This document shows, piece by piece, positions 1 to 64,000 of a DNA stretch of 64,000 nucleotides (within the stretch, counting starts at the first letter, position 1; each line of letters opens with the position of its first letter). The stretch lies in the NCBI RefSeq assembly GCF_016862555.1, contig NZ_BONE01000020.1:1-64000 (forward strand). The letters run 5' to 3'. The notes under the pieces are model-generated. The model worked only from the letters and a program-made list of their open reading frames with translations. It made no database searches and had not been told where the DNA came from. The stretch comes from Asanoa siamensis. Its GTDB lineage: Bacteria; Actinomycetota; Actinomycetes; Mycobacteriales; Micromonosporaceae. The position numbers and the translations under genes are program-made.

Positions 1-91
1 AGTCGTCGACGGTGAGCACGATGGGCAGCACCGACTCCGGCTCGGCGCCGGGTGCGCCGAGCTCGAGCGGAAGCTGCCGAGGAATACACAC
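1..91 (-). CDS. N-terminus of a probable response-regulator (REC) domain protein, partial
   Basis: An open minus-strand frame runs off the left edge with strong third-position GC and reads ...ESVLPIVLTVDD. The hydrophobic strand followed by paired Asp is how REC domains begin, and in actinobacteria PIVLTVDD-type starts are common in REC domains fused to thioredoxin-reductase-like FAD proteins. A stop at 97..95 bounds the frame upstream. GTG at 91 has GAGGGG overlapping it, whereas GTG at 31 (reading MLPIVLTVDD) has a GGAG 3 bases before it and gives a more usual length. It lies just downstream of the aminotransferase on the same strand. The product beyond the first aspartates cannot be seen. 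Confidence 0.4.
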   Translation of the reverse strand, partial: MCIPRQLPLELGAPGAEPESVLPIVLTVDD

Positions 92-101
92 CCCTCAATG
101 A

Positions 102-1394
102 TCACAGCCGAACTTCGTTGTGGCCAACGGATTTCTCCACTCCCTGGGCCACCGCGGCGACGAGGCGGTCGACGTGGTCCTCCGTCGTGCCCGCACCGAT
201 GCTGGCCCGCAGCGCCGTCGCCGGCATCGGTCGCCCCGTGCGGCGGCCCGCGTCGGCGAGGAGCCGCCGGCTCAGTGGGTGCGCGCAGAACAGGCCCTCG
301 CGTACGCCGATGCCTTCCGCCACGCTCAGCCACCGGGCCAGGTCGGCACTGTCGTGGGTGGACACAGCGAAGGAGACGATGCCCACGCGGTCGGTCGCCT
401 CTGTCGCCTCCGGGAACGACCGCAGGACGGCGACACCGGGGATGGCGGACAGGCCGGCTTCCAGCCGCTTCGAGAGGACAGTCTCGTATGCCTGCCAGCC
501 CACACCGTCCGAAGTGGTCAGTTCGGCGCAGACCGCGGCCAGCGCCACGGCACCGAACACGTTCGGGGTGCCGGCCTCGTGCCGGGCAGGCCCGTGCGCC
601 CAGACCACGGTCGCCGCGGTGTCGGTGACCGAGGAGGTGGCGCCACCGCCCGAGAGGTACGGAGGTGCCGCGTCCAGCCAGTCGGCGCGGCCGGCGAGCA
701 CACCGCAGCCGAAGGGCGCGTAGAGCTTGTGCCCGGAAACGGCGACGTAGTCGGCGCCCCAGGCGGCGAGGTCGACGGTCCGGTGCGGCGCGAGTTGCGC
801 GGCGTCGACGGCGACCCGCGCCCCGTACCGGTGGGCCTGCTCGACCAACGCGGCGATCGGCCATATCTCACCGGTCACGTTGCTGGCGGCGGTGACGGCG
901 ACGAGCAGCGGCCGTGCGGCGCCGTCGCGCGTCCTGACGGCGGCGAGGGCGTCGGCGAGCGAGGCGACGGCCTCGGCCGGGGATCCGGGGATGGGCAGGC
1001 GGTGGGCGCGCGGCCAGGGCAGCAGACCGGCGTGATGCTCGCCCAGGAAGGTGAGGGTCAGGGTCTCCGGCGGCAGGGCATGGGCGAGCAGGTTCATGGC
1101 GTCGGTGGTGTTCCTGGTGAAGACGACCTCGTCCGCGGGCCGGCAGCCGAGGAAGTCGGCGATGGTCTGCCGGGCACGCTCGTACGCGAAGGTCGTCTTC
1201 TGCGAGAGGGCGCCGGCGCCGCGGTGGACGCTCCCGTACCAGGGCAGCAGTTCCTGCACGGCCTCGGCGGCAACGCGCGCGACGGGGGCGGTGGCGGCAT
1301 AGTCGAGATTGGCGAAGGCGACGCGGCGCCCATCTGGCAGCACGGCCTCAGGCGCGGGGGCGGCGAGATCGAGGTGGGTCACGTCGGCTGTCAT
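102..1394 (-). CDS. Aminotransferase class V (cysteine desulfurase-like PLP enzyme)
   Basis: A 430-aa PLP-dependent fold-type I enzyme. Visible features are NLDYAATAPV near the N-terminus, FTRNTTDAMNLLAH (cofactor phosphate region), the strand VAVDAAQLAPH with the PLP-pyridine Asp, and SGHKLYAPFG, whose Lys should bind PLP. This is the class V/SufS-CsdA architecture, but the substrate is not evident; these orphan members act on cysteine or other small amino acids. ATG at 1394 is chosen over an earlier in-frame start at 1544 because GGGAGG precedes it and the upstream part has poor coding character. It probably continues into the partial gene at the left edge. Confidence 0.85.
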   Translation of the reverse strand: MTADVTHLDLAAPAPEAVLPDGRRVAFANLDYAATAPVARVAAEAVQELLPWYGSVHRGAGALSQKTTFAYERARQTIADFLGCRPADEVVFTRNTTDAMNLLAHALPPETLTLTFLGEHHAGLLPWPRAHRLPIPGSPAEAVASLADALAAVRTRDGAARPLLVAVTAASNVTGEIWPIAALVEQAHRYGARVAVDAAQLAPHRTVDLAAWGADYVAVSGHKLYAPFGCGVLAGRADWLDAAPPYLSGGGATSSVTDTAATVVWAHGPARHEAGTPNVFGAVALAAVCAELTTSDGVGWQAYETVLSKRLEAGLSAIPGVAVLRSFPEATEATDRVGIVSFAVSTHDSADLARWLSVAEGIGVREGLFCAHPLSRRLLADAGRRTGRPMPATALRASIGAGTTEDHVDRLVAAVAQGVEKSVGHNEVRL

Positions 1395-1406
1395 GGGGGC
1401 CTCCCG

Positions 1407-1423
1407 GGGGTCCTCGGGACCCC
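1407..1423 (-). promoter_or_regulatory. Stem-loop in the aminotransferase leader
   Basis: GGGGTCC-TCG-GGACCCC is a perfect 7-bp stem with a 3-base loop, immediately upstream of the GGGAGG ribosome site of the aminotransferase at 1394. It could modulate translation or be the end of an older transcript. Apart from this stem I see no gene in 1395-1746, which looks like degraded intergenic DNA. Confidence 0.35.
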
Positions 1424-1746
1424 GGCAGCCGTCGACCCGGGTCCGCGCTTGCCGAACGCGTTGGGCGTCGGCCAGGTCCTCACCCGGGGCACCCCGTCGC
1501 GAAGAAGGGTTGCCGATCAGCGAGCCGGGGCTTGACGCTGACACTCATGACCTGGCATCAGAATAGCCAGAACGCCCGGCGCCCCCTTCCGGCGGGGCGT
1601 CCGCGCCAAGCCCGAAAGGCACATCCATCGATCGGGTACGCCCTCAGATCCGCGCATGGTCCCGGGGGTGCAGGGTCGGAGAACCTGCCCGCCGGAGCCG
1701 TGAGTGTGCCTTGGCGGTGGCGGTGGCGGTGGCGCATCATGGCCTT

Positions 1747-1977
1747 GTGCATGATCGCGGGGCGGAGGTGGAACAGCTTCTCTACGAACTCTGCGTCGGG
1801 CTGGGCTTCTGCCTTCCATCGGAAGAAGGTCGCCGGCTTCGGGAAGCGCCGCCGGTCGATGTGGACGCCTTCACCGACGCGGTTCTGGTTGCGGAGGGGT
1901 ATGGCGACATGAGTCATACCGACACCCGCCGGATGGTGCGCGAAGTGGTCGAGCGGCACATGAACACGTGGTTCTAG
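1747..1977 (+). CDS. Small hypothetical protein
   Basis: A 76-aa protein ending RRMVREVVERHMNTWF, with codon usage slightly below the local GC3. It resembles short actinobacterial hypotheticals built as LLYELCVGLGFCLPSEEG followed by an acidic DVDAFTDAVLVAEG segment; function unknown. GTG at 1747 is the suggested start. The frame remains open through a GCGGTG tandem repeat to TTG at 1711, and the GGAG at 1693-1696 is badly spaced for either, so the start is uncertain. It shares a style with the gene at 2729 and lies in a patch of element remnants. Confidence 0.5.
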   Translation: MHDRGAEVEQLLYELCVGLGFCLPSEEGRRLREAPPVDVDAFTDAVLVAEGYGDMSHTDTRRMVREVVERHMNTWF

Positions 1978-2099
1978 CCGTCGCCGGGCAGAAGATCCAC
2001 GTCGGTATCCGTCACGCCGGGACCACTCCGGCCGTCGAAACCGCCGACACCACCTTCCGCGTCCATTGCGGCGACCAGCTCGCGCCCCCCGCCTTCTGA
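1977..2099 (+). pseudogene. Transposase C-terminal fragment
   Basis: The frame reads AVAGQKIHVGIRHAG ... DTTFRVHCGDQLAPPAF and stops with TGA at 2097-2099. The pattern (V)AGQKIHVGxxHAG...DTTFRVHxGD is the C-terminal beta-rich tail of IS481-like/integrase-core transposases as I recall them. There is no start codon and no DDE core upstream, because the preceding bases belong to the small gene ending at 1977. It is a remnant of an insertion sequence. Confidence 0.45.
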
Positions 2100-2110
2100 C
2101 GGGTGTCGGA

Positions 2111-2479
2111 TCAGGTGAGCTCGCATACTTCGCCGCAGGTAGGGCAGAAGGCCCGCTTCGCTGTGGACGTCACATCGACACCGCAGGTGCGACAGGTGCC
2201 CTGCTCATAGAGGTCTGGTTCCGGCCCGAAGCCACCCTCGTAGTAGTCCCGATCCGGCCAGGCCACCATCTCCAGCGTCACCGGCGGCTCGTCCGGCATC
2301 CTCGGCACGTTGGCATCAGCCCGGGTCGCCTCAGCCAGCACGAGCATGCTGGTAAGTCCGTACCCCGCTTCCCGATCGCCATAACCCGGCAGGACACGGC
2401 GCAGGACATCGACGAGTTCCGGCAGCGTCAACCTCCGCAGTTCGCGGGCAAGCGCTTCTCTGCCCTCGTCACCAGTCAA
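2111..2479 (-). CDS. Hypothetical protein with C-terminal zinc ribbon
   Basis: A 122-aa protein. The N-terminal half is helical (LARELRRLTLPELVDVLRRV). The last 30 residues hold two CxxC pairs, CRTCGVDV and CPTCGEVC, about 14 residues apart, a rubredoxin-knuckle zinc ribbon. No family name can be given; similar short actinobacterial proteins are uncharacterised. The start is TTG at 2479 with GGGGGTGG a few bases before it. It lies between a transposase scrap and an integrase scrap, so it may be cargo of a lost element. Confidence 0.55.
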   Translation of the reverse strand: MTGDEGREALARELRRLTLPELVDVLRRVLPGYGDREAGYGLTSMLVLAEATRADANVPRMPDEPPVTLEMVAWPDRDYYEGGFGPEPDLYEQGTCRTCGVDVTSTAKRAFCPTCGEVCELT

Positions 2480-2728
2480 CGGCCACCCCCAACGTCAGAA
2501 CCAGTCGCGACGACATCAACCCGCGCCGCGGAGTCCTGCCGGAGCTGTGACACATCATGTGACGCCGATGGGTAACGGATCAACTGGAGCCCGACATGTG
2601 GCGGCCTAGCGTGTCCGGTCTCAGGACCTGCGTGAGTTTCCGCCCCGTGTTGGTGGAATTGAATCGACTCTCTTGATGCGACCGACCAGGAGGTACCTGC
2701 CGCGTTTGCGGAGTGGCTGTGCGGTCTG

Positions 2729-3103
2729 GTGTTCGACCGTAGCGAGTTCTGGTCTGGCCAATGGGGCGGCGGTCTGGTCCTCGATGGCGATGTCTGGCGA
2801 CGGCCGGTCGCGCCAGCGCTGACCGTGCACATGCTCAACGTCCGCGTGATGTTGCCCTATCTCCTCGCACGCCGGACGGACGAACGCGCCCCGCACATTC
2901 GGTGGCTGTACCAGTTCGCAGTTGGGCAGGGGTACCGCCTTCCGCCTGGCGAGCAGCAGCGGCTGCGCTCGGCAATCGAGGAGCGCTGCGGGCGAGGCGC
3001 GGCGCCAATCGAGTTGCTCAGGCTTGCGACAGACGACCCGGTTGCGCAGCGCATGCTGCGCGACGCAGAGGACGAGGAGGCACGCTCGGGTACGACCACC
3101 TGA
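2729..3103 (+). CDS. Hypothetical protein, possibly N-terminally damaged
   Basis: 124 residues from GTG 2729; it contains LPYLLARRTDERAPHIRWLY and GQGYRLPPGEQQRLR, the latter recalling the FCLPSEEGRRLR stretch of the protein at 1747. The coding frame extends upstream to a TGA at 2655-2657 without any ATG/GTG/TTG, and an AGGAGGT at about 2689 is not followed by an in-frame start, so the 5' end may be broken. Its last codons overlap the first bases of the integrase remnant, meaning the element joint lies near 3090. Function unknown. Confidence 0.4.
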   Translation: MFDRSEFWSGQWGGGLVLDGDVWRRPVAPALTVHMLNVRVMLPYLLARRTDERAPHIRWLYQFAVGQGYRLPPGEQQRLRSAIEERCGRGAAPIELLRLATDDPVAQRMLRDAEDEEARSGTTT

Positions 3104-3273
3104 GGCGGCACGACCTGCGACACACCGGCTAAACCTGGCTGGCAGACGCGGACGTCCCGGTGCACGTGCTCCGCAAGATTGCCGGCCATGGGTCGCTGAC
3201 CACGACCCAGCGGTATCTACACCCGGAGACCGCCAGCCGGTCCCCGAATGGTCCCCAGCGGGGCATCGCATGA
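3091..3273 (+). pseudogene. Tyrosine integrase C-terminal fragment with in-frame stop
   Basis: The frame reads YDHLRRHDLRHTG, then TAA at 3130-3132, then TWLADADVPVHVLRKIAGHG and TTTQRYLHPE, ending TGA 3271-3273. These are the catalytic boxes of tyrosine recombinases: the HDLRHT motif with its Arg, the GH dipeptide and the nucleophilic Tyr in QRYLH. The wording matches actinobacterial integrases of pSAM2-like integrative elements. Everything N-terminal is missing and the frame is interrupted, so it is dead. Its 3' end is only 26 bases from the 3' end of a tRNA-Pro gene, the usual place for such an int gene. Confidence 0.8.
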
Positions 3274-3299
3274 TCGCGAAATATGCCCCTCTACCTGTG

Positions 3300-3373
<74 letters not shown>

Positions 3374-3487
3374 TTGCCGCGCGAGGCGTTGCAGGTCTCG
3401 GCAGCCGTCACAGAGTAGCGCATCAGGGGTGTCGCGCGTTCGGCGCGGTCCGTAGTGTCGCCGTCAGGGCTGGGGCTGGAGGGGTTC

Positions 3488-4384
3488 ATGGGGGGTCTGG
3501 ACGCGATCGGGAACACGCCCTTGGTGGCGCTCGACCTGGGTGACCAGCGTGGGGAGGTCTGGGTCAAGGTCGAGTCCGCCAATCCGACCGGCTCCTACAA
3601 GGATCGTATGGCGCTCGCCATGATCGAGGCCGCCGAGCGGGACGGGCGGCTCCAGCCCGGCCAGACCGTCGTCGAATACACCGGCGGGTCAACCGGGTCG
3701 TCGCTCGCGTTCGTGTGCGCCGTCAAGGCGTACCCGCTCAAGATTGTGTCTTCCGATGCCTTTGCCGTCGAGAAGATCCGGACCATGCGGGCATTCGGGG
3801 CCGACGTCGAGCTCATCCACAGCCCCGGTGGGATCACGCCGCAGCTCATCCCGGCGATGGTGGCGCGAGCCAGACAGATCGCCGAGGAGACCGGGGCGTT
3901 CTGGACCGACCAGTTCAACAACACCGACATGACCGACGGCTACCGGCGGATGGGCGAGGAGATCCTCGAACAGGTCAAGACCCTCGACAGCTTCTGCGCG
4001 TACGTGGGGACCGCCGGCGCCTTCATCGGTGCCGCTCGGGCGATCAGGGAAAAGCTGCCGGCCGTGACCCGCGTCGCCGTCGAGCCGGCCGAGTCCGCCG
4101 TGCTGTCCGGCCGCGCCGCCGGCACCCATCACATCGAGGGTGGCGGCATCGGCTACTGGCCGCCGCAGCTCACGCGCGACGACTTCGACGAGGTGATCGC
4201 CGTGCCCGACGCGGTGGCCTTCGCGGAGGCGCGCACGGCCGCCCGGCGGCACGGCATCTTCAGCGGCCCGTCCACCGGCGCCAACCTCGTCGCCGCGCGG
4301 CAGGTCGCCGGCCGCGGGCAGCGCGTGGTCACCGTCCAGGTCGACAGCGGCCTCAAATACCTGTCCGGCTCGCTCTACGCCTGA
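3488..4384 (+). CDS. PLP-dependent cysteine synthase family protein
   Basis: A 298-aa fold-type II PLP enzyme (CysK/CBS family). GNTPLVALDL opens the fold, ESANPTGSYKDRM carries the PLP lysine, TGGSTGSSLA is the substrate loop, GTAGAFIGAA the phosphate-binding glycine loop, and FSGPSTGANLVAA the C-terminal serine region. These enzymes replace the beta-substituent of serine derivatives with sulfide or another nucleophile; the exact substrate is open. ATG 3488 is preceded by GGAGGGG, and a possible TAGTGT hexamer lies 30 bases upstream. The last 32 bases overlap the end of the convergent gene at 4353. Confidence 0.85.
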   Translation: MGGLDAIGNTPLVALDLGDQRGEVWVKVESANPTGSYKDRMALAMIEAAERDGRLQPGQTVVEYTGGSTGSSLAFVCAVKAYPLKIVSSDAFAVEKIRTMRAFGADVELIHSPGGITPQLIPAMVARARQIAEETGAFWTDQFNNTDMTDGYRRMGEEILEQVKTLDSFCAYVGTAGAFIGAARAIREKLPAVTRVAVEPAESAVLSGRAAGTHHIEGGGIGYWPPQLTRDDFDEVIAVPDAVAFAEARTAARRHGIFSGPSTGANLVAARQVAGRGQRVVTVQVDSGLKYLSGSLYA

Positions 4385-5651
4385 ACACGAGAACCAGCCC
4401 GCAGCCGAGCACGACCAGAGCAGAGCCCGACCACGCGAGGGTACGCACGGGCGCGCCCGTGATCGGCAGGCCGCCGACCGGTGGCGGGGTCCCGAGGTAG
4501 TCGTAGACCGCGCGGGCCAACTCCCGTACCGTCTCCGCCCCGTCGGTCTCCAGGCCCGAGGTCAGGAACGCGACCGCGACCTCCGTACCCGGGATGAGGT
4601 AGTAACCCACGTCGTGCGAGACGTCGGGGAGCTCGCCCGTCTTGTGCGCGACCGGCACCCCGCTCGGCAGCGCCGCGGGAATCTTGTTGTTGAGGGTCTG
4701 CTCGAGCATGAAGCTGAGCATCAGGTCGCGGTTGACCCGACCCAGGACGTCGCCGTCGTGCACCGCGCCGAGCAGCGAGATCACGTCGTCCGGGCTCGTG
4801 AAGTTCTCCGGCGGCGCCGGCTGGAGCATCTTGCGGGCCAGCACGGTCTCGCGCTGGTTCATCGAGTCGATCAGCGCGTTGACGGGGTCGAAGCCGCCCA
4901 GGTAGTCGATCAGCACGTTCGTCGCCGTGTTGTCGCTGTACTTGATCATGTATTGCGCCAGCCGGAAGAGCGTCACGTCCTGCGGGAAGTCCTCGTGCTG
5001 CAACTCGCCCGTCCCGCCGACCACGTCCGAGGGCAGCACCAGCACCGTGTCGGTGTAGCGCGCCTGCCCGCAGTCGATCCGGCGCATCAACTCGACCAGC
5101 ACCCAGAGCTTGATCAGGCTGGCCGCCTTCGGGCGGAACCGGCCGGACACCGAGATCTGCTGGTCGCCGAAGCGGCCGGACAGGTCGCGCACCGACACGC
5201 CCGCGGTGACCGGCGCCGCGTCGACGATCGCCCGCAGCTTGGCGGTCAGCGGCTGGAGGCGGCGGCCGAGGGCGGGGTTCACCGGCGGCTGGGGGCTGGT
5301 CACGGTCGGGCCGGTCAGTCGCCGGCGGCCGATCTCCAGGGTGCCGGTCGAGCGGCCGACCAGCGGGACCCGGAACCGGAACGACTGGCCCTCGTAGGAG
5401 ATGCGACCGACCGCGACGCCATCGGTCACCCGCATCCCGGGGTTGTAGACGCGCCCGGTGTCGACGGAGCAGGAGCGGTACCGGACCGTCTTCCCGTCGG
5501 CGTCCACCGAGAAGATCCCGTCGCCGGCCGGCATCCAGACGAGGCGCGCCGGCCGGTTATCCGGTCCGGATGCCAGCGCGGGCGGCGCCGCCACGAGCAG
5601 CACCACCACCGCGACCAGGGCCGCGTACCACCGCGCCATGCCAACCCCCAC
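4353..5651 (-). CDS. Class A beta-lactamase-like serine hydrolase with LPxTG-type wall anchor
   Basis: About 432 aa. After a signal segment (ARWYAALVAVVVLLVAAPP) comes a small beta domain, then a class A penicilloyl-serine fold: SLIK (active Ser and Lys), SDN in KYSDNTATN, and KTG in AHKTGEL, all in order. The C-terminus has LPITG, a hydrophobic segment (WSGSALVVLGCGLVLVF) and RRRASR, a sortase signal. It should act outside the membrane on penicillin-like or peptidoglycan substrates. GTG 5651 has AAGGA 8 bases before it; ATG 5639 with GGGGG is an alternative. Confidence 0.8.
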   Translation of the reverse strand: MGVGMARWYAALVAVVVLLVAAPPALASGPDNRPARLVWMPAGDGIFSVDADGKTVRYRSCSVDTGRVYNPGMRVTDGVAVGRISYEGQSFRFRVPLVGRSTGTLEIGRRRLTGPTVTSPQPPVNPALGRRLQPLTAKLRAIVDAAPVTAGVSVRDLSGRFGDQQISVSGRFRPKAASLIKLWVLVELMRRIDCGQARYTDTVLVLPSDVVGGTGELQHEDFPQDVTLFRLAQYMIKYSDNTATNVLIDYLGGFDPVNALIDSMNQRETVLARKMLQPAPPENFTSPDDVISLLGAVHDGDVLGRVNRDLMLSFMLEQTLNNKIPAALPSGVPVAHKTGELPDVSHDVGYYLIPGTEVAVAFLTSGLETDGAETVRELARAVYDYLGTPPPVGGLPITGAPVRTLAWSGSALVVLGCGLVLVFRRRASRTGI

Positions 5652-5726
5652 ACAACGTGTCCTTCGAAACACGAAGCGTAGTTTTCGGGAGGGGTCCGGC
5701 GCGGGCGGCACGCCGCGCGAGCAGGA

Positions 5727-6929
5727 TCAATAGACCATGACGAGGTACGCCGTGAAGACGGCGACAGCCGCCGCCGCCAGCGCCCGATGCCGTCGCGTGA
5801 CGACCGCCGCCGGCCGCTCGAACCGCCGGACGAGGACCACGAGCAGCCCGAGCGCGATGATCAGCACCGGGAACCAGCCGAGCCGCTGCCCAACCCAACT
5901 CCCCGTCGCCGGCGCGTCGGTCAGCCCGGCGAACGACCCCAGCGACGCGGCGCCCGCCGACACCGCCACCAGCGCGGTCTGGTGCCAGCAGAAGATCGTC
6001 ATCGCGCAGAGGTTGAGCACCGCGACGCCGGTCCACAGCGCCGGGCGCCGGTGCAGCAGCCGGTCGAACCGGTCCCGGAGGAGGATCGCCGCCCCGGCCT
6101 GCACCGCCGCGAGCGCCGGCACGAGCAGCGACGGCGGGTTCGAGTTGGACCGGCCCGCGCCCGGGACGGTCACCATGCTGGCCGGGTAGTGGGCCATCGC
6201 GAGCAGCGCGACGAACAGCGCGGCGCCGCCGCAGAGCAGCCGCCACGCGGTGGTCCGGGAGATGCCGCCGCGCGCCCACGCCACGCCGATCTGATAGGTG
6301 AACATCCACGCGGGTACGACCGTCAGATAGCCCGCCCAGTCGGGCGCCACACCGAGGCCGTAGCGGGCGACGTCCACCACCGCGACGGCGCCGGCCATCG
6401 GCAGCGCCGCGGCCCAGCCCCACCGCCGGTCGAGCCAGAGCGCCAGCGGTGTGAGCGCCGTCACCACCGCGTAGATGCCGATGAACCAGAACGGCTGCAC
6501 CAGGAGCACCGCCCAGGTACGCAGCGTCGCCGGCGCCGCCCCGGCCAGGGCCGCCACCGGCAGCGCGGCGCTGACCAGGGCGACCGCAGCGACCACGGGC
6601 CACGCCAGGCGCAGGAAACGCCGCCGCAGCCAGTCGCGGTCCGTGCTGCCCCGGGCCCGCCAGCGTGTCAGTGAGGAGCCCGCCGCGTACCCGCCGACGA
6701 GAAAGAACACGCCGAGCATCTGCAGGATCCAGGTCATGGGCGCCAGCCACGCGGCGGCCCGCAGCGGGCTGTCCACCGCCAGCCCGCCGCCCGCCGCCGG
6801 GCTGAGCCCGCCGACCAACCAGTGTCCACACACGACACCGAGAATCGCCAGTGCCCGCAAGCCGTCGATGGCCCGTTCCCGGGGTGGAAGGGCGGTCGCG
6901 ACCGGCGAGGGGGAAGCCGTCACGGTCAT
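5727..6929 (-). CDS. Acyltransferase family 3 membrane protein
   Basis: 400 aa with about ten hydrophobic spans. The N-terminus RAIDGLRALAILGVVCGHWL has the Arg/His pattern of acyltransferase-3 (OafA/NodX type) enzymes, which acylate sugars or lipids at the membrane; FFLVGGYAAG and a Trp-rich central helix agree. The acceptor is unknown. ATG 6929 lacks a Shine-Dalgarno site, but TAGCGT lies 7 bases before it, suggesting a leaderless transcript. It is divergent from the rho-like gene at 7122. Confidence 0.8.
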   Translation of the reverse strand: MTVTASPSPVATALPPRERAIDGLRALAILGVVCGHWLVGGLSPAAGGGLAVDSPLRAAAWLAPMTWILQMLGVFFLVGGYAAGSSLTRWRARGSTDRDWLRRRFLRLAWPVVAAVALVSAALPVAALAGAAPATLRTWAVLLVQPFWFIGIYAVVTALTPLALWLDRRWGWAAALPMAGAVAVVDVARYGLGVAPDWAGYLTVVPAWMFTYQIGVAWARGGISRTTAWRLLCGGAALFVALLAMAHYPASMVTVPGAGRSNSNPPSLLVPALAAVQAGAAILLRDRFDRLLHRRPALWTGVAVLNLCAMTIFCWHQTALVAVSAGAASLGSFAGLTDAPATGSWVGQRLGWFPVLIIALGLLVVLVRRFERPAAVVTRRHRALAAAAVAVFTAYLVMVY

Positions 6930-6936
6930 GGCATCG

Positions 6937-6942
6937 ACGCTA
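6937..6942 (-). promoter_or_regulatory. -10 hexamer for a leaderless acyltransferase transcript
   Basis: TAGCGT on the minus strand lies 7 bases before ATG 6929, and no SD sequence is present. This is the spacing expected if transcription begins at the start codon. Confidence 0.45.
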
Positions 6943-7121
6943 GGTTCGAGGTTCCCCTAGACACATCCGGCGCACTCCCGGATCTGTGGTGGTGCAGTCC
7001 CCACCCGTAGGGGAAGTCCCGGGGTGCTTGCGGTCCGTCACCTGGGCGCGCTACGGTGCAACCAGGCCGTTCCCCCGCGGATGTGCGCAGCTGTCCTGCT
7101 GCCCCCCGGGGAGGCCCATTC

Positions 7122-8438
7122 ATGATCGAGGCAACGCCCGGTCCCGACCACCCCCGCCGCCGCAGACGACGAGGGCGAACCACACCCCGCGAGGAGACGC
7201 GCGTGCGCGCAACCCCACCCCAGCACGATCCACAAGAGACTGATCCCGTGGACGGGATCGTCGACCAGCGTGGCGAGCAGTACTTCGTCCGTACGCAGGG
7301 CTACGCGCCCGGTCCGCACGACGCGTACCTGCCGCCGGCGCTGGTCCGCCGGCTCGGGCTGCGCCCCGGCGACCGCATCACCGGGACGCTCCGGGCCGAG
7401 GACGCCCATGGCCCTTCCTCAGGCGGACGTGGTCCGTCTTCGGGCGGGCGCGGTTCGTCGGCGGGCGGGCGTGGCAAGGCCAGGCCCGCCAAGGACCGGC
7501 CGAGTCCGGTCGAGACCGTCGACACCGTCAACGGGCGCGACCCGGAGCTGGCCAAGCGGCGCCCCGAGTTCTACGACCTGACCCCGATCCACCCGCACGA
7601 GCGGCTCCGGATGGAGACCGACCCGCGGGTGCTGACCACCCGCGTCATCGACCTGGTGATGCCGATCGGCAAGGGCCAGCGGGCGCTGATCGTCTCGCCG
7701 CCCAAGGCCGGCAAGACCGTGGTGCTCAAGGCGATCGCCCAGTCGGTGCTGCGCAACAACCCCGAGTGCCACGTGATGATGCTGCTCGTCGACGAGCGCC
7801 CGGAAGAGGTCACGGACATGCGCCGCTCGGTCCGCGGCGAGGTCATCGCGTCGCCGTTCGACCGCCCGGCCCAGGACCACACCGCCACCGCCGAACTGGC
7901 TGTCGAGCGCGCCAAGCGCCTGGTGGAACTCGGCCGCGACGTCGTCATCGTGATGGACTCGCTCACCCGCCTCGGCCGCGCCTACAACAACACGGCGTCG
8001 GGCAACAACAGCCGTACGCTCTCCGGCGGCGTCGGCGCCGCCGCCCTCGCCCCACCGAAGCGCCTCCTCGGCGCGGCCCGCGCGATCGACGGCGGCGGCT
8101 CCCTGACCATCATCGCCAGCGCCCTGATCGACACGGGCTCGCGCGGCGACACGCTGATCTACGAGGAGTTCAAGGGCACGGGCAACGCGGAGCTGACCCT
8201 GGACAGGGCGAGCGCGGACGGCCGCATCTTCCCGGCGGTCGACCTCAACGCCTCCGGCACGCGCAACGAGCACCTGCTGCTGCCCCCGGACGAACTGGCC
8301 GCCACCCACCTGCTCCGCCGCGCACTGGCGGGCCGCGACACGGCCCAGGCGCTGCCGCAGTTGCTCGAGCAGCTCTCACGTACGGGCAGCAACGCCGAGT
8401 TCCTGCTCCGCACCGCCGGCCACGCGCGCGTCGCCTGA
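7122..8438 (+). CDS. rho: Short Rho transcription termination factor paralogue
   Basis: 438 aa. Residues 1-45 are Arg/Pro-rich. Residues 46-100 form a Rho RNA-binding OB domain (GPHDAYLPPALVRRLGLRPG), followed by a linker with three GGRG units. The hexameric ATPase then begins: SPPKAGKT (Walker A), VIVMDSLTRL (Walker B), PPKRLLGAAR (R loop), SLTIIASALIDTGS and EEFKGTGNAEL, all typical of Rho. It lacks the N-terminal helical domain and the very long Arg/Asp-rich insertion of the main actinobacterial Rho, so it is probably a second copy. ATG 7122 has GGGGAGG at good spacing; an in-frame start at 7056 is rejected. Confidence 0.85.
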   Translation: MIEATPGPDHPRRRRRRGRTTPREETRVRATPPQHDPQETDPVDGIVDQRGEQYFVRTQGYAPGPHDAYLPPALVRRLGLRPGDRITGTLRAEDAHGPSSGGRGPSSGGRGSSAGGRGKARPAKDRPSPVETVDTVNGRDPELAKRRPEFYDLTPIHPHERLRMETDPRVLTTRVIDLVMPIGKGQRALIVSPPKAGKTVVLKAIAQSVLRNNPECHVMMLLVDERPEEVTDMRRSVRGEVIASPFDRPAQDHTATAELAVERAKRLVELGRDVVIVMDSLTRLGRAYNNTASGNNSRTLSGGVGAAALAPPKRLLGAARAIDGGGSLTIIASALIDTGSRGDTLIYEEFKGTGNAELTLDRASADGRIFPAVDLNASGTRNEHLLLPPDELAATHLLRRALAGRDTAQALPQLLEQLSRTGSNAEFLLRTAGHARVA

Positions 8439-8441
8439 CGA

Positions 8442-8963
8442 TCAGCCGCCTGCGCGGTGGAGATCGCGCAACAGCGCGATCTCGGCGCCGTGGTGGGTCT
8501 GCTCGTCGACGAGGGCCAGCACGACGTCACCGGCGCTGCGTGGTTCGCCGAGGTGGCTCGGCCGCAGTTCTCGCAGGCTTTCGTCGGTGGCCCGCTCCAG
8601 CCAGTCGCTGACGGGCGCGCGACTGTCCTGCCAGTAGGCGCGGGCCGCGGCCGCGGATCCCGGCACCACCAGGTCGGGAAACATCCGGACGCCGGGTCCG
8701 AACGCGTGCTCCCAGTAGATCCAGTTGCCGTTCGCGAGGTGCACCAGGCGCCACGCGATCGTCGTCAGGGGTGGCGGCTCCGGTGTCGTCCAGTCGTAGT
8801 CGATGTCCCATCGCCCGGGCAGGGTCGGATGCGCGCGGACGGTCCAACACCCGGGAGCCGGCTCCCAGAAGAACTCGGCGTCGGACATCCCGGCCAGGCG
8901 CCGCTCGAGCCGGTCACCGGACTCGCGCCACTGCCGCCGCAACACGTTGGTGGCGCTGACCAT
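8442..8963 (-). CDS. DinB family protein
   Basis: 173 aa with the DinB/YfiT four-helix pattern: VLRRQWRESGDRLERRLAGM, then a HLANGNWIYWEHAF helix whose His can bind metal, and EQTHHGAEIALLRDLH at the C-terminus supplying the other His ligands. Many of these act as metal-dependent thiol transferases (mycothiol or bacillithiol), but the substrate here is unknown. ATG 8963 has GGAGGTGGG upstream; the longer open frame to 9440 is non-coding in character. It converges on the rho-like gene with a 3-base gap. Confidence 0.75.
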   Translation of the reverse strand: MVSATNVLRRQWRESGDRLERRLAGMSDAEFFWEPAPGCWTVRAHPTLPGRWDIDYDWTTPEPPPLTTIAWRLVHLANGNWIYWEHAFGPGVRMFPDLVVPGSAAAARAYWQDSRAPVSDWLERATDESLRELRPSHLGEPRSAGDVVLALVDEQTHHGAEIALLRDLHRAGG

Positions 8964-9043
8964 CGCCGAGCCCACCTCCACCTCGACAGACAGGCAGCCC
9001 ACGATAGCCGCGCGGCCACTCAGGCCGGGGGCTCGTCCAGGAC

Positions 9044-9181
9044 GAAGATGACGTACGCCTGACCGTTGGTCGAAGCCGTGAAGCGGGCCGCCGCGGCGAA
9101 GCCGAGGCCCGGCCCGTACGGCCCGGGCTGATGCGGGGACTGCGTCGACGTGGCTGGCGTCCGCTCGACTGACGCCGGGCG
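9044..9181 (-). other. Coding-like tail in frame after the VanW stop codon
   Basis: Immediately beyond the TGA of the VanW gene the same frame stays open for about 50 codons with strong GC3, passing through PHQPGPYGPGLGFAAAARF and ending AYVIFVLDEPPA. There is no ATG/GTG/TTG in frame, so it cannot be an independent gene. It may be the end of a gene whose front was lost, or a once-translated extension of VanW. The family is not recognised. Confidence 0.25.
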
Positions 9182-11023
9182 TCAGCCGCAGGTGAAGCGG
9201 GGCTCCGCCGCGTACGTCCAGGTGAACTTCTCCCGTTCCGTGACCTTGCCCGCCTTCTTGAAGACGCGGAACGCGTCCTGGGTGAAGCCCGGGATGCCGT
9301 TCGTCGCGATGCAGGTCGGGCCCTTCGCCAGCTTGATGACCTTCGGGCTCGTGATGTTGCGCCGCGGGCTGTATTCCGTGGTCACGCTGTCCCAGACCTT
9401 CGTGCTGTACATCGAGACCGTGATCGAGTTTGCGGTCCACGACGTGTCGATGACGACGCCGTACGGCGTGTTGTTGCGGAACTTCATGTCGAGGTCCGGC
9501 CAGAAGATCGTCGACTCGATGACCGCGGGATAACGATCGAAATAGTACGAGTGCGGCTTGTGCTCGACGTCCTCGAGCCCCGCGTAGTAGGCCGCGTTGA
9601 ACAGGGTCGTCGTGAACTGTGAGGTGCCACCGCCGACGCCCGGCACGAGCTTGCCGTCGAGGATCACGGGCGCGTCCTGGTAGCCCTGCTGGTAGCCCCG
9701 CTCCCCCGTGTGCCCGTTCAGCGAGAACACCTTGCCCGGCTTGACCAGCGCGCCGTCGACCTCCTTGGCCGCCTGCACGATGTTCTGGCTGCGGGGCGCG
9801 GACAGGCCGCCGGTGAACCGGGTCGTGAACGTCGAGACGCGCTCCTTGATGCCGAGCTTGGCGATGTCGGCCGCGGTCGTCGCCGGTTTCGCGGTCACCA
9901 GCCTGCCGGCGACCGTACGTTCGGCGGCCGCCGAAGCGGGCAGCACCGCCAGCAGGTCCGTGGCGAGCGCGGACGTGTCGACCTGCCGGCCCTCCGTACC
10001 CTCGGTGACCTTCGGCTTTCCGCCCACGATCGCGACCCGCGCGTCCTTTGCCTCGGTCTCGACCGCGGCGAGCGGGCCCGTCAGCGCGGCGCGCAGCTTC
10101 TTCGCGTCCAGCGTCGGCTCGATCTTGCCGGCCTTGTCGGCGACCAGCCGCAGGCTCTTCGCGATCGCGGCCGGCGGCACCGTCACGTCGCCGCGCTCGG
10201 TCGTGACCGTCACCGGCGCCGACACCGCCGGGCGGGCGAACTCGGCGATCAGCTTGTCGACGTCCTCCTTCGTCGTGGCGGGATGGATCTCCACGATCGG
10301 CACGTCCACGGGGGCGCCACCGAGCCAGCCGGCGCGCACCGCTTCCGCCGATCGCGCGGCGTCGAGGCCGCGGCCCGGCTGGGGATAGTTCGGCTTCGGC
10401 GTCGTACCCGCGAACGTGATCGACGGCGGCTTCATCGCCCGCGCGTCCTTGCCCAGCGCCTGGCCCAGCAGGTCGTGCAGCTTGCGCTCGTCGAGGGTGA
10501 CGACCGGGTCGACGGTACGCGCGCCGAGCAGCAGGCTGACCGGGTCGGGACGGGCCTCCATCGCGGCCGTGACGGTCGCCTCGACGTCGACACCGAGGCC
10601 GACGTCGGCGGGCACGACCTCGGCGGTCTGCTCCCCCAGCCGCAGCGGCACCGGCGCCCCGAGGGTGCCGATCTGCCCGGCCAGCCCGGCGTGCAGTGCG
10701 GCGACGGCCTCCGACCGGCTCTTGCCACCGATCTCGACGCCGAGCACCGTCGTGCCGCGGGGCACGTCACCGGCGTACGCGTAGGCGCCGGCACCGCCGA
10801 TCGCACCCACGACGGCCGCGGTGATGCCGCCGATGAGGAAGAGCCGCCGGCGCGGCCTGGCCGGCGTTCGCTCGATCGGCGGACCCGCCTGTGCCGGGAT
10901 GAAGCCCGGCGTGGTGGGCGGCGGGCCGACCGGGGCCGGGGTCGGTGGCGGGGTCCAGATCGGCGGTCGCGGCGCGGGGAACTGCACGGTCGGGGCGTCG
11001 TTGGCGTCCGGCTGCTGGTTCAC
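9182..11023 (-). CDS. VanW family membrane-anchored protein
   Basis: 613 aa. A Pro-rich cytoplasmic stretch (about 70 residues) precedes one transmembrane helix (LFLIGGITAAVVGAIGGAGA). Outside follow a peptidoglycan-binding-like repeat region and the C-terminal VanW domain: SLNGHTGERGYQQGYQDAPV, GVGGGTSQFTTTLFNAA and HSYYFDRYP are its signatures. VanW proteins occur with vancomycin-resistance genes and in many Gram-positives, probably acting on cell-wall material, but no activity is proven. GTG 11023 has AGGTGG just before it; the earlier start at 11086 has no ribosome site. Confidence 0.85.
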   Translation of the reverse strand: MNQQPDANDAPTVQFPAPRPPIWTPPPTPAPVGPPPTTPGFIPAQAGPPIERTPARPRRRLFLIGGITAAVVGAIGGAGAYAYAGDVPRGTTVLGVEIGGKSRSEAVAALHAGLAGQIGTLGAPVPLRLGEQTAEVVPADVGLGVDVEATVTAAMEARPDPVSLLLGARTVDPVVTLDERKLHDLLGQALGKDARAMKPPSITFAGTTPKPNYPQPGRGLDAARSAEAVRAGWLGGAPVDVPIVEIHPATTKEDVDKLIAEFARPAVSAPVTVTTERGDVTVPPAAIAKSLRLVADKAGKIEPTLDAKKLRAALTGPLAAVETEAKDARVAIVGGKPKVTEGTEGRQVDTSALATDLLAVLPASAAAERTVAGRLVTAKPATTAADIAKLGIKERVSTFTTRFTGGLSAPRSQNIVQAAKEVDGALVKPGKVFSLNGHTGERGYQQGYQDAPVILDGKLVPGVGGGTSQFTTTLFNAAYYAGLEDVEHKPHSYYFDRYPAVIESTIFWPDLDMKFRNNTPYGVVIDTSWTANSITVSMYSTKVWDSVTTEYSPRRNITSPKVIKLAKGPTCIATNGIPGFTQDAFRVFKKAGKVTEREKFTWTYAAEPRFTCG

Positions 11024-11120
11024 TCGCCACCTCGGGGCTTCGACGGGCCGACCCGCGGGCCGACGGACGCGCGACGGCGCCCGCACGATGCTAGCGAGAT
11101 TCGCCCCGAAGCGCGTCGCC

Positions 11121-11858
11121 TCACATCCGGGCGCGCAGCACGTCGAGCTCGCAGCCCGGCAGGGACGGGTCGAAGCCGTGCTCGACCAGCCAGCGGACCG
11201 CGATCAGGCTGCGCCACGACCACCAGCCGCGGATGACGTCGAGGTCGACGTCGGCACCGTAGCCGGCGATCACGTCGTCGAGGTGCTCCTCGTGCCCGAG
11301 GGTCAGGGTGGCGAGGTCGAAGAGGGCGTCGCCGGGGGCGGCCTCGGACCAGTCGATCACACCGACGACCGTGTCGTCCTCGACGAACACGTGGGTGATC
11401 TGCAGGTCGCCGTGGATGAACACCGGTTTCCACGGCCGCATGGCGGCCTGCGCCACCTCGCGGTTGCGGGTGATCAGGTCGCGGGGCAGGACACCGCCGG
11501 CGAGAAGCCGCCCGCACTCGTCGTCGAGGCAGGCGGCGAGCGCGTCGACGTCGGGACCGGGCCACGGCGGGAGGGGCGCGTCGTGCAGCGCGCGCACGGC
11601 GGCACCGGCGGCGACCCAGGCGGCGCGCGACGCGGGCGACGGCTCGCCGAGCCGGCCGAGTGCGGTGCCGGGCACGGCGGAGATCGCGAGCACGGGCGGC
11701 TCACGCCACAGGACCCGCGGAGTCGGGATGGGCGCGAGGGCGATCGCCTGGACCTCGACCTCGGTGCGCCGCGGGTCGACGTCGACCTTCAGGAACACGT
11801 CGCCGACGCGCAGGGTCGCCCGCTCACTGTGCGCGACGACGACCTCGATCTCCTCCAC
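11121..11858 (-). CDS. Aminoglycoside phosphotransferase (APH) family protein
   Basis: 245 aa with the APH/choline-kinase fold. FLKVDVDP is the ATP-lysine strand and [14 protein letters not shown] the catalytic loop (HGD with the Asp base). The usual Asn of HGDxxxxN is replaced by His here. [18 protein letters not shown] holds the metal-binding Asp. The substrate is unknown; many chromosomal members are not resistance enzymes. GTG 11858 has GGAG at 9 bases; an in-frame ATG at 11882 lacks one. It is divergent from the nucleotidyltransferase gene at 11936. Confidence 0.75.
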
Positions 11859-11922
11859 ACCACCATTCTCCAAGCCGATCATCGACACCGCCGCTGGTTT
11901 ATCCGCGCTTGCCGGGCCCCGC

Positions 11923-11928
11923 TAGGGT
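11923..11928 (+). promoter_or_regulatory. -10 hexamer for the leaderless nucleotidyltransferase transcript
   Basis: TAGGGT ends 7 bases before GTG 11936, and no SD is present. This supports GTG 11936 as both start codon and transcript end. Confidence 0.5.
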
Positions 11929-11935
11929 CCGTGCC

Positions 11936-12706
11936 GTGGATGTCGCCCGTACGTTCGTCGATGAGGTCGAGGGTCGGCAGCCCGGTGCGCTCGCCGGGTT
12001 GTTCCTGCACGGGTCGCTCTGCTGGGGTGAGTTCTTCGCCGGCAGCGATGTCGACTTCGTCGGTGTGTGGAGCCGGCCGCCCGACCACGGCGCGCTCGCC
12101 GCCGCCCACGAGGCAACCAAGGCGCGCCATCCGGACGTCACGTTCGACGGGTTCCACTGCTCCCCCGACGACCTCGCGGGCTCCGCGCTGGCCGTCGGGC
12201 CGCGACCCGTGTTCGTCCGGGGCGCGTTCGATCCCGCGGGCAGCATCGACATCAACCCCGTCACCTGGCACGAGCTCGCCGAGCGGGCCGTCGTCGTCCG
12301 CGGCACGCTGCCGCCCGTCCACACCGACCGGGCCGAGTTGCGCGCGTTCACCCGCGACAACCTCGACACCTACTGGCGTGCCTACATCCCCCAGATCGAG
12401 GCGGCCGGCGTCGAGGAGCTCGGCAAGCACGAATACTCGGTCGCGTGGGTCGTGCTCGGGGTCGCGCGCCTGCACCACCTGCTCGCCAAGGACGAGCTGA
12501 CCTCCAAGAGCGGCGCCGGCCGCTACGTCGTCGCGGACCTGGACGCCCGCTGGCACCGCCTCGCCGTCGACGCGCTGCGCATCCGCGAGGAGCCGGAGAA
12601 GCCGACCAGCTACACCGACACGACCGCGCGCGGCCAGGAGACCTACGAGTTCCTGTGCTGGGCGGTCGAGGACGGGACGAGCGGGCGGCTGAGCACGACG
12701 AGATAG
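11936..12706 (+). CDS. Nucleotidyltransferase-domain protein
   Basis: 256 aa. [20 protein letters not shown] is the polymerase-beta-type nucleotidyltransferase signature: GS followed ten residues later by DxD, which binds the metal-nucleotide. The C-terminal part, with [16 protein letters not shown] and SKSGAGRY, resembles the helical domain of AadA-type aminoglycoside adenylyltransferases. It may modify a drug or another hydroxylated small molecule. GTG 11936 is chosen from the hexamer at 11923 and the onset of coding bias. Its end overlaps the convergent XRE gene by 64 bases. Confidence 0.75.
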
Positions 12707-13233
12707 CGGCAGGGGCGGTCCGTCGCGTTCACGTAGGTGCCCGGCTTCGGTGCGCCGAGCTCCAGGCAGTCGCCGGCGTGCAGCTCGTGTTCCACCTCGC
12801 CCTCGCGGAAGCGCAGCGTGCCCTCCAGGACCCAGATCTGGTGATTCGCCATCTGGTACGACTCCGCCGGGTAGGCGACCTCCGCGCCCGCGGGCAGGTC
12901 GACCTCGACGAGCTGGGCCGGGCCGCCGGGTGGGGAGACCGCGCGACGGCGGTAGCCGGTGGCCGGGTCGACCCAGACCGGCTGCTCGGCCAACCGCGCC
13001 AGGCGACGGCTCCTGCCCTCGGTGCGGGCGAACAGCTCGGACAGGGTCAGCCCCAGCGCCGCCGTGAGGCGGCCCAGCAGCACCGCCGTCGGCTGTGCCT
13101 CGCCGCGCTCGACCTTCGCGATCATGGCGCGGGAGACCCCGGAGCGTTCGGCGAGCGCGCTGACCGAGAGGTCCGCGGTGGTGCGCGCCGCGCGGAGGGC
13201 TGTTGCGAGGTTCACCGTCAAGGCGTCGGTCAT
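12643..13233 (-). CDS. XRE-family regulator with C-terminal cupin
   Basis: 196 aa. Residues 8-65 are a helix-turn-helix: [37 protein letters not shown]. Residues about 100-190 form a cupin barrel with [17 protein letters not shown] and HAGDCLELG. This HTH-cupin layout (PuuR/SutR type) senses a small ligand and usually represses a neighbour. ATG 13233 lacks an SD but has TATAGT 7 bases upstream. The adjacent divergent GNAT gene is the obvious target. Confidence 0.8.
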
Positions 13234-13239
13234 GGCCGT

Positions 13240-13270
13240 CACTATAGTCCCCAGACTGCTTACGATAGTG
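13240..13270. promoter_or_regulatory. Divergent leaderless promoters with CACTAT/ATAGTG dyad
   Basis: Two -10 boxes face outward: TATAGT (minus, 13246-13241) 7 bases before the XRE ATG, and TACGAT (plus, 13261-13266) 6 bases before the GNAT ATG. They are embedded in an inverted repeat CACTAT...ATAGTG with arms 19 bases apart. Binding there by the XRE-cupin protein would shut both genes (inference). Confidence 0.45.
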
Positions 13271-13272
13271 GC

Positions 13273-13806
13273 ATGTCGCTCACCATCCGGGCCGCGCGCA
13301 CGACCGACGCCGCCGCCTGCGCCGCCATCTACCGGCCGTACGTCCTGGACACCGCGATCACCTTCGAGACCGAGCCGCCCACGGGCGCCGAGATGTCCGC
13401 GCGCATCGACGCGGCCAATCAGGAGCACGGCTGGCTGGTGGCCGAGATCGACGGGCGGGTCGTGGGCTACGCGTACGCCGGGCCCTTCGCCGTCCGTCCC
13501 GCGTACCGGTGGTCCTGTGAGGTCAGCGTCTATCTGGAGACCGGCCTGCGCCGCACCGGCGCCGGACGCGCCCTGTACGAGGCGCTGCTGACGAGGCTGC
13601 GCGAGCGCGGCTACCGCGTCGCGGTGGCGAAGATGACGCTGCCCAACGACGCGAGCGTGGGCCTGCACACCGCCCTCGACTTCGAGCGCGTCGGCGTGCA
13701 TCGGCGCATCGGCTGGAAGAACGGCGCGTGGCACGACGTCGCCGTCGTCCAACGTGCACTGGCGGCCGACGACGCGCCGCCGGAAGATGGCGGCAGCGGC
13801 CGGTAA
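13273..13806 (+). CDS. GNAT N-acetyltransferase, phosphinothricin-acetyltransferase type
   Basis: 177 aa. IRAARTTDAAACAAIYRPYV opens the fold, ITFETEPPT is the signature of Pat/Bar-like members, RRTGAGRALYEALL is the acetyl-CoA loop (Q/RxxGxG/A), and WKNGAWHDVAVVQRAL is the typical C-terminus. Relatives acetylate phosphinothricin, methionine sulfone/sulfoximine or other amino acids. It begins at ATG 13273, leaderless from TACGAT, and is divergent from a HTH-cupin regulator. Confidence 0.85.
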   Translation: MSLTIRAARTTDAAACAAIYRPYVLDTAITFETEPPTGAEMSARIDAANQEHGWLVAEIDGRVVGYAYAGPFAVRPAYRWSCEVSVYLETGLRRTGAGRALYEALLTRLRERGYRVAVAKMTLPNDASVGLHTALDFERVGVHRRIGWKNGAWHDVAVVQRALAADDAPPEDGGSGR

Positions 13807-13842
13807 CCCGTCGCCGGGCCGGATCGCGTCTACCCAGGTGAC

Positions 13843-14373
13843 ATGACCCGACCGGCCGCGGGGGAGCAGATGGGCACCGACTTCGAGTCGTTCTTTCGCG
13901 CGCGAGCACCCGCGCTGCTGCGCACCGCGTACCTCCTGACGGGTGATCGGCATCTGGCCGAGGACCTCGTGCAGGAGGCGCTGGCGCGCACCTTCCGGGC
14001 GTGGCGGCGGATCGGCGACAGCGGCAACCCGGAGGCGTACGCCCGGCGCGTCATGTACCACCTCCAGGTCAGCCGGTGGCGCCTGCGCCGCGTGGTCGAG
14101 ACCATGCCGGGCGACCTGCCCGAGCAGCACGGTCACGTTGACCACGCGCACGACGCGGTCGAGCGGCTGGCGCTGCGGCGGGCGCTGCTGGCCCTGCCGG
14201 TGCGCCAGCGGGCCGTCGTGGTCCTGCGCTACTTCGAGGACCACAGCGACACGGAGATCGCCGACATCCTCAACTGCCGCGTCGGGACCGTGAAGAGCCA
14301 TTCCGCGCGGGCCCTGCGCCGGCTGCGCGCGTTGATGCCCGACCTCGACCTGGCCGAAGGGGTGACCCGATGA
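13843..14373 (+). CDS. SigE-family RNA polymerase sigma factor
   Basis: 176 aa ECF-type sigma factor. Region 2: RTAYLLTGDRHLAEDLVQEA and TFRAWRRIGDSGNPEAYARR. Region 4: LPVRQRAVVVLRYFEDHSDT and GTVKSHSARALRRLR, which reads -35 elements. It is of the actinobacterial SigE (SCO-type, short) family. The start is ATG 13843, or ATG 13870 with GGGGAG just before it. The next gene overlaps its stop and encodes a single-pass membrane protein, as expected for a sigma/anti-sigma pair. Confidence 0.9.
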   Translation: MTRPAAGEQMGTDFESFFRARAPALLRTAYLLTGDRHLAEDLVQEALARTFRAWRRIGDSGNPEAYARRVMYHLQVSRWRLRRVVETMPGDLPEQHGHVDHAHDAVERLALRRALLALPVRQRAVVVLRYFEDHSDTEIADILNCRVGTVKSHSARALRRLRALMPDLDLAEGVTR

Positions 14374-15476
14374 AGGACCTGAAGCAGCGGCTCACCGCGT
14401 TGGCCGACGACATGGGTGACACCGACGTCGAGCCGTTGCGGGCGCGGGTGGACCGCACCGCGCGGCGGATCGGGCGCCGCCGGGCCGCCGTCGCCACGGT
14501 CGCCGCGCTGGCTCTGGTCGGCGCCGTCACCGTCGGCGGGCTGCGGTTCCTGCCGCGGGCGCAGGAGGCGCCGCAGCCCGCCACCAGCACCACGCCGACG
14601 CCGGCCGTCGCCAGCGCCACGCCGACAGCGACACCGACCGCCGGCGGCATGCCGGCCGTGCCGCCCGAGCGGTGGATCGCCGCCTACCAGACCGCCGACG
14701 CGTACGCGGTGCGCGAAGTGTCCGGCCGGACCTCCCGCGAGCTGGCCAGCAGGGAGTCCAACCCCAGGAACGGCGCGCCGTTCGCCATTGTGGACCTCGC
14801 CGCCGGTGGCGGCGGGAACGTGTACGTCGCCTCCTGCTGCGAGCCCGTGCCCGGCACCGTCCACAAGGTCGTCGACGGGGACACCGTGGCTTACAGCTTC
14901 GGCGTGCGCGTCGACGCCCGCGGCGACCTGGTGGCGGTCACCGACGCGCTGGGCGCCTGGATGCTGCACGTCGACGACCCGCGGAGCCCCGGCCGCGCCC
15001 TCGGCGAGCCGGTCGCGCAGGGTGGCCGGATCGGCGCCAGCGACGCGGCCGTCCTGCCCGACGGGCGGGTCGCGGTGCTGATCAACGCGGCCCACTTCGG
15101 CATCGGTGCCGACGCGCCGCAGTTGCTGTTGCTCAGCCGCGACGGCGCCCGGTGGCAGAGCCGCACGATGGCGCTCGAGCGCGACTACTGCGCGGTCGTC
15201 GCGCTGGCCGGTGGCGTGGGGCTGGTGCCGGCGCGGCCCGGCTTCCACCACGCCGCCGACCTCTGCGTCGCGGAGCGCCTCGACGTGCGCGACCTGACCA
15301 CCGGCGACACCCGGCAGGTGCACCTGCCGGGCGGCCCGGCGGCCGAGGTCTCGACCGACGACGCCGGCAGGTACATCCTGGCCACCGGGACCGACGGCCG
15401 CCTGTCGTGGCTGACGGTCGACGGCCGTTCCGGAACGTTGGACGCGCCGGGCAACGTGCGCGCCGCGGACTGGTGA
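14370..15476 (+). CDS. Single-pass membrane protein, probable anti-sigma partner
   Basis: 368 aa. A short cytoplasmic N-terminus (LKQRLTALADDMG) and Arg-rich RRIGRRR are followed by one transmembrane helix at about residues 39-60, a Thr/Pro linker (TTPTPAVASATPTA), and a large outer region with repeated beta strands, possibly a propeller-like sensor. The start overlaps the sigma-factor stop in an ATGA, showing translational coupling. No family name is certain. Co-location implies it binds or senses for the sigma factor. Confidence 0.65.
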   Translation: MKDLKQRLTALADDMGDTDVEPLRARVDRTARRIGRRRAAVATVAALALVGAVTVGGLRFLPRAQEAPQPATSTTPTPAVASATPTATPTAGGMPAVPPERWIAAYQTADAYAVREVSGRTSRELASRESNPRNGAPFAIVDLAAGGGGNVYVASCCEPVPGTVHKVVDGDTVAYSFGVRVDARGDLVAVTDALGAWMLHVDDPRSPGRALGEPVAQGGRIGASDAAVLPDGRVAVLINAAHFGIGADAPQLLLLSRDGARWQSRTMALERDYCAVVALAGGVGLVPARPGFHHAADLCVAERLDVRDLTTGDTRQVHLPGGPAAEVSTDDAGRYILATGTDGRLSWLTVDGRSGTLDAPGNVRAADW

Positions 15477-15481
15477 GGGCG

Positions 15482-16183
15482 TCAGGTCCGCGGCAGCACG
15501 GTCGTCGCGACGATGACGTTGTTGACGATCGTCGCCGTGACCGTGCGGGTGACCGCTTCCCCGGCGGCGCCCGCTCCCCAGTCGCCGCGCTCCAGTTGCT
15601 TGGCGCGCGTGATGACCGGCGTGGTCCACGGGATCTCGCGGTGGAACTGCGGCAGCGTGCCGCTGCCCGAGAGCAGGGCCGCGAGGGCCGCCACCCGGGG
15701 CCGGGGCTCGGCGCCGTCGACGAGCACCTCGCGGACGTCGCCGAGCAGCCCGGCCCGGCGGCCGTTGCCGCCGTCCGCGAGGGCGGTCGTGGTGAACACG
15801 CCGAGCGCCTTGCGGGTCTCCCGGCGCAGGTCGCCGCGGTCGACGAGCCGGTCCAGCAGCGGGCCGCGCAGGGTCGGCCCGACCGCGGCGAGGACCGTCT
15901 GGACACCGCGGGGCTTCCCGGCGACGTAGTCCCAGGCGGACCGCAGGATCTCGTCGGCCGGCGGACGGTCCTCGACCGCCTCCACCCGCGTCGTGCCGAG
16001 CCGGCCGGAGTCGGTCCGCACGTGGCCGCCGAGGCCGAGGTCCGCGAGCACCGCACCGGCGAGCGGGTAGTACAGCGTGTTCTCGCCGGCGATGGTGCCC
16101 GTACCCGACCTGGGGTTGGGTTGGAACAGCAGGAGCAGCAGATCCTCGGCCAGGATCGGCGCCGCGTCGGGCTGTCGGTTCAT
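15482..16183 (-). CDS. GPP34 (Golgi phosphoprotein 3-like) family protein
   Basis: 233 aa, mostly helical. LAEDLLLLLFQPNPRSG, YYPLAGAVLADL and the late ERGDWG are characteristic of bacterial GPP34 proteins. The eukaryotic homologue binds phosphatidylinositol 4-phosphate; the bacterial role is unknown although the family is abundant in actinomycetes. ATG 16183 has AAAGGA upstream. It follows the exporter gene by 14 bases on the same strand, so the two are probably cotranscribed. Confidence 0.8.
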   Translation of the reverse strand: MNRQPDAAPILAEDLLLLLFQPNPRSGTGTIAGENTLYYPLAGAVLADLGLGGHVRTDSGRLGTTRVEAVEDRPPADEILRSAWDYVAGKPRGVQTVLAAVGPTLRGPLLDRLVDRGDLRRETRKALGVFTTTALADGGNGRRAGLLGDVREVLVDGAEPRPRVAALAALLSGSGTLPQFHREIPWTTPVITRAKQLERGDWGAGAAGEAVTRTVTATIVNNVIVATTVLPRT

Positions 16184-16197
16184 CGGTGTTCCTTTCG

Positions 16198-16722
16198 TCA
16201 GGCCACTGTGGAGAGCAGGCCCCAGGCCAGCGTGGTGGTCAGCGTGGTCCAGATGACGATGGCCACCCCCTGCCACAGCAGCACCCTGCCGCGTGGGATG
16301 CCGGAGCCGATCAGGATCGCGGACGTGAACTGGGTCGGGATCGCCAGCGGGCCGAGGATGCTCGCACCCGGCACGCCGAACCGGACCACGAACCGGCGGA
16401 ACCGCTGCCGCCCCTTCGACTCGGGCTTCGCCGTCGCCGCCGCCGTCGCCGGCACCGCCCGCAGCGCCCGCCGGCGCGTGGCGGCGGTGCGGATCCGCGA
16501 ACCGAGCAGGACGACCACGAGTACGCAGAGGAAGTTGCCGATCGCGGCGGCCACGGCGGCGGCGACCGGGTGGATGCCGCCGAGGACACCGATCGGGGAC
16601 GCTCCCTCACCTTCGATGAACGGTATCGCGGCCGCCAGCATGACGATGAACGGTTGGACCAGGTCAGGCACCTGAGCCACGAGACTCTGGAAGTCCCGGA
16701 CAAGGCTCTCGGTGGGATTCAC
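16198..16722 (-). CDS. Small multidrug-export-type membrane protein
   Basis: 174 aa with four or five hydrophobic helices. IVMLAAAIPFIEGEGASPIG, in the first helix pair, and the final GVAIVIWTTLTTTLAWGLL fit the small multidrug export family (PF06695, DedA-like). Substrate unknown. GTG 16722 follows GAGGAG at 8 bases. The gene lies between a MerR regulator and GPP34, with a palindrome at 16769 in front of it. Confidence 0.7.
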   Translation of the reverse strand: MNPTESLVRDFQSLVAQVPDLVQPFIVMLAAAIPFIEGEGASPIGVLGGIHPVAAAVAAAIGNFLCVLVVVLLGSRIRTAATRRRALRAVPATAAATAKPESKGRQRFRRFVVRFGVPGASILGPLAIPTQFTSAILIGSGIPRGRVLLWQGVAIVIWTTLTTTLAWGLLSTVA

Positions 16723-16768
16723 GGGCAGGGCTCCTCGGGGTACGTAGGTCGAGTGCCCAGTGAAGACC

Positions 16769-16783
16769 GTGTTCCAGGAACAC
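16769..16783. promoter_or_regulatory. 15-bp palindrome, candidate operator
   Basis: GTGTTCC-A-GGAACAC is a perfect dyad, 46 bases upstream of the exporter start and 23 bases past the end of the merR gene. MerR proteins bind dyads inside promoters, so this is a plausible site for the neighbouring regulator. Confidence 0.45.
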
Positions 16784-16806
16784 AGGCAAGCCCGTGGAGA
16801 CCACCG

Positions 16807-17532
16807 TCACGTCCCGCGCAGGTGCTGCTGTGCGAGGAGGCTCGCGCGGTACAGGACGTCCAGTTGTGCCTTGTTGTAGAGCTCGGTCACGGCCGCGACG
16901 AACGTCTGCTGCGTGACCTGCTCGCTCTGCGACAGCCGGCCGGCCGGGTCGCTCAGCCACGGGTACGCGGCGAGGTGCTTCGCGAGGGTCGGCGCGAGCT
17001 GCTCGGCGAGGCGCTGCCGGGTCTCCTCGTCGGCGTCGGCCGGCAGCGTGTCGATGACGCTGGTGTCCTCGGGGTCCGCTTCCACCATGTCCCGCAGGTC
17101 GGCGAGCGCGTCCTCGTCGTACAGCCGGGTGTAGATGTGGATGATCGAGCTGTCGGCCTCCGACAGCCGCGAGGCCACGGATTCGAACCCCGGGGGTACG
17201 TCGGCCGGCGCGCGCTCACGCAGGATCGCCGCGATGTTGGCGCGCGCCTTCTCCAGGCGCTCGATGCGCGCCTGGAGCTCGGCGTCGACCTGCCGCAGGG
17301 CGTCGGGGGCGCTGTCGCCGCCCGCGCCGACCTCCGCGATCCGCGCGAGCGGCACACCGAGCTCGGCGAGCCGGCGGATGCGCAACAGGCAGACGAGCTC
17401 GGGAACGCCGTATTTCTTGTATCCGTTGTACCGGCGGCTGGGCTCGTCGAGCAGACCGAGCCGGTGGTAGTGCCGGATGGTGTTCACCGTCGTCCCCGCC
17501 AGCTCGGCGAGCTCGCGCGTGCTCCAGGCCAT
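16807..17532 (-). CDS. MerR family transcriptional regulator
   Basis: 241 aa. Residues 1-70 are the MerR winged helix: WSTRELAELAGTTVNTIRHY (recognition helix), RLGLLDEPSRRYNGYKKYG (wing), RIRRLAELGVPLARIAEV. A coiled helix ELQARIERLEKARANIAAIL follows for dimerisation. The C-terminal 130 residues form a helical effector domain ending ELYNKAQLDVLYRASLLAQQ. The ligand is unknown. It heads a minus-strand group with the exporter and GPP34 genes, suggesting drug-responsive export. Confidence 0.8.
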   Translation of the reverse strand: MAWSTRELAELAGTTVNTIRHYHRLGLLDEPSRRYNGYKKYGVPELVCLLRIRRLAELGVPLARIAEVGAGGDSAPDALRQVDAELQARIERLEKARANIAAILRERAPADVPPGFESVASRLSEADSSIIHIYTRLYDEDALADLRDMVEADPEDTSVIDTLPADADEETRQRLAEQLAPTLAKHLAAYPWLSDPAGRLSQSEQVTQQTFVAAVTELYNKAQLDVLYRASLLAQQHLRGT

Positions 17533-17641
17533 GTCAGTAGAACTGGGACAGCTCCACCGCTATTCCGACCGTTCTGCGCGGTTGCTGCCCGGAAGGGGCG
17601 GTAGTGGCCAGCGGGTCGGCCCGGGCGCCGGTCGACACTCC

Positions 17642-18634
17642 TCAGTAGACATGGGGCCAGCCCGCCGAGTCGTACGCGATGCGGTTGATGCCCAGCAGCG
17701 CGGCGCCGTTGTCGGCGTAGTAGTGGTAGACGAGCACGTCGCCGTCGGTGTCGGCGAGCACCGCCTGGTGGCCGGGGCCGTGGACGCGGCCGTGCCCGGC
17801 CAGCACCTGCGTGCCGCCGCCGGCCGTCATCGCGACGCCGGCGCGGTCGAGATAGGGCCCGGTCACGCTCGTCGACCGGCCGACCATCACCCGGTAGGTG
17901 CTCGCCGCGCCCTGGCAGCAGCGGTCGAACGACACCCAGAGGTAGTAGTAGGCGCCGCGGCGCACGATGAACGGCGCCTCGATCGCCCCGCCGCCGCGGC
18001 CCGCGACGCTCACCATCGTGGTGCCGGAGCGCAGCCCCGTCGACGGGTCGAGCGCCACCATCCTGATGCCGGACCAGAACGACCCGAAGCTCAACCACCA
18101 CCGGCCGGCGGCGTCCACCACCAGGTTCGGGTCGATGGCGTTGAAGGTGTCGCTCGTGCGGGACTCGACGACCAGGCCGGCATGCGTCCAGGTGCCCGAC
18201 GCGCCGGTGAGGCTGGTCGCCAGGAAGATGGCCGAGCGGTTGGAGCCGAAGGTGGACGCCGAGTAGTACATCCAGTAGCGCCCGTCGAGGTAGGTCAGGT
18301 CGGGCGCCCAGAGGTTGCGGCTGCCGGCGGTGTAGGCCGTCGTCCACGGCGCGCCGCCGGGGAACGCCGACCCCGCGTTCCGGAACGCCGTGCGGTCCGG
18401 AGACGTCTTGAGGCTGATGTCGTCGCCGGTGTGCGCCAGCAGGTATCCGCCGCCGGGCCCCCGGACGATCGCCGGGTCGTGCACGGCGACGTTCCCGGTC
18501 ACCGTGCCGGGGTTCGGATAGGCGCGACCGGCGGCCGGTCGGCCGGACAGGGCGGTCACGCCGGTGACGGCGACGACCACCGCGAGGAACGAAGCGGCGG
18601 CGCGCCGCCGTCCGCGGGAGACAAGGGAGATCAT
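17642..18634 (-). CDS. Secreted GH43 arabinan endo-1,5-alpha-L-arabinanase
   Basis: 330 aa with a signal peptide (FLAVVVAVTGVTALSGRPA). The five-bladed GH43 propeller shows the catalytic base in NVAVHDPAIVRG, WAPDLTYLDGRYWMYYS, the pKa-modulating Asp in FNAIDPNLV, the acid Glu in GAIEAPFIVRR, and a metal-binding His in the GHGRVHGPGHQAVL stretch. Together they identify an endo-arabinanase that cuts alpha-1,5-arabinan from plant pectin. ATG 18634 has GGAAGGAC upstream. A palindromic operator at 18691 lies in front of it. Confidence 0.85.
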   Translation of the reverse strand: MISLVSRGRRRAAASFLAVVVAVTGVTALSGRPAAGRAYPNPGTVTGNVAVHDPAIVRGPGGGYLLAHTGDDISLKTSPDRTAFRNAGSAFPGGAPWTTAYTAGSRNLWAPDLTYLDGRYWMYYSASTFGSNRSAIFLATSLTGASGTWTHAGLVVESRTSDTFNAIDPNLVVDAAGRWWLSFGSFWSGIRMVALDPSTGLRSGTTMVSVAGRGGGAIEAPFIVRRGAYYYLWVSFDRCCQGAASTYRVMVGRSTSVTGPYLDRAGVAMTAGGGTQVLAGHGRVHGPGHQAVLADTDGDVLVYHYYADNGAALLGINRIAYDSAGWPHVY

Positions 18635-18666
18635 GGCGTCCTTCCGCTTGGGGGAACGGAATGACG

Positions 18667-18689
18667 GTCAGGGCACGAACCGCCCTGAC
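18667..18689 (-). promoter_or_regulatory. Perfect stem-loop in the arabinanase leader
   Basis: GTCAGGGC-N7-GCCCTGAC is an 8-bp perfect inverted repeat directly between the operator and the coding start. It could be a second protein site or an mRNA hairpin. Confidence 0.4.
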
Positions 18690-18690
18690 A

Positions 18691-18704
18691 TGTTAACGTT
18701 AACA
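18691..18704. promoter_or_regulatory. LacI/GalR-type operator upstream of arabinanase
   Basis: TGTTAACGTTAACA is a perfect 14-bp palindrome with the central CG and AAC/GTT arms typical of LacI-family sugar regulators. It lies 57 bases upstream of the arabinanase ATG and 59 bases before the divergent gene at 18763. No LacI gene is in the window, so the repressor acts from elsewhere. Confidence 0.6.
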
Positions 18705-18762
18705 ATCGATGATCGCCAATGCGTTCGGTTTCGGGTCGGTGGGCGCGGGGGTAGCAGACGGC

Positions 18763-19302
18763 ATGGATCGCAACCTCGTCCGGGCCCTGGTGTCCGTCTG
18801 GGATCGACCGGCCTTCCGTGACGGCCTGCGGCACCTCATCGACCTCGACGAGGTCACGGCCCTGCTGGCCGCGCTCGCCGTCGACGACCGGTCCGACGAG
18901 GTCGACCTGCGGGTGATGAGCCTGCTGCGGTCGGCGCTGGAGACCACCGAGATCCGGCGCGCGGTGCTGCTGCTCGTCGACACCGACGACGTCCGGCGGG
19001 AGGTCACCGCGAGCATCGCCGAGGGGCTCGCCGACCGACCGGGGCTCGCGGCCGCCGTCACGTCCGCTCTGGACGATCCGGCGGTGCGGGCCGAGATCAC
19101 CGCCGCGCTCGAGTCGCCCCGGCTGCGGGCCGCGGTCTGGCGGGCGGTGGACGACCAGTTCGGCGGCCGCCGGTGGAAGACGGTCACCGAACTGGTCGTC
19201 CTGCTGGCCCGGCACGGCCACGCGCGCCGCCTGGTCTGGATGCTCAAGCGGCACGGCGTCCTGCGGGAACTGCGCCGCCGGTCAGGACCGGCGGCGGCCT
19301 AG
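18763..19302 (+). CDS. Hypothetical helical protein
   Basis: 179 aa, all-helical and charged, built of repeating units of about 20 residues such as DDVRREVTASIAEGLADRPG, DDPAVRAEITAALESP and LRAAVWRAVDDQFGG. These HEAT-like short repeats are common in actinobacterial hypotheticals of unknown function. ATG 18763 is suggested; ATG 18709 is in frame but its extra residues look less coding. There is no transmembrane segment or catalytic motif. The last 21 bases overlap the convergent oxidoreductase. Confidence 0.55.
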   Translation: MDRNLVRALVSVWDRPAFRDGLRHLIDLDEVTALLAALAVDDRSDEVDLRVMSLLRSALETTEIRRAVLLLVDTDDVRREVTASIAEGLADRPGLAAAVTSALDDPAVRAEITAALESPRLRAAVWRAVDDQFGGRRWKTVTELVVLLARHGHARRLVWMLKRHGVLRELRRRSGPAAA

Positions 19303-20772
19303 CTGCAGCGTCTCCAGCAGCCGCAGCCAGATCTCGCTGACCGTCGGGAAGCTCGCGACGGCGTGCCAGAGCCGGCTGACCGGCACCCGGCCGGTGATCG
19401 CGACCGTCGCCGAGTGCAGCAACTCGGTCGTGGCGCTGCCCACGAACGTCGCACCGATCACGGTGTCGGTGGCCCGGTCGACGACGAGCTTCGCCCGCCC
19501 GTCGTAGTGCTCCCGCGAGATCGCCGCCCCGGAGATGGCCGCGATGTCGTACTCGGCCGTCTCCACGTCGATGCCGCGCCCCCGTGCCGCGGCTTCGGTC
19601 AGGCCCACGTCGCAGACCGGCGGATCGAGGAACACCACGTGCGGCACGGCGTCGTACTCCGCGGTGGTCAGGCTGTCGAACGGTGGCTCGGTCAGTGACC
19701 GGCCGAGCGCCCGCGCGGTGATGACCTCGCCCGCGACCCTGGCCTGGTATTTGGCGAAATGCGTCAGCAGGGCCAGGCCCGTGAGGTCGCCGACCGCGTA
19801 GAGCCAGTCGGTGCCGACCACCGTGAGCTGGTCGTCGACGTCGAGATAGCCGTGCGGCGCCGGGATGCCGACCGACTCCAGCCCGATGTCGTCCGTGCCG
19901 CCGGTGCGCCCGAGCGCGACCACGATCTCGTCGGCCTCGATCTCGTCGCCGTTGTCCAGCGTGACGGTCACCGGCCCGCCGTGGAGGTGGCCGATCCCCC
20001 GCTGCCGCGCGTCCGGGCGGCGGACCCGGGTGACGGTCGTGTCCAGGCGCAGCGTCACCCCGGCCTCGGCGAGGTGCCGCGCCGCGAACTCGCCGACGAA
20101 CGGCTCCATCGTCTTGAGCAGGCGCGGGCCGCGGTGCACCAGCGTGGTGTCCGCGCCCAGCGCGCGCAGCCAGGTGACGGCCTCCGTGGCGACCGGTCCC
20201 CCACCGAGCACCACGACCCGCCCGGGCACCTCCCGCAGCGCCGTGACGTCGCGGGACGTCCAGGGCAACGCCTCCGCCAACCCGTCGGTGGGCGGCACGG
20301 CCGCCGTGCTTCCCGTCGCCAGCACCACCGCCCGCGTCGCCGTGATCGTCCGCACCGATCCGTCCGACGCCGTCACCGCGACGGTCCGCTCGCCGGCCAG
20401 CCGCCCGCGGCCGCGGACGAGGTCGATCCCGTTGGCCTCGAGGAACTCCACCTCCTGCGGGTCCGCGTAGTGGAACGCGATGTCGTCACGCCGGGCCAGC
20501 ACCGCCGGCACGTCCAACGGGCGGTCGCCGAGGATCTCCCGTACGCCCGGCAGGTCCCGACCCACGCTGCGCGCCTCGACGGGCATCAGCAGGGCCTTGC
20601 TCGGCCGGCAGGCCCAGTACTCGCACTCGCCGCCGATGAGGTCCTCCTCCACCAGCACGGTCGAGAGGCCGGAGAACTGGCTCGCGTACTGCGCCGCCGT
20701 CTCACCCGCCTGGCCGCCGCCGACGACGATGACGTCCCACTGGTCCCTGTCCCGCGTCGCACTCTCGGACAC
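19282..20772 (-). CDS. Pyridine nucleotide-disulfide oxidoreductase (Lpd/MerA-like)
   Basis: 496 aa flavoprotein. VIVVGGGQAGETAAQYA is the FAD Rossmann loop and VVVLGGGPVATEAVTWL the NAD(P) loop. YAVGDLTGLALLTHFAKYQA and the final VAITGRVPVSRLWHAVASFP form the dimer interface with the His-x4-Phe-Pro pair. The redox cysteines sit in GGECEYWACRPSK, i.e. C-x4-C in place of the usual C-V-N-x-G-C. The disulfide substrate is unknown. GTG 20772 has GGAGGGGG upstream. It is divergent from a tetR gene carrying two tandem operators. Confidence 0.85.
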   Translation of the reverse strand: MSESATRDRDQWDVIVVGGGQAGETAAQYASQFSGLSTVLVEEDLIGGECEYWACRPSKALLMPVEARSVGRDLPGVREILGDRPLDVPAVLARRDDIAFHYADPQEVEFLEANGIDLVRGRGRLAGERTVAVTASDGSVRTITATRAVVLATGSTAAVPPTDGLAEALPWTSRDVTALREVPGRVVVLGGGPVATEAVTWLRALGADTTLVHRGPRLLKTMEPFVGEFAARHLAEAGVTLRLDTTVTRVRRPDARQRGIGHLHGGPVTVTLDNGDEIEADEIVVALGRTGGTDDIGLESVGIPAPHGYLDVDDQLTVVGTDWLYAVGDLTGLALLTHFAKYQARVAGEVITARALGRSLTEPPFDSLTTAEYDAVPHVVFLDPPVCDVGLTEAAARGRGIDVETAEYDIAAISGAAISREHYDGRAKLVVDRATDTVIGATFVGSATTELLHSATVAITGRVPVSRLWHAVASFPTVSEIWLRLLETLQLGRRRS

Positions 20773-20860
20773 GACGATCCCCCTCCGCTTTACGCCCTCT
20801 CGCACCCTGTCAACCCTGACGTCGGGTCGTGGGCGTTTCGTCCATCTCCGCCCGTCCGAA

Positions 20861-20882
20861 AACTGGGCTACTCAGCCCAGTT
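20861..20882. promoter_or_regulatory. TetR operator copy 1
   Basis: AACTGGGCT-N4-AGCCCAGTT, a perfect 9+9 dyad between the divergent oxidoreductase and tetR genes. It is identical in both arms to copy 2; the centres are 33 bases apart, close to three helical turns. Confidence 0.75.
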
Positions 20883-20893
20883 AACGTCGAGAT

Positions 20894-20915
20894 AACTGGG
20901 CTGTCAAGCCCAGTT
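20894..20915. promoter_or_regulatory. TetR operator copy 2
   Basis: AACTGGGCT-N4-AGCCCAGTT again, ending 4 bases before the TAGGCT hexamer (20920-20925) that precedes the tetR ATG by 6 bases. Occupancy here would block polymerase, supporting autorepression. Confidence 0.75.
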
Positions 20916-20931
20916 ACGGTAGGCTGGCGGC

Positions 20932-21543
20932 ATGTCCGTGACCGACCGCCGGCTCACCCGCAGGGGCGAGGCCACCCGCGCCCGCATCGTCGAGACGGCG
21001 GCGGGACTGATCTACGCGCACGGCGTCGCGCGCACCAACAACGAGGCGGTGCGCAGTGCCGCCGGGGTCAGCGGTTCCCAGCTCAGCCATTACTTCCCCG
21101 ACAAGGAGAGCCTCCTGCGGGCGGTGCTGCGGTGGCGGGCCGACGCGATGATGGGCCTGCACCAGACGCCGCCGCAGGGTCCGCCCGACAGCATCGCCGC
21201 CCTGCGCTCCTGGGCCGACTCCAACCTGACCGACGAGACGGTCCGCGACGGTGGCTGCAGCTTCGGCTCGCTCGCCGCCGAGGTCATGAAGTCCGGCCTC
21301 GACCTGAACGACGAGATCGCCGGCGGCTTCGACCGCTGGAAGGCACAGCTGCGCGAGGGCCTGACGGCGATGCGCGCCGCGGGCGTGCTGCGCCCCGACG
21401 CCGACCTGGAGCACCTGGCGTACGTGCTGATGGCCGCGTTCCAGGGCGGCATGCTGCTGAGCCAGGGCGCCCGCGACGTCACTCCACTTCGGAACGCCCT
21501 GTACGGAGCGATCGCCTACGTGGAGACGTTCGGTAACGCGTAA
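20932..21543 (+). CDS. TetR/AcrR family transcriptional regulator
   Basis: 203 aa. Residues 10-60 form the TetR DNA-binding domain: TRARIVETAAGLIYAHG, AVRSAAGVSGSQLSHYFPDK. The remainder is an all-helical ligand domain of the TetR_C group found with oxidoreductase regulators. ATG 20932 has no SD; TAGGCT lies 6 bases upstream, implying a leaderless message. The two operator copies between it and the divergent flavoprotein gene make self-regulation and control of that gene likely. Confidence 0.85.
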   Translation: MSVTDRRLTRRGEATRARIVETAAGLIYAHGVARTNNEAVRSAAGVSGSQLSHYFPDKESLLRAVLRWRADAMMGLHQTPPQGPPDSIAALRSWADSNLTDETVRDGGCSFGSLAAEVMKSGLDLNDEIAGGFDRWKAQLREGLTAMRAAGVLRPDADLEHLAYVLMAAFQGGMLLSQGARDVTPLRNALYGAIAYVETFGNA

Positions 21544-21557
21544 CCGATGTGTTACGC
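21538..21557. promoter_or_regulatory. Dyad over the arsR promoter
   Basis: GCGTAAC-N6-GTTACGC is a perfect inverted repeat covering most of the -10 candidate TACGCT (21553-21558), which lies 6 bases before GTG 21565. ArsR-family repressors commonly bind such dyads over their own promoters. Confidence 0.55.
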
Positions 21558-21564
21558 TTTCGCG

Positions 21565-21927
21565 GTGGACGAGGTAGCGGGGGCGATCGCCGACCAGGTG
21601 CGGCGGGAGATCCTGCTGATGCTGCGCGACGGTCCGCTCACCGCCGGCCAGATCGCGGACCGCTTCGCGATCAGCCGGCCCGCCGTCAGCCGTCACCTGC
21701 GGGTGCTGCGCGAGGCCGGCGTGGTCAGCGACACCGCCGACGGCCGCCGCCGCGTCTACGCACTGGTCACGGCGCCGCTCGACGAGTTGGCGGGGTGGCT
21801 GGAGCGACTCACCCGGCCCGCCGGCTGGCAGCACCGCCTCGACGCGCTGGAGACCGAGGTCTACCGCACCCGCCGCGAGCGGCGCTCGGCCGCCGCGCCC
21901 GACCGACCCCAGGAGAAGACCGCATGA
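21565..21927 (+). CDS. ArsR family transcriptional regulator
   Basis: 120 aa winged-helix protein: VRREILLMLRDGPLTAGQIA, RFAISRPAVSRHLRVLREAG, and the wing GRRRVYALV. No ArsR metal-binding cysteine motif is present in the recognition helix, so it belongs to the metal-independent group (SdpR-like) that pairs with SRPBCC proteins. GTG 21565 is chosen from the leaderless hexamer at 21553; ATG 21547 lies inside the operator. Its stop overlaps the next gene's ATG. Confidence 0.85.
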   Translation: MDEVAGAIADQVRREILLMLRDGPLTAGQIADRFAISRPAVSRHLRVLREAGVVSDTADGRRRVYALVTAPLDELAGWLERLTRPAGWQHRLDALETEVYRTRRERRSAAAPDRPQEKTA

Positions 21928-22403
21928 GCCCGACACCCACCGGCCGCCTGCTCGGCAACGACCTCGTCCTGACCCGCACGTTCCGCGCACCGGCCGCCGA
22001 CGTGTGGGCGAGCCTCACCGATCCCGAGCGCACCGCCCGCTGGTACGGGCCGTGGAAGGGCGACGCCGCGCCGGGCCGCACGATCGAGGTCCAGTTGATC
22101 CACGAGGACGGCCAGCCGTGGACGGAGATGACGGTGGACGCCTGCGAGCCGGCCCGGCGACTGGCGCTGTCCGCCGTCGACGCGCACTACCGGTGGCACC
22201 TGGACATCGTCCTGGCCGAGGAGGCGGGTGTGACCGAGTTGCGGTTCACCCAGCACATGACCGACACCGACGGCGTCGGCGACATCGGCCCGGGCTGGGA
22301 GTTCTACCTCGACGCGCTGGTGGCCGCCCGCGAGGACCGCCCGGCGCCGCGGTTCGACGACTACTACCCGGCGATGAAGGACCACTTCGAGGCACAACGC
22401 TAG
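21924..22403 (+). CDS. SRPBCC (AHSA1-type) domain protein
   Basis: 159 aa Bet v1/START-like fold of the AHSA1 subgroup: LTRTFRAPAADVWASLTDPE and RTARWYGPWKGD at the N-terminus, then WEFYLDALVAARED and DDYYPAMKDHFEAQR as the long C-terminal helix. These proteins bind hydrophobic ligands; the ligand is unknown. The ATGA overlap with arsR shows translational coupling, a very common actinobacterial pair. Confidence 0.85.
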   Translation: MSPTPTGRLLGNDLVLTRTFRAPAADVWASLTDPERTARWYGPWKGDAAPGRTIEVQLIHEDGQPWTEMTVDACEPARRLALSAVDAHYRWHLDIVLAEEAGVTELRFTQHMTDTDGVGDIGPGWEFYLDALVAAREDRPAPRFDDYYPAMKDHFEAQR

Positions 22404-22455
22404 GCACATCGGCCCGCCGCCGTCACAGATCGGGTGGCCGTCCGGTCGAACAGGT

Positions 22456-23331
22456 ATGGACCTCGACTCGCTGCCCCGTCCCGTGGCCGTCGCGTTGGGC
22501 GGTGGTGGTGTGCTCGGTGCGGCGCACGTGGGAGTGGGCAAGGCACTGGAGGCGCGCGGATTCGTGCCGGACCTCATCGTCGGCACGTCGGTCGGCGCGC
22601 TGACAGGGGCCATCGCGGCCGCCCACCCCGACCGGGCCGCGCCCTGGCTCGAACGGGTCTGGACCGGACTGCGCCGCCGCGAGGTGTTCCCCTTCGGCTC
22701 GCGCGCCAGCATCTTCGGCGATCGCGGCCTCCGCCGGCTGATCGCGCGGGCCGCGCTGCCGCCGCGGATCGAACAGTTGGGGATCCCGTTCACCGCGGTG
22801 GCGATGGACCTGGCCGCCGGCGGCCAGGTGCTGCTCGACCACGGCGACCTGGAGTCCGCGCTGCTGGCCAGCACGGCCATCCCCGGCGTCCTGCCGCCCG
22901 TGCGGCGCGACGGCCGCACGCTGGTCGACGGTGGGGTGATCGCCTACGTCCCGGTGCGCGCCGCCCGACAGGCCGGGGCGGCCAGCCTGGTGGTGCTGGC
23001 GACGGGCCCGGAGAGCCAGCCGGTACGCCCGATGTCGCGGCGCGGGGGCGCCGGTGCGGTCGCGGTGCGGGCCGGGCTGCTGATGCTGCACGAGCAGATC
23101 GAACGTGACCTGCTCGAGGTGTCGAAGGACGTGCCGACCGTGGTGCTGCCGACCGGTGTCGACAAGTGGCCCGCCCCCTGGGACTTCGCGCACGCGCAGC
23201 GGCTCATCGACACCGCTTCGGCGACGTCGGGCCGTTTCCTCGACCGGCTGCGGGTCAGCGGGCCCGGGCTGTATCGAATGTCCGCAGTGGTCACTCCACC
23301 AGCTTGCCGACCGACGACACCTCCGCCATGA
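22456..23331 (+). CDS. Patatin-like phospholipase family protein
   Basis: 291 aa. VALGGGGVLGAAHVGVGKAL contains the Gly-rich oxyanion loop, LIVGTSVGAL the GxSxG nucleophile elbow, and LVDGGVIAYVP the Asp of the Ser-Asp dyad. RssA/YchK-type patatins hydrolyse acyl chains of lipids. There is no signal peptide, so it is cytoplasmic or membrane-peripheral. ATG 22456 is the best start although its ribosome site is weak. The 3' end overlaps the convergent flavoprotein gene by 41 bases. Confidence 0.85.
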   Translation: MDLDSLPRPVAVALGGGGVLGAAHVGVGKALEARGFVPDLIVGTSVGALTGAIAAAHPDRAAPWLERVWTGLRRREVFPFGSRASIFGDRGLRRLIARAALPPRIEQLGIPFTAVAMDLAAGGQVLLDHGDLESALLASTAIPGVLPPVRRDGRTLVDGGVIAYVPVRAARQAGAASLVVLATGPESQPVRPMSRRGGAGAVAVRAGLLMLHEQIERDLLEVSKDVPTVVLPTGVDKWPAPWDFAHAQRLIDTASATSGRFLDRLRVSGPGLYRMSAVVTPPACRPTTPPP

Positions 23332-25021
23332 GCGCGGCGATCTCGGCCGGCACCGGCTCGACCTCCTCGCGGACGACGCCGTCGGCGGGCGACCAGACCA
23401 GGTTGACCCGCAGAGCCGGGTCGAGCTCCGGGTAGTCGCCGCGGTTGTGGCAGCCCCGGGTTTCGCGCCGCTCCAGGGCCGCCGCGAGCGTGGCGCGGGC
23501 CGCGAGCGTCGACGACTTCAGGTCGAAGGCGTGCGCGAGGTCCTGGAACCCGGCGATGTCGGGATGGATGCCGACGGCCGCCGTGCGGGCCTCGATCGCG
23601 TCCAGGTCGGCGAGGCCGGTGCGCAGCCCCGACTCGTCGCGGACCACCCCGGCGTACGCGGTCATCGTGTCCCGGACCGCCCGCTGCAACGCCCGCACGT
23701 TCTCGGGGCCGTCCGCCGCCAGCAGACCGTGCACTTCGGCGCGTGCCTCGGCGGTCGCGGCCGCGGACCGACGTTGCACCTCCAGGCCCGCCGAGTACGC
23801 GGCCGCGGCCTCGGCGACGATGCGGCCGTAGACGAGCAGCTCGATCAGTGAGTTGCCGCCGAGCCGGTTGGCGCCGTGCAGGCCGCTGGCCGCCTCGCCG
23901 ACCGCGAACAGGCCCGCGACGTCGGTGCTGTGGTCCTCCGGCCGCACCCAGACGCCGCCCATCGAGTAGTGCGCCGTCGGGGCGATCTCGATCGGGTTCA
24001 CCGTGATGTCGAGCATCTGCAGCTCCAGCATCATCTGGTAGACCCGTGGCAGGCGCCGCATGATGGTCTCGCGCGGCAGGTGCGACACGTCCAGCCAGAC
24101 ACCGCCGTTCGCGGTGCCGCGACCCTCCTGGATCTCGGTGAACTCGGCCAGCGCCACCCGGTCGCGGGTCGACAGCTCCATCCGCTGCGGGTCGTAGCGC
24201 TCCATGAACCGCTCCCCCGCCGCGTTGCGCAGGATGCCGCCCTCGCCGCGGGCGGCCTCCGAGACCAGCGTCCCGGCCGCGTTCTCGGGCGCGAGGATGC
24301 CGGAGGGGTGGAACTGCACGAGCTCCGGATCCCGGATGCGGGCGCCGGCCAGGACCGCCAGCCGGAAGGAGTCGCCGGTGTTCTCGTCGCGCCGCGAGGA
24401 CGTACGCCGCCAGATCCTGGTGTGTCCGCCGGTGGCGAGGATGACCGCGTCGGCGTGGACCGCGTAGCGGGTGCCGTCGTTCACGTCGAAGCCGTACGCG
24501 CCGAACACCACGTTGTCGCGGACGAGCAGGCGCGTCACGTACACGGTGTCGAGGATCGGGATGTTCAGCTGCTCCGCCCGGCGCACCAGCGTCCGCTGGA
24601 TCTCCAGCCCCGTGTAGTCACCGGCGAACGCCGTGCGGCGGTAGGTGTGCGCGCCGAAGAACCGCTGCGAGATCCGGCCGTCGTCCTCGCGTGCGAACGC
24701 CATGCCGTAGCGCTCGAGATCGTGGATGCCGCGCGCGGCACCCTGGGCGACGACCTCGACGGTACGCGGATCGGCCAGCAGGTAGCTCTCCTTGATGGTG
24801 TCGGCGGCGTGCTGCTGCCAGCTGTCCTGCGCGTCCATCGTCCCGAGCGCGGCGTTGATGCCACCGGCGGCCAGCGTCGTGTGCGCGTCGGAGCGCGGTC
24901 GCTTGCCGACCATGATCACGTCGACTCCGCGCTCGGCCAGCTCGATCGCGGCCCGCAACCCGGATCCACCGGTCCCGACCACCAGCACCGCGGTCGCCAG
25001 CCGCCGTTCCGCAGCGTTCAT
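23291..25021 (-). CDS. FAD-binding succinate dehydrogenase/L-aspartate oxidase family flavoprotein
   Basis: 576 aa. VLVVGTGGSGLRAAIELAER binds FAD, HTTLAAGGINAALG is the conserved covalent/FAD region, VQFHPSG and SEAARGEGGIL line the dicarboxylate site, and TAHYSMGGVWV plus NRLGGNSLIELLVYGR complete the SdhA/NadB signature. Without a neighbouring Fe-S subunit or quinolinate synthase gene it cannot be assigned to respiration or NAD synthesis. ATG 25021 has GGTGGG upstream. Confidence 0.8.
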   Translation of the reverse strand: MNAAERRLATAVLVVGTGGSGLRAAIELAERGVDVIMVGKRPRSDAHTTLAAGGINAALGTMDAQDSWQQHAADTIKESYLLADPRTVEVVAQGAARGIHDLERYGMAFAREDDGRISQRFFGAHTYRRTAFAGDYTGLEIQRTLVRRAEQLNIPILDTVYVTRLLVRDNVVFGAYGFDVNDGTRYAVHADAVILATGGHTRIWRRTSSRRDENTGDSFRLAVLAGARIRDPELVQFHPSGILAPENAAGTLVSEAARGEGGILRNAAGERFMERYDPQRMELSTRDRVALAEFTEIQEGRGTANGGVWLDVSHLPRETIMRRLPRVYQMMLELQMLDITVNPIEIAPTAHYSMGGVWVRPEDHSTDVAGLFAVGEAASGLHGANRLGGNSLIELLVYGRIVAEAAAAYSAGLEVQRRSAAATAEARAEVHGLLAADGPENVRALQRAVRDTMTAYAGVVRDESGLRTGLADLDAIEARTAAVGIHPDIAGFQDLAHAFDLKSSTLAARATLAAALERRETRGCHNRGDYPELDPALRVNLVWSPADGVVREEVEPVPAEIAALMAEVSSVGKLVE

Positions 25022-25120
25022 GGGTCCCACCACCTGTCGCGACGTCGTTCCTCACAAGGCTAGGCAGGCCGACTCCGCGGACCGTTGCGGCTGATGCTGC
25101 GCTGACCGCAGGGTCACGAG

Positions 25121-25942
25121 TCACCGGTTGGGCTGGCCGGCCTCCAGCCGCGCGATCGACGCGCGGGCCGCCGCCACGAAGCTCCAGAACAGCGCGGTGG
25201 TGGTGTGCCTGCGCTGCGCACGGGTGTTGACCTCGAACATCGCGGTGCGCAGCGGGGTGGTGATCTCCAGCTGGGCGCCGGCGCCGAGCAGCGTGCGGTT
25301 GGCGATGTTGGCCGGGTCGTCGCCGTCGAGGTCCTCGTGCGCGATCCCGGCGTCGATGGCGGTGATGCCCGCGGCGTTGAGGTCCTGCAGCAGGAACTGC
25401 TTGAACGTGGCGTTGCGCCCACCGACCAGCACCGCACGTGCCTCGTCGGGGAGGCCCGCCTGGGCCGCGGTGCACCCGTGCAGGCCGAGCGCGTTCAGCG
25501 CGCCGCCGCACAGCGACCGGGCGACCAGGTCGTCGCAGTGCGACGAGCTGATGTGCAGGTCGGCGTTGTTCGAGGCCCGCAGGCCCTCGAACATCCAGTA
25601 GTCGTGGGTCGGACCGGCGGCCGCCAGCGTGGCGGGGTGGTAGCCGGCCACCGCGAGGCACAGCTCGGAGGTGCCGACCTCGATGCCGCCACCGTGCGGC
25701 GCGAGGACCGCGGTGCGCGGATAGCCGTCGCCGGTGCCGAGGTTGTCGTCGAGCCCACCGTGCCGCCGGTGGCGCCGCCCGTAGTCGACCCCCTCGACCA
25801 GCGCGGGGTCGGCGTAGAGAGCGGTGTTGGAGGGATAGAGGTCGGCGGCCGCCGCGGCCGGTGTGGCCACCCCGGCGAGCTGCGCCGCGGGCACCGCCAC
25901 CGCGATCGTGGCGAGCAGGTGCCTTCTGCTGATCAACGTCAT
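25121..25942 (-). CDS. Secreted poly-gamma-glutamate hydrolase family protein
   Basis: 273 aa. The N-terminus ISRRHLLATIAVAVPAAQLA is a Tat-like signal peptide with twin Arg. The mature part carries VLAPHGGGIEVGTSEL (zinc His and Glu), YWMFEGLRASNNADLHISSS and RNATFKQFLLQDLNAAGI, as in phage PghP-type poly-gamma-glutamate hydrolases (PF05908), zinc carboxypeptidase-like enzymes. It probably degrades gamma-polyglutamate or related polymers outside the cell. Confidence 0.8.
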   Translation of the reverse strand: MTLISRRHLLATIAVAVPAAQLAGVATPAAAAADLYPSNTALYADPALVEGVDYGRRHRRHGGLDDNLGTGDGYPRTAVLAPHGGGIEVGTSELCLAVAGYHPATLAAAGPTHDYWMFEGLRASNNADLHISSSHCDDLVARSLCGGALNALGLHGCTAAQAGLPDEARAVLVGGRNATFKQFLLQDLNAAGITAIDAGIAHEDLDGDDPANIANRTLLGAGAQLEITTPLRTAMFEVNTRAQRRHTTTALFWSFVAAARASIARLEAGQPNR

Positions 25943-26055
25943 CGTGTCCGTCCCCGTCGCCCACCCGTCATGGTCCCGCGAAGTATCTCAATATTCGTCG
26001 CGCTGGATGGCCCGATCGACGCATGCGTGGCCGCGCGTTGGGTAGGAGTTGCCCC

Positions 26056-27417
26056 ATGTTCGAATCCGGGCTGCTCGTCGACGACCGTTACCGCCTCGAG
26101 GCGCCGATCGCCAGTGGTGGGATGGGGCAGGTGTGGCGGGCCACCGACACCGTGCTCGGGCGCACCGTGGCGGTCAAGCTGCTGCACCGGTTCGTCGACG
26201 AGACCGCGCGGGCGCGGTTCCGGGACGAGGCGCGGGCGATGGCGGCCCTGGGGCATCCGGGCGTCGCCGGCGTGTACGACTACGGCGAGACCGCGGGCGC
26301 GGACGCGTACATCGTGATGGCCTGTGTCGAGGGCCGGCCGCTGTCGCAGCGGATCGCGGAGGCCGGTCGCCTCGGCGCCGCCGAGACCGCGTCCGTGGTC
26401 GCACAGGCCGCCCGCGCGCTGCAGGCCGTACACGATGCCGGTGTCGTCCATCGCGACGTCAAACCCGGCAACCTGATCGTCGAACCCGGCGGTGCCGTCG
26501 TGCTCATCGACTTCGGTGTCGCGGTGACCGCCGGCGCGCCCGGTCACACCGGGATCCACGAGGTGGTCGGCACGGCGCTCTACATGGCGCCCGAGCAGGT
26601 CACCAAGCAGGACCTGACACCCGCGACCGACGTGTACGCGCTGGGCGCGGTCGCGTACCACTGCCTGGCCGGTCGGCCGCCGTTCGAGTCCGGCAGCGCC
26701 GTCGACGTCGCGCTGTCCCATCTGCGGGACGAGCCGGACCCGCTGCCGGACGACGTGCCGGCGGGGCTGGCGCACGTGGTCGAGACCGCGATGGCCAAGG
26801 ATCCGGCGCGCCGGTATCCGACGGCCGCGGCGCTGGCCGAGGCGGTCGAGAACAACACGACGGTGGAGACGGCGCCCGTGGTAGCGGCGGCGGTGCCGGC
26901 TGAGGTGCCGCCGGTCGAGGCGCCGCCGGTCGAGACGCCGCCGGTCGAGACGCCGCCGGTCGAGGAGCGTCCGGCGCCCGGGCGCAGGGTCCGGCACGCG
27001 GTCGGCGCGCTGGCCCTCGGCGTGGCCACGCTCGTGGCGAGCCTCGCGCTCGCCGACCCGACCGGCGGCACCACGCCGACCACGGACCGGCCCGCACCGC
27101 CGGCGTCCACCGGCGGCACCCGCCCGGCGGCGACCGGGACGGATGCCGGCGGCGCCGAGCCGAGCACCACCGGCGACAGCCCCACGGCCACTCCCGCGCC
27201 GACCGGCGCGCCCGTCGACGTGGGCGGGCCCGACCCGACACCCCCCTCGGCCCCGACCGGCGACCCCACGCCGGCGCCGGACCAGGGCCAGGACCAGGAG
27301 CAGGAGCCGGACGACGAGCCCGACCCCGAACCGAGCGCGACCAGCGAACCGACCACCGAACCGGACGAACCGGAAACGCCCACCGAACCCGTCGAGCCGT
27401 CCGGCGAGCCGCGGTGA
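26056..27417 (+). CDS. Transmembrane Ser/Thr protein kinase, Pro/Thr-rich exterior
   Basis: 453 aa. The Hanks-type kinase occupies residues 10-275: GGMGQVW (P loop), K41 in VAVKLL, HRDVKPGNL (catalytic loop), DFG, APEQ. A cytoplasmic PVE repeat linker leads to one membrane helix (ALALGVATLVASLALA) and an exterior of about 120 Pro/Thr/Asp-rich residues with no PASTA or other sensor domain. ATG 26056 has GTAGGAG. Its substrates are unknown; PknB-type kinases regulate growth and wall synthesis. Confidence 0.9.
   Translation: MFESGLLVDDRYRLEAPIASGGMGQVWRATDTVLGRTVAVKLLHRFVDETARARFRDEARAMAALGHPGVAGVYDYGETAGADAYIVMACVEGRPLSQRIAEAGRLGAAETASVVAQAARALQAVHDAGVVHRDVKPGNLIVEPGGAVVLIDFGVAVTAGAPGHTGIHEVVGTALYMAPEQVTKQDLTPATDVYALGAVAYHCLAGRPPFESGSAVDVALSHLRDEPDPLPDDVPAGLAHVVETAMAKDPARRYPTAAALAEAVENNTTVETAPVVAAAVPAEVPPVEAPPVETPPVETPPVEERPAPGRRVRHAVGALALGVATLVASLALADPTGGTTPTTDRPAPPASTGGTRPAATGTDAGGAEPSTTGDSPTATPAPTGAPVDVGGPDPTPPSAPTGDPTPAPDQGQDQEQEPDDEPDPEPSATSEPTTEPDEPETPTEPVEPSGEPR
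26905..26964 (+). repeat. Four tandem 15-bp repeats in the kinase linker
   Basis: Four near-identical units of (R)CGCCGCCGGTCGAG encode VPPVE-APPVE-TPPVE-TPPVE just before the membrane helix. The copy number is prone to slippage. Confidence 0.7.
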
Positions 27418-27502
27418 CGGGAGGCGCGCGCCCGACGCTTCTCCGTTCGTGGTGGACGACTACGAGCCAGATCCAACCGGCAAATCCCTCACCAGGCCGC
27501 AA

Positions 27503-27868
27503 ATGGAGTACGACGTCAACGAGGCGGGCCAACGGCAACTGATCGTCGTGCAGTCGCCCACCCTGGACGACGTCGTGTCGGCGCTCGACGCGCTCGATCG
27601 CGCGTCCCGTACGACGCTGACGCTCATCGACGGCAGCGGCGCCTACCTCAGCGTCGGCGGTGGTGACGGGCTCTACCACGTCTACCTGGGCGCGTTCGAC
27701 CACGACGACCGGGTGATCCTCCAGTCGGCGGGCACCGGGGAGTTGGAGCACGACGGCCACCGCTACTCCGCCCCCGACGTGGTCGACCGCGACACGGCGC
27801 GGGCGGCACTGTCCGAGTTCCACCGCACGGGCCGGCCCGACCTCGGCCTGGCCTGGCGCGCCGGCTGA
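27503..27868 (+). CDS. Imm1-family immunity protein, orphan
   Basis: 121 aa. MEYDVNEAGQRQLIVVQSPT, LDALDRASRTTLTLIDG, AYLSVGGGDGLYHVYLGAFD and ALSEFHRTGRPDLGLAWR follow the Imm1 pattern, an actinobacterial immunity family with a closing Trp. Imm1 proteins protect against deaminase or other nucleic-acid toxins delivered by neighbours. No toxin gene lies beside it, so it may defend against kin toxins. ATG 27503 is preferred; GTG 27452 is in frame but the intervening codons are low in GC3. Confidence 0.65.
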   Translation: MEYDVNEAGQRQLIVVQSPTLDDVVSALDALDRASRTTLTLIDGSGAYLSVGGGDGLYHVYLGAFDHDDRVILQSAGTGELEHDGHRYSAPDVVDRDTARAALSEFHRTGRPDLGLAWRAG

Positions 27869-27898
27869 CCCGACCGCGTTTCCGAGAATTTCCCGGCA

Positions 27899-27914
27899 CC
27901 GCCGCAACCGGCGG
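27899..27914. terminator. Weak stem-loop after the Imm1 gene
   Basis: CCGCCG-CAAC-CGGCGG, a perfect 6-bp stem 30 bases past the stop at 27868. No T tract, as usual in this GC range. Confidence 0.3.
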
Positions 27915-28024
27915 GTCGGGTCGGGCCTCGAGGCCACGCCGTTGACGTTCGTCGTCCGCGGCACCGCCCGGAATACCGTCGGGTGAGCCCTGTCGTCCCG
28001 CCGCCCCCGCGCGAAGGAGTCGCC

Positions 28025-28444
28025 ATGTTCCGCGAAGAGGATCTCGCCCTGCTCGCCCGGCCGCTCTACGCCTTCCTCACCGTCGCACCGCGCGGCGGCC
28101 GCTGGCCCGCGCCGCGGCCCGTCTGGTTCGAGGTGACCGGGGACGGCGACCTGCAGATGTTCTCGCTGCCGGACGCGCCGAAGCTCGACCGGCTCCGCGA
28201 GCAGCCGCGGGCGTCGGTCGTCGTCGCGGCGCCGCCCGGCGAGCCGGAGCACTGGGTGGCGGTCGAGGGCCCGGTCACGCTGCACGAGGACGGCGGCGCC
28301 GATCTGGCGGTGCGGCTGGCCGGACGGTACTGGGACCTCAGCGCCCCGGACCCCGAGCACGAGCGGCTGATCGAGGAGTATCGCGCCGGCGACCTGGTGC
28401 GCATCGTGCTGCACGCGGAGAAGGTGAACCGCTTCTCCGCGTGA
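28025..28444 (+). CDS. Pyridoxamine 5'-phosphate oxidase-like flavin-binding protein
   Basis: 139 aa split-barrel protein: LYAFLTVAPRGGRWPAPRPV, VWFEVTGDGDLQMFS, RASVVVAAPPGEPEHWVAVE are the strands of the PNPOx-like family, which in actinobacteria bind FMN or F420 and reduce or oxidise small molecules. A predicted activity cannot be named. ATG 28025 has GAAGGAG at ideal spacing. It converges on the methyltransferase gene at 28456. Confidence 0.8.
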   Translation: MFREEDLALLARPLYAFLTVAPRGGRWPAPRPVWFEVTGDGDLQMFSLPDAPKLDRLREQPRASVVVAAPPGEPEHWVAVEGPVTLHEDGGADLAVRLAGRYWDLSAPDPEHERLIEEYRAGDLVRIVLHAEKVNRFSA

Positions 28445-28455
28445 CGCCGTGCGGG

Positions 28456-29268
28456 TCAGGACAGCCGGGCGACGCCACCCAGGCAGGCGCTGCGGCTCGG
28501 GTTGTCGACGAAGTCGGTCGGGTCGTCGGCGTCGGGGTGCCACTGCGGCACCCACACCAGGCCCGGCTCGATCAGGTCGAGGCCATCGAAGTAGCGCAGG
28601 ACCTCCGTACGCGTGCGGGGTTTGAGCTGGGTCGCGGTGTCCCGCTTGTAGAGGTCCTTGGCGTCCTCGAGCTGGGCCGCCCGCTCGGGCATGCCTTCGA
28701 CGGAGCCGTGCGAGAGCACGAGGTAGCTGCCGGACGGGAGACCTGCGAGCAGCGTGCGCACGACATCGGCGGCCAGGTCGTCCTCGGGCACGAAGTGCAG
28801 CACCGCGCAGAGCAGCAGCGCGATCGGCTGGTCGAAGTCGAGCAGCTCGCGGACCTGCCGGTGGTCGAGAATCGATTGTGCATCGCGGGCGTCGGCCCGG
28901 ATCGCGGTCGCGTTGTCGTTGCCGCGCAGCAGGTCCAGGCTCTCGGAGACGGCGACGGGGTCGATGTCGACGTAGACGACCCGGGCGTTCTTGTCGACCG
29001 ACTGGGCCACCTCGTGGACGTTGCCCTCGGTGGGGATGCCGGAGCCGAGGTCGAGGAACTGGGTGACGCCGAGGTTGGCGACGTGCCGCACCGCCCGGCG
29101 CAGAAACGCCCGGTTGTTGCGGGCACCGGCCGGCGCCATCGGGAACATCTCGATCATCTTCTCGCCGGCGGCCCGGTCGGCGGGAAAATTGTAGGTGCCG
29201 CCGAGCAGGTAGTCGTAGATCCGCGCCGCGGTAGCCTGCTTCGACGCACGATCGTCAGCGACGTCCAC
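28456..29268 (-). CDS. SAM-dependent methyltransferase, DUF574 (PF04672) family
   Basis: 270 aa. ARIYDYLLGGTYNFPADRAA is the family hallmark, TQFLDLGSGIPTEGN the SAM loop, VVYVDIDPVAV the acidic residue for SAM ribose, and FFDGLDLIEPGLV-like text (RYFDGLDLIEPGLVWVPQW) the C-terminus. Substrates of this large actinobacterial family are unknown. GTG 29268 follows GGAGG at good distance; the longer frame to 29313 is not used. A second complete copy is at 34430 and a fragment at 56450. Confidence 0.85.
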   Translation of the reverse strand: MDVADDRASKQATAARIYDYLLGGTYNFPADRAAGEKMIEMFPMAPAGARNNRAFLRRAVRHVANLGVTQFLDLGSGIPTEGNVHEVAQSVDKNARVVYVDIDPVAVSESLDLLRGNDNATAIRADARDAQSILDHRQVRELLDFDQPIALLLCAVLHFVPEDDLAADVVRTLLAGLPSGSYLVLSHGSVEGMPERAAQLEDAKDLYKRDTATQLKPRTRTEVLRYFDGLDLIEPGLVWVPQWHPDADDPTDFVDNPSRSACLGGVARLS

Positions 29269-29390
29269 GTGCCACCTCCGGTCTGTCCCGATCCGTCGGC
29301 GTCCACTATGCACTACGGCTGCACAAACCGCTGCCCCGAGCCCGACCCTTCCACTCCACCGACAGTGACGGCCGTTGATACCCTCCGTGT

Positions 29391-29699
29391 ATGCGGCGAC
29401 GATGGCGGGAGATGTCGGACGAGGAGCGCCGGCAGGCGGTCGACGACGCCCGCGTCGAGGTGTGGCAGCTCCAGTGGGAGGCCCACCGGAACTTCCGCTC
29501 GGCCACCGCCAACGCGTGCATGTTCTTCGGTCTGATCGCCGCCTTCAACGTTTTCTCCGGCGGGGCCGACGTCCCCGCGTACCTCCTCATGATCGTGGGT
29601 GGTTTGCTCGGCGCGGCCAGCTACGTCGTCAAGGACTGGCGCGTGGTCGCGATCGCCGTGGCTCTCGTCGCCGGTGGCATCGTCTGGGTGCTGCTGTGA
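29391..29699 (+). CDS. Small membrane protein with two-helix hairpin
   Basis: 102 aa. The N-terminus is charged (REMSDEERRQAVDDARVEVW), then hydrophobic stretches CMFFGLIAAFNVF, YLLMIVGGLLGAASYVV and VVAIAVALVAGGIVWVLL. It resembles 2TM/DUF1707-adjacent small actinobacterial membrane proteins; function unknown. ATG 29391 is preceded by TACCCT at 6 bases without SD, indicating a leaderless message; ATG 29412 has GGGAG too close. Confidence 0.6.
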   Translation: MRRRWREMSDEERRQAVDDARVEVWQLQWEAHRNFRSATANACMFFGLIAAFNVFSGGADVPAYLLMIVGGLLGAASYVVKDWRVVAIAVALVAGGIVWVLL

Positions 29700-29705
29700 C
29701 GGGCC

Positions 29706-30200
29706 TCAGTTGAGCTGCCAGACCGCGAGGTTGAGGGCGCCGGCGAAGGTGACCCAGGCGAGGTAGGGCAGCAGGAGCGCGGCGGCGGGCCGGTGCACGC
29801 GCCGGAAGAGCACGACGGTCGCGACGATGGCGGCCCAGAGCAGCACGATGTCGGCGAACGCCAGGCCGTACCGCCCAGCCCCGAAGAACAGCGGCGTCCA
29901 GATCGCGTTGAGCACGAGCTGGACGGTCCAGGCCCAGAGCGGGAGCGTGAAGCCGACGCGCCGCCACACCAGCCATCCGGCGACCGCGATCGTGGCATAG
30001 AGGACGGTCCACACCGGACCGAACAGCCACGACGGGGGTGCCCAGGCCGGTTGCCGCAGGGCGCCGTACTCCTCCGCCGTGCCGCTGACACCGAGACCAC
30101 CGATCCCCGCGGCGACGGCGGTGGCCACCACGAACCCCGCCAACACCCACCACTGCCGGCCACCGTGCGCGTTCCGCGTCGACACCGAAAACGTCGTCAT
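29706..30200 (-). CDS. TspO/MBR (tryptophan-rich sensory) family protein
   Basis: 164 aa, five transmembrane helices. QPAWAPPSWLFGPVWTVLY is the diagnostic loop and first/second helix, followed by WTVQLVLNAIWTPLFFGAGR and LPYLAWVTFAGALNLAVW. Family members bind porphyrins, cholesterol-like ligands and take part in tetrapyrrole or stress regulation. It converges on the small membrane protein gene, with 6 bases between stops. Confidence 0.9.
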   Translation of the reverse strand: MTTFSVSTRNAHGGRQWWVLAGFVVATAVAAGIGGLGVSGTAEEYGALRQPAWAPPSWLFGPVWTVLYATIAVAGWLVWRRVGFTLPLWAWTVQLVLNAIWTPLFFGAGRYGLAFADIVLLWAAIVATVVLFRRVHRPAAALLLPYLAWVTFAGALNLAVWQLN

Positions 30201-30310
30201 GCCGGGTCAACTGCCCGGTCAGCCCGATTTCATGCCGATCGACGCAACCATCGACACGTCCGCCTCCGACGGGGAGACTGGCGAAACCAGCGGACCCCCC
30301 GGAGGCGTCG

Positions 30311-31282
30311 ATGGACCTGCGCCGGATGCGTACCCTCCTCTGTGCTCTCGTCCTGGCCGTCGTGGGCGGGCTGGTCGTGGGCCCGCCGGCCGCCGCCGGG
30401 CAGCGCTGCGTCCGCACGCCCGCTGAATACCTGGCCGCCTGGCAGGCGCGGGAGGTGCGGTGCGTCGCGCCGACGCTGTTCGGCACCACGCACGGCCGAG
30501 GTGACCCGTTCCTCTACCCCGAGGGTTTCGCGTACGCGTGGGCCGGTGGCAGCGTCAACCTCGAGGCCTATCTGAGGCTGCGGCACCGGTACGGCGACGA
30601 GCCCGCGAAGGTCGGCGTCGGGATCCTCTCGTACGTCGGCTATCCCGGTCTGGACGCCTGGTCCTACCCGACCGATCTCGCCGTCTACACCCTCCCGCGC
30701 GGCGTCCGGGCGACGGTGCCGACGTTCGCCGAGTGGTTCCGCCTCGTCGGGCACCGGATCGGCTTCCCGCGCGCGGCGTTGCGGGACCTCGAACGGGCGT
30801 ACGCGCGGGTCGGGCGCGACGAGGACGTCGTCGACGCCTTCGAGGACGTGACGGGCTGCGACCGCGACGCGCTGCTGCGGGGCGCGTGGCCGTCCGCCGA
30901 GATCGGTTGCGGTGCCGCGTTCCTCGACGCGCTGGCGGCCGCCGGTCCGTCGCCCTACGAAGGCGCCGACTCCCGGCAGTGCTTCGCCAACGTCGCCGAG
31001 GGCTACCAGGGGCCGCGCGACGCGGCCGCCCTGCGGGCCGTGCTGTACCAGTGCCAGGACGCCGGCTTCCTCAACACCGGCGTCGGCCGTGGCTACAACA
31101 CGTACGCGAACCCGTTCGTCTGCGCGCCGGCGGCCGAGCAGTCGGTGCGGCAGCGGCACACCGGGCGCGAGTTCATCCTGCCCAACGCGCGCCTCGACGA
31201 CCTGCCGAGCCACGTCGACATCCCGCTGGACATCGGCGAGCCGGGCCGGCGCGCGTTCCTGCACGAAGGCTGGTGCGGTTGA
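30311..31282 (+). CDS. Secreted protein of unknown function
   Basis: 323 aa beginning with a clear signal peptide (MRTLLCALVLAVVGGLVVG...AAAG). The mature protein has eight or so cysteines, YPEGFAYAWAGGSVNLEAYL, a RYGDEPAKVGVGILSY region and NARLDDLPSHVDIPLDIGEP near the end. No family is recognised. ATG 30311 has GGAGG 5 bases before it. It stands between tspO and a phosphotransferase with no obvious functional link. Confidence 0.7.
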   Translation: MDLRRMRTLLCALVLAVVGGLVVGPPAAAGQRCVRTPAEYLAAWQAREVRCVAPTLFGTTHGRGDPFLYPEGFAYAWAGGSVNLEAYLRLRHRYGDEPAKVGVGILSYVGYPGLDAWSYPTDLAVYTLPRGVRATVPTFAEWFRLVGHRIGFPRAALRDLERAYARVGRDEDVVDAFEDVTGCDRDALLRGAWPSAEIGCGAAFLDALAAAGPSPYEGADSRQCFANVAEGYQGPRDAAALRAVLYQCQDAGFLNTGVGRGYNTYANPFVCAPAAEQSVRQRHTGREFILPNARLDDLPSHVDIPLDIGEPGRRAFLHEGWCG

Positions 31283-31368
31283 CAGCTACCCGCCGCTGAC
31301 GCAGAGTCAGCCGGTGCGGGAAAGATGACCAGCCGCTGTCCGCCTGGGTCGAGGCGCGGCTGAGCGGC

Positions 31369-32163
31369 ATGACGGTCCGGGCCGTGCGCTCCCTGCACGG
31401 CGGCGAGAGCCCATGGTGGATCGACCTCGCCGCGCCCGACGGGTCGCGCCGGGCCGTGGTCCTGCGGGCCCCTAGCAGCCGCATCACGCCCGACCAGATC
31501 GCGACGAACGCCGTGGCCCTGGTCGTCGCCGGAAGCCACGGTCTGCCGGCGCCGCGCCTGCTCGCGGCCGACCTCGAGGGCACGCCGGCCACGCTGGAGA
31601 CGGTCGTGCCGGGGAGCAGCACCTGGCCCGCCGTACCCTCGATCGATCTGCTCCTGTCGGCCGGCGCCGCGATCGCGCGGGTCCACGCCGTCCCGCCGTC
31701 GCCGGGGCTCCCCTTCCGGCCGCGTCCGATCGCGGTCGACGACTTCGCCGGCGACCGCCGGGCGGGCCGCCTGCCGACGACGCCGCTGCTCCGGTCGGCC
31801 GACGCGCGCATCCAGGCGATGCGGGCGCCGGACGGGCCGGTCGTGTTGGTGCACGGCGACGTCTGGCCGGGCAACACGCTGGTGCGCGGCGGCATCGTGC
31901 ACGCCTTGATCGACTGGAAGACGGCCGGCGTCGGCAACCCGGGTGTCGACCTCGGCGAGCTGCGCAAACAGGTCGCGATCGGCTACGGCGACGCGGCGCC
32001 CGGACATGTGCTGGCGGGTTGGGAGCGGGCCGGCGGCCGACCGGCCGAGGACGTCCCATACTGGGACGCCGTGGCCGCGCTCAACACACCCACCGTGTTG
32101 TACAGTCCCACGGCCACGCTCCGCCGGGACGCGTTCCTGCGCCGTGCGATCGCGGAGTGCTGA
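31369..32163 (+). CDS. Aminoglycoside phosphotransferase family protein
   Basis: At least 264 aa of APH/choline-kinase fold: VVLRAPSS (ATP-binding strand), VVLVHGDVWPGNTLV with canonical HGD...N, and ALIDWKTAGVGNPGVDLGEL with the metal Asp. Coding character extends upstream in frame (DDQPLSAWVEARLSG), as expected for the family's N-terminus, but between the TGA at about 31300 and ATG 31369 there is no ATG/GTG/TTG. Either translation starts at CTG or the original start has been lost. The substrate is unknown. Confidence 0.75.
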   Translation: MTVRAVRSLHGGESPWWIDLAAPDGSRRAVVLRAPSSRITPDQIATNAVALVVAGSHGLPAPRLLAADLEGTPATLETVVPGSSTWPAVPSIDLLLSAGAAIARVHAVPPSPGLPFRPRPIAVDDFAGDRRAGRLPTTPLLRSADARIQAMRAPDGPVVLVHGDVWPGNTLVRGGIVHALIDWKTAGVGNPGVDLGELRKQVAIGYGDAAPGHVLAGWERAGGRPAEDVPYWDAVAALNTPTVLYSPTATLRRDAFLRRAIAEC

Positions 32164-32238
32164 GTCGTGGAGCCGACGCAGGCGTGGCGACCGCCGCGGT
32201 GGTGCCTACCGTGGCGGGCACCTACGAGGGAGGACGCC

Positions 32239-32772
32239 ATGCGACCGACCAAGCTCGCCGCGCTCGTCACGGTTGCCGCGCTCGCCGGCTGCTCCAGCGG
32301 TTCGCCGACCGCCGTCCCACCGACCGCCTCGACGCCCGCGGCGAGCCCGGTCGCCGGCTGCGAGTTCCACCGCTTCGAGGACGCGGCCGCGGTCCTCAAC
32401 GCGCCGATGAACCCGACACCGCGCACCGACGACGTCGAGCCGGGGGCGAAGGACACCCGCTTCCTGTCCTGTGTGTACTGGACGGCCGACGACACCCGCT
32501 ACGCGAACATCGGCCACCGGGAGGCGCTGACCCCGGCGGGCGCCGCCGACAACCAGGCGCAGTTCACCAATCAACGCCCGGCGGACGCGGTCGACATCCC
32601 GGGTCTCGGCACGGCGGCCTACTGGGACACCCCGAACGGCCAGATCCTGGTCCTGGTGGGCGAGGACCTGCTGTTGGTCTCGACGGGCGTGAAGAACGCG
32701 CCGAGCACGTCCCGCGGCAAGGACGAGACGGCCAAGCTCGCCACCCTGGTCGTCCAACACCTCGGCAGCTGA
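32239..32772 (+). CDS. Lipoprotein of unknown function
   Basis: 177 aa. KLAALVTVAALAGCSSGSPT is a lipoprotein signal with lipobox LAGC, followed by a Thr/Ala/Pro-rich linker. The mature domain starts CEFHRFEDAAAVL and resembles the DUF3558-like solute-binding folds of actinobacterial lipoproteins (two Cys, CEFH and LSCVYW). ATG 32239 has GAGGGAGGA; the frame open back to 32167 is leader. Confidence 0.75.
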   Translation: MRPTKLAALVTVAALAGCSSGSPTAVPPTASTPAASPVAGCEFHRFEDAAAVLNAPMNPTPRTDDVEPGAKDTRFLSCVYWTADDTRYANIGHREALTPAGAADNQAQFTNQRPADAVDIPGLGTAAYWDTPNGQILVLVGEDLLLVSTGVKNAPSTSRGKDETAKLATLVVQHLGS

Positions 32773-32780
32773 CCCGCCCG

Positions 32781-33332
32781 TCAGCGGAGTACGCGCAGGA
32801 CCATGTCGACCAGGGCCTCGACGTCGTCGTCGGCCATCGGGGCGCCGGTCATGCCCATCCGGTGCAGCAGTGTGCCGACGATGATGTCGATGAACAGCAG
32901 CACCCGTTGTGACGGCAGGTCCAGCGCCTCCTTGAGCGCCAGCCGGTACGGCTCTTGGAAGCGCGTCGCCAGGATCTCGCGCAGCGCCGGGTCGCTGATC
33001 GCGTCGGTGAACACGCCCGCGAAGGCCGCGCCCACGCCCGGCTCGCCGATCTTCGCCGCGCCCCAGCGGATCGCGGAGGCCAGGATCTCCTCCCGGCTGC
33101 TCCCCCGCAGCGGCACCGGCCCGAACGCGTCCAGCAGGCAGGCGGCGATCAACGCGCCCTTCGACGGCCACCGCCGGTAGAGCGTCGTCTTCGCCACCCC
33201 CGCCGCGGCGGCGATCCGGTCCACGGTCGCGTGCGTGTAGCCCAGGTCGTCGATCGTCCGCAGCGTCGCCGCGAACACGGTCGCGTCCAGGCTGGCCCGC
33301 GGCCGCCCCGGGGATCTCGTCGCTTGCGCCAT
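32781..33332 (-). CDS. TetR family transcriptional regulator
   Basis: 183 aa. The HTH lies at residues 20-60: TLRTIDDLGYTHATVDRIAA and GVAKTTLYRRWPSKGALI. The helical C-terminal domain (TetR_C_11-like) ends DDDVEALVDMVLRVL. ATG 33332 is chosen because TAGGGT lies 6 bases upstream, giving a leaderless message; a GTG two codons earlier would fall between. It is divergent from an esterase gene, with a shared palindrome between. Confidence 0.85.
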   Translation of the reverse strand: MAQATRSPGRPRASLDATVFAATLRTIDDLGYTHATVDRIAAAAGVAKTTLYRRWPSKGALIAACLLDAFGPVPLRGSSREEILASAIRWGAAKIGEPGVGAAFAGVFTDAISDPALREILATRFQEPYRLALKEALDLPSQRVLLFIDIIVGTLLHRMGMTGAPMADDDVEALVDMVLRVLR

Positions 33333-33354
33333 GGTCACACCCTATCCAATTGTG

Positions 33355-33382
33355 CTACCTTCGGTATCGATACCTCCAGTAG
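33355..33382. promoter_or_regulatory. 28-bp dyad between tetR and esterase genes
   Basis: CTAC-N4-GGTATCGATACC-N4-GTAG: a perfect 12-bp palindrome flanked symmetrically by CTAC/GTAG. It lies 10 bases upstream of the tetR -10 candidate and 22 bases before the esterase ATG, so it can serve both promoters. It is the probable operator of the TetR at 33332. Confidence 0.65.
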
Positions 33383-33403
33383 CGAAACCTAGAGGAGGAG
33401 CAC

Positions 33404-34390
33404 ATGACCCCCACCGCCGGTACGCGACAGCCACCACTGGCCATCCGCCTCCTGCACGCGGTCCGCAAGGAGCCCGACTGGCTGGCCATGCCCGCCGAGG
33501 ACCTGAACGCCTTCCGCGACGCCGAGAACCGCCGTCGCTCGTCCCCGCTGATGCGCGTGGTCACGGGTTTCCCGAACCGCGGCACCACGATCGCCTGGCA
33601 GGACCTGCGCCTGTCCGACCGCACGCTGCGCGTCCGCGTCTACCGGCCGTCTCCGGCCCGCGCCGGCACGGCCGCGCTCCCGCTCGTGCTGCACGTGCAC
33701 GGCGGCGGGTTCGTCGGCACCGCCGTCCAGAGCGACTGGATCAACAGCCACCTCGCCGGCCGCCTGTCCGCGGTCGTCGTCTCGGTCGAGCACCGGCTCG
33801 TCGCGGCGGGCATGCCGCTGTCGGCGGCCGTCGACGACGGCTGGGACGTGCTGCGCGAGGTGGTGGGCGACGCCGGACGCTGGGGCGTCGATCCCGCGCG
33901 GGTCGCGGTCTTCGGCGAGAGCGCCGGCGCCGTGGTCACGGCCCTGGCCGCCGTACGCGCCCGCGAGTCCGAACTGGACATCCGCGCGCAGGTGCTGGTC
34001 AACCCCTGCGTCGACCTTACGGACACGGCGCTGGACTACCCGTCGATGAGCCAGCACGGCGCCAGCCCGACCCTCACCGTCGCGCAGATGGAGCTGTTCC
34101 GCCGCCTGGCCGCGCCCGAGGGCACCGATCCGCGTACGGTGTCACCGCTCTACGCCGACGACCTCAGTGGACTCCCGCCGGCCCTCGTCGTGATCCCGAT
34201 CCTCGACCCGCTCGCCGACCACGGCCGCGTGTTCGCGCGACGCCTCCAGGAGGCCGGCACACCCGCGACCGTCACCGAGCATCCCGGCGCCGGTCACGCC
34301 TTCCTCAGCATGCCGGGCATGCTTCCCGCGCAGGCCAAGGCCGCCCGCGCGGCGATCGCCGATTTCCTCGGCGACCGGCTGGTCCGCTGA
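33404..34390 (+). CDS. Alpha/beta hydrolase of the hormone-sensitive-lipase (HSL) family
   Basis: 328 aa. VLHVHGGGFVGTA is the HGGG oxyanion motif, VAVFGESAGAVVT the GxSAG nucleophile, PILDPLADHG the acid Asp and HPGAGHAFLS the catalytic His. HSL-family enzymes hydrolyse short-chain esters or lactones. AGAGGAGGAG lies right before ATG 33404. It is divergent from and probably repressed by the TetR protein. Confidence 0.9.
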   Translation: MTPTAGTRQPPLAIRLLHAVRKEPDWLAMPAEDLNAFRDAENRRRSSPLMRVVTGFPNRGTTIAWQDLRLSDRTLRVRVYRPSPARAGTAALPLVLHVHGGGFVGTAVQSDWINSHLAGRLSAVVVSVEHRLVAAGMPLSAAVDDGWDVLREVVGDAGRWGVDPARVAVFGESAGAVVTALAAVRARESELDIRAQVLVNPCVDLTDTALDYPSMSQHGASPTLTVAQMELFRRLAAPEGTDPRTVSPLYADDLSGLPPALVVIPILDPLADHGRVFARRLQEAGTPATVTEHPGAGHAFLSMPGMLPAQAKAARAAIADFLGDRLVR

Positions 34391-34429
34391 CGGCTACGAT
34401 CGGGCCCAGCCGAGCATAGGAGTGGGTGT

Positions 34430-35221
34430 ATGACCATTTCGGATTCCGACCTCGAGGCGCAGCTCCAGACGGACATCCCGCACGCCGCCCGCATCTGGAA
34501 CTACTGGATGGGTGGGGTCGACAACTACCCCGCCGACCGCGCGGCCGGCGACGCCGTCGCCGGCGTCTATCCGGAGATCCGGCTCATGGCCAGCCAGTCC
34601 CGGCAGTTCCTCGCCCGCGTGGTGCGGTTTCTGGCCGCCGAGCGGGGCGTCCGCCAGTTCCTGGACATCGGCACCGGCCTGCCCACCATGCAGAACACCC
34701 ACCAGATCGCGCAGGATATCGCGCCCGAGACGCGCATCGTCTACGTCGACAAGGACCCGCTGGTGCTCGTGCACGCCCGGGCCCTGCTGGGCGAGGCCGG
34801 CTCCGACGGCCAGGTCACCTACCTGCAGGCCGACTACTACGAGCCCGAGAAGATCCTGGCCGCGGCGGCCGAGACCCTCGACCTCAGCCAGCCGGTCGCG
34901 GTGATGTTCATGGGCGTCATGGGCTACGAGCCCGACATCGCCGTCGTCCGGTCCCTCGTCGACCGGGTCGTCTCCGCGACCGCACCCGGCAGCTACCTGG
35001 TCTTCTGGGACAGCGTCGACAACCCGACCGCCGTCGCGGGCGCGGAGCGGCTCGTCGAGAGCGGCGGTGCGGCCTACCACCTGCGCCCGGTGGACGACCT
35101 CGCCTCCGTCTTCGCCGGGCTCGACCTCGTCGAGCCGGGCCTGGTGCGGATCACCGAATGGCACGCGGAGGGCGAGATCGAAGACACCGACGCGTACGGC
35201 GGGGTCGCGCGCAAACCGTAG
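34430..35221 (+). CDS. SAM-dependent methyltransferase, DUF574 (PF04672) family
   Basis: 263 aa. IPHAARIWNYWMGGVDNYPA is the family N-terminal signature; RQFLDIGTGLPTMQN binds SAM, IVYVDKDPLV carries the ribose-binding acid, and VFAGLDLVEPGLVRITEW is the characteristic C-terminal block. The target is unknown. ATG 34430 has GGAGTGGG. A clear hairpin at 35229 ends the transcript. Confidence 0.85.
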   Translation: MTISDSDLEAQLQTDIPHAARIWNYWMGGVDNYPADRAAGDAVAGVYPEIRLMASQSRQFLARVVRFLAAERGVRQFLDIGTGLPTMQNTHQIAQDIAPETRIVYVDKDPLVLVHARALLGEAGSDGQVTYLQADYYEPEKILAAAAETLDLSQPVAVMFMGVMGYEPDIAVVRSLVDRVVSATAPGSYLVFWDSVDNPTAVAGAERLVESGGAAYHLRPVDDLASVFAGLDLVEPGLVRITEWHAEGEIEDTDAYGGVARKP

Positions 35222-35228
35222 GTGTCGC

Positions 35229-35259
35229 ACGGGGAGCGTCGCACGCCGGCGCTCCCCGT
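35229..35259 (+). terminator. Stem-loop terminator after the methyltransferase
   Basis: ACGGGGAGCG-N11-CGCTCCCCGT, a perfect 10-bp stem starting 7 bases past the stop. Its 3' end touches the TACCAT promoter hexamer of the next gene. Confidence 0.6.
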
Positions 35260-35264
35260 ACCAT
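35259..35264 (+). promoter_or_regulatory. -10 hexamer for the DUF1963 gene
   Basis: TACCAT ends 8 bases before ATG 35273, and no SD is visible; a leaderless start is likely. Confidence 0.4.
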
Positions 35265-35272
35265 CGTGCGCC

Positions 35273-36136
35273 ATGACCCGCACCACGCCGCCGCGCCCGG
35301 TCGACATCGCCGCGCTCTTCCCGGAGCTACGCGACCACACGACCACCGCGACGCGCCTGCACCCGCGCCCCGGCCGACCGACGGTCGCCGACAGCTCGGT
35401 CGGCGGGCCGCTGCTCTGGCCGGCCGACGAACCCTGGCCGGTGTGCCACGCCGCCGACCACGCGACCTTCGACCTCGGCACACCCATACCGTCCGCCGCA
35501 CGCGACCTGATGCGCCAACCGATCCCGTACGTCCCGGTGGCGCAGCTCTACCGCCGCGACGTCCCCGACTTCGCCGGCCCCGACGGCGCCGACCTGCTGC
35601 AGCTGTTGTGGTGCCCGCTTCCCCACGAGGACGAGGACTACAACCCGCGCGTAGGCCTCTACTGGCGAAGCAGTCCCGACGTCACGACGACGCTCGACAG
35701 CGTCCCAGAGCCGCCGGTGGCGCACGACGAATACCTACCGGTGCCCTGTGTGGTGCATCCGGAGCAGGTGCGCGAGTACCAGTACGGCGGCCTGCTGCCC
35801 GACGACCTCGACGCGCGCATCACCGCGTGGGACGACGACGACCGCTACGACTTCGAGCTGTCGCTGGCGCCGGGCTGGAAGGTGGGCGGCTTCGCCAACT
35901 GGTCGCTGTCGGACCCGGAGCCGATGGACTGCGCCGACTGCGGCACCGCGATGACGTTGCTGTTGACCGTCGACTGCGGTGAGTGGTCGACGGAGGGCGA
36001 GAGCTGGCGGCCGATCGAGGACCCACCCGGCACGTCGGCCAACCCCGCGGACGTCGTCATCGGCCGCGGCTACGCGCTGCAGATCTTCCGCTGCCCCGCG
36101 TCCTTCGACCATCCACCCGCGACCGCCATGCAGTGA
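35273..36136 (+). CDS. DUF1963-type protein
   Basis: 287 aa. SVGGPLLWPADEPWPVC, PYVPVAQLYRRDVPDF, DLLQLLWCPLPHED and KVGGFANWSLSDPEPMDC match the DUF1963 fold (YwqG-like), of unknown function; the late CADCG plus the DCGEW segment may bind metal. ATG 35273 is taken from the TACCAT hexamer and the beginning of coding bias; the open frame to 35222 lies in the terminator. Confidence 0.75.
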   Translation: MTRTTPPRPVDIAALFPELRDHTTTATRLHPRPGRPTVADSSVGGPLLWPADEPWPVCHAADHATFDLGTPIPSAARDLMRQPIPYVPVAQLYRRDVPDFAGPDGADLLQLLWCPLPHEDEDYNPRVGLYWRSSPDVTTTLDSVPEPPVAHDEYLPVPCVVHPEQVREYQYGGLLPDDLDARITAWDDDDRYDFELSLAPGWKVGGFANWSLSDPEPMDCADCGTAMTLLLTVDCGEWSTEGESWRPIEDPPGTSANPADVVIGRGYALQIFRCPASFDHPPATAMQ

Positions 36137-36146
36137 GCCGCCTGGC

Positions 36147-36178
36147 GACCGGGGGCGCGCGGACCGCGCGCCCCGGTC
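36147..36178. terminator. Bidirectional stem-loop terminator
   Basis: GACCGGGGGCGCGCGG facing CCGCGCGCCCCGGTC with one bulged G forms a very strong hairpin between the convergent genes ending at 36136 and 36190. Confidence 0.65.
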
Positions 36179-36189
36179 ATCCATCGCCC

Positions 36190-37011
36190 CTACCGGCGCA
36201 GGAACGCCAGCAGATCCTCGTTCACCCGGTCCTGCATCGTGGCCGTGAGCCCGTGCGGGGCCCCCGGGTAGTAGATCTCCTCCGCCCCCGGGATCAGCCG
36301 CGCCGTGCGCCGGGCCGAGTCCTTGACCGGCACGATCTGGTCGTCCTCACCGTGCATGACCAGCGTCGGCACGTCGATCCTCGGCAACTCGTCCGTGAAG
36401 TCGGTCTCGGAGAAGGCCTTGATGCTGTCGTACGCGTTGATCAGGCCGGACTGCATGCTCCAGAGCCAGAACTGGTCCAGGATCCCCTGCGACACGTCGG
36501 CCCCGTCGCGGTTGGCGCCGTAGAACTGGACCGCCAGGTCGCGGTAGAACTGGGACCGGTCGTTGACCAGCGATCTCCGCAGTCCGTCGAACACCTCGCG
36601 CGGCAACCCCTCCGGGTTGGTCTCCGACTGCAGCATCACCGGCGGCACCGCGGACATCAGCACCGCCTTGGCGACCCGCCCCGTGCCGTGTCGCGTCAGG
36701 TAGCGCGCGACCTCGCCGCCGCCGGTGGAGTGGCCGACCGTCGTGACGCCGTCGAGGTCGAGCGCCTCGATGACGGCCGCGAGGTCGTCGGCGTAGCCGT
36801 CCATGTCGTTGCCCCAGGCGACCTGGCTCGACCGGCCGTGGCCGCGCCGGTCGTGCGCGACGACGCGGAAGCCGTTGCGGACGAGGAAGTGCATCTGCCC
36901 GTCCCAGGCGTCGGCGTTCAGCGGCCAGCCGTGCGAGAACGTCACGGCGGGGCCCTCGCCCCAGTCCTTGTAGTAGATCTCGACCCCGTCCTTGGTGGTG
37001 ACGGTGCTCAT
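36190..37011 (-). CDS. Alpha/beta hydrolase, chloroperoxidase (non-haem) type
   Basis: 273 aa. [18 protein letters not shown] is the oxyanion-loop HGWP of cofactor-free haloperoxidases/esterases, [16 protein letters not shown] holds the nucleophile Ser, [12 protein letters not shown] the Asp and APHGLTATM the His. The fold catalyses ester hydrolysis and incidental perhydrolysis. ATG 37011 has AAGGAG 6 bases upstream. It is divergent from the LAL regulator. Confidence 0.9.
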
Positions 37012-37126
37012 GGTCGTCTCCTTCGGTCGGGCGCCCGCTTCGCGAGCGCGGCGTTGCACCAACCCTCGTGCGGCCGCGCGCCCGTCGCCCCCGTAGAAAC
37101 CCCCGGGGTGCCGCAGCCCCGGGGCG

Positions 37127-37132
37127 TACACT
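37127..37132 (+). promoter_or_regulatory. -10 hexamer for the LAL regulator
   Basis: TACACT ends 8 bases before ATG 37141; no SD, so the message is probably leaderless. Confidence 0.45.
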
Positions 37133-37140
37133 GGGCTCAA

Positions 37141-39933
37141 ATGCCCCAAATCGCCCAAACCCTGCTCGGCCGAGCCACCGAGCGCGCTGCCCTCGACCGG
37201 CTGTTGACCGATGCGCGCCAGGGGCGAAGCGGCACGCTCGTCCTGCGCGGCGAGGCCGGCGTGGGCAAGACCGCGCTGCTCGACTACGCCGCCGACCGCG
37301 CGGCCGGCTCGGTGGTGCTCCGCGCCGACGGCACCGAGTCCGAAATGGAGCTTCCGTTCGCGGGCCTGCACCAGCTATGCGCGCAACTGCTCGACCGCCT
37401 GGATCGGCTGCCGGCACCGCAGCGCGATGCGCTGGGCGTCGCCTTCGGCCTGTCCACGGGTCGCCCGCCCGACCGGTTCCTCGTCGGCCTGGCCGTGCTG
37501 ACCCTGCTGGCCGGCGGTGTCGCCCGCCGACCGGTGCTCGCCCTCGTCGACGACGCGCAGTGGCTCGACCGGTCGTCGGTGTGGACACTGGCCTTCGTGG
37601 CCCGCCGGCTGCGGGCCGAGGGCGTCGCCCTGGTCGTCGCCGAACGGGCCGGGGCCGACGACAGCGACCTGACCGGCCTGCCCGCCCTGACGGTGTCGGG
37701 ACTCGGCGAGCCGGACGCCCACGCGCTGCTGGCCACCGTGGTGCACGGCAAGCTCGACGCGCGGGTGCGGAACCGGATCGTCGCCGAGACGCAGGGCAAC
37801 CCGCTCGCGCTGCGCGAGTTGCCGGGTCTGGACGGCGGCTTCCCGTCGCCGCCCGACCGGCCGATCGCCGGCCGGATCGAGCGCGGCTACGAGCGACGCT
37901 ATGCGGCACTGCCGGAGCCGACGCGCCGGCTGCTGCTGACGGCGGCCGCCGAGCCGACCGGGGACGTCGCGCTGCTCTGGCGGGCCGCGGCGGCGCAGGA
38001 GATCCCGGACGACGCCGCCGCCGCGGCCGAATCGGCCGGTCTGGTCGACCTCGGGGCTCATGTCCGGTTCAGCCATCCCCTCGTCCGATCCGCGATCTAC
38101 CAGGGCGCTTCGGCCGGTGACCGACGGGCCGCGCATCAGGCGCTCGCGGGCGCCACCGACGCCCGGGCGGACCCCGACAGGCGCGCCTGGCACCGGGCGC
38201 TGGCCGCCGCGCGACCCGACGAGCGGGTCGCCGGCGAGTTGGTGGACTCCGCCGACCGTGCCGAGGCCCGGGGTGGCGCCGCGGCCGCGGCCGCCCTGTT
38301 GGAGCGCGCGGTCGCACTCACGCCCGACCCGGGTCGCCGCGCGCTGCGGGCGCTGACCGCGGCACAGGCGAAATTCGACGCCGGCGGCGGCGACGCCGTG
38401 CACACCCTGCTCGCGACGGCGGAGGTCGGGCCGCTCGACGCCGTTGCCCGGGCCCGGCTCGAGCGCCTGCGGGTCCGGGTGACGTTCGCCGCCCGGCGGG
38501 GCGGTGACGCACCCGCTCGGCTCCTCGACGCCGCCAATCGCCTCGCACCGCTCGACCCGGACCTCGCCCGCGAGACCTTCTTGGAAGCGACCGGCGCGGC
38601 CGTCTACGCCGGCCGCCTCGGTCACGGTCCCGGCCCCCGCGAGACGAGCCTGGCCGCTCGGGCCGCGCCGGTCCGGCCCCACCCCGACCCGGCGACCGAC
38701 GCCCTCCTCGACGGCCTCGCGACCCGGTTCACGGACGGCTACGCCCGCGGCGTGGAGCCGCTGCGCCGGGCGCTGCGGGCGTTCGGAACAGGCGCGGACG
38801 AGGCGCCGCTGCGCTGGCTCTGGCTCGTCTGTCCGGTGACGCCCGAGCCGCTCGCCGCGGAGATCTGGGACGACGACATGTGGCACGACCTGTCGACCCG
38901 GGCGGTCGACCTGGCCCGGGACAGCGGCGCGCTCACCGTGCTCCCGATGGCGTTGAGCTACCGGGCCTGCCTGCACATGCACGCGGGCGAGCTGGCCGAG
39001 GCGGCGCGGCTGATCGACGAGTCGACGACGGTCTCGGCGGCGATCGGCAGCGCACCGCTGCGCTACACCGCGCTCGTCCTGCTCGCCTGGCGCGGCCAGG
39101 AGGCGGAGGCGACGGCGGTCATCGAGGCCGGCGGGCGGGACGCGGTCGCCCGCGGTGAGGGGCGGGCGCTCGGCCTGGCCGACTACGCGACCGCGTTGCT
39201 GTGCAACGGCCTCGGCCGGTACGAGGAGGCGATGGACGCCGCCCACCGGGCATGCCGGTACGAGGATCTCGGGTTCTACGCCTGGGCGCTCGTCGAGCTG
39301 GTGGAGGCCGCGGTCCGGACCAGCCACCGGACGGCCGCGGAGACGGCGATGCGTGCCCTGGACGAGCGGACGCTGGCCAGCGGCACCGACTGGGCGCTCG
39401 GCGTGCGGGCCACCGCGGCCGCGCTGCTGAGCGAGGGTGGCACGGCCGAGGCCCACTACCGCGAGGCCGTCGACCGGCTGGGCCGTACCCGGGTCGCGCT
39501 GCACCTGGCCCGGGCCCACCTGCTGCGCGGCGAGTGGCTACGCCGCGAGAACCGCCGCCGGGACGCCCGCGCGGCGCTGGGGCAGGCGTTCGAGATGTTC
39601 GACCGGATGGGCGCCGAGGGGTTCGCGGAACGCGCCCGGCGCGAGCTGCTCGCGACCGGCGAGGTGGTCCGCAAGCGAACCACCGACACCGCCACCGATC
39701 TCACGCGACAGGAGATCCAGATCGCGGAGCTGGCCCGGGACGGCGCCACGAACCCGGAGATCGCGGCGCAGCTCTTCCTCAGCCCGCGCACCGTGGAGTG
39801 GCACCTGGGCAACGTCTACGCCAAGCTCGGCATCTCGTCCCGCCGTGACCTGCGTCGCGCGCTGCCCGCGAACCGCGTCGCGCGGCCGGTCGCCGGTCAG
39901 ACGGCCAGCTGGTCGCCGGGGACGAGGCTGTAG
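37141..39933 (+). CDS. LuxR-family LAL-type regulator (ATPase plus HTH)
   Basis: 930 aa. An AAA-like ATPase starts with [20 protein letters not shown] and [11 protein letters not shown] (Walker A); [11 protein letters not shown] is Walker B. A long helical, TPR-like sensor follows. The C-terminus has the Lux[43 protein letters not shown] and [13 protein letters not shown] regulators (MalT relatives) activate nearby operons on ATP and inducer binding. ATG 37141 is supported by TACACT; the frame extending back to 35983 is antisense to the hydrolase. Its end overlaps panD by 37 bases. Confidence 0.9.
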
Positions 39934-40313
39934 CCGTCGGGCACCTCGGCCGGGTCGGCGCCGGTCGTGACGATCGCGTTGTGCTCGTCGACGAACACCA
40001 CGTGCGGCGCGAGCTCGCGGGCCTCGGCGTCCGGCACCCACGCGTACGCGACCAGGATGACCTTGTCTCCGGGGCTGATCAGCCGCGCGGCCGCGCCGTT
40101 GATGCCGATGACGCCGGAATCGCGCGGCCCCTCGATCACGTACGTCGTCAGGCGGTTGCCGTTGTCGATGTCGAGCACGTCGACCCGCTCGCCGGGCAGA
40201 AGGTCGGCGGCCTCCATCAGGTCGGCGCTGATCGTGACCGAGCCCACATAGTGCAGGTCGGCCTGGGTGACCGTAGCCCGGTGGATCTTGGACTTCATCA
40301 TCGACCGGAACAC
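39897..40313 (-). CDS. panD: Aspartate 1-decarboxylase proenzyme
   Basis: 138 aa. The self-cleaving site is in [13 protein letters not shown]: the Gly-Ser bond breaks to give the pyruvoyl cofactor. [10 protein letters not shown] (substrate Lys/His), Tyr of TTYVIEG and NGAAARLI (Asn of the active site) match the family throughout. The enzyme makes beta-alanine for pantothenate and CoA. GTG 40313 is preceded by AAAGG at about 8 bases. No other pantothenate genes are adjacent. Confidence 0.95.
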
Positions 40314-40436
40314 GCGCGGACCTTTCCCGAGACTTGATCGACACAGGTACGAACACGCAATGCTGCGGCATCATTTCCGGGGACCGATCGTGGCGTACGG
40401 GCGCAGTGACATCTCCCACTGGCCGCCCCGGCCCGG

Positions 40437-40442
40437 TAGAGT
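40437..40442 (+). promoter_or_regulatory. -10 hexamer for the leader ORF and MFS gene
   Basis: TAGAGT ends 7 bases before GTG 40450, placing the likely transcript start at the leader's own start codon. Nothing else is visible in 40314-40436. Confidence 0.5.
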
Positions 40443-40449
40443 GCTCAGC

Positions 40450-40539
40450 GTGATCTCCGCGGCCGCCTTCGCACGCTGGATCACTCCGCCGCTCCCGCTC
40501 TACGGCGACGACCACAAGCGCGGCGACTTCGCTCCCTGA
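40450..40539 (+). CDS. Leader peptide, candidate translational attenuator
   Basis: 29 codons (ISAAAFARWITPPLPLYGDD, HKRGDFAP) with near-perfect GC3, apparently leaderless from TAGAGT. Its last sense codons contain CGCTCCC (40530-40536), the exact complement of GGGAGCG (40582-40588), the ribosome site of the MFS exporter. Pairing would hide that site, and a ribosome at the leader's end would free it, as in inducible drug-resistance genes. A hairpin at 40540 separates the two arms. I know of no described homologue. Alternatively it is an ordinary small protein. Confidence 0.5.
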   Translation: MISAAAFARWITPPLPLYGDDHKRGDFAP

Positions 40540-40561
40540 GACGCGGGCCCACTCCCGCGTC
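40540..40561 (+). promoter_or_regulatory. Attenuator stem-loop between leader and MFS gene
   Basis: GACGCGGG-N6-CCCGCGTC, a perfect 8-bp stem beginning the base after the leader stop codon and ending 34 bases before the MFS ATG. It could be a terminator or part of an SD-sequestering fold with 40530-40536/40582-40588. Confidence 0.5.
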
Positions 40562-40595
40562 CCTGCCCACCCTCGACATCGGGGAGCGATGTCCT

Positions 40596-41792
40596 ATGTC
40601 CACTTCCACCCTCGCCACCGACGAACGCCCGCTCGGCATCGGGGCCGTCCTGCGCGCCCCGCGCGTACCCACGCTGCTCTCCGCCAACCAGGTCGGTCGC
40701 CTACCCCTGGCCGCCGGACCGCTGGCCCTGCTGCTCTTCGCCCGTGAGCACGTCAGCCTCGCGCTGGCCGGCCTGGTCGTCGCCGTCTACACCGCCGGCA
40801 TGGCCGTCAGCTCGCCCGTGCTGGCCCGCGCCGTCGACCGCTGGCGCCAGCCGCCGGTGCTCTGGGGCTCGTCGACGCTGTCCGCGGTCGGCTTCCTGAC
40901 CGTCGCGGCCGGCGGCGGGGACCTCGGGATCACGGTGGTCGGCGCGGCCCTGGCCGGCCTGGGTACGCCGCCGCTGGAGGCCTGCCTGCGGGCGCTGTGG
41001 CCGTCGCTGGTGCCGCCGCCCGCCGTCGCGTCCGCGTACACCCTGGATATCGCCCTGCAGGAAGTGATCTTCGTGGTCGGGCCGCTGGTGACGCTGAGCG
41101 CCGTCGCGATCGGGGGTCCGTCGGCGGGCCTGATCGCGGCGGCCGCCTGCCAACTCACCGGCGTCGCCGTCTTCGCGCTGTCGCGCCCGGTCCGGGTCTG
41201 GCGCGGCGTGCCGGCCAAGCGCCACTGGGCCGGCCCGCTGCGGGTGCCGCGGTTCGTGGTGCTGATCGCCGGCGTCGTCTGCGCGGGCGCGGCCGTGGGC
41301 AGCCTGCCGGTCGCCATCACCGGGTACGCGGAGGCGGCCGGCGACCGCGGCCTCAGCGGCTGGCTGCTCGCCGCCCAGGCCGTCGGCGCACTGGCCGGCG
41401 GGCTCGCCTGGACGCGGGTGCGGCCGGGCGGCACGGGTCGACTGCCGTTGCTGATGCTCTGTTTCACGGTCGGCTACCTGCCGCTGCTGATCCTGCCCGG
41501 GGTCGGCGCGATGGTGGTGCTGGTGGCGATCAGCGGGGTCGCACTGCCGCCGGTGCTGACCGCGGTCTTCCTCACCACCGACCGGCTGGCGCCGACCGGC
41601 ACCGTGGTCGAGGCGTTCGCCTGGATCGTGACCGCCTTCACCGTCGGCAGCGCCAGCGGCGCGGCGCTGGCCGGTCCGCTGGCGGCGAGCAGCCCACGGG
41701 CGGCGTTCGTCCTGGCCCCGGTCGTGGGCCTGGTCGGGGTGGGCGCGATGTCAGTGGTTCACCGGCTCACCGTGCGACCGCGAGCCGCCTGA
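40596..41792 (+). CDS. MFS transporter, probable drug exporter
   Basis: 398 aa with about 12 hydrophobic helices: PLALLLFAREHVSLALAGLV, VVAVYTAGMAVSSPVLARAV with the loop-2 ARAVDRWRQ basic motif, and GSASGAALAGPLAASSPRAA late. It belongs to the short MFS proteins resembling sugar/drug effluxers. ATG 40596 has GGGGAGCG at 8 bases; an out-of-frame ATG at 40589 is ignored. It is preceded by a leader ORF and hairpin and closed by a terminator at 41799. Confidence 0.85.
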   Translation: MSTSTLATDERPLGIGAVLRAPRVPTLLSANQVGRLPLAAGPLALLLFAREHVSLALAGLVVAVYTAGMAVSSPVLARAVDRWRQPPVLWGSSTLSAVGFLTVAAGGGDLGITVVGAALAGLGTPPLEACLRALWPSLVPPPAVASAYTLDIALQEVIFVVGPLVTLSAVAIGGPSAGLIAAAACQLTGVAVFALSRPVRVWRGVPAKRHWAGPLRVPRFVVLIAGVVCAGAAVGSLPVAITGYAEAAGDRGLSGWLLAAQAVGALAGGLAWTRVRPGGTGRLPLLMLCFTVGYLPLLILPGVGAMVVLVAISGVALPPVLTAVFLTTDRLAPTGTVVEAFAWIVTAFTVGSASGAALAGPLAASSPRAAFVLAPVVGLVGVGAMSVVHRLTVRPRAA

Positions 41793-41798
41793 CCGTCG

Positions 41799-41828
41799 CG
41801 GGTGGCGGAGGCGGGCCTCCGCCACCCG
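41799..41828. terminator. Strong stem-loop terminator
   Basis: CGGGTGGCGGAGG-CGGG-CCTCCGCCACCCG, a perfect 13-bp stem 6 bases past the MFS stop; it also ends transcripts arriving from the minus strand. Confidence 0.7.
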
Positions 41829-41848
41829 TTCGTCAACTCCGGAACGCC

Positions 41849-41938
41849 TCACTCACCGCGTAGGTGCCCGGCCGTCCCGTCCTGTTCGGCCAGTCGGTCC
41901 AGGAACTCGTCCAGCACGTCGACGGTCGAGTTCGTCAC
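41849..41938 (-). CDS. Possible 29-aa small protein
   Basis: GTG 41938 opens a short frame with strong GC3 reading TNSTVDVLDEFLDRLAEQDG followed by TAGHLRGE. It is helical and acidic, starts 20 bases after the epimerase stop and has only a weak ribosome site. It could be a small gene coupled to the epimerase or the debris of a longer one. Confidence 0.25.
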   Translation of the reverse strand: MTNSTVDVLDEFLDRLAEQDGTAGHLRGE

Positions 41939-41958
41939 GATGGTGGTCCGTTTCCCGT

Positions 41959-42837
41959 TCAGGCGTCGGCCATCTGGCTGGCGAAGCCGGTCCGCCAGGT
42001 CGCGTACGACGGCTGCCAGCCGCGCGAGCGGGCCAGGTCGTTGGACACGCCGCGCGCCCAGGGCACGTGGCCGGACGCGGCCTTCGGCGGGGCCACACCG
42101 AGCGCCTCCGCCAGGACAGGCACCCACTCGCGGCCCTCGGCCGGGTCGTCGTCTGCGACGTTCACCGGGCCGGCCGGCCAGTCGAGGGCGGCGATGGCGG
42201 CGCGAGCGGCGTCGGCCACGTGCAGGAAGGACGTCACCGACGAGTCCGGCACGACGTAGCCGATGAAGCGGGCGTTCGCGTCGCCCGCGAGCGCGGCGGT
42301 CGCGGCCCCGCCGGGTGCGTACCAGGTGCCGGGGCCGTACAGGATGCCGTAGCGCAGCAGCACCGCGGTGTTCATCTCGGACGCCGCGGACTCCAGGGCC
42401 TGCACGCCGGCAACCAGCGCGCCGCGGGCCGCCGGCGCCGTGACGTCCAGCGGGGTGGTCTCGTCGGCCGGCTTCTCCCCCGGCTCGTAGGCGAATCCGA
42501 CCGACTGGGCGACGATCCGCGTCGCGCCGGCCGCGCGGGCCGCCGCCACGAGGTTGCGGGTCCCCTCCCGGCGCAGCCGGTCGGTGGCCGCGCCGTCCGC
42601 GTCGGCCAGGTCGGTGAGCTGGTGGATCACGGCGTCGGGCCGGGTGTCCCGCAGGGCGGCCAGCAGGCCGTCCCGGTCGAGGACGTCAGCCTGGACGGCC
42701 GACGCTCCCTGCCGCCGCACGCGGTCGGCCCCCGTGGCCGACCGGGACAGCCCGGTCACCTGATGACCCGCTTCCAGCAACATGGGTACGAGTAGCCGTC
42801 CGACCACTCCGGTGGCGCCGGCGATGACGATATTCAC
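41959..42837 (-). CDS. NAD-dependent epimerase/dehydratase family protein
   Basis: 292 aa. VNIVIAGATGVVGRLLVPML is the Rossmann GxxGxxG loop; SVGFAYEP and LLRYGILYGPGTW (with Tyr but not a clear YxxxK) follow the atypical extended-SDR group that includes many actinobacterial nucleoside-diphosphate-sugar epimerase annotations. Its substrate is unknown. GTG 42837 has GAGGAG 8-9 bases before it. Its 5' end overlaps the upstream aquaporin frame by about 150 bases. Confidence 0.8.
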   Translation of the reverse strand: MNIVIAGATGVVGRLLVPMLLEAGHQVTGLSRSATGADRVRRQGASAVQADVLDRDGLLAALRDTRPDAVIHQLTDLADADGAATDRLRREGTRNLVAAARAAGATRIVAQSVGFAYEPGEKPADETTPLDVTAPAARGALVAGVQALESAASEMNTAVLLRYGILYGPGTWYAPGGAATAALAGDANARFIGYVVPDSSVTSFLHVADAARAAIAALDWPAGPVNVADDDPAEGREWVPVLAEALGVAPPKAASGHVPWARGVSNDLARSRGWQPSYATWRTGFASQMADA

Positions 42838-43579
42838 TGGTCTCACTCCTCTGTGTTCGGTTGCGCTTCGGCCCGCTCGGCAGCAGGTGGTAGAGCCAGG
42901 CGCCGAGCGCCGAGCCCAGGATCTGGGCGATCAGATAGACCCAGAGGTCCGTGCTTCGTCCGGCGAACACCGCCGGGCCGAGCTGCCGGGCCGGGTTGAT
43001 CGAGCCGCCGCTGAGCGGGCCCAGAATCGCGATCACCAGGCCGACGGACAGTCCGATCGCGTACGGCACGAGCCGCATGTGTCCACCGTGGACGAGTAGT
43101 CCGACGACGAAGATGACGGCGGCCATCCCGACGACCTCGGCCGCGAAAACGGTGTCGGCCGACCAGGTCGGCGCGGGCCTGATGGCGCCGTGGTCGACCA
43201 GCGGGAAGGAGACCGCGTTTCCCCACGCGAGCCAGGCCAGCCCCGCCCCCGCGACCGATCCGGCCAGTTGGGCCAGCGCGTACGGCAGCACCTTCCGTCG
43301 CGGGAACGCGTTCATCAGCCAGAGAGCGACGGTGACAGCGGGATTCATGTGGCCCCCGGTGCGCCGGCCCAACGGGGTCAGGATCAACCCGGTGAGCACC
43401 GCCCCGCTGACCGCGCCGATGACGACCAGCGCGAGGTTCAGGTCGGGGATGAAGGCGGGGGAACCGGGGTCGCGCAGCCACCGGACAACCGTCACGGCGA
43501 TGAACAGCAGGACGGTCGTCAGGGCGAACTCGCCCGCCGCCCCGGAACGGGCGATCCTGCGGAAGAACGCGGTTTTCAC
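42686..43579 (-). CDS. MIP family channel (aquaporin/glycerol facilitator)
   Basis: 297 aa, six transmembrane helices. Both NPA half-helices are present: GHMNPAVTVALWLMN and GSINPARQLGPAVF, in which Arg after the second NPA forms the selectivity filter. GTG 43579 follows GAGGAGG by 4 bases. After YHLLPSGPKRNRT the frame continues about 60 residues of Arg/Ser-rich sequence inside the epimerase gene. A neighbouring frame would stop after a few codons, so a frameshift of the C-terminus is suspected. Confidence 0.85.
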   Translation of the reverse strand: MKTAFFRRIARSGAAGEFALTTVLLFIAVTVVRWLRDPGSPAFIPDLNLALVVIGAVSGAVLTGLILTPLGRRTGGHMNPAVTVALWLMNAFPRRKVLPYALAQLAGSVAGAGLAWLAWGNAVSFPLVDHGAIRPAPTWSADTVFAAEVVGMAAVIFVVGLLVHGGHMRLVPYAIGLSVGLVIAILGPLSGGSINPARQLGPAVFAGRSTDLWVYLIAQILGSALGAWLYHLLPSGPKRNRTQRSETSEYRHRRRHRSGRTATRTHVAGSGSSGDRAVPVGHGGRPRAAAGSVGRPG

Positions 43580-43667
43580 GATGCCTCCTCAGGGTTCTCG
43601 GTTCGTCGGCCGGGCGTGACGCGGTCAACGCTATGGCCGTGGTGGCACCGAGGTATGGTCCATTTCC

Positions 43668-45050
43668 ATGGGGGATTCGTGGGCCACTTCGGGCTCCGAC
43701 CTGCATCTCGAGCTGGGCGGGCCCCGGTTGCGCGCGGGGCTGGCGGAGGCGCTGCGCGACGCGATGCGCACGGGGCGACTGGTGCCCGGCTCCCGACTGC
43801 CGTCGTCGCGGTCTCTCGCCGTCGACCTCGGTGTCGCGCGCAACACCGTCGCCAACGCGTACGCGGAGCTGATCGCCGAGGGTTGGTTGACCGCGCAGCA
43901 GGGCTCGGGAACGCGGGTGGCCCAGCGGACCAAACCGCGCCGGGCCGGACCCACCGCGTCGCGGCCGCAGCACCGGGCCGCGTACAGCCTCCTGACCGGC
44001 TCCCCCAACCTGGCGCAGTTCCCCCGCAGGGAGTGGCTGGCGGCGGCCCGGCGGGCGATCACCGCTGCCCCGCACGAGGCGTTCGCCCTCGGCGACGCGC
44101 GGGGCCGGGTGGAGCTGCGCACCGCCCTCGCGGACTATCTGGCGCGCGCCCGCGGGGTCTACGCCGACCCGGACCGGATCGTGATCTGCTCCGGCTACCA
44201 CCACGCGCTGGGGCTGATCGCCCAGGTGCTCAAGGGGCGGCGGGTGCGGGCGGTGGCGGTCGAGTCGTACGGTCTCGACGTCTATCGCGAGCAACTCGAG
44301 AAGGGCGGGCTGCGTACGCCACCGCTCGAGGTGGACGCGGACGGCGCGCGCGTCGCGGATCTGGCCGATCTGCCCGGTGTCGGCGCGGTGCTGATCACCC
44401 CGGCGCACCAGTTCCCGACCGGGGTCGCACTGCCGCCCGCGCGGCGGGCTGCGGTGCTCGACTGGGCCCGGTCGACGGGCGGGCTGGTCCTGGAGGACGA
44501 CTACGACGGCGAGTTCCGCTACGACCGCGCCGCGGTAGGGGCCTTGCAGAGCCTCGACCCGGACCGGATCGTCTACTTCGGAACGGTCAGCAAGTCGCTC
44601 GCGCCCGGCATGCGGCTGGCCTGGATGGTGCTGCCCGCCAGCCTCGTGCCCGAGGTCGTCGCGGCGAAGGGCTACCTCGACTGGCTGTCCAGCTCGCTGG
44701 AGCAGTTGACGCTCGCGGAGTTCATCGCGTCGGGTTCCTACGACCGGCACGTCCGCGCGATGCGGCTGCGGTACCGGCGCCGGCGCGACCAGTTGGTGGC
44801 GGCGCTCGCCCCGGGTTTCCGCGTGAGCGGCCTGGCCGCCGGCCTGCAGGCGGTCGTCGACCTGCCGCCCGGCACCGAACAGTCGGTCATCGCGGCCGCG
44901 GCGGCCCAGGGCCTGGAGATCAGCGGGATCTCGGAGTTCCGGTACGGCTCGTTCCCGCCGGAGAAGGACGCGCTGGTGATCAACTATTCGGCGCCGCTGG
45001 ACACGGAGTGGGCTGGCGCACTCGAAACCCTCTGCCGGGTCCTGGCGTAG
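43668..45050 (+). CDS. MocR/PdxR-type GntR regulator with aminotransferase domain
   Basis: 460 aa. The N-terminal GntR winged helix (LAEALRDAMRTGRLVPGSRL, SRSLAVDLGVARNTVANAYA) is fused to a fold-type I aminotransferase whose PLP lysine is in FGTVSKSLAPGMRLAW. VLEDDYDGEFRY is the cofactor Asp. MocR proteins sense PLP and amino acids and often control vitamin B6 or GABA genes. TATGGT lies 8 bases before ATG 43668, so the message is probably leaderless. It is divergent from the aquaporin gene. Confidence 0.9.
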   Translation: MGDSWATSGSDLHLELGGPRLRAGLAEALRDAMRTGRLVPGSRLPSSRSLAVDLGVARNTVANAYAELIAEGWLTAQQGSGTRVAQRTKPRRAGPTASRPQHRAAYSLLTGSPNLAQFPRREWLAAARRAITAAPHEAFALGDARGRVELRTALADYLARARGVYADPDRIVICSGYHHALGLIAQVLKGRRVRAVAVESYGLDVYREQLEKGGLRTPPLEVDADGARVADLADLPGVGAVLITPAHQFPTGVALPPARRAAVLDWARSTGGLVLEDDYDGEFRYDRAAVGALQSLDPDRIVYFGTVSKSLAPGMRLAWMVLPASLVPEVVAAKGYLDWLSSSLEQLTLAEFIASGSYDRHVRAMRLRYRRRRDQLVAALAPGFRVSGLAAGLQAVVDLPPGTEQSVIAAAAAQGLEISGISEFRYGSFPPEKDALVINYSAPLDTEWAGALETLCRVLA

Positions 45051-45062
45051 TTGAATAGCCAC

Positions 45063-45599
45063 GTGCAGATCTGCGTCTTCCTCTCCGCCGCCGACCTCGA
45101 CGACCGGTACACCGCGCCGGCGCGCGAGTTCGCCAAGCTCATCGGTGCGGGCGGCCACACCCTGGTCTGGGGCGGATCCGAGACGGGCCTGATGAAGGTC
45201 GTGGCGGACGGCGTACGCGCGTCCGGCGGCCGGCTCGTCGGGGTCTCGGTCGAGTTCATGCGGTCGGTGGCCCGGGCGGACGCCGACGAGCTGGTCATCG
45301 CGCCCGACCTGGCCACCCGCAAGGCTCTCCTGCTGGCCCGCGTCGACGCGATCGTGGTGCTGCCCGGTGGCCTCGGCACGCTGGACGAGGTGACCGAGAT
45401 CCTCGAGCTGCGCAAGCACGGCCTGCACGCGAAGCCGGTGGTGCTGCTGAACATCGCGGGCTTCTACGACGGCCTTTCGCTGCAACTGCGCCGGATGGAC
45501 GGGGAGGGCTTCCTCCCCGTACCCCTGGACGATCTGCTCTTCGTCGCTCCTGACGGTGCCGCCGCGCTGGCCTATCTGGAAGGTCAGTGCTCGTCGTAG
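45063..45599 (+). CDS. LOG family protein (lysine decarboxylase-like)
   Basis: 178 aa. VLPGGLGTLDEVTEILELRK carries the PGGxGTxxE motif that defines the family; VWGGSETGLMKVVADGV is the nucleotide-binding glycine region. LOG enzymes release cytokinin nucleobases or cleave related phosphoribosides. GTG 45063 begins the fold (QICVFLSAADLDD); TTG 45051 is possible. It follows the mocR gene by 12 bases, so the two are coexpressed. Its end overlaps the His-rich gene by 16 bases. Confidence 0.85.
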   Translation: MQICVFLSAADLDDRYTAPAREFAKLIGAGGHTLVWGGSETGLMKVVADGVRASGGRLVGVSVEFMRSVARADADELVIAPDLATRKALLLARVDAIVVLPGGLGTLDEVTEILELRKHGLHAKPVVLLNIAGFYDGLSLQLRRMDGEGFLPVPLDDLLFVAPDGAAALAYLEGQCSS

Positions 45600-46036
45600 T
45601 GCCCGCTGTGGGCGGCGTGCCGGTGGTCCGCGTGGATGTAGTCGACGTGGTCACCGTGGTCGACCGCCGGATGGCCACACCCGTCGCCGTGGATGTGGGT
45701 GTGTGACTCGGCCTCGACGTGGTCGTTGACCGAGCATTCCTCGTAGTGGTCGCCGTGCTTGCTGTGCGCGTGCCCGTCGTGGAGATAGTCGACGTGCCCG
45801 TCGTGCCGCAGGGCGACGTGCCCGCACCCGTCACCGTGCTGATGCTGATGGTTCTCGGACCGCGGATGGTCGGGCGCCTGGCACTCGTCATAGTGCCCGT
45901 CGTGCGAGTGATGCCGGTGTCCATCATGGAGATAGTCGATGTGGCCGATGTGCTCGAAGGCCTCGTGCCCACAGTCGATGCCGTGGATGTGCGCGTGCGT
46001 GTCGACGTGCGCGCGGTGCTCGGTGTCGATCGACAT
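45584..46036 (-). CDS. Histidine-rich triple-repeat protein, probable metal binder
   Basis: 150 aa, about a quarter histidine. Three units of about 48 residues repeat: HIHGIDCGHEAFEHIGHIDY, HQHGDGCGHVALRHDGHVDY, HIHGDGCGHPAVDHGDHVDY, each followed by LHDGHxHxxHxGHYDE. The repeated CGH and HxH spacing suggests zinc, nickel or copper storage. No signal peptide. ATG 46036 has GGGGG at 6-10 bases. I recognise no named family; the strict three-fold design suggests one metal-binding module per repeat. Confidence 0.7.
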   Translation of the reverse strand: MSIDTEHRAHVDTHAHIHGIDCGHEAFEHIGHIDYLHDGHRHHSHDGHYDECQAPDHPRSENHQHQHGDGCGHVALRHDGHVDYLHDGHAHSKHGDHYEECSVNDHVEAESHTHIHGDGCGHPAVDHGDHVDYIHADHRHAAHSGHYDEH

Positions 46037-46125
46037 GGCCGCACCCCCTTTGTCCGCTTCGATTCTCCCACCACCGGCGGCCCGGACCGGCCGGGTTGCG
46101 CCGGCCCGAACCACCCAGACGGTCG

Positions 46126-46743
46126 TTAACGCCCCACCCAGCACGGCATCGCGGCACGCTGGTCGACGTCGAGCGGCTCACTGAGTTGCAGGCGATTACC
46201 GAAGGGGTCGGTGAGGTCGAGGATGCGATAGCCCCAGAACATGGTTTCGACCTCTGGTACGCCTCCGCGGCGGTTGCTCAACTCTTCTCGGACGGCGTCG
46301 ACGTCGCCGATGTGGATCGTCACGTTGCCGCCGCCGCCGGGCTCCTCGGACAGCCGGAGGGTCGTCTCGCCCCGGATGACCTGCCCGAAGAACGGCCCGC
46401 CGGCGGGCCCACCCGCGGGGCCCCCGAAGTCGAGCGCGAACCCGAGGAAGTCGCAGTAGTAGTTGAGGGCCCTCTTCTCGTCGCCGATGGCGAGCACCGG
46501 GATCGTGGTGCTGGTGGCCCGCCGCGGGTCGCCGATGTCGAGCCCGTCGACCAGAAACCGCGGCACGATCCTGCCGCGCCCTTCCTTCTCGATCCGCGCG
46601 GCGAGGACGTTCCAGTTGTCGAACCCGAACTCCCTGGCCACGATCTCGAGACACTCACTGTGGGTGAGCTCGACACCCTTACCCGCGCGCATCTCGGTGC
46701 GGAGCGCTTTGGCCATCTCCTTGGCCTCACGAAATGTACGCAT
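46126..46743 (-). CDS. Glyoxalase/VOC-superfamily protein with N-terminal helical domain
   Basis: 205 aa. Residues 1-60 (FREAKEMAKALRTEMRAGKG, SECLEIVAREFGFDNWNVLA) form the short helical domain seen in front of certain actinobacterial glyoxalase-like proteins. The VOC fold follows: IPVLAIGDEKRALNYYCDFL, VTIHIGDVDAVREELSNRRG, TDPFGNRLQLSEP. Metal ligands are not fully conserved, so the activity is unknown; some relatives bind bleomycin-type drugs. ATG 46743 has GTGGAGG. The 3' end is within 90 bases of the His-rich gene's start. Confidence 0.8.
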   Translation of the reverse strand: MRTFREAKEMAKALRTEMRAGKGVELTHSECLEIVAREFGFDNWNVLAARIEKEGRGRIVPRFLVDGLDIGDPRRATSTTIPVLAIGDEKRALNYYCDFLGFALDFGGPAGGPAGGPFFGQVIRGETTLRLSEEPGGGGNVTIHIGDVDAVREELSNRRGGVPEVETMFWGYRILDLTDPFGNRLQLSEPLDVDQRAAMPCWVGR

Positions 46744-46961
46744 CCCTGATCCTCCACGTCCTGGCGAACCAAGAGACCAGCGCTTGCGTTACTGCGTCGT
46801 TCGCCGATGGACAGACCAGAGGCGCCGAACATCGATGCATTCACCAAACCCTGACGGGCGCAAGCGGCCGGCTGCATCGGGGCGCGTCCAGATTAACGAG
46901 GCAGATCCCGATCACGCAACGCCTTGTCGGGCCTGCCGCCATTAACACGTTGATGGCTGCC
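46744..46961. other. Intergenic stretch without a gene
   Basis: About 220 bases between the glyoxalase-like gene and the toxin-locus terminator with no supported frame and reduced GC (AT-rich around 46780-46950). It is probably a boundary of the toxin locus. Confidence 0.4.
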
Positions 46962-46996
46962 CGTGCCGGGATCCGCCCATCACGGATCCCGGCACG
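46962..46996 (-). terminator. Long perfect stem-loop ending the toxin/immunity operon
   Basis: CGTGCCGGGATCCG-CCCATCA-CGGATCCCGGCACG, a 14-bp perfect stem, 41 bases beyond the immunity gene stop at 47038. Confidence 0.7.
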
Positions 46997-47037
46997 AGGA
47001 CGCGCTCGGGGGTCAGCAGGTCCGCGTCGGCGGGAGG

Positions 47038-47466
47038 TCAGCCGGGGCCGAGAGACGGCGGAATCAGCCAGGCTCCCACACCCAGCCGTTCCAGATCTCG
47101 GCGCAGGTCGCCAGCAAAGCGACGCACGATTTGCTCGACTTCCTCCCAACCCATCGGATCACTTAAGACTTCAGGTGAAAAGGCGGAAGTCACCGACCAG
47201 CCGCCCGAGGTGTGCAAGATGCGAACCACACCCGTTTCTTGGAAGGTAAGTGAAACAAACTCGAATGCATTTCGCTCTTCATAAGATGGTGATTGAATCC
47301 AGGAAACCAACTCGCGCGCCAGTTCGACAACCGGAAAGGCTCTCTCCGCGTAAATAACCCGCTCCCCGTCAGCGATCTCCAAGTCCGCCTCGAGGTTGAC
47401 CAAGAGCTCCGATGAGCTGTCACCTTGCAGCTCATCCGCATTCAGGTTCCCGTAGCGAAACTCCAT
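47038..47466 (-). CDS. Probable immunity protein for the RHS toxin
   Basis: 142 aa, no family recognised. It starts (ATG 47466) 3 bases after the stop of the RHS gene and shares that gene's low-GC, AT-third-position tail codons, unlike surrounding DNA. The sequence is acidic (ELLVNLEADLEIADGERVIY, RNAFEFVSLTFQETG) and ends RRDLERLGVGAWLIPPSL, with no signal peptide or membrane helix: a compact cytoplasmic antitoxin. Position directly 3' of the toxin module is the rule for RHS polymorphic toxins. Confidence 0.7.
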   Translation of the reverse strand: MEFRYGNLNADELQGDSSSELLVNLEADLEIADGERVIYAERAFPVVELARELVSWIQSPSYEERNAFEFVSLTFQETGVVRILHTSGGWSVTSAFSPEVLSDPMGWEEVEQIVRRFAGDLRRDLERLGVGAWLIPPSLGPG

Positions 47467-47469
47467 ACC

Positions 47470-50400
47470 TCAACCCATCTTGATCGGGAACGCGTTAAAT
47501 ACCTTCCCAGCCTCATTCACCATGATTCTTATGCCGGTCTGACCACGGGTCCCGATTGGTCGCTGCAAATCAACTTCCATCTTGAAGGAGCCATCGCCAT
47601 TGGTTTTGAACACAGCCCCCTCCGATCTTAGACCTTCTGCCACCCAGGTCTGAACCTCGGAGATGTCGGCGGAGTCAAACTTGGCGTACTTGCCCCCGAA
47701 AGTCGATAGATGCTTGTTCTTGATAAAGATGCTCGAGGGATCGTCGGCCGCCTTGAATGCCAATTCAGAAGCCTGCTGCAGCGCGCCCTTGGCTCTCTCT
47801 TCAAGCTGCCTTACCCTTTTGACTTTGTTGATCCAGCTTAGACCACCGCCAACGATGTCATCACCGGCAGTCTTGACTAGCTTCGCGACCCTCGCGGCGT
47901 TGCCCCATTCCCACGGCAGGCCGTACTTCTTCGCCAGCTTCAGGGCTAGGCCGCCTGCGAACGTCATGGCTATGTTGAGTGCCGTCTCGCCACACGCGCC
48001 CAAGTCACCAGTCGTAAGGCAATCAAGACCTGCAGTGATGCCGAGCTCGTCCATAGCGATTTTGCCCAGCATCTTGGCGCCGTTGATGAGCCGCTGCTTC
48101 GCCTTTTCCGCGTCCTCGCGCGCCTTGACCAGCTCGGGGTCCTCGACGTAGCCGGTCGCTGTCGATCCCTCGCCGCCTTCGTCGTCACCGGGGTCGGGGG
48201 GAGGCGTGTCACCACCGCCAGTTTTGATGCGGCCCGTGTCCTCGGGCGGAATGCTCAGGCCGGTCGGGTCTGCCCAGGTGACAGGATTGTTCCGGCCATA
48301 CTGGTACGCATTGAGCTGGCTGGGGTCGTCAGCGGTAAAAACCGGATCGACGGATATGAACCTACCTATCGCGGGGTCGTACAACCGCGCCCCGAGTTGG
48401 GTCAGCCCGGTGGTGGTGTCCATCGTGCCGCCGACGAAGCCCTTGTCGCCTGGCCAGGCGCCGGCCGGAGCCCCGCGTTCCGTGCCGAACGCCGTCATCC
48501 GCCGGCGGGTGATCGCGCCCGTCGTCGCGTCGACGACCGCGCTCTGCGAGCCCTGGTGGTCACTCGCCAGGAACTTCACGCCCTGGACCGTGCGGACCGC
48601 GACCGTCTGCCCCGCGAACGAGTAGAACCGTGTGCCCTCCACCGCGCGTGTCGCGTTGTTGAGCTTCAGCTCCATGCCGGGCAGATACAGGGTCGTCGCG
48701 TTCGGCTCCTTGCGGAGCATGCGGTTGCCGTCCGCGTCGTACTCGAACGACGCCTGTGTCTGGCCGCCCGCCACCACCGACGCGAGCTTGCCCTCCTTCG
48801 TCCAGTTCAGCGTCTGTGTGACGCCCACCTGGGTGCGGGTGGTCATGTTGCCGGAGGCGTCGTACGCGTACTCGTACAGCCGCTGCCCCGCGCTCGTCTG
48901 TTCGACGATCTTGCCCAGGGCGTGCGCCCGCGGCTGGCCCGCGGCCGGGTAGCTGTAGTCGCGCACCACGTCGCTGCCGCCGTTGACACCGTGGATCGTT
49001 TCCGTGTCGCGGCTGCCCGTGACGTCGTACGTGTACGAGTGGTGGTACGGCGCCGGGCCGCCGACGCCTGTGGTCGATGCGCCGCCGGCGCACGGGTCTA
49101 CAGCCGTGCTCGCGCTCGTCCAGGCGTCCGTGATCCGGTTGAGGCCGTCCCGCGTGAAGCACTGCGCGTCGCGCGTGCCCCCGGCCGGGTTGTCGTCGAT
49201 CGACTGGACGTTGCCCGCCGCGTCGTACGAGTAGCGCGCGTCGATGTCGACGACCGGTGCGCCCTGGCGGTCCAGCCGGCTGCTCTGCAGCCGCTTCGTG
49301 CCCTTCTCGTACGTGTACGTCATCGACGCCCACTTGCCGCCGTCGCTGAGCCTGTACTGCATCAGCTCGCCGGTCTGGGCGTACTTGACGTTGCTGACGT
49401 ACCCGCCGATCCCGCTCGTCATCGAGACCGGCCGGCGGATCGCGTCGTAGTCGTAGACGACCGCCTCGGCCGCCAGGCCGCCGCCCGCCGGCCAGGTCTG
49501 GCCCTGCAGCGTGTCGTCGCGGTTGAAGGTCGACGTGAACTCGTAGTTGCCGGCCAGCTCCTCCATCCCGGCGACGGACGGCACGACGTACCGTGTCCGC
49601 GTCGGACGGTAGAGATAGTCACGTCCGATGTAGGCGACGCCGTAGGTCTTGCCCTCGACGATCCGCTGGGACGTGGCCATCTGGCCGCGGTAGTAGGTGT
49701 CGTAGGTCCAGCCCGCGACCTTCGTGCCGGTCTCGGCGGTCCCGTGGTACGACGCCGTCTTGCGGCCGATCTTGTCGTACGTCGTCGTGATCAGGTTGCC
49801 CCGGGCATCCGTCCCGGTGAGCTGCCGGTCGAGGTCGTCGTATGTGGACGTCGACTTCCCGGCGTCCGGGTCCTCCGCGGCGATCTGCCGGCCCCGCTGG
49901 TCGTACGTCCACTTCCAGACGTTGTTGGCCGGGTCGGTCAGGGTCGCCATCTGGCCGGCGGCGGTGTACGTGTACTTCGTCTCGTGGCTGGCACCGCTCG
50001 GCCCGGCCCCCGTGTACTGCAGCAGCGACGTCTTCTGCCCGCGGCCGTCGGTGATCGTCGTGGTCGGCACGCCGCCGGTCGGCGGGTCGACGCTGACCCG
50101 GTCACCGCCGTAGATGGTGGTGGTGCGCCATTTCTCGTCGCCGGAGACCCGGAACACCTCGGCCACCGCGCGGTCCGCGCCGTCGTACTCGATGACGGTC
50201 TGGCCGTTGGCGTCGCCGTTGTCCGAGACGAGCAGGACGTCCGACGGTGTGCCCGCCATGTGGTAGACGTCGTTGGTCCGGCCGATCTGACCGGTCGCGG
50301 TGTAGAACGTGTCGGTGACGAGCCGGCCGCCCTCCGGCCCCACGGTCTGCTTCTGCCGTGGGCGCAGGAAGCCGTCGTAGAGCTCCCACTCGGCGACGTA

Positions 50401-53400
50401 CGAGCCGTCGATGTTGACCTTCTCGGTCTTCACCGCGGTCGGCTTGTCCGCACGCTGGAGATACGTGTACTTCATGCTGGGGCTCGTGCCGGCCGCCCGC
50501 GAGCGGTCCGGCAGCCAGACGTTGACCAGGCGCCCCAACGCGTCGTACTCCATCTCGCCGCGCTGGCCCGTGAGGTCGGTCTGCCCCGCGGGCAGGCCCC
50601 AGTGCTGGGCGTAGTCCGTGGTGACCTTCCAGGTCGACCCCATCGGGCCGACCTCCTCCTTCCGGGTGGTCAGACCGTCGGTCTCGGTGTACGTCGTCGT
50701 CGTGGTCGAGCCGGCGTTGTCCGCGACCGTCTTCGGCCGGCCGTAACCGTCGAAGGTGGACACCGCCTCGGTGACGTAGGTGGCCGTCGTGCCGTCGTGG
50801 CTCTTCAGCTTCTCCGTCCGGGTCGGGTCACCGATCGTCGGCGCCGCACCGTAGGCCTGACCGTCGAACCACGTCCGGACGTCGGTGATGACCTGGGTCG
50901 CCCGGTTGGGGCCGGTGGCGCACTTGACGGCGACGGTCTCCACGCGCGAAGCCAGCGAGTAGATCCACTTGCCGGCGTTGTCCGCGTACGTCGTGCGGGT
51001 GCAGCGGTCGTCCGCGTCCTTGCCGCCGGCTACGTCCCCGAGGTCGTCGACCTCGGTCAGCCGGCCATGCGTGGTGTCGTACTTGTTGACCGTCTTCGTC
51101 TCCCGCCACCCGCCGGCGGCGAGCGCGGTGAGGTTGCGGATGGTGCCGGGACGCACGTACGTCGACCGGGTGCTGCCCCAGGAGTTGGTCTGCTTGCCGC
51201 TCTCGTGCAGCCACGGCACGGTGATCACCTTGGCGACCTGCGCCGAACCGTTGTAGGTGACCGTCTCCAGCTCCTGCCCCGCCAGCTCGTCGGTGTCGGT
51301 GTGCGTGGTGCCGGTGGAGTCCGTGACCGACGCCGACTGGCTCGAGCCGTTGGGCAGTTTGTTGCCGTCCATGCCGCGCAGGAACGTGTGGTCGCTGCGG
51401 GTGGTCATGGTCTGGCCGTCGCCGCGGGTCACCCGCACCGTCTGGTAGCCGCGCCAGTCGTTCCAGGTGAGGTCCTCGGCCTTGTTGAACCCGTCGAGGT
51501 CGCCCTTGCGCCAGGCCGCGCCGCCCACGTACTCGTAGCGGGTGACCATGTCGGGCCCGCCACCGGTGCGGTCGGTCTCGATGACCTCCTTGACGACGTA
51601 CTTGTGGAACCAGTCGTCGACCGGGTCGCCGAAGTTCGGCGTCCACTTGACCGGGTAGCAGCGCCGCGTCGAGGAGCCCGGCGACGGCAGGTTGCCGGCC
51701 GAGCAGTCCGGGTCCGCGTACGTGACGTCGATCTGCGAGCCCGAGTCGGTGTAGATGGTGGTGACCCGGAACCGCATCAGGGCCGCGATCGAGTCGTTCG
51801 GCAGGTCGATCCGGTTGTCGTACTGGTCACCGATGAGCTGGATCGCGGGCAACGCGACCGTGCCGTCGCCGACGTGTCCGGTGTGGAGGATCTGGTTCAG
51901 CCAGAGCGTCTTCGATCCGTCGGAGTTGTCCGTGAACCAGTGGTCGAGCGCCCAGGTGTCGACGAGGTCCCAGCCGGTGCCCTTGCGGATCTCGGTGCTG
52001 ATGGCCGTCAGCCGCTTGCGGGTGAAGAACGACGGCGCCGCCTGCTCGAGCTTGCACTTCGTGCCAGGGGCACAGATCCGGTCCGCGGGTACGTCCGGCC
52101 AGTGCGTCGCGTTCGCCTCGGTGAGCTTGTTCTCGGCACAGTCGAACGTCGAGGTGACCAGGCAGCGTTCCGCGACGGAGAACCGCACGCGGGCCGGCGC
52201 CTGCGTCGTGTGAACGGCGCCGTACTTCTGGCCGTACTCGATGCGGTCGAGGTAGCCGCCGCGGTGGTACTCGGTGCCGTTGACGTCGGTCTTGCCGTTG
52301 CGCGCGTAGTAGTTGGTCTCCCGCGCGTAGTAGAACGACGTGACGTTGTCGTGCAGGTCGCGGGTGGAGTCCAGGTTCCAGCGCCACGCCTGCTGGCACG
52401 ACGCGTTGGCGAACGTGGCGTTGTAGCAGGGCTCGCCGCTGTCGTCACCGAAGACCGGCACGGTCCACGCCGCGTTGGTCTCCGGCTTGCCGGAGGTCCA
52501 GCCCTCGAGCCGGTTGAGCCCGAAGGTGTGCTGCTGGCCGTCCGGCGTCGTGACGAGCCAGTACTCACCGTTGTTGTCGCCGTTGGTCGCGCCGGTCTTC
52601 GGCTCGATCTTCCAGTCGGTGTCGGTGGTCATCCGCCAGCGAGCCGACGCGTCCTTGATCAGCTCGCCGGACTGTCCACCAAGCATGATGGTGGCGTTCT
52701 CGTGCGACCAGCACTGGTCCGCGCTGGTCTCGTGCCCGTCGTCGTTGCACGACTTGTAGCGCCGCTCGATGTAGCCGGGCTCGTAGTTGAAGCCCTCGCC
52801 GACCCACGACCCCTGGTTGTTGGTGGCGGACGTACGCCCGTCGACGCTCTGCGACGAGTAGTTGAACGAGACCTCCGGCACGTTGCCGCCGGGCGTCGGG
52901 GGCAGGCGCAGCGGGTAGCTCCAGTTGAAGGCGCCCGACGACGGCTGGACGTTCCACTTCGACGACGGCGCCAGCTTCGTGGCCGTGTAGTTGCCCTGGG
53001 CCGAGCTGTCACCGGCGGCGAGGGCGAAGACCGCGGCGTCCGCGGTCACGTCGACGTCCGCGGTGACGACGTCGGCCGCACTGTCGTTGGTGGACTTCAC
53101 GGGTACGGCCGCCGCGCACTGCGCCTTCGTCGGCGTGGTCAACGCGCACGCGGGCAGCTTGACCAGGCGCAGCCGCGCGCCGTAGTCACCGCCGTACGCG
53201 TCGGCGAACCCGCCGTAACCCAGCGAGACGCTCAGCTTCTGCGGGGACCGCGCGCTGTCGGTGCGCCGCACGCTGACGACCGGGCCGTCGACGCCGACCG
53301 CCGTGGAGGTGGCGCGCGGCGCCACCTCCATGCGCACCGTGCCCGGCACGCTCTGCGCCGAGCGCTGATCGGTGGCCTTCGGCGCGCGCACGCCGACCGC

Positions 53401-53766
53401 CATGCCGCCGACCTTCGCCGGGGCGACGGCGGCGGCGCGCGCGGTGCCGCCGCCCTTCGTCGTGTCGACGGCGGCCGTCACCGGCAGGTCGGCCACGCCG
53501 GCGGTGGGCCAGGTGACCGTCGCCGGCTTCGTGACGCGGGCGTCGGAGACCGGGTTCTCCCGGCGGGGCTTCACCGCCTGCGGCGTGCCGGTGACGGTCT
53601 CACCGAACTCCTTGACGGCCGGCGGTGCCTGTGTGCCTCCCGCGGCCGCGGCGGGTGCGCCGAGGCCGGAGAGGATGCCGGCGCTGACGACGGCCGTCAT
53701 CAGCCAGGTGACGGGCCGCACCACCCGACGGCGGTAGCGGCGACCGAGAAAGACGCGCGAGAACAT
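47470..53766 (-). CDS. RHS-repeat polymorphic toxin with variable C-terminal nuclease-like domain
   Basis: 2,098 aa. A signal peptide (TWLMTAVVSAGILSGLGAPA) is followed by a large beta region, some 20 YD/RHS repeats (TTYDKIGRKTASYHGT type), and the core ARLYDPAIGRFISVDP ... YQYGRNNPVTWADPTGL. After that (residues about 1846-2098, bases 47473-48231) the DNA loses its GC bias. It encodes a Pro/Asp linker, hydrophobic LNIAMTFAGGLALKLAKKYG and a final 85 residues with KNKHLSTFGGKYAKF and TGIRIMVNEAGKVFNAFP, resembling BECR-type RNase toxins. ATG 53766 has GGGGAG. Confidence 0.85.
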   Translation of the reverse strand: MFSRVFLGRRYRRRVVRPVTWLMTAVVSAGILSGLGAPAAAAGGTQAPPAVKEFGETVTGTPQAVKPRRENPVSDARVTKPATVTWPTAGVADLPVTAAVDTTKGGGTARAAAVAPAKVGGMAVGVRAPKATDQRSAQSVPGTVRMEVAPRATSTAVGVDGPVVSVRRTDSARSPQKLSVSLGYGGFADAYGGDYGARLRLVKLPACALTTPTKAQCAAAVPVKSTNDSAADVVTADVDVTADAAVFALAAGDSSAQGNYTATKLAPSSKWNVQPSSGAFNWSYPLRLPPTPGGNVPEVSFNYSSQSVDGRTSATNNQGSWVGEGFNYEPGYIERRYKSCNDDGHETSADQCWSHENATIMLGGQSGELIKDASARWRMTTDTDWKIEPKTGATNGDNNGEYWLVTTPDGQQHTFGLNRLEGWTSGKPETNAAWTVPVFGDDSGEPCYNATFANASCQQAWRWNLDSTRDLHDNVTSFYYARETNYYARNGKTDVNGTEYHRGGYLDRIEYGQKYGAVHTTQAPARVRFSVAERCLVTSTFDCAENKLTEANATHWPDVPADRICAPGTKCKLEQAAPSFFTRKRLTAISTEIRKGTGWDLVDTWALDHWFTDNSDGSKTLWLNQILHTGHVGDGTVALPAIQLIGDQYDNRIDLPNDSIAALMRFRVTTIYTDSGSQIDVTYADPDCSAGNLPSPGSSTRRCYPVKWTPNFGDPVDDWFHKYVVKEVIETDRTGGGPDMVTRYEYVGGAAWRKGDLDGFNKAEDLTWNDWRGYQTVRVTRGDGQTMTTRSDHTFLRGMDGNKLPNGSSQSASVTDSTGTTHTDTDELAGQELETVTYNGSAQVAKVITVPWLHESGKQTNSWGSTRSTYVRPGTIRNLTALAAGGWRETKTVNKYDTTHGRLTEVDDLGDVAGGKDADDRCTRTTYADNAGKWIYSLASRVETVAVKCATGPNRATQVITDVRTWFDGQAYGAAPTIGDPTRTEKLKSHDGTTATYVTEAVSTFDGYGRPKTVADNAGSTTTTTYTETDGLTTRKEEVGPMGSTWKVTTDYAQHWGLPAGQTDLTGQRGEMEYDALGRLVNVWLPDRSRAAGTSPSMKYTYLQRADKPTAVKTEKVNIDGSYVAEWELYDGFLRPRQKQTVGPEGGRLVTDTFYTATGQIGRTNDVYHMAGTPSDVLLVSDNGDANGQTVIEYDGADRAVAEVFRVSGDEKWRTTTIYGGDRVSVDPPTGGVPTTTITDGRGQKTSLLQYTGAGPSGASHETKYTYTAAGQMATLTDPANNVWKWTYDQRGRQIAAEDPDAGKSTSTYDDLDRQLTGTDARGNLITTTYDKIGRKTASYHGTAETGTKVAGWTYDTYYRGQMATSQRIVEGKTYGVAYIGRDYLYRPTRTRYVVPSVAGMEELAGNYEFTSTFNRDDTLQGQTWPAGGGLAAEAVVYDYDAIRRPVSMTSGIGGYVSNVKYAQTGELMQYRLSDGGKWASMTYTYEKGTKRLQSSRLDRQGAPVVDIDARYSYDAAGNVQSIDDNPAGGTRDAQCFTRDGLNRITDAWTSASTAVDPCAGGASTTGVGGPAPYHHSYTYDVTGSRDTETIHGVNGGSDVVRDYSYPAAGQPRAHALGKIVEQTSAGQRLYEYAYDASGNMTTRTQVGVTQTLNWTKEGKLASVVAGGQTQASFEYDADGNRMLRKEPNATTLYLPGMELKLNNATRAVEGTRFYSFAGQTVAVRTVQGVKFLASDHQGSQSAVVDATTGAITRRRMTAFGTERGAPAGAWPGDKGFVGGTMDTTTGLTQLGARLYDPAIGRFISVDPVFTADDPSQLNAYQYGRNNPVTWADPTGLSIPPEDTGRIKTGGGDTPPPDPGDDEGGEGSTATGYVEDPELVKAREDAEKAKQRLINGAKMLGKIAMDELGITAGLDCLTTGDLGACGETALNIAMTFAGGLALKLAKKYGLPWEWGNAARVAKLVKTAGDDIVGGGLSWINKVKRVRQLEERAKGALQQASELAFKAADDPSSIFIKNKHLSTFGGKYAKFDSADISEVQTWVAEGLRSEGAVFKTNGDGSFKMEVDLQRPIGTRGQTGIRIMVNEAGKVFNAFPIKMG

Positions 53767-53804
53767 GGGAACTCCCCGTGAAGAGTCGCGATTGCCGGCC
53801 GGGC

Positions 53805-56420
53805 TCACAGGTCGACCTGCCCGTCACCCGGCTGGTTGAGCAGCTGCACCGTCGTGGCGTCGAGCACGCCCGAGTAGGTGCGGATCTCGTCGACGGCACC
53901 GTTGAAGTACTCGGCCCACACCCCGTCGAGGAACGCGCGGCCGACCTGGAGCCCGCCCGAGGCGTTCCAGGCGGCGCCGTTGACGGCCTTGCCCGTGACG
54001 GTGGGCTGACCGTCGACGTAGAGCTTCACCTCGTTGGTGAACGCGTTGTAGGTCAGGGCGACCTGTTGGCCCCAGAGCTCGTCGGTCTGCTCGGCCTCGG
54101 AGTCGTAGGCGGTCACCTTGTCCGCGCCGACCGTGTCGGTCTTCGTCATCATCAGCTCCCACCGGTTCGCGGCGTTGCGGCGCACCACGAAGGCGCTGGT
54201 GTGCGCGCCCGGTTGGGAGAGCACCGCCTGCGGCTGCCCCGGGTCGATCGACGCCACCCGCACCCGGGCCACGACCGAGAAGCTGTGATCGGTCGGCACC
54301 GGCGCGCTCGCCGTCGCGGCGTAGTCGTCGACGCCGTCGAGCCGCAGCTCACCGGCACCGAGCATCGGGATGGACGGCGGGTCGCCGAACGGGTCGTCCA
54401 CACCGAGGACGGCGCCGCCCCCGAGCGTGAGCGGCTGGCCGGCGCGGTGCTCGGGGCTGACGCCGCCGGGTGCCGTGTCGACCGGCCAGTAGCCCTTCCG
54501 GGTGGCCTTGACCTCGGAGATCGGGCCGCCCTCGTTCGGGACGACGACCCTGTTGAACAGGGAGACGTCGGCGACGTCGCCGTTGAGGTAGTTGGTGTAG
54601 GTGCCGAGCTCCAGGTGCCGGCCGATCTGGACGGCACCGCGCGCCGCCAGCCGGGAGCGGCGTTGCGACTCGGTACGCACCCCGTCGACCAGGATCGCGA
54701 TCGTGCCCGCCTGCTGGTCGAACATGCCCACCAGGTGCGTCCACCTGCCCGCCTCGACCGTCCCGCCGACGACCGTCCACCGGCCGAGCGAGTTCACGTC
54801 GGTCGTCGGGAAGCCGAACTCCCACGCGGCCCGACCTGCGTCGTAGCCGAGGGTGAACCCGGCCTGGCCCGCACCGTCCTGCGAGACGACCGTCTGACTG
54901 CGGCCGAGCTCGTCGAGCTTGACCCAGGCCGACACCCCGAACGACCGTTGGGTATTGACGATCTCGGTCTCCGCGGTCTCCAGATAGCCGGCACCCGCAC
55001 CCGGGCCGGGCAGGCTGACGGCCCGGTCCGAGGCACCGCCCGGTCCGGCGACACCGAACTCCACACCCTCGCCGTGCTTGATCGCGGGTGCGCCACCGAC
55101 GTCCCGGCCCTCGGCGGCCGCGTCCGCGGCTTCCTCGGCGGCGGCGTCGTCGGCCATCTGCCACTCGGCGATCGCCTTCGCGCCCGCGCCAACCCGGAAC
55201 GAGCAGTTGGCGATCGCGCTGGTCTTGTTCGCCCGGTCACGCGCCAGGACGGTGATGAACATGACCCCTTCCTCCTGCGGGAGGTACACCATGGTCACCG
55301 GGCCGCCGTCGGTGGCGGGCCGCAGCACGTTGGCCGGTGAGGGGTTCGTGTTGATGCCGTACTGGTACTCCACGACATCGGTCGAATCGGAGTCGAAGGT
55401 GAACGTGCTCTGGACGCCGACCCCGTTGCGCCAGGTCGCGTTCGAGTAGGTGGCGCAGTCGATCAGCCGGTCCTCGAGATACTCGGCCGACTTGACCTTC
55501 GGTGCCGACGGCGTCGTGGCGTCGTAGATGAACTCGCACGGCGGCGGTCCGCCGTCCGAGCTCCACGGCCCGTAGATCGTGCCGTCGGAGGTCCGGACGT
55601 CCCACAGCACCGTCACGTTCTGCGGGATGGTCTTGGGAACGGTGTAGTCGAACCGGGACCCGCTGGCCTTCTTGCCCGTCGTGTAGAGCAGCTGCTGCTG
55701 GGTGCCGCCCGGCGGGGTCCAGCGCACCCGGAACTGGCCCGAGACCGGCTCGGAGACGTTGCCGGTGAGGTGGTCCGGGTCGCGCAGCACCGCGGACAGC
55801 CGCGGCGGGGTGTCGACGTAGGGCCGGCCGGTGCCGGACAGGCAGGCACCACCGGGAGACATCGACAGGTCGGTCGTCGCCGGTTTCGCCGGTGCCCGGT
55901 TCCAGTTGACCCGCAGCAGGGCGTTGGAGCAGAACCGCTTCCAGTGCTCCTTGTTGGACTCGTTCTCGGCCCTGATGCCGAAGGTGGTGCTGGTGCGGTT
56001 CTTCGTGACGGCGTCCTTGATCGCGTTGGTGACCTCGAAGACGGTGTTCCGCGTGGTCGACTTGCACGACTGCTCGGCGCCGACGCTCCTGGTCTGCAGG
56101 TGGGTCGACCAGGAGGGCATGTTGTTCCAGTTGGTGGAGGCGCTGGCGGCGCCACTCATCTGGTAGATCATGATGTCGCGGGCGGTGTCGTTCCAGCCCC
56201 GGGCGAGCGAGACCTGGAACTCCGCCTTGATGATCGTCTTGCCCTTGTAGTTCGAGGGCATGTTGTAGATCAGCCGCTTGATCTCGGAGTTGTTGCACTC
56301 CGGGTCAGGGCGGCAGTAGCCGGCGCGCTCGTCGGTCTTGCCGTCGAACTTCGCGTACTCCTCGTTCGGGTAGCCGGAGTCGACCATCGTCCAGAAGCTC
56401 GGCGTGGAGCTGGACCACAT
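53805..56420 (-). pseudogene. LamG/DNRLRE-domain surface protein, 5' end missing
   Basis: 871 codons from ATG 56420. The beginning is a DNRLRE-like carbohydrate-binding domain (DSGYPNEEYAKFDG ... ADVLLRVNWNRAP type), then two LamG domains (FGVSAWVKLDELGRSQTVVS; FSVVARVRVASIDPGQPQAV). No signal peptide remains. In-frame codons upstream still read GSRYPVYIDP, the usual lead-in of this protein, and then hit TGA (56459-56457), so the 5' half was lost at about 56450. It ends 38 bases before the RHS gene, with which it is normally cotranscribed. Confidence 0.7.
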
Positions 56421-56440
56421 CGGGTCGATGTAGACCGGGT

Positions 56441-56456
56441 AGCGGCTGCCACGACA
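56441..56456. other. Junction of two truncated genes
   Basis: Plus-strand methyltransferase codons begin at 56450 and minus-strand LamG codons are readable up to 56450-56456. The joint overlaps GGCAGC/GCTGCC micro-homology, compatible with a deletion or inversion end-joining event, or a mis-assembled contig join. Confidence 0.5.
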
Positions 56457-56668
56457 TCAACCGCGCGCAGGCCGACGACATCGTCAGCTTCTGGAACGCG
56501 CACGGCACCCCGAAGATCGTCTACCGGAGCTCGGCCCAGATCGCCCGCTTCTTCGAGGGGCTCGACCTCCTCACCCCCGGCGTCGTCCCCTGCTCCCGCT
56601 GGCGGCCGGACCCGGGCGACCCGGACCTCGACGTCAACCAGTACTGCGGCGTCGGCCGTAAGCCGTAG
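56450..56668 (+). pseudogene. DUF574 methyltransferase C-terminal fragment
   Basis: The frame reads HDINRAQADDIVSFWNAHGT, PKIVYRSSAQIARFFEGLDL, LTPGVVPCSRWRPDPGDPDL and ends YCGVGRKP with TAG 56666-56668. It corresponds to the last 70 residues of the family represented complete at 28456 and 34430 (FFEGLDLLTPGVV is the hallmark). There is no SAM-binding part or start codon. It is truncated exactly where the opposing LamG gene is truncated. Confidence 0.75.
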
Positions 56669-56678
56669 GGCCGCTGCC

Positions 56679-56684
56679 TAGACT
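56679..56684 (+). promoter_or_regulatory. -10 hexamer for the Nudix gene
   Basis: TAGACT ends 7 bases before ATG 56692, with no SD; leaderless start inferred. Confidence 0.45.
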
Positions 56685-56691
56685 CGGCCGC

Positions 56692-57180
56692 ATGAGTTGG
56701 GACGAGTCGTACCACGGCAGGTTGCGGGCCATGGCCGGTGACAGCGAGGTGCTCATCATGATCGGCGCGCGGTGTGTGCTGCGCGACGAGCAGGGGCGCA
56801 TCCTGTTGATGAAGCGCAGCGACAACGGGCTGTGGGCCGTGCCCGCCGGCGGCATCGAGCTGGGCGAGACCGTCCGTGAGTGTGCCGCGCGCGAGGTCTT
56901 CGAGGAGACCGGTCTCACGCCGACCGACCTCGTCCCGATCGCGATCCAGAGCGGTGCCGAGTCCACCGAGACCAACCAGTGGGGGCACACCTACCAGTTC
57001 CACATCACCGTCTTCCTCGCCACCGCGTGGACGGGCGAGCTGGTCAGGCAGACCGACGAGAGCACCGACGCCGCCTGGTTCGCGCCCGACCAGCTGCCCA
57101 GCCCGCGGTCCCGCAACGTCGACAGGTCGCTGCGGGTGCTGGAGCACCACGACCGCACCGGCACCTTCCTGGCCGAATAG
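56692..57180 (+). CDS. Nudix hydrolase
   Basis: 162 aa. The Nudix box is complete: GGIELGETVRECAAREVFEE followed by TG (GX5EX7REUXEEXGU). MIGARCVLRDEQGRILLMKR precedes and TYQFHITVFLATAWTGELV, WFAPDQLPS follow. It hydrolyses a nucleoside-diphosphate derivative; the exact substrate is unknown. It starts 23 bases after the methyltransferase fragment. Confidence 0.9.
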   Translation: MSWDESYHGRLRAMAGDSEVLIMIGARCVLRDEQGRILLMKRSDNGLWAVPAGGIELGETVRECAAREVFEETGLTPTDLVPIAIQSGAESTETNQWGHTYQFHITVFLATAWTGELVRQTDESTDAAWFAPDQLPSPRSRNVDRSLRVLEHHDRTGTFLAE

Positions 57181-57183
57181 CGG

Positions 57184-57927
57184 TCAGAGCCGCGCCAACC
57201 CGCCGTCGGCCATGACGGTCTGGCCCGTCACGAAGGCGGCGTCGTCGCTCGTCAGGAAGGCGACGGTCCCGGCGACGTCGCCGGCCTCGCCGGGCCGTTT
57301 GATCGCCTGCGCCTGGGCCACCTGCGACACCGCGTCCGCCGAGCGCTCCGCGAGCACCCCGGGCGTACGGCTCAGCGTCGGGCCGACCGCGTTGACGGTG
57401 ATGCCGTCCGCCGCCAGGTCGTTGGCGAGGCCACGGGTCAGCCCGATGATGCCCATCTTGCTGGCGAAGTAGTGCGACAGCCCAGGGGTCGCCGTGACGA
57501 TCGAGTTGGACGTCAGGTTGACGATGCGACCCCAGCCGCCCTGCCGCATCAGGGGCAGCAGGGCCTTGACCATCAGGTACTGCGAGTCCAGGTTGACCGC
57601 CAGCACCCGGCGCCAGGTCGCGTAGTCCAGGTCGCCGATCTCCCGGAACGGGAAGGTGCCGGCGTTGTTGACGAAGATGTCGGCGCGGCCGAACCGTTCG
57701 GCGACCGCGGCCCCGACCGCGGCCGTCCGCAGCGGGTCCGACACGCCGGCCGCGAAGCCCAGGGCCCGCGGGCCGAGCAGCGCGACCGTCTCCGCGGGCT
57801 TCTCGAGGTCGACCGCCACCACGATCGCGCCTCGGGCGTCGAGGTCGCGGGCGATGGCCTGAACGATGCCGCGGCCGGCCCCGGTGACGACGGCCACCCG
57901 CCCCGCGTGCGTCTGTGAGTTGGACAT
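57184..57927 (-). CDS. Short-chain dehydrogenase/reductase (SDR)
   Basis: 247 aa. VVTGAGRGIVQAIARDLDAR is the cofactor loop (TGxxxGI), VDLEKP the NAD-type acid, NNAG in IFVNNAGTFPF, catalytic Ser in NLTSNSIV and YxxxK in HYFASKMG. NAD is favoured by the Asp. The substrate is unknown. ATG 57927 has AGGAG at 6 bases. It is downstream of the MFS gene with a 12-codon mini-ORF between, so it is cotranscribed. Confidence 0.9.
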   Translation of the reverse strand: MSNSQTHAGRVAVVTGAGRGIVQAIARDLDARGAIVVAVDLEKPAETVALLGPRALGFAAGVSDPLRTAAVGAAVAERFGRADIFVNNAGTFPFREIGDLDYATWRRVLAVNLDSQYLMVKALLPLMRQGGWGRIVNLTSNSIVTATPGLSHYFASKMGIIGLTRGLANDLAADGITVNAVGPTLSRTPGVLAERSADAVSQVAQAQAIKRPGEAGDVAGTVAFLTSDDAAFVTGQTVMADGGLARL

Positions 57928-57939
57928 GGTGCACTCCTG

Positions 57940-57978
57940 TCATTCCTGTTCGACAGTCCACAGTGGGCCGTCAATCAT
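57940..57978 (-). CDS. 12-codon mini-ORF between MFS and SDR genes
   Basis: ATG overlaps the MFS stop (ATGA at 57978-57975) and reads IDGPLWTVEQE, stopping 12 bases before the SDR start. Its end contains the SDR's AGGAG site. It could couple translation of SDR to MFS; there is no evidence that the peptide functions. Confidence 0.25.
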   Translation of the reverse strand: MIDGPLWTVEQE

Positions 57979-59183
57979 CGAGAGCTCCTGTTTCCTGTGT
58001 GGAGCGCGGTCCCTACCGCGGCGGCCGTGCCCAGGGTGAGAGCGGTGCCGAAGCCGACCATCGTCGGCGCGAGGGCCACGTACCGGATGACGACGCTGAA
58101 GGCGACCGACGGCAGGCCCATGCCGGCGTACGCGATGATGAAGAAGACGGCGAGCACCCCGGCCCGGCTCGCGGGCGCCGCGGCCAGCACCGTCTCCGTG
58201 ACCGCCGCCTTGAACAGCAGCCCGCCGCCGGCCCCCGCGATGGCCGCACCGGTCAGGAACAGCCACAGCGCCGGGTGGTAGAGCGCCGTCACCGTGACCG
58301 CGAGTCCCGCGGGGAAGAGCACGCTGCCGATCACCATCAGCCGCCGGGGAGCGACGGGCCCGAGCAGGAGTTGCGCGCCCGCCGAAGCGGCGAACGCGGC
58401 GAACGGCGCCAGGCCCAGCACGAACGACGACGTGACGCCGAGCTCGCCGCGCAGCACGACCGCGCCGAGCGACGAGAAGAAGCCCATCAGCGCGAACGCG
58501 AAGAACCCCACGACCGCCGCGGCGGCGAACAACCGGGCGCCGCCCGGCCGCAGCGCGAACCGCCGGCCATCGGGTGCCGCGCGCGGGTCGACGGTCTCCG
58601 GCGTCACCGCCACCAGCACCAGGAGGCCGGCTATGACGACGGCGAGGACGAGGTACGAGGTGACCAGCGGCCCCGGCACCCACTGCGCCAGCGCGCCGGC
58701 CAGCAACGGCCCGAGCGCCAGACCGCCGAGGTTGGCCACCGCCGACGTCAGCATCGGCACACCCGAACCGGTGCGCTCCGGGTGGGCCGCGCCGTAGAGG
58801 TCGGTCAGGTACGCCGTCGCGGTGGACGCCATCAGCCCGACCGCGACGCCGGTCAGCACCCGCCCGACGATCAGCCCGGGCAGGTCGGGCCAGGCGGCCA
58901 TGACGAGCGCGGCGACGATGCCGACGGCGAGCCCGGGCGCGATGATCCGGCGGCGGCCGAACCGGTCCGAGAGGTGCCCGAGGGTGCCGAAGCTGACCGC
59001 GGCGCCTGCCACCATCGCCGCGAACGCGATCGTCACCTGCATGGGGCCGAAGTGGTCGCGGGCCTGGTAGAGCGGCCAGAGCGGGGTCGGGAGCGTGCCG
59101 AAGGCCATCAGGGCGCCGAACGCGACCGCGACGAACCAGAAACCGTGGCTCGTGCGGGCCCGCGGAAGAGAAAGAACTGTCAC
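57975..59183 (-). CDS. MFS transporter (drug/H+ antiporter type)
   Basis: 402 aa with 12 predicted helices. The loop 2-3 motif A is GHLSDRFGRRRIIAPGLAVG; motif C-like GPLLAGALAQWVPGPLVTSY lies in helix 5, indicating an exporter. The start is GTG 59183; ATG 59190 is in another frame. It is the first gene of a MFS-mini-ORF-SDR group divergent from LysR. Confidence 0.85.
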   Translation of the reverse strand: MTVLSLPRARTSHGFWFVAVAFGALMAFGTLPTPLWPLYQARDHFGPMQVTIAFAAMVAGAAVSFGTLGHLSDRFGRRRIIAPGLAVGIVAALVMAAWPDLPGLIVGRVLTGVAVGLMASTATAYLTDLYGAAHPERTGSGVPMLTSAVANLGGLALGPLLAGALAQWVPGPLVTSYLVLAVVIAGLLVLVAVTPETVDPRAAPDGRRFALRPGGARLFAAAAVVGFFAFALMGFFSSLGAVVLRGELGVTSSFVLGLAPFAAFAASAGAQLLLGPVAPRRLMVIGSVLFPAGLAVTVTALYHPALWLFLTGAAIAGAGGGLLFKAAVTETVLAAAPASRAGVLAVFFIIAYAGMGLPSVAFSVVIRYVALAPTMVGFGTALTLGTAAAVGTALHTGNRSSR

Positions 59184-59222
59184 GTCTCATGCCAACGGAT
59201 GGCCTGGCCGAACCTTATTCAG

Positions 59223-59242
59223 CTCCAGCACGAATGCTGGAG
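59223..59242. promoter_or_regulatory. Dyad 1 of the lysR/MFS intergenic region
   Basis: CTCCAGCA-N4-TGCTGGAG, a perfect 8-bp dyad, just upstream of the MFS start region. Confidence 0.6.
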
Positions 59243-59257
59243 ATAGCTTCCATCTCC
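59239..59257. promoter_or_regulatory. Dyad 2, overlapping dyad 1
   Basis: GGAGAT-N7-ATCTCC; contains a T-N11-A-like LysR box and shares 4 bases with dyad 1. LysR proteins commonly bind two adjacent sites, one near their own start. Confidence 0.55.
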
Positions 59258-59274
59258 GTGAGAGATAATGGGGC

Positions 59275-60159
59275 ATGGAGCTGCGGAACCTCCGGCACTT
59301 CGTCGCCCTCGCCGACGAGCGGAGCTTCACCCGGGCCGCCGCGCGCGAGTTGATCGTGCAGTCCGGCCTGTCGACCTCGGTGCGGGCGCTGGAGAAGGAC
59401 GTCGGCGCCCGGCTCTTCGTGCGCGGCACCCGCCCGGTCCGGCTCACCGCCGCCGGCGAGGCCCTGCTGGTCGAGGCCCGCCGCACGCTGGCCGCGGCCG
59501 ACGCCGCCCGGCAGGCGGTGCGCGAGGTCGAGGGTGTGCTGTCGGGTCGCCTCACGGTCGGCACCATCGAGAGCAGCGGCCACACGCTGCCGTTCACGCT
59601 CTGGCTCGCCGAGTTCGCGCTCGCCCATCCCGGCGTCGAGATCGCGACGATCCAGCGACCCGCGCTGACGATGATCGAGATGGTGGCCGGCGGGGAGATC
59701 GACTGCGCGCTGCTGCCCGCGACCCCCGACGCCGGCCTGGCCGTACTCCCGCTGGTCGCCGATCCGATCGTCCTCGCCTGCGCGCCCGACCACCCGCTCG
59801 CCGGGGAACCGACGGTCCGGCTGGCCCGACTCGACGGTGAGCGGTTCGTCGACACACCGCGCGGCTGGGTGATCCGGGCGCAGGTCGACGACGCGTTCCG
59901 GGCGGCCGGCCTCACGCGGCGGATCGTCTGCGAGGTCAGCGACTGGCTCACGGTCGTCGACCTGGTCGCAGCCGGCGTCGGCGTCGCGCTGATCCCCGAG
60001 GGCCTCAACCTGCCCCGCCGACCGCACCTGATCCCCCTGGCCGACGTGCACCTGGAACGCCGCCTCGACGTCGTCTATCCCGCCGGGGCCGCCGCGAGCC
60101 CGGCCACCCGCCGGTTCGTCGCCCTTCTCGAGCAACGCCGACGCGCGAACGGAAGCTGA
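59275..60159 (+). CDS. LysR family transcriptional regulator
   Basis: 294 aa. Residues 1-60: MELRNLRHFVALADERSFTR, AARELIVQSGLSTSVRALEK, GARLFVRGTRPVRLTAAGEA form the HTH. The C-terminal effector domain has two Rossmann-like lobes (LTVGTIESSGHTLPFTLWLA, GVGVALIPEGLNLPRRPHLI). GATAAT lies 5 bases before ATG 59275. It likely controls the divergent MFS-SDR group. Confidence 0.9.
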   Translation: MELRNLRHFVALADERSFTRAAARELIVQSGLSTSVRALEKDVGARLFVRGTRPVRLTAAGEALLVEARRTLAAADAARQAVREVEGVLSGRLTVGTIESSGHTLPFTLWLAEFALAHPGVEIATIQRPALTMIEMVAGGEIDCALLPATPDAGLAVLPLVADPIVLACAPDHPLAGEPTVRLARLDGERFVDTPRGWVIRAQVDDAFRAAGLTRRIVCEVSDWLTVVDLVAAGVGVALIPEGLNLPRRPHLIPLADVHLERRLDVVYPAGAAASPATRRFVALLEQRRRANGS

Positions 60160-60186
60160 CGCCGCCCGTACGGCACGATGCTGCCT

Positions 60187-61767
60187 ATGGAGGGTTTGCT
60201 GCTCGTCGTGGTGCTCGGCGCGACGGTCCTGGTGGGCACCACGATCGGCCGGCGCTACAGCGTCGCGCCGCCGGTGCTGCTCATCACGATCGGCGGGCTG
60301 CTGGGGCTGATCCCCGCGCTCGGCGACGTGCGGCTGCCGCCCGACGTCGTGCTGCTGCTGTTCCTGCCGCCGATCCTCTACTGGGAGAGCCTCAACACCA
60401 GCCTGCGGGAGATCCGGTCCAACCTGCGGGTGATCATCCTGTCGGCGGTCGTGCTGGTGATCGTCACGATGGTCACCGTCTCGTACGCGTTGCAGGCAGC
60501 CGGCGTGGCCGCCTCCGCGGCCTGGATCCTCGGCGCGGCGCTGGCGCCCACCGACGCGGCCGCCGTGGCCGGCCTCGCGAAGCGGATGCCGCGCCGGGCG
60601 TTGACGACCCTGCGGGCCGAGAGCCTGATCAACGACGGTACGGCGCTCGTGCTGTTCGCGGTCGCCACCGGCGCCCTGATCGACAACCACATCCCCGGCC
60701 CGGCCGCGCTCACGGCGGAGTTGCTCTGGTCTTCGCTCGCGGCGATCGCGGTCGGCCTCGTCGTCGGCTACGGCGTGGTGGCGATCCGGCGCTACGTCGA
60801 CGATCCGCAGCGCGAGGGCGGCCTGAGCATCCTGACCCCGTTCCTCGCGTTCCTGGTCGCGGAGGTCATCCACACGAGCGGCGTGGTGGCCGTCGTGGTC
60901 GCCGGGCTGGTGCTCTCGTGGGCCGGCCCGCGGGTGATCCGGGCCCGCTCGCGGCTCGAGGCGTTCTCGTTCTGGGACCTGGGCACCTTCATGCTCAACG
61001 GCAGCCTGTTCGTGCTGGTGGGAGTGCAGATCCCCAACGCGGTACGCGGCATCGACCAGCACGCGATCGGCCACGCGGTCGGCATCGCGCTGCTGACCGC
61101 CGCGGTCGTCATCGCGACCCGGCTGGCCTGGTCACAGGTCGTCGCCTGGGTCCTGCGGCTCGTCGACCGGCGTCCGGCGCAACGGGCCCGTCGGGTCGGT
61201 TGGAAGGTACGCACGGCCAGCGGCTGGGCCGGTTTCCGTGGCGCGGTCTCGCTCGCGGCGGCGCTCGCGGTGCCGGTCACCCTCGCCGACGGTCGCCCGT
61301 ACGAGGAACGCTCTCTGATCATCTTCTGTGCGACGGTCGTCATCGTGGTCACCGTGCTCCTGCAGGGACTGACGCTGCCGATGGTCGTCCGCTGGGCGGG
61401 GATGACCGGCGACGAGGACCGCGCGGAGGAGACGCGCCAGGCCCGGATCCGGGCGTCGGAGGCGGCCCTGGCGGCACTGCCGGAGATCGCGGCCCGCTTC
61501 GGCGCACCCGGCGAGGTCACTGATCGGATCCGCACCGACTACGAGGGCCACGTGGCCGAGCTCCGCACCGAGGGCACCGAACACGGCGTCGTGTCCTGGC
61601 TGGACCAGGTCGACCGCCGGGTCCGCCTGGAGGTCCTCGACACGAAACGCCGCGCCATCACGAAGATGCGCGACGATCGCGAGATCGACGACATCGTCCT
61701 GCGCGACCTCCAGGCCTCGATGGACATCGAGGAGGTCCGCCTGCTAGGCCCCGCCCCCACCGACTAG
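60187..61767 (+). CDS. Na+/H+ antiporter (NhaP/CPA1 family)
   Basis: 526 aa from ATG 60187 (ATG 60178 three codons earlier is also possible). About 12 transmembrane helices. ALAPTDAAAVAG (conserved PTDP-like Asp) and ESLINDGTALVLF (ND motif) form the ion site; GWAGFRGAVSLAAALAVP is the late Arg-containing helix. A cytoplasmic C-terminus of about 110 charged residues follows. It exports Na+ or K+ in exchange for protons. Confidence 0.9.
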   Translation: MEGLLLVVVLGATVLVGTTIGRRYSVAPPVLLITIGGLLGLIPALGDVRLPPDVVLLLFLPPILYWESLNTSLREIRSNLRVIILSAVVLVIVTMVTVSYALQAAGVAASAAWILGAALAPTDAAAVAGLAKRMPRRALTTLRAESLINDGTALVLFAVATGALIDNHIPGPAALTAELLWSSLAAIAVGLVVGYGVVAIRRYVDDPQREGGLSILTPFLAFLVAEVIHTSGVVAVVVAGLVLSWAGPRVIRARSRLEAFSFWDLGTFMLNGSLFVLVGVQIPNAVRGIDQHAIGHAVGIALLTAAVVIATRLAWSQVVAWVLRLVDRRPAQRARRVGWKVRTASGWAGFRGAVSLAAALAVPVTLADGRPYEERSLIIFCATVVIVVTVLLQGLTLPMVVRWAGMTGDEDRAEETRQARIRASEAALAALPEIAARFGAPGEVTDRIRTDYEGHVAELRTEGTEHGVVSWLDQVDRRVRLEVLDTKRRAITKMRDDREIDDIVLRDLQASMDIEEVRLLGPAPTD

Positions 61768-61797
61768 GTCCGCGCGGCGGAGCGGTGCGGGGACGCT

Positions 61798-61803
61798 TAG
61801 ACT
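61798..61803 (+). promoter_or_regulatory. -10 hexamer for the FMN oxidase gene
   Basis: TAGACT ends 7 bases before ATG 61811; no SD, so the message is probably leaderless. Confidence 0.45.
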
Positions 61804-61810
61804 GCGGTCG

Positions 61811-63019
61811 ATGGGTACGCGACACGTGCGCAGGCGGGTGCCGCGCTGGTCCGAGCTTCGGCCGCTCGTGCGCGTCGAGGCTCCGGCCTGGCGGGCCGGT
61901 GCCCGGGTGGGTCGGGCGGCCAGCATCGCCGACCTGCGGCTGATCGCGCGGCGGCGGGTGCCGCGGGCCGTGTTCGACTACGTCGACGGCGCCGCCGAGA
62001 GTGAGGTCAGCCTCGCCCGTGCGCGGGCCGCCTTCGGGCGCGTCGAGTTCCGGCCCCGCGTGCTGCGCGACGTCGCCGATCCCGACCTCACCACCACCCT
62101 GCTCGGCCGGCCCGCCAGCATGCCGGTCGTGCTGGCGCCGACCGGGTTCACGCGGATGATGCACCACGACGGCGAGCACGCGGTGGCCGCCGCGGCGGCG
62201 GCCGCCGGGGTCCCGTACACCCTGTCCACGATGGGCACCGTGACCCCGGAGGAGCTGGACGGGGGCGACCGCTGGTTCCAGCTCTATCTCTGGCGCGACC
62301 GCGGCGCGGCGAAAGACCTCGTGACCCGGGCGAAGGCGAGCGGCTACCGCGCCCTGATGCTGACCGTCGACACCCCCGTGTCCGGCGCCCGGCTGCGCGA
62401 CGTCCGCAACGGGCTGACCATCCCGCCGAACCTGACCCTGCGGACGATGGCCGGGATCGCCCGGCACCCGCGCTGGTGGTTCAACCTCCTCACCACTCCC
62501 CCGCTCCGGTTCGCGTCGCTGAGCAGCACCGACGGCGCCCTCGCGGACCTGGTCGACCGGGTCTTCGACCCGCGGGCCACGATCGCCGACCTCGAGTGGC
62601 TGCGCGACACCTGGAAAGGGCCGTTGATCGTCAAGGGGATCCAGAGCGCCGCGGACGCCGTACGGGTCGTCGACGCCGGAGCCGACGCCGTCGTCGTGTC
62701 CAACCACGGCGGGCGGCAGCTCGACCGCGCCCCGACGCCGCTCGAGGAGCTGCCGGCGGTCGCGGCGGCGGTCGGCGGGCGCGCCGAGGTCTACGTGGAC
62801 GGCGGCGTGCTCACCGGCGCCGACGTCGCCGCCGCCGTCGGGCTCGGCGCCCGCGCCTGCCTCGTCGGCCGGGCCTACCTCTACGGGCTGATGGCCGGCG
62901 GCGAGGCCGGCGTCACCCGCGCGCTCGACCTCCTCCGCGCCGACCTGCGTCGCACGCTGGCCCTGCTCGGCCTGCGCGACCCGGGTCAGCTCGGGCCCGA
63001 CAGTGTCCGCCTGCGATAG
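61811..63019 (+). CDS. FMN-dependent alpha-hydroxy acid oxidase/dehydrogenase
   Basis: 402 aa TIM-barrel. VFDYVDGAAESEVSLARARA is the N-terminal signature, WFQLYLWRDR and LMLTVDTPVSGARLRDVRNG line FMN, LIVKGIQSAADAVRVVDAGA carries the FMN lysine, and VSNHGGRQLDRAPTPLEELP has the catalytic His and Arg. The family covers lactate, glycolate and mandelate oxidation. Its neighbour is an Fe-S oxidoreductase subunit, so an electron-linked 2-hydroxyacid dehydrogenase is possible. Confidence 0.9.
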   Translation: MGTRHVRRRVPRWSELRPLVRVEAPAWRAGARVGRAASIADLRLIARRRVPRAVFDYVDGAAESEVSLARARAAFGRVEFRPRVLRDVADPDLTTTLLGRPASMPVVLAPTGFTRMMHHDGEHAVAAAAAAAGVPYTLSTMGTVTPEELDGGDRWFQLYLWRDRGAAKDLVTRAKASGYRALMLTVDTPVSGARLRDVRNGLTIPPNLTLRTMAGIARHPRWWFNLLTTPPLRFASLSSTDGALADLVDRVFDPRATIADLEWLRDTWKGPLIVKGIQSAADAVRVVDAGADAVVVSNHGGRQLDRAPTPLEELPAVAAAVGGRAEVYVDGGVLTGADVAAAVGLGARACLVGRAYLYGLMAGGEAGVTRALDLLRADLRRTLALLGLRDPGQLGPDSVRLR

Positions 63020-63078
63020 CCCTTTACGCGCACGGGCCGCACGGGGCACCATGGTGGCGCGACCTTGGGAGGACGACG

Positions 63079-64000
63079 ATGTCTTCGACCGAACGCGCGC
63101 AGGGTCCCACGGGTGGGACCGACGACGGGCCCGGCACGGCCGAGTTCGTCCAGGAATGGCGTAATGCCGCCTACAACTGCTACAGCTCGGGGCACAAGTT
63201 CTGCCGCGAGGTCTGCCCCGTGATGCAGGTGACCCGCAACGAGGTGCACACCCCTACGGCCTTCCACGCCAACGTCGTGGCGATGGAGCAAGGGCTGCTG
63301 TCCATTGAGGACGTCGCTCGCGACTACGTGCACTGCACCCAGTGCGGTGCCTGCGAGCTGCGCTGCCCCAACACGCTCTACACCGGTGACTTCTACCGCT
63401 TCCGCACCCGGACGGTGCAGCTCGTCAAGGCCGTCCGCGCCCTCGCCGTCGACCAGGGCATCCACCAGCCCGGCTGGCAGCGCTGGGTCGAGGAGACCGA
63501 CCGGCAGCGGTCCGAGCCGGTGCTCGGCGAGGTGCCGGTCAGCCAGGAGCACGTGGCCGACTGGGCGGCGGGCCTCAACCTGCCGGTCGGCGGCGAGACC
63601 ATCCTGTTCTGCGACTGCGAGGGCGCGTTCCACCGCACGTCGGTGCCCCGGGCGGCGGCCATGCTGCTCAAGGCGGCCGGTGTCGAGTTCGGACTCATGC
63701 GCGAGCAGTGGTGCTGCGGCGGGCCGGCCGCCGAGATGGGCTACACCGACCGCGCACGCGAGTTCGCCCGCCACAACGTCGACGACTGGCGGGCCGTCGG
63801 CGCGCGCCGGATCATCGTCTTCGACCCGCACGACTACATCACGTTCACCGAGGACTACCCGGCCTGGTTCGGCGACGACTACGACTTCGAGATCGTGCTC
63901 TTCGTCGAGCTCCTGGCCGAGCTGGTCCGGGACGGGCGCATCCAGCTCACCCGGCCCGTCGACCGGACCGTCACCTACCACGACGCCTGCCGGCTCAACA
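63079..64000 (+). CDS. (Fe-S)-binding oxidoreductase, HdrD/GlpC-like, partial
   Basis: 307 codons before the window ends. N-terminal 4Fe-4S ligands: CYSSGHKFCREVCPV and CTQCGACELRCPNTLY. The first CCG domain is WCCGGPAAEMGYTDRAREFA, and YHDACRLN begins the second. Proteins of this kind (heterodisulfide-reductase subunit D, GlpC, LutA/GlcF) pass electrons from an oxidoreductase to a membrane acceptor. ATG 63079 has GGGAGGA. It lies 59 bases after the FMN oxidase in the same direction. Confidence 0.85.
   Translation, partial: MSSTERAQGPTGGTDDGPGTAEFVQEWRNAAYNCYSSGHKFCREVCPVMQVTRNEVHTPTAFHANVVAMEQGLLSIEDVARDYVHCTQCGACELRCPNTLYTGDFYRFRTRTVQLVKAVRALAVDQGIHQPGWQRWVEETDRQRSEPVLGEVPVSQEHVADWAAGLNLPVGGETILFCDCEGAFHRTSVPRAAAMLLKAAGVEFGLMREQWCCGGPAAEMGYTDRAREFARHNVDDWRAVGARRIIVFDPHDYITFTEDYPAWFGDDYDFEIVLFVELLAELVRDGRIQLTRPVDRTVTYHDACRLN

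Follow-up and report, generated by a model that had tools for sequence, protein, structure and literature searches.

A conserved leader peptide before MFS exporter and adenosine deaminase genes of actinobacteria as a candidate translational attenuator

An MFS transporter gene in the window (the whole 64-kb stretch of DNA analyzed here) is preceded by a 29-codon open reading frame, which raises the question of whether translation of this frame controls that of the gene behind it. The original prediction described a TAGAGT hexamer 7 bases before a leader with strong coding bias, a CGCTCCC in the last leader codons that is the exact complement of GGGAGCG in the exporter ribosome site, and a perfect 8-bp hairpin starting at the leader stop. 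Direct reading located each of these parts (Table 1), and the coding bias was confirmed, with G or C in 26 of the 29 third codon positions. The downstream gene, which had also been called MFS, matches Pfam MFS_1 (E 4.9e-19). In NCBIfam the only match of its protein, with a model for a multidrug superfamily, is below cut-off (E 0.003), and sequence searches of Pfam, NCBIfam and PDB did not reveal its substrate. From the sequence comparisons and folding models below, we consider it probable that a translational attenuator operates at this locus, opened when a ribosome stalls around the residues DFAP, and that its leader peptide belongs to a new family.

Table 1. Parts of the leader and exporter locus, in window coordinates
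Feature	Position	Strand	Basis
TAGAGT, predicted -10 element (TANNNT)	40437-40442	+	Sequence; 7 bases 5′ of leader GTG
Leader ORF, 29 codons and TGA, GTG start, probably leaderless, MISAAAFARWITPPLPLYGDDHKRGDFAP	40450-40539	+	Sequence, homology, diversity by codon position
Leader start codon GTG	40450	+	Read directly
Conserved peptide core W-x-T-P-x-L-P-L-Y-G-x-D-H-x-R-x-D-F-A-P	40477-40536	+	94 distinct core DNAs
Pairing strand TCGCTCCCTGA, last leader codons and stop	40529-40539	+	Predicted fold, GCT choice, synonymous-codon test
CGCTCCC in last leader codons	40530-40536	+	Exact complement of GGGAGCG
Leader stop TGA	40537-40539	+	Read directly
8-bp hairpin GACGCGGG-CCCACT-CCCGCGTC	40540-40561	+	Sequence, fold; begins right behind leader stop
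Ribosome site region of exporter, TCGGGGAGCGA, predicted to pair with 40529-40539	40579-40589	+	Sequence, fold
GGGAGCG of exporter ribosome site	40582-40588	+	Last base 7 bases 5′ of exporter ATG
MFS transporter gene, 398 aa, ATG at 40596	40596-41792	+	Pfam MFS_1

The leader peptide, which the original prediction did not recognize, is clearly conserved; its absence from related genomes would have counted against that prediction. All six genomes of the genus have the MFS gene with the leader. A search with the window MFS protein (E 1e-80 or better) returned 98 places in 97 of the 300 genomes of the family. We inspected all of them for an upstream leader and found the core before 89. The nine upstream regions without it (L148 and L152-L159) belong to MFS proteins 51-54% identical to the window protein; among leader-bearing homologues, the lowest identity is 49%. 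A profile of the leader matched in 99 of the 300 family genomes. The core pattern gave nothing for the weakest two of these matches (L209 and L210), and the leader of genome G054 contains an internal stop. We also scanned genome contigs with a DNA pattern in which the wobble positions of the Ala and Pro codons were free; it demands H and DFAP, and is thus blind to shorter relatives. It found 47 loci, all from genera that, going by record titles, we take to be Micromonosporaceae. A same-strand MFS gene was present at 74 of 75 pattern-bearing loci, a count that includes some genomes twice. Viral contigs yielded no match to the DNA pattern, and plasmids yielded neither an MFS match at 1e-30 nor a leader match at E 1. 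Two Micromonospora loci (L205 and L207) retain the leader with no MFS match downstream, and the Ala codon of L207 is GCC, not GCT. Around 11 of the 47 named loci, the neighboring ORFs reported by a crude ORF caller appeared to differ between loci.

The pattern of change points to selection on the peptide. We collected 94 distinct core sequences by the presence of W and LP[LRI]YG..[HRYPT].R.D[FL]; their nucleotide diversity is 0.13, 0.08 and 0.29 at codon positions 1, 2 and 3. At the positions that this selection left free, the first P, the inner D, the A and the last P are each present in 94 of 94 cores, and the T in 88 of 94. The W is found in 99 of 106 leader regions. In 37 of the 94 cores, the conserved Pro of W-x-T-P (40486-40488 in the window) is encoded by CCT, a rare codon that makes up 1.7% of the Pro codons of the downstream genes, a choice for which pairing with the ribosome site offers no obvious explanation.

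Relatives occur beyond the family. In a second family (f86), shorter leaders of the form M-x-SLEVQLPLYGDDRERGDFPG... lie 5′ of MFS genes in four of five genomes and have DFPG instead of DFAP. In a third family (f105), which is the whole of its order in our genome set, 2 of 22 genomes have a leader, here with an adenosine deaminase gene. Both were detected by scanning 345 genomes sampled from the class, and an overlapping second sample of 389 returned the same two. Across 396 phylum genomes, the leader profile matched the genome of the window at 1e-16 and four others only at E 0.0025-0.008. In the phylum and class scans, we did not accept matches of E 0.0018 or worse as leaders (L229 and L231 were looked at). 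Scoring took in at most 20-25 candidates from each genome and the class samples overlap, so these scans may have overlooked rarer relatives. Going by sequence, at least three families of actinobacteria retain the core of the leader peptide.

Some of these leaders stand before adenosine deaminase genes. In the two f105 genomes (L227 and L228), a 27-codon open frame with LPLYGxDRxRGDLAP lies directly 5′ of the deaminase gene; the motif is terminal in L227 and followed by two further codons in L228. In the Micromonosporaceae genome G017, MSRIAYKLPLYGVDTERGDLASMP lies 5′ of another adenosine deaminase gene. This genome holds both arrangements, MFS and deaminase, with leader matches of E 3.1e-12 and 3.8e-10. 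All three deaminase proteins match Pfam A_deaminase (E 7.5e-79 to 9.4e-83), and the two tested against TIGR01430 scored above its cut-off. The link thus comprises three loci in two families. It argues against the peptide being a product in its own right, such as a signal that the MFS protein exports, with the pairing merely balancing expression. Such a role would agree with the strongly conserved C-terminal part and the associated transporter, but deaminase genes stand directly behind the same core, leader lengths and N-termini vary, and 13 extended leaders continue beyond the core. We regard it as very improbable.

The start of the leader transcript was predicted from promoter spacing. A TANNNT hexamer lies 6-7 bases 5′ of the start in 74 of the 78 leaders whose start codon is fixed by homology (14 or 18 codons before LPLYG), against a background of 4 of 3978 positions at gaps of 9-59. 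When the start was instead chosen by the hexamer, 101 of 106 regions have a TANNNT 6-7 bases from some in-frame start. Given the 74 of 78, a leaderless start is likely, as had been proposed for the window: the spacing matches a transcript that starts at the leader start codon. In the predicted fold of the window, the first bases of the leader (GTGATCT, 40450-40456) are paired with the W-I-T codons (40478-40484), so the structure may also take in the site of leader initiation.

At the other end of the leader, the predicted helix in the window consists of 11 continuous pairs. Folding of the locus leaves its ribosome site 0.006 unpaired in free mRNA, and covering the last leader codons with a modelled ribosome raises accessibility to about 0.2-0.4. 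Across 62 main-type loci, modelled occupancy at the Pro codon raised mean accessibility from 0.05 to 0.27, whereas control occupancy 12 codons upstream gave only 0.08. The gain exceeded 0.2 in 37 of the 62 loci, compared to 5 of 62 for the control.

Codon choice fits this pairing. The leader ends with Ala-Pro-stop in 87 of the 106 distinct leader regions; the 13 extended and four f86 leaders lack this ending. The Ala codon of DFAP is GCT in 75 of the 87, compared to 107 of 4822 Ala codons (2.2%) in downstream genes, and the final Pro codon is CCC in 86 of the 87, compared to 23%. GGAGC is kept in the ribosome site of most main-type loci, and the Ala codon is GCT in 62 of the 64 leaders whose ribosome site has it; of the two that depart from this, L128 carries another complement behind its stop. 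Synonymous replacement of the leader tail weakened the pairing by 3.75 kcal/mol on average over 62 loci, although just 32 of them individually reached 0.05. Compared with mononucleotide shuffles, folding just after the stop is stronger on average (mean z -1.6), with z below -1 at 40 of 63 main-type loci, and the sequence of the 8-bp hairpin varies from locus to locus.

Leaders such as those of trp and cys sense tRNA charging, and the several prolines of this peptide could suggest the same, particularly as CCG, which the downstream genes use most often for Pro, is mostly avoided at two of the three core Pro positions. However, the leader has no run of one codon, its conserved residues are of many kinds, neither MFS nor adenosine deaminase genes are amino-acid biosynthetic, and the pairing accounts for the final CCC. 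Attenuation by the charging of a single tRNA is therefore hardly plausible.

RNAalifold, applied to 49 aligned main-type loci, did not recover the helix and returned five other pairs. In our opinion this is because the spacer between the stop and the ribosome site cannot be aligned. The 49 were picked by hand from 54, omitting L082, L098, L110, L121 and L128, which have a further complement after the stop; in the first four this is a second copy, CGCTCCCGG or longer. Pair counts on the same alignment revealed a helix that is near invariant within the main type. Support from sequence change thus comes only from comparison between leader types.

Thirteen extended leaders have DFAP (or DLAP) in an internal position, with a tail of 22-26 codons behind it in ten and a shorter one in three. 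Their Ala codon differs from GCT in 12 of 13, the exception being L040. Five have a 10-base perfect complement to their own, different ribosome site (GTTCACTCCG in four and CACTCCGGGA in one), which begins 13-16 bases past the start of the F codon. The f86 leaders pair at the D-F-P codons with differing ribosome sites. Over 99 loci (the 106 minus seven skipped, with some downstream starts of distant loci reset by motif where the automatic choice was wrong), 76 have the best complement to their ribosome site between -12 and +18 relative to the F codon. By type, this holds for 56 of 63 main, six of seven extended a, four of four f86 and two of three deaminase loci, and is weaker where the ribosome site is distant (four of nine), in extended b (two of five) and in other Ala-Pro-stop leaders (two of eight). 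At the deaminase locus L227, the best complement lies elsewhere.

Pairing of each leader with its own ribosome site averaged 7.7 bases over 91 loci, compared to 7.1 for permuted partners (best of 2000, 7.4). For the 19 loci of the extended, f86 and deaminase types, own pairing was 7.9 bases versus 6.5 when reshuffled, a value reached by none of 5000 permutations; both sets of permutations ignore relatedness. This between-type comparison is the best evidence for a change of partner, the complement following the ribosome site, as far as the sequences tell, in most types but not all. Together with codon choice and folding, it supports the attenuator geometry of the original prediction.

Because the peptide stays constant while the pairing strand differs, its function appears to be separate from that of the RNA. 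This suggests two separate working parts, a peptide that may stall the ribosome from within the tunnel and a pairing that may hide the ribosome site. Plain translational coupling, with the leader translated only to open the helix, would do without regulated stalling or a ligand and leave the peptide sequence a minor matter. Modelled occupation of the leader end does open the ribosome site, as coupling predicts. Coupling alone, however, does not need peptide conservation, and the core is kept in three families though the complement differs or sits elsewhere in several types, with third codon positions the most variable. We therefore consider coupling alone improbable.

For the attenuator with a stalling peptide, we propose the following course. 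A leaderless mRNA would begin at or beside the leader GTG. While it is free, the last leader codons and stop (UCGCUCCCUGA) are predicted to pair with the exporter ribosome site and close it. Ribosomes would translate the leader, and one would stall, or be slow to terminate, around D-F-A-P under the influence of the conserved core lying in the exit tunnel. The stalled ribosome would cover the pairing strand, freeing the ribosome site so that the exporter is made. A ribosome with its P-site at or near DFAP would sit over the pairing strand in main-type, first extended-type and f86 leaders. As DFAP may be terminal or internal, such a pause, should it occur, would not have to take place at termination. 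Ten of the 13 extended leaders (L045, L103, L105, L107, L111, L113, L116, L119, L120 and L123) carry a conserved proline-rich tail after DFAP, W-[AT]-PPPL-[WF]-PPW, which looks like a second ribosome-pausing element.

A leader that always stalled would make the off-state pointless, so a ligand should be needed. The stall is probably favored by a small molecule that the exporter removes, or that adenosine deaminase removes at other loci. Adenosine deaminase behind related leaders suggests an adenosine-type compound, and an adenosine-type nucleoside or nucleoside antibiotic is our leading guess for the inducer. The original prediction had suggested drug-inducible stalling, as with erm and cat leaders; the deaminase loci would be as compatible with a nucleoside, a metabolite or an antibiotic as with a drug of the classical kind. 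Sensing of a classical ribosome drug (macrolide, lincosamide, phenicol or orthosomycin), with the deaminase loci as later borrowers of the leader, is possible if somewhat unlikely. The downstream exporter and the erm- and cat-like logic would accord with this. On the other side, the core recurs at three deaminase loci from two families, and one genome holds both arrangements; these cases fit a nucleoside better, though they are still few. The full proposal of a nascent-peptide sensor, in which LPLYGxDxxRxD[FL] sits in the tunnel and the ribosome reads an adenosine-like metabolite or antibiotic to switch on MFS export or deamination, we put forward only tentatively. Micromonosporaceae are rich in antibiotic producers. 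The core common to exporter and deaminase loci points to a concrete, testable class of inducer.

The proposed mechanism would work like erm-type attenuation and TnaC-type sensing. In cat, attenuation relies on a leader ORF, a hidden ribosome site and stalling. For ermB, the ribosome site is reported to be hidden in the mRNA and freed by ribosome stalling in the ermBL leader (PMC8274638). The loci here likewise have a conserved leader ORF just 5′ of the controlled gene, a ribosome site predicted to be paired in free mRNA, and modelled release of that site by a ribosome at the stall site. Unlike in erm and cat, the leader peptide is not recognized as one of theirs, its start is probably leaderless, the pairing strand is formed by the last leader codons and stop, and the downstream gene encodes an exporter or adenosine deaminase. 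TnaC is reported to block Rho-dependent transcription termination, whereas here it is the ribosome site that is predicted to be paired. MFS or adenosine deaminase genes, not tryptophanase, stand behind the leaders. The Ala-Pro-stop ending of most leaders invites comparison with TnaC, but with DFAP internal in the extended leaders and DFPG in f86, termination appears not to be essential, unlike in TnaC. Peptides of the SecM/RAPP type are reported to arrest as nascent chains at a short Pro-containing end, and some actinobacteria are reported to have ApcA and ApdA (PMC10951233). The leader resembles these peptides (ApcA, ApdA and ApdP) in its short Pro-containing end; however, the core ends R-x-D-[FL]-A-P in 94 of 94 cases, RAPP, RAPG and RAGP are absent, and the downstream genes are not protein-localization genes. 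On the downstream genes and, for RAPP, the missing motifs, we do not place the leader in the TnaC or RAPP families.

PbuE is an MFS protein. Its adenine riboswitch is reported to give purine-responsive control of purine efflux (PMC7707468), and would be a functional counterpart if the signal here is a purine, with an RNA aptamer there and a nascent peptide here. In the titles and beginnings of abstracts searched, mostly without subscription papers, the leader family is not described, and the string LPLYG is absent from the five best-ranked papers. As far as this literature shows, the leader is thus an undescribed, strongly conserved candidate arrest peptide. If the mechanism is right, a probably leaderless and mostly Pro-ended leader would join the short list of small-molecule switches read by the ribosome, and a peptide-coded counterpart of the purine riboswitch would exist in at least three actinobacterial families.

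A riboswitch of known class was rejected for the leader locus, where Rfam at the gathering threshold gave no match; its only matches in the window were to SAM-IV and tRNA, elsewhere. The SAM-IV riboswitch is at 1440-1552 on the minus strand (106.9 bits). A tRNA-Pro(GGG) at 3299-3373, also on the minus strand, would decode the CCC and CCT codons of the leader by the usual wobble rules. The divergent neighbor of the leader and MFS locus is panD (TIGR00223; 39897-40313, minus strand).
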